Shown in pieces: positions 1 through 10,979 of a stretch of 10,979 bases of DNA (position 1 is the first letter of the stretch; every line of letters begins with the position of its first letter). A program made the translations under genes and the position numbers. A model generated the notes under the pieces. The model searched no databases and was not told the DNA's origin. It saw only the letters and a program-made list of their open reading frames with translations. Source of the DNA: Actinomycetes bacterium (lineage in GTDB: Bacteria > Actinomycetota > Acidimicrobiia > Acidimicrobiales > Palsa-688); assembly GCA_021827225.1 (NCBI GenBank), contig JAKAXG010000073.1:1-10979 (forward strand), in the 5' to 3' direction.

Positions 1-824
1 TGCACGGCGTCGGCGCCGGCGGCCAGCAGTTCGGCGGCGTCGGTACCGGCACCCACGCCCCCCACCCCGACGATGGGCAGGTCCGGCCAGGCCTGGCGGC
101 ACTCGTAGACCGCCCGCACGGCCACCGGGTGCACCGCCGGGCCGGACAGCCCGCCCCCGCCCGCTCCCAGGCGGAACCGGCCGGTGGCCGGGTCTATGGC
201 CATGCCCATGACGGTGTTGACCAGGGTGACGGTCTCGGCGCCGGAGTCGCGGGCCACGCCGGCCAGAGCGGGCAGGTCCGTGACGTTGGGGCTCAACTTG
301 GCCCACAGCGGCACCACGCCGTCCAGGCCGGCGGCGGCCGCCCCCACCGCGGCGGACACCCCTTCGGGGCTGTGGGCGAACATCCGCCGGCGGTCCTCCA
401 CGTTGGGGCAGGAGATGTTGGCCTCCACCGCCACGATGGAACGCCCCGGCGAGCCCGGCCCGGACCGGCGCACCGCCTCGGCGACGGCGGCGGCGGCGTC
501 GCGGTACGCCTCCGGGGAGAACCCCCAGATGCTGGCCACGACCGAGGCGCCGGTGCGGGCCAGCGGTGGCAGCTCCTCGGCCAGCCAGTGGGCCACGCCC
601 CGGTTCTGCAGGCCCACGCTGTTCAACATGCCCGCCCCGGTGTCCAGGGGCCACAGCCGGGGGGCCGGGTTGCCGGCCCACGGCTGGCTGGACAGGGACT
701 TCACCACGACCGCCCCGAGGGCGGACAGGTCGAAGTAGCGGGACAGCTCGGCGCCGTGGCCGGCCGTCCCGGAGGCGGTGAGCACCGGCGAGCGCAGCTC
801 GACCGAGCCGACCCGGGTCGCCAT
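1..824 (-). CDS. pyrD: Dihydroorotate dehydrogenase, class 1B type (partial, C-terminus beyond window)
   Basis: Oxidises dihydroorotate to orotate, the fourth step of UMP synthesis, in a flavin (FMN) TIM barrel. I translated the minus strand by hand. The frame stays open for 274 codons from ATG 824 to the window edge, against a usual length near 305. Visible family signatures are MLNSVGLQN (substrate side), NISCPN around residue 139 (the Cys is the class 1 catalytic base), KLSPNVTD, LVNTVMGMAID, GGLSGPAVHPVAVR and the phosphate-site IVGVGGV...AAGADAV. GGLSGPA and NISCPNV resemble the PyrDB (class 1B) type rather than the fumarate-linked 1A or membrane class 2 types. The start is uncertain: ATG 824 and GTG 830 fit the family N-terminus, while GTG 899 overlaps the carB stop (GTGA) but would add a Pro/Ala/Gly/Arg tail encoded by a G/C hairpin. 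No convincing Shine-Dalgarno is seen at 824. It follows carB by 71 nt as the last visible gene of the pyr operon. Confidence 0.93.
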   Translation of the reverse strand, partial: MATRVGSVELRSPVLTASGTAGHGAELSRYFDLSALGAVVVKSLSSQPWAGNPAPRLWPLDTGAGMLNSVGLQNRGVAHWLAEELPPLARTGASVVASIWGFSPEAYRDAAAAVAEAVRRSGPGSPGRSIVAVEANISCPNVEDRRRMFAHSPEGVSAAVGAAAAGLDGVVPLWAKLSPNVTDLPALAGVARDSGAETVTLVNTVMGMAIDPATGRFRLGAGGGGLSGPAVHPVAVRAVYECRQAWPDLPIVGVGGVGAGTDAAELLAAGADAV

Positions 825-850
825 CCGCACCGGGGGCGGCCCCGGCTGTG

Positions 851-885
851 CCGGGCCGGCCGGCCGGGCCGGCCGGCCGGCCCGG
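851..885. repeat. Perfect 13-bp inverted repeat made only of G and C, between carB and pyrD
   Basis: Arms 851-863 and 873-885 are exact reverse complements, with a 9-nt loop (864-872). They sit in a 42-nt run (850-891) without a single A or T, built of CCGG/GGCC steps. Either strand would form a very stable hairpin. On the transcribed (minus) strand it lies just after the carB stop and before the pyrD start. No U-tract follows, so it is not a classical terminator. It may instead be an mRNA 3'-end stabiliser or processing point that sets the pyrD level. The function is inference. Confidence 0.75.
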
Positions 886-895
886 GCCCGGAGGC

Positions 896-4235
<3,340 letters not shown>

Positions 4236-4243
<8 letters not shown>

Positions 4244-5321
4244 CCATCATCCTTTCGAATTCTGAAAAAAGGTAACTGGCGTCGTGGGGTCCGGGCCCCG
4301 CTTCGGGGTGGTACTGGACGCTGAAGGCCCGCAGGTCCGGGCGGCTGAGGCCCTCCACCACACCGTCGTTGAGGTTGATGTGGGTCACCTCGGCGTCGGC
4401 CAGGCTGGCCTGGTCGACGGCGTAGTTGTGGTTCTGGCTGGTGATCTCCACCGCCCCGGTGGCGATGCGGCGGACCGGGTGGTTCCCGCCGTGGTGGCCG
4501 AACGGCAGCTTGTAGGTGCGCCCGCCGAGAGCGACGGCCATCAGCTGGTGGCCCAGGCAGATCCCGAACACCGGCACCCGGCCCAGCAGTTCCCGGATGG
4601 TCTCCACCCCGTAGCCGACGGCGGCCGGGTCGCCGGGCCCGTTGGAGAGGAACACCCCGTCGGGCCGCCCGGCCAGGGCCTCGGCCGCCGGCGTGGAGGC
4701 CGGCACCACCTCCACGGTGGCCAGGTGCCCGAGGTGGCGCAGGATGGTCCGCTTGATGCCGAAGTCGTAGGCCACCACCTTCAGCGGGCCGTGGCCGTAG
4801 GTGTAGGGCTCGGCGGTGGTGACCTCCCGGACCAGGTCCCGACCGTCGGTTCCCGGCTCGTTCTGGGCCGCCTCCTTCAGCACCGCCTCGTCGAAGAGGT
4901 CGAGCGGCCCGAACGCCGCGGGCATGGCGCCGGCCTGGCGGATGTGGCGGGTCAGGCGGCGGGTGTCGATCCCGGTCAGGGCCGGCAGCCGGCTGTCGTC
5001 CAGGAACTGGTGGATGGTCCGCTCCGACCGCCAGCTGCTGGGCCGGGGCGGCAGGTCCCGGGCGATGAGACCCCGGCAGAACGGCCGGGCGCTCTCGCTG
5101 TCGTCCCCGGTCACGCCGTAGTTGCCGATGTGGGGGTAGGTGAAGCAGATGATCTGCCCGGCGTAGGAGGGGTCGGTGAGGACCTCCTGGTAGCCGGTCA
5201 GCGTGGTGTTGAACACGACCTCGCCGGTGGCCGGGCGGCCGGCCTGCGGGTCCCAGTAGCCGGCGGCCTCCCCCTCGAAGGTGGTGCCGTCGGCCAGCAC
5301 GAGCAGGGCTTCCCTGATCAA
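4236..5321 (-). CDS. carA: Carbamoyl-phosphate synthase small subunit (glutaminase)
   Basis: Hydrolyses glutamine and passes ammonia to CarB. The 361 residues match the family length. The N-terminal CPSase small-subunit domain covers about 1-135 ([24 protein letters not shown] in pieces at 33-56, and [12 protein letters not shown] at 117-128). The class I glutamine amidotransferase domain starts near 180, with LSNGPGDP at 225-232, the nucleophile elbow FGICLGHQ (Cys255) and the His338/Glu340 pair in QYHPEA, so the catalytic triad is intact. The start is TTG 5321, overlapping the pyrC stop as TTGA. I chose it because GGGGAGG lies 7 nt upstream and the next residues ([16 protein letters not shown]) match the family N-terminus. 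It overlaps carB by 8 bp, so the two subunits are probably translationally coupled in a near 1:1 ratio. Confidence 0.98.
4250..4255 (-). promoter_or_regulatory. Shine-Dalgarno for carB inside carA
   Basis: AAAGGA on the minus strand lies 6 nt before the GTG start of carB and within the last codons of carA. It supports GTG 4243 as the start and coupling of the two subunits. Confidence 0.65.
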
Positions 5322-6601
5322 CGCTGCGCCTCCCCGTCGATCACGACCGGCTCACCGGCGTAGATCGTGTGGCGCACCTTCCCGGTCAGCTTGCGGCCGG
5401 CGTAGGGGTTGTTCCGGCTGCGGCTGGCCGAGTCGGCCGGGTTGACCACCCAGGTGGCGCCCGGGTCGATCACGCACAGGTGGGCGGGCTTGCCGGCGGC
5501 GACGGGGCCGCCGAACTCGTCGGCGAGGCCGGCGATGGCGGCCGGCTGCCAGGACATCAGGGCGAGGATCCGCTCGATGGGAAGCTCCAGTTCGGTAAGG
5601 GCCAGCGACAGCGCCGTCTCCAGGCCCAGCATCCCGGGCGGGGCCTGGTCGAACGGCGCCTCCTTGGCCTCCTGGGTGTGGGGGGCGTGGTCGGTGGCGA
5701 TGGCGTCGGCCGACCCGTCGGCCAGGGCGGCCCTGACGGCGGCGACGTCGTCGGCGGTGCGCAGAGGCGGGTTCACCTTGAACACCGGGTCGTAGGACGC
5801 CACGCAGGCGTCGGTCAGGGTGAAGTGGTGGGGGGTCACCTCGGCGGTGACGCCCAGGCCCGAGGCCTTGGCGCCGCGGACCATGGCCAGCGAGCCGGCC
5901 GTGGACAGGTGCAGGAAGTGCATCCGGGCGCCGGTCAGGCGGGCCAGGGCCAGGTCCCGCATCACCATCAGCTCCTCGGCTTCGGCCGGCTGGCCGGCCA
6001 GGCCCAGGCGGCTGGACCACTCCCCCTCGTGCATGTGGCCGCCGCCGGCGAGGGAGGCGTCCTCGCAGTGCTCGGCCATGGTCACCCCGAGCGCCGAGGC
6101 GTACTCGAGCGCCCGGCGCATCAGGCGGGCGTCCTGGACGCCGGAGCCGTCGTCGGTGAAGATGCGCACGCCGAGGGCGGCCATCTCGGCCATGGGGGCG
6201 AGCTGGCGGCCCTCCCGGCCCACGGTGATGGCCCCGGCCGGGTGGACGGCGCAGCAGGCGGTCCGGCCCAGGTCCTGCACCTGGCGGACCACGGCCGCGC
6301 AGTCGATGGCCGGCTCGGTGTTGGGCATGGCGACCACCGCCGTGAAGCCGCCCATGGCGGCCGCCCGGGCTCCGGTCTCGACGGTCTCGGCCTCCTCCCG
6401 GCCCGGCTCCCGCAGATGGGTGTGGAGGTCGACCAGGCCGGGGGCGACCACGCACCCGGCGGCGTCGAGCACCACGGTCCCGGGCGGGGTGGAGCTGACC
6501 TTGGCGGTGACGGAGGTGATGATCCCGTCCTGGATGAGGACGTCGCCGTGGCGGGTCCCGGTGGCGTCGACGATGCGGCCGCCCCGGATCACGACGGACA
6601 T
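5318..6601 (-). CDS. pyrC: Dihydroorotase (type I)
   Basis: Cyclises N-carbamoyl-L-aspartate to dihydroorotate, the third step of the pathway. It is a 427-residue amidohydrolase of the long type I class, not the roughly 340-residue E. coli type. Metal and active-site motifs from ATG 6601: [11 protein letters not shown] (His60, His62), the substrate motif MPNTEP near 92-97, FTDDG near 148-152 (Asp as bridging or ligand residue, as in Aquifex-type enzymes), EHCED (His178), HLST (His231) and ATDHAPH with catalytic Asp304. The C-terminal [13 protein letters not shown] strand is typical. I chose ATG 6601, 4 nt after the pyrB stop, because [15 protein letters not shown] matches the family start. 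An in-frame TTG at 6619 inside pyrB would add six residues; neither start has a clear Shine-Dalgarno. The stop overlaps carA by 4 bp. In class I assemblies such enzymes bind PyrB; whether this one does is not visible. Confidence 0.97.
5329..5335 (-). promoter_or_regulatory. Shine-Dalgarno that fixes the TTG start of carA
   Basis: GGGGAGG on the minus strand ends 7 nt before TTG 5321 and lies within the last codons of pyrC. The good match and ideal spacing decide the start of carA in favour of the unusual TTG codon. Confidence 0.75.
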
Positions 6602-6605
6602 CCGA

Positions 6606-7612
<1,007 letters not shown>

Positions 7613-7616
<4 letters not shown>

Positions 7617-8182
7617 GGTGCGGTCACGTCCCCGATGACCACGCCCTCCTCGGTGGCGTCGACCATCTCGTCGCGGCGGGTGGGGAGGTTCTTGCCCACG
7701 TAGTCGGGCCGGATCGGCAACTCCCGGTGGCCGCGGTCCACCATCACCGCCAGCTGCACCGCCCGGGCCCGGCCGTAGTCGGCCAGGGCGTTGAGGGCGG
7801 CGCGGATGGTCCGGCCGGTGAAGAGCACGTCGTCCACCAGGATCACCGTGTGACCGGTGAGGTCGACGGGGATCTCGGTGGTCGCCTCCGGCAGCACCGG
7901 CCTCAGGCCGATGTCGTCGCGGTAGAACGCCACGTCCAGGGTCCCGACCACCACGTCCCCGCCGGTCACCTCGCCGATGATCCGGGCCAGCCGCTCGGCG
8001 ATCCACACCCCCCCGGTCTGCAGCCCGACGATGACCACCGACGAGGTGTCGGGGTTGCGCTCGATGATCTCGTGCGCCATCCGCCACGTCGCCCGGCGGA
8101 CGTCCTCGGCGTCCATGACCGTGGTGCGGGCAACAAAAACGCCCCCGTAGGGGGGCGCCAGGGCACGCTCACGTTTGGCCAA
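7613..8182 (-). CDS. pyrR: PyrR: pyr operon RNA-binding attenuator protein / uracil phosphoribosyltransferase-like
   Basis: Senses UMP/PRPP and binds a leader-RNA loop to repress the pyr operon; many members also make UMP from uracil. The 189 residues have a type I phosphoribosyltransferase fold. The PRPP motif [13 protein letters not shown] is at 113-125, with YRDD near 87-90 and [17 protein letters not shown] at 149-165. By alignment to B. subtilis PyrR, RNA-contact residues His22, Arg141 and Lys152 correspond to His37, Arg153 and Lys164, all kept, while Thr18 is Trp33. The PPi-loop TRG is TGG here (residues 56-58), as in Pseudomonas-type PyrR. I chose TTG 8182 because AGGAGGU lies 4 nt upstream and homologs need several residues before [12 protein letters not shown] 8116 has no Shine-Dalgarno and would cut strand 1. 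The first 17 codons after the start span a terminator-like hairpin. It is the first gene of the operon and overlaps pyrB by 4 bp. Confidence 0.95.
8131..8157 (-). terminator. Intrinsic terminator inside the 5' end of pyrR
   Basis: On the minus strand CGCCCCC (8157-8151), loop CUAC (8150-8147) and GGGGGCG (8146-8140) form a perfect 7-bp G/C stem, followed directly by UUUUUGUU (8139-8132). This is the classical Rho-independent layout, rare in such a GC-rich genome. It begins 25 nt after the first base of the TTG start of pyrR and lies in frame within the coding sequence, just downstream of a PyrR-binding loop. A role as an attenuator is inferred. It would be covered by the first translating ribosome and exposed when initiation is blocked. 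Confidence 0.7.
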
Positions 8183-8185
8183 CCT

Positions 8186-8192
8186 ACCTCCT
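8186..8192 (-). promoter_or_regulatory. Shine-Dalgarno of pyrR, overlapping the PyrR hairpin
   Basis: AGGAGGU is a full match to the 16S anti-Shine-Dalgarno, with 4 nt (UAGG) before TTG 8182. Its first two bases (8192-8191) are also the last two bases of the lower stem of the PyrR-binding hairpin. A folded, PyrR-bound leader should therefore hinder ribosome entry. Confidence 0.75.
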
Positions 8193-8233
8193 CGTTCCGT
8201 CCCGGCCTCACTGGACCGGCTTCACGGCTCGAG
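8191..8233 (-). promoter_or_regulatory. PyrR-binding RNA stem-loop in the pyr operon leader
   Basis: Bases 8216-8205 read GUCCAGUGAGGC, matching every fixed position of the known PyrR loop core RUCCNGNGAGGY. The flanking first and last positions of the longer consensus (A and U) are changed together to G and C, so pairing is kept. The upper stem is CCGG (8219-8216) with CCGG (8205-8202), then a bulged U and two C-G pairs closing loop AGUGA. A purine bulge GAAG (8223-8220) faces a single G, as in known sites. The lower stem is CCGU (8227-8224) with ACGG (8200-8197), and an outer CUCG (8233-8230) with CGAG (8194-8191). The 3' strand ends within the Shine-Dalgarno. In Mycobacterium smegmatis PyrR is known to repress translation in this way; the same here is inference. 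Confidence 0.85.
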
Positions 8234-8238
8234 GAACC

Positions 8239-8244
8239 ATCGTA
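8239..8244 (-). promoter_or_regulatory. Probable -10 element of the pyr operon promoter
   Basis: TACGAT on the minus strand fits the actinobacterial TANNNT pattern and is the best candidate between nusB and pyrR. Transcription starting about 7 nt downstream (near 8232) would begin at the foot of the PyrR hairpin, giving a leader of roughly 50 nt. The -35 region is poor: only CGGAC-like sequence lies at the right distance. Confidence 0.5.
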
Positions 8245-8277
8245 GCGCCTCCGGCCGGCGGTCCGCGCCCCTGAATC

Positions 8278-8305
8278 GGCCGGCGGGGCCGGGCGCCCGC
8301 CGGCC
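8278..8305. repeat. G/C hairpin between nusB and the pyr promoter
   Basis: Arms 8278-8286 and 8297-8305 are perfect 9-bp reverse complements, with a 10-nt G/C loop. It lies 128 nt past the nusB stop and just upstream of the pyr promoter. No U-tract follows on the minus strand (GAUUC comes next). It could be a U-poor terminator or 3' end for the peptidase-efp-nusB transcript. It could also be chance in very GC-rich spacer DNA. Confidence 0.4.
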
Positions 8306-8324
8306 GCCCCGGCCAGGGCCGCTC

Positions 8325-8389
8325 TGGTGACACGAGAGGCCCTTTGGTGACACGAGCCACGCTCAGACCCGTCGAATTCCGTCACCAGA
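8325..8389. repeat. Tandem 12-bp direct repeat plus inverted copy in the nusB-pyrR gap
   Basis: TGGTGACACGAG occurs at 8325-8336 and 8345-8356, exactly 20 bp apart, about two helical turns. Each copy holds the odd palindrome GTGACAC. A partial copy in reverse orientation, GTCACCAGA at 8381-8389, matches the reverse complement of 8323-8331. The cluster sits 81-150 bp upstream of the probable pyr -10 element and just after nusB. The layout is that of an operator for a DNA-binding protein; no particular regulator can be named. Confidence 0.55.
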
Positions 8390-8432
8390 CGAGGCGTCGA
8401 GGGCCGGGCCATCGAGCGCGGCGAGACTCTGC

Positions 8433-8840
8433 CTACCCCCTGGTCCCGCCCCGGACGTCGGTGGCCACGGCGGACAGAACGCCGTTGACGAAGCGGCCGG
8501 ACTCCTCGGTGGAGTAGCCGCCGGCCAGCTCCACCGCCTCGGAGATGACCACCGCCGTGGGGGTGTCGGGCAGGGCCAGCAGCTCATAGGTGGCCATGCG
8601 CAGCACCGCCCGGTCGATGGCCGGCATCCGGTCCAGCGCCCAGCCGATGGCGTGGCGGGAGATCAGCTCGTCGATCTCCTCCCGCCGGTCTCCCACCCCG
8701 ACCACCAGCGACGCGGCGAAGGGGTCCGGCGGCACGGGCAGGTCGTCGATGAGCACGGCCGGCGCGACGTTCTTGGTCTCGGCCTCGTAGAGCAGCGAGA
8801 GCGCCCTCTCGCGAGCCTCCCGGCGGGCGACGGGCAGCAC
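8433..8840 (-). CDS. nusB: Transcription antitermination factor NusB
   Basis: Binds boxA RNA together with ribosomal protein S10 (NusE) and helps RNA polymerase read through rRNA operons. At 135 residues it is a normal, all-helical NusB. It shows ARREARERALSLLYEAE at 5-21 (RNA-binding basic N-terminus), the core MPAIDRAVLRMATYELL at 72-88, VVISEAVELAGGYS at 97-110 and the family C-terminal signature FVNGVL at 117-122. The start is GTG 8840, the first start codon after an in-frame stop, 16 nt after the efp stop. No clear Shine-Dalgarno precedes it, so it may depend on coupling to efp. It is the last gene of the peptidase-efp-nusB group; the next gene on the strand, pyrR, is 250 bp away and has its own control region. 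Confidence 0.95.
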   Translation of the reverse strand: MLPVARREARERALSLLYEAETKNVAPAVLIDDLPVPPDPFAASLVVGVGDRREEIDELISRHAIGWALDRMPAIDRAVLRMATYELLALPDTPTAVVISEAVELAGGYSTEESGRFVNGVLSAVATDVRGGTRG

Positions 8841-8856
8841 GGTCGGGAGAACCCGG

Positions 8857-9420
8857 TCAGGCCCGGGTCAGGTACTCACCGGTGCGGGTGTCGACCTTCA
8901 CCCGGTCCCCGGTGTTGACGAACAGCGGCACCTGGATCTGCAGCCCGGTCTCGACCACCGCCGGCTTGCGCGCCCCCGACACCCGGTCCCCCTGCACGCC
9001 CGGCTCGGTCTCGGTGATGGTCAGCTCGACCGCGGCGGGCAGGTCCACGCCGACGATCTCACCGTCGAACATCTGGATGACCGCCGAGTCGCCCTCCTTG
9101 AGGTAGGAGGCCGCCGACCCGAGGGCGTCCTTGGGCGCCTGCAGCTGCTCGTAGTCGGTGGTGTCCATGAACACGTAGTGCTCGCCGTCGAGGTAGAGAA
9201 ACTGCATCTCCCGCTTGTCGATAAGCGCCTGGTCGAGCTTCTCGTCGGCCCGGTAGGTGCGCTCGATCACCGCGCCGGTCCGCACGTTCTTCAGCTTGGT
9301 GCGCACGAACGCCCCGCCCTTGCCGGGCTTGACGTGCTGGAACTCCACCACGGAGAAGAGCCCCTCGGGGAGGTTGAGCGACATCCCGTTCTTGAGGTCG
9401 TTGGTCGATACGGCAGGCAT
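8857..9420 (-). CDS. efp: Translation elongation factor P
   Basis: Enters the ribosomal E site and relieves stalling at polyproline stretches. It has 187 residues, the usual EF-P length, in three domains. The KOW-like domain I spans about 1-62 and carries the loop KPGKGG, with Lys34 at the tip that reaches the peptidyl-transferase centre. OB domain II spans about 67-127 ([17 protein letters not shown]). C-terminal domain III ends [22 protein letters not shown]. The start ATG 9420 is supported by GGGAG 7 nt upstream and by the family N-terminus (STNDLKNG). The frame remains open into the preceding gene, but that extension is not EF-P-like. It begins 4 nt after the peptidase stop, so the two are almost surely co-transcribed. 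No modification enzyme for Lys34 is nearby; actinobacterial EF-Ps are often unmodified. Confidence 0.98.
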
Positions 9421-9424
9421 TCGG

Positions 9425-10525
9425 TTACTCCCGAGTAGAGGGTCGATCCTTGGGGGTGAGGGTGAGGGGCCGGCAGCCATCGTCGGTCACCACCACGGTG
9501 TCCTCGATGCGGACCCCACCGACGCCGGGCAGGTAGACGCCCGGCTCGACGGTGACCACTTGGCCGGCCACGAGTGTATCGGTCGAGGTGGCCGACACCG
9601 AGGGGGCCTCGTGGATGTCGAGGCCGACCCCGTGGCCGGTGCCGTGCACGAACCGGTCCGCCCAGCCGGCCTCGGCGATCACCTCCCGGCAGGCGGCGTC
9701 CACCGAGGCGCAGGTGGCCCCGGCCCGCACCGCGGCCACCCCGGCGGCCTGCGATTCGAGGACGACCGAAACCGCCCGGCGCATCTGGAGATCGGAGATG
9801 CCCTCCACCCACACCGTGCGGGTCATGTCCGAGCAGTAGCCGTCGAGCAGGGCGCCGAAGTCGAGGACCACCGGCTCGCCCCGGCCGATGACCCGGGATC
9901 CGGGGCGGTGGTGGGGCTTGGCGCCGTTGGGCCCCGACGCCACGATGGTCTCGAATGATGGACCGCTGGCACCCAGTTCCCGCATGGTGAAGTCGAGCAG
10001 CCGACCGAACTCCGCTTCGGTGAGGCCGTCAGCCAGACGGGGCCGCACTTTGTCCAGAGCCTGGTCGGCTATGAGCGCGGCGGCCGCCAGCCGGTCCAGC
10101 TCGCCGGCGTCCTTCACGACCCGCAGCTGCTCCACCACGCCGACCGTGGGCAGCAGGGTCACGCCCGGGAACCATTCCGCGTCGAAGGCCCGCTGGCGGG
10201 CCCAGCTGATGTGGGCGGCCTCCAGGGCCAGGTGGTCGAGGCCGGCGGCGGAGACCAGGGCGGCGGCCCGCTCCCGCTGCCCGGCCGCCGGAGCCACCTC
10301 CACGGTCACCGCTGCCCCGGAAGCGGAGATCTGTTCCGCCGCCTGGCTCTCGTAGCGGCCGTCGGTGAGCAGCACCGCCCCGTCGGGCAGGACGAACAAC
10401 ATCCCCGCCGATCCGCTGAACCCGGTCAGGTACCGCACGTTGGTCAGGCTGGTCACGAGGAGGGCGTCCCCGGACAGCTGGCTGCGGAGTCGCGTCAAAC
10501 GGGAAGCTACGTCCATCTGCTGCAT
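9425..10525 (-). CDS. M24 family Xaa-Pro aminopeptidase / prolidase
   Basis: Cytosolic metallopeptidase that likely removes residues next to proline or splits Xaa-Pro dipeptides. It has 366 residues in two domains. The N-terminal creatinase/prolidase domain covers about 1-135 ([18 protein letters not shown] at 28-45, [11 protein letters not shown] at 52-62). The C-terminal pita-bread catalytic domain covers about 143-355. All five metal ligands are visible: Asp222 (VLDFGA), Asp233 (CSDMTRT), His298 ([13 protein letters not shown]), Glu327 (VTVEPGVY) and Glu341 (VRIEDTV); accessory His294 and His305 are kept. The start ATG 10525 has a weak GUAGG upstream; ATG 10516 is an alternative without one. 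The length and the efp neighbour match the short PepQ/YqhT-like peptidases found next to efp in many Gram-positives. The substrate cannot be told from sequence, so I give no symbol. Confidence 0.94.
9428..9432 (-). promoter_or_regulatory. Shine-Dalgarno fixing the efp start
   Basis: GGGAG on the minus strand is formed by the last codons of the upstream peptidase gene (CGG GAG TAA). It lies 7 nt before ATG 9420, which selects this ATG over the open upstream frame. Confidence 0.65.
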
Positions 10526-10533
10526 CGGGCGCC

Positions 10534-10540
10534 TACGCTA
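10534..10540. promoter_or_regulatory. Symmetric -10 element, possible bidirectional promoter
   Basis: The plus strand reads TACGCTA and the minus strand TAGCGTA, so both strands carry a TANNNT -10 pattern over the same bases. It sits in the 40-bp gap between the divergent peptidase (minus) and prepilin peptidase (plus) genes. Predicted starts would fall about 7-10 nt away, near 10546 on plus and 10525-10528 on minus. That gives a very short or absent leader for the peptidase gene. No good -35 is seen on either side. Confidence 0.45.
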
Positions 10541-10552
10541 CCCCGGTGGCCT

Positions 10553-10557
10553 GGGAG
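10553..10557 (+). promoter_or_regulatory. Shine-Dalgarno of the prepilin peptidase gene
   Basis: GGGAG ends 8 nt before TTG 10566. It is the only good ribosome site in the gap and supports the TTG start. Confidence 0.6.
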
Positions 10558-10565
10558 AACCCGCT

Positions 10566-10979
10566 TTGACCGCTCTGCTCCTGGTGGCCGCCGTCCTGTA
10601 CGGGTTGGCCGTCGGCTCGTTCCTCAACGTGGTCATCTACCGGGTGCCCAACAAGCAGTCGGTGGTGCGCCCGGGGTCGGCCTGCCCGGGCTGCGGGCAG
10701 CCGATCACCGCCCGGGACAACATCCCCGTCGTCTCCTGGCTGCTGCTGCGGGGCCGGTGCCGGAACTGCGGCATGCGCATCTCCGCCCGCTACCCGCTGG
10801 TGGAGCTGCTGACCGCCGCGGTGTTCCTGGCCGTGGCGTTGCGCTTCGGTTGGAGCTGGTCGCTGCCGGGCGAGATCGTCTTCGCCGCCGGGTTGGTGAC
10901 CCTGTCGTTCATCGACCTGGACCACCTGCTGCTGCCCCGGGTGGTCGTCTACCCGCTGGGCGTCACGGTGCTGCCCGCC
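10566..10979 (+). CDS. Prepilin peptidase, type 4 leader peptidase (partial, runs off window)
   Basis: Membrane aspartic protease that trims (and in many members N-methylates) type IV pilin or pseudopilin precursors. I translated 138 codons from TTG 10566 to the edge. The first membrane helix carries [16 protein letters not shown] at 13-28. The cytoplasmic loop has two Cys-X2-Cys pairs (Cys40/43 and Cys65/68) around [15 protein letters not shown], the zinc-type, bifunctional layout. [14 protein letters not shown] leads into helix 2, and [10 protein letters not shown] at 116-124 carries the first catalytic Asp (Asp117). The second catalytic Asp (GxGD) would lie beyond the window. The start rests on the GGGAG site and on the family N-terminus; only CTG codons lie upstream in frame. 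Its presence implies type IV pili, a Tad/Flp system or competence pili elsewhere, though such peptidases often sit alone near aro and efp genes in actinobacteria. Confidence 0.93.

Follow-up and report, generated by a model that had tools for sequence, protein, structure and literature searches.

A terminator-like hairpin in the first codons of pyrR from Acidimicrobiia: a candidate translation-coupled attenuator of the pyr operon

Attenuation of the Bacillus subtilis pyr genes involves PyrR, a UCCNGNGAGG loop and a terminator positioned before those genes. For the pyr leader of Thermus strain ZO5, Van de Casteele et al. reportedly proposed in 1997 that PyrR attenuates transcription with no antiterminator involved, the terminator hairpin being kept from forming by a translating ribosome. 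In Mycobacterium smegmatis, PyrR is said to repress translation, the binding loop overlapping the Shine-Dalgarno sequence of pyrR, as Fields and Switzer described in 2007. The pyrBI signal of Escherichia coli dispenses with PyrR and depends on UTP-dependent pausing at a U-rich pause tract. In that organism a ribosome translating pyrL prevents intrinsic termination (PMC5021804). Here we describe a pyr locus that resembles each of these systems in part.

The window, by which we mean the whole stretch of 10,979 bases that was analysed, carries pyrR on the minus strand (7613..8182), with a TTG start at 8182-8180 and a product of 189 amino acids. NCBIfam model NF003549 scores 209.5 bits against a curated cut-off of 138 and PyrR chains in the PDB match with values down to 1e-51. 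An NTG codon occupies the same position as the TTG in all 80 of the relatives found by protein search. Four genes follow on the same strand: pyrB (6606..7616; NF002032, 389 bits, cut-off 263), pyrC (5318..6619), carA (4236..5321; TIGR01368, 433 bits, cut-off 307) and carB (896..4243; NF003671, 1552 bits, cut-off 599). For pyrC the subfamily-domain model TIGR00857 (pyrC_multi) gives 394.5 bits against a cut-off of 279, the top-scoring model NF006836 falling below its own (520 bits, cut-off 538). If pyrB is taken to begin at the ATG overlapping the stop codon of pyrR (ATGA), and the other three at their first possible start, each gene in the series from pyrR to carB overlaps the next, so transcription ending within pyrR would silence the whole set of five. 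The gene upstream of pyrR on the same strand is nusB (8840-8433). Judged from sequence only, the hexamer TACGAT (8239..8244, minus strand) is a putative -10 element, which would place the transcript start at about 8233-8230. Hexamers of the TAnnnT type are similarly placed in relatives (seen by eye and uncounted), and a sigma-70 scan listed no promoter in the window.

A hairpin lies within codons 9-15 of pyrR (8139..8158, minus strand). C8157-C8151 pair with G8146-G8140 to give seven G-C pairs closed by the loop CUAC (8150-8147), and a G-U pair, 8158:8139, lengthens the stem to eight, with a 4-nt loop and a predicted energy of about -16.5 kcal/mol. The U-tract UUUUUGUU (8132..8139) falls inside V15 F16 V17 (GTT TTT GTT) and comprises a run of T from 8139 to 8135, a G, then TT. 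Hairpin and tract are read entirely in the pyrR frame as A P P Y G G V F V, codons 9-17. The original prediction, of a 7-bp G/C stem with a CUAC loop and a U-tract, read in frame and beginning 25 nt after T8182, is confirmed on the minus strand. A strict scan of both strands of the 10,979 bases (at least seven pairs, at least six of them G-C, and at least six T in eight) returned this hairpin as the only site, and a site of that type arose in just one of 300 dinucleotide shuffles of the window, the GC content of which is 72.5%. A looser scan was not above chance, with three sites, two of them the same hairpin in two registers, against 1.9 ± 1.5 expected. A GC stem leading directly into a U-tract is the form of an intrinsic terminator, and by the shuffles and by synonymous recoding (p=0.007, see below) it occurs here beyond chance. 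Pro-Pro is often encoded by the terminator stem (8155-8150 in the window), and efp, the gene for elongation factor P, is located two genes upstream of pyrR (8857-9480). EF-P assists the translation of Pro-Pro motifs (PMC5021804); the link with the nearby efp is possibly chance.

Is the hairpin maintained as RNA, or does it merely accompany a conserved peptide? We aligned 79 gap-free rows, 75 of them distinct, consisting of the window and 78 of the 80 protein-found loci (L050 and L072, with a deletion, were left out). Stem cells are paired in 90.3% of cases compared with 84.3% after partner shuffling, and changes on both sides of a pair occur in 26 cells against 6.4 in the shuffles, none of the 500 being as high. 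The covariation score of the stem is 0.179 and falls to at most 0.090 when the partner is slid by one to three columns. Of the five covariation measures, one does not exceed the shuffles (4 against 3.4; 256 of 500), namely the count of pairs in which a both-sided change occurs at all. As compensating changes, Arg-Pro/Gly-Arg replaces Pro-Pro/Gly-Gly in L026, L037 and L071, and L038 and L049 have CCCCACC/GGTGGGG. Rows with at least seven of the eight stem pairs number 63 of the 79; GTT stands at codon 15 in 49 of these 63 as opposed to 2 of the other 16, and TTT at codon 16 in 35 as opposed to 3, counts that come from related, non-independent sequences and so overstate the evidence somewhat. 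Elsewhere in the same pyrR genes GTT accounts for 103 of 1760 Val codons and TTT for 22 of 217 Phe codons.

Synonymous recoding of the first codons of 90 genes, using the codon usage of each gene smoothed by the pooled usage, gave a similar answer. With stem and U-tract scored together, 58 of the 90 genes exceed their recoded versions at p<0.05 and 35 do so at p<0.01 (window p=0.007). The hairpin without the U-tract performs less well, with only 31 of the 90 genes at p<0.05 and a value of p=0.13 for the window, so the U-tract is needed along with the stem for the signal. In L162, L170 and L175, where the peptide is largely different, a stem CGCCAG..CTGGCG with a T-rich tail starts 17 nt after the start codon, and L094 and L095 combine a related peptide start with a different stem, GCGGCACC/GGTGCCGC. 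The peptide itself is partly conserved. Across 40 sequences R4, E5, R6 and F16 do not vary, and a group with an HTRPRG peptide (L019, L025, L035, L039, L040 and L043) retains the extension without the hairpin. The proposed check, that the hairpin should persist while the peptide drifts, is supported by the compensating changes and by the stems of L162, L170 and L175, and the outcome named as refuting, a conserved peptide in place of the hairpin, is seen only in part, the peptide being kept in some relatives that have no hairpin. On balance the comparison suggests that hairpin and U-tract behave as selected RNA, beyond what the peptide alone would dictate. The Acidimicrobiia with the in-gene element are little-studied soil and freshwater bacteria.

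The codons concerned lie at the edge of the protein. The first 18 residues of the window PyrR fall outside the family profile, the NCBIfam match beginning at residue 19, and in the best solved PyrR chain, 1ufr, residue 5 aligns with window residue 20. The mycobacterial chains 1w30 and 5iao have about 14 residues ahead of the matched part, which the search left unaligned, and an N-terminal extension as such need not therefore be RNA-driven. In Acidimicrobiia the leader corresponds to the first 15 or so codons of pyrR, mostly predicted to be disordered. In an AlphaFold2 model, used for pLDDT and secondary structure only, residues 1-12 have pLDDT values below 50 and a strand begins at residue 15, so that much of the stem is encoded where no confident fold is predicted. 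If the relay proposed below is true, it would explain the extension as RNA rather than as protein.

Upstream of the start codon the minus strand can form a hairpin (8197..8227) that resembles a PyrR-binding loop. The outer stem comprises CCGU 8227-8224 and ACGG 8200-8197, the inner stem CCGG 8219-8216 and CCGG 8205-8202, and the 10-nt loop UCCAGUGAGG (8215-8206) is what we take to be a PyrR-binding loop, after the Bacillus binding-loop sequence. On that resemblance PyrR probably binds the 8197..8227 loop. The stem, with its conserved UCCNGNGAGG loop, is kept by covariation. In 50 sequences 98.3% of cells are paired, with 36 both-sided changes compared with 6.9 in shuffles, of which 0 of 500 were as high. 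Despite this strong covariation in the binding-loop region (8188-8239), Rfam release 15 gave no match in the window at E values up to 1; an actinobacterial family could be added for the loop. A second match to the loop occurs away from pyrR, ahead of a gene that looks like carA when its translation is read by eye, at 419-470 of L238 and 1958-2009 of L239 (minus strand). In L238 a short leader ORF, drawn by eye, ends at the carA start and contains a long hairpin without a U-tract.

The outer stem of the binding-loop-like hairpin continues into a lower stem that holds the Shine-Dalgarno sequence of pyrR, GAGGAGG (8187..8193). In the RNAfold prediction UCCUCG (8230..8235) pairs with CGAGGA (8194-8189) and so covers it. 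The mean unpaired probability predicted for the Shine-Dalgarno is 0.25 in the folded leader and rises to 0.58 once pairing is forbidden to the first 17 nt, which supply the 5' side of the stem. Across 121 nonredundant sequences, in a fixed register, 2.32 of 4 lower-stem pairs form, compared with 1.90 ± 0.06 when the sides are swapped between species, an excess that is modest but clear. A run of at least four lower-stem pairs is present in 68 of these sequences and a Shine-Dalgarno-like stretch lies beside the loop in 115. In a second type of leader, represented by 46 sequences with TTTAA, all 46 have three outer pairs, CUU with AGG of a Shine-Dalgarno-like AAGGGAG.

Could the leader pair with the terminator instead? 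The original prediction had found no strong antiterminator, its best candidate joining 8206-8198 to 8165-8157. This pairing exists as written, and the absence of a strong antiterminator is upheld. We compared leader pairing with the terminator 5' arm against shuffled leaders, with a threshold of z<-2. The best such pairing in the window, -11.0 kcal/mol, is weaker than the shuffled-leader mean (z +1.7 and +1.3 in two tests), and 73 nonredundant loci, almost all of them fused-type, have a mean z of +1.2, with no partner in 72 and L170 as the exception. The same test returned a partner in 7 of 42 leader or deep-lineage loci, near-copies included, with z values of -4.3 (L224), -3.6 (L213), -2.6 (L205), -2.5 (L216), -2.4 (L206), -2.3 (L198) and -2.3 (L221), and is thus able to detect such partners. 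An antiterminator is rejected for the lineage of the window (z +1.3 in the window and one of 73 below -2) and retained for some other lineages. For the 5'-arm bases, the mean probability of being paired to the leader before the 3' arm has been transcribed, 0.51, has no shuffled control and is not counted as evidence. The actinobacterial leaders L213, L221, L224, L205, L206 and L216 have a Bacillus-like antiterminator partner, and five of the six also have a short ORF running through the terminator; leaders that combine the two are a possible intermediate between the two modes.

The sampled loci are the best matches to the window, a redundant set and not a fair sample of the phylum. Automatic sorting of 232 redundant loci placed 118 in the class with a loop and a terminator in the pyrR frame and 32 in that with the terminator in a separate leader ORF. 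One has a leader ORF ending in the hairpin, 11 have no matching ORF, 57 have a loop and no detected terminator, and in 13 no loop was found, with errors such as L010, classed without an ORF though a fused start is visible, and L181 and L209, where visible loops were missed by the finder. Of 72 fused-type loci, 46 have a stem starting between +23 and +26; in 31 separate leaders the median is +17.

Separate leaders such as MHHAHASSAGGGVF followed by a stop (L231) and LSLHAYASPPWGGVF followed by a stop (L220) end in the U-tract with TGATG. Such leaders belong to other Actinomycetota and were beyond what the original prediction, drawn from the window alone, could reveal. Of 36 nonredundant separate-leader loci, 22 have a leader stop codon that shares bases with a possible pyrR start, in an ATGA, GTGA or TGATG arrangement; the third frame gives 1 of 36. 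These 36 derive from 41 loci in which leader ORFs were drawn (17 of the 41 starts by eye, the rest by rule) after five near-copies were dropped, leaving 13 starts placed by eye. Outside the 41 are L190, L203, L209, L214 and L216, with a terminator and no such ORF, and L181, with a loop missed by the finder. Openness of the ORF was rejected as proof of leader translation. Blind starts are open in 29 of 39 cases as against 31 and 30 in the other frames, and because openness is equal there we use the stop/start overlap as evidence instead. The simplest reading of the sequences is that a leader stop was lost, as in a change from GGVF followed by a stop to GGVFVAR, joining the leader to pyrR.

A tree of 115 nonredundant rows, from 153 usable, was built by a quick method; four badly cut rows from reverse-oriented loci (L087, L089, L123 and L127), the 5' ends of which are normal on inspection, were ignored, and the tree may lack other loci of that orientation. 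Twenty-three of the 25 separate-leader rows group together, away from the kin of the window, in a 27-row clade with support 97, and a clade of 13 (support 95) mixes two leader, two fused and nine loop-only forms. The labels are clustered, but the tree does not give the number of fusion or loss events. L160 and L165, within a clade of fused-type genes, have a separate 27-codon leader ORF containing the terminator. The record titles of L015, L017 and L010 (Bifidobacterium breve, Acidobacteria bacterium) look wrong, as each pyrR locus resembles those with Acidimicrobiia titles. There is roughly an even chance, in our estimation, that an ancestral PyrR-controlled leader ORF and its terminator became fused in frame to pyrR, and that the main role of the extension in Acidimicrobiia is to carry a terminator, gated by the ribosome, which turns translational repression by PyrR into shut-off of the whole operon.

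We consider it likely that the element is a PyrR-controlled, translation-coupled transcription attenuator, the leader ORF of which is now the beginning of pyrR. When pyrimidines are low the loop would not be held by PyrR, the Shine-Dalgarno would open and a ribosome would initiate at the TTG; in crossing codons 5-15 it would prevent the stem from forming, and RNA polymerase would continue through pyrR-pyrB-pyrC-carA-carB. When UMP or UTP is high, PyrR-UMP would keep the loop and lower stem closed over the Shine-Dalgarno. With the ribosome excluded the GC stem would fold in free RNA and transcription would stop at the U-tract, near 8135. To the elements described we thus add, as what we infer, PyrR binding to the loop, termination itself and the ribosome as the agent that prevents it. 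The original prediction of such a relay is best supported by comparison, namely the compensating changes, the Shine-Dalgarno in the lower stem of the loop and the lack of an antiterminator in the lineage, while its function is inferred and the peptide is partly conserved.

Timing is the weak step of the relay. The U-tract lies 43-50 nt past the start codon, so the polymerase must pause for the first ribosome and the interval is tight. No pause signal for the polymerase was identified; pausing at the large binding hairpin could buy time for the ribosome, although this is speculation. An initiating ribosome usually reaches about +15. A stem starting at +23 to +26 is beyond that reach and elongation by a few codons would be needed. 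Should the relay operate, a few codons turn a translation switch into a transcription switch, and the locus offers a compact test of whether ribosomes in GC-rich Actinomycetota catch up with the polymerase in time to forestall intrinsic termination. Antiterminator with leader ORF, leader ORF alone, fused leader and loop only form a natural series in one phylum, along which the evolution of attenuation may be traceable.

Other explanations should be weighed. Might the loop act by translational repression alone, as is said of mycobacteria, the hairpin being a weak or silent relic that hardly terminates? The 57 of 232 redundant loci with a loop and no detected terminator imply that the terminator is not essential to control, and some pyrR genes with a short start have the loop and lack the hairpin (e.g. 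L164, L166 and L176). A silent hairpin would not, however, be expected to keep compensating changes and the GTT and TTT codons, and the different stems in L094, L095, L162, L170 and L175 also argue against a relic; we think it unlikely. A Bacillus-type mechanism would make translation irrelevant, PyrR preventing an antiterminator built from the 3' half of the binding loop and the 5' arm of the terminator. That would suit the other leaders in which a partner was found (L224, L213, L205, L216, L206, L198 and L221), but pairing of this kind does not emerge in the window (z +1.3) or in the fused-type set (mean z +1.2, with L170 alone of 73 below -2), and the terminator is placed within the reading frame of a gene, which leaves the mechanism highly improbable here.

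The position of the hairpin in a translated stretch invites two further readings. In the first, UTP is sensed with no part played by PyrR, in the manner of E. coli pyrBI: the polymerase would slow when UTP is low, giving the ribosome time to draw level and mask the hairpin, an effect that may also add to that of PyrR. A translated terminator ahead of a pyrimidine operon is indeed the pyrBI layout (PMC5021804). A run of at least four T between loop and hairpin is nevertheless found in only 4 of 112 nonredundant loci, and not in the window, and the conserved binding loop would be left unexplained; we judge sensing of this kind very unlikely. Alternatively the hairpin might act on translation or RNA stability, the U-tract being a by-product of Val-Phe-Val. 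The peptide GGVF is common and the position of the hairpin is narrow (+23 to +26 in 46 of the 72 fused-type loci), as this would lead one to expect, but GTT and TTT are rare elsewhere in the same genes and are associated with the hairpin, so that such a role is scarcely credible. The preferred reading thus remains a terminator gated by PyrR through the ribosome.

How does this arrangement compare with the systems already described? With B. subtilis it shares the PyrR family, the loop and a terminator; it differs in that the lineage of the window has no antiterminator between loop and 5' arm and that the terminator is in a reading frame. E. coli pyrBI is alike in placing a terminator in a translated stretch of a pyrimidine operon, whereas the window has a binding loop and, between loop and stem, no U-rich pause tract. 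As in M. smegmatis the loop lies over the pyrR Shine-Dalgarno, the binding-loop stem including that sequence by predicted folding and by pairing counts, but the mycobacterial system is reportedly one of translation only and the window has a terminator after the start codon. With the arrangement proposed for Thermus the window shares an in-frame terminator behind a PyrR-like loop and the lack of an antiterminator. There the leader is said to be upstream of pyrR; in the window the terminator is inside pyrR, in codons outside the PyrR profile, the comparison being one of descriptions. As for the claim that translational and transcriptional modes are merged in one short element, the concept is not new given the Thermus model. 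Among the matches listed, in titles and the openings of abstracts and with most subscription papers outside that scope, we found no report of a terminator inside pyrR or of actinobacterial pyr leader ORFs. As a candidate attenuator the in-gene form is well supported by sequence comparison. Thus, while control by PyrR, a translating ribosome and a terminator has reportedly been proposed before, in Thermus, what looks new is the form in which the leader is fused into the gene, together with the spread of that form in Actinomycetota.
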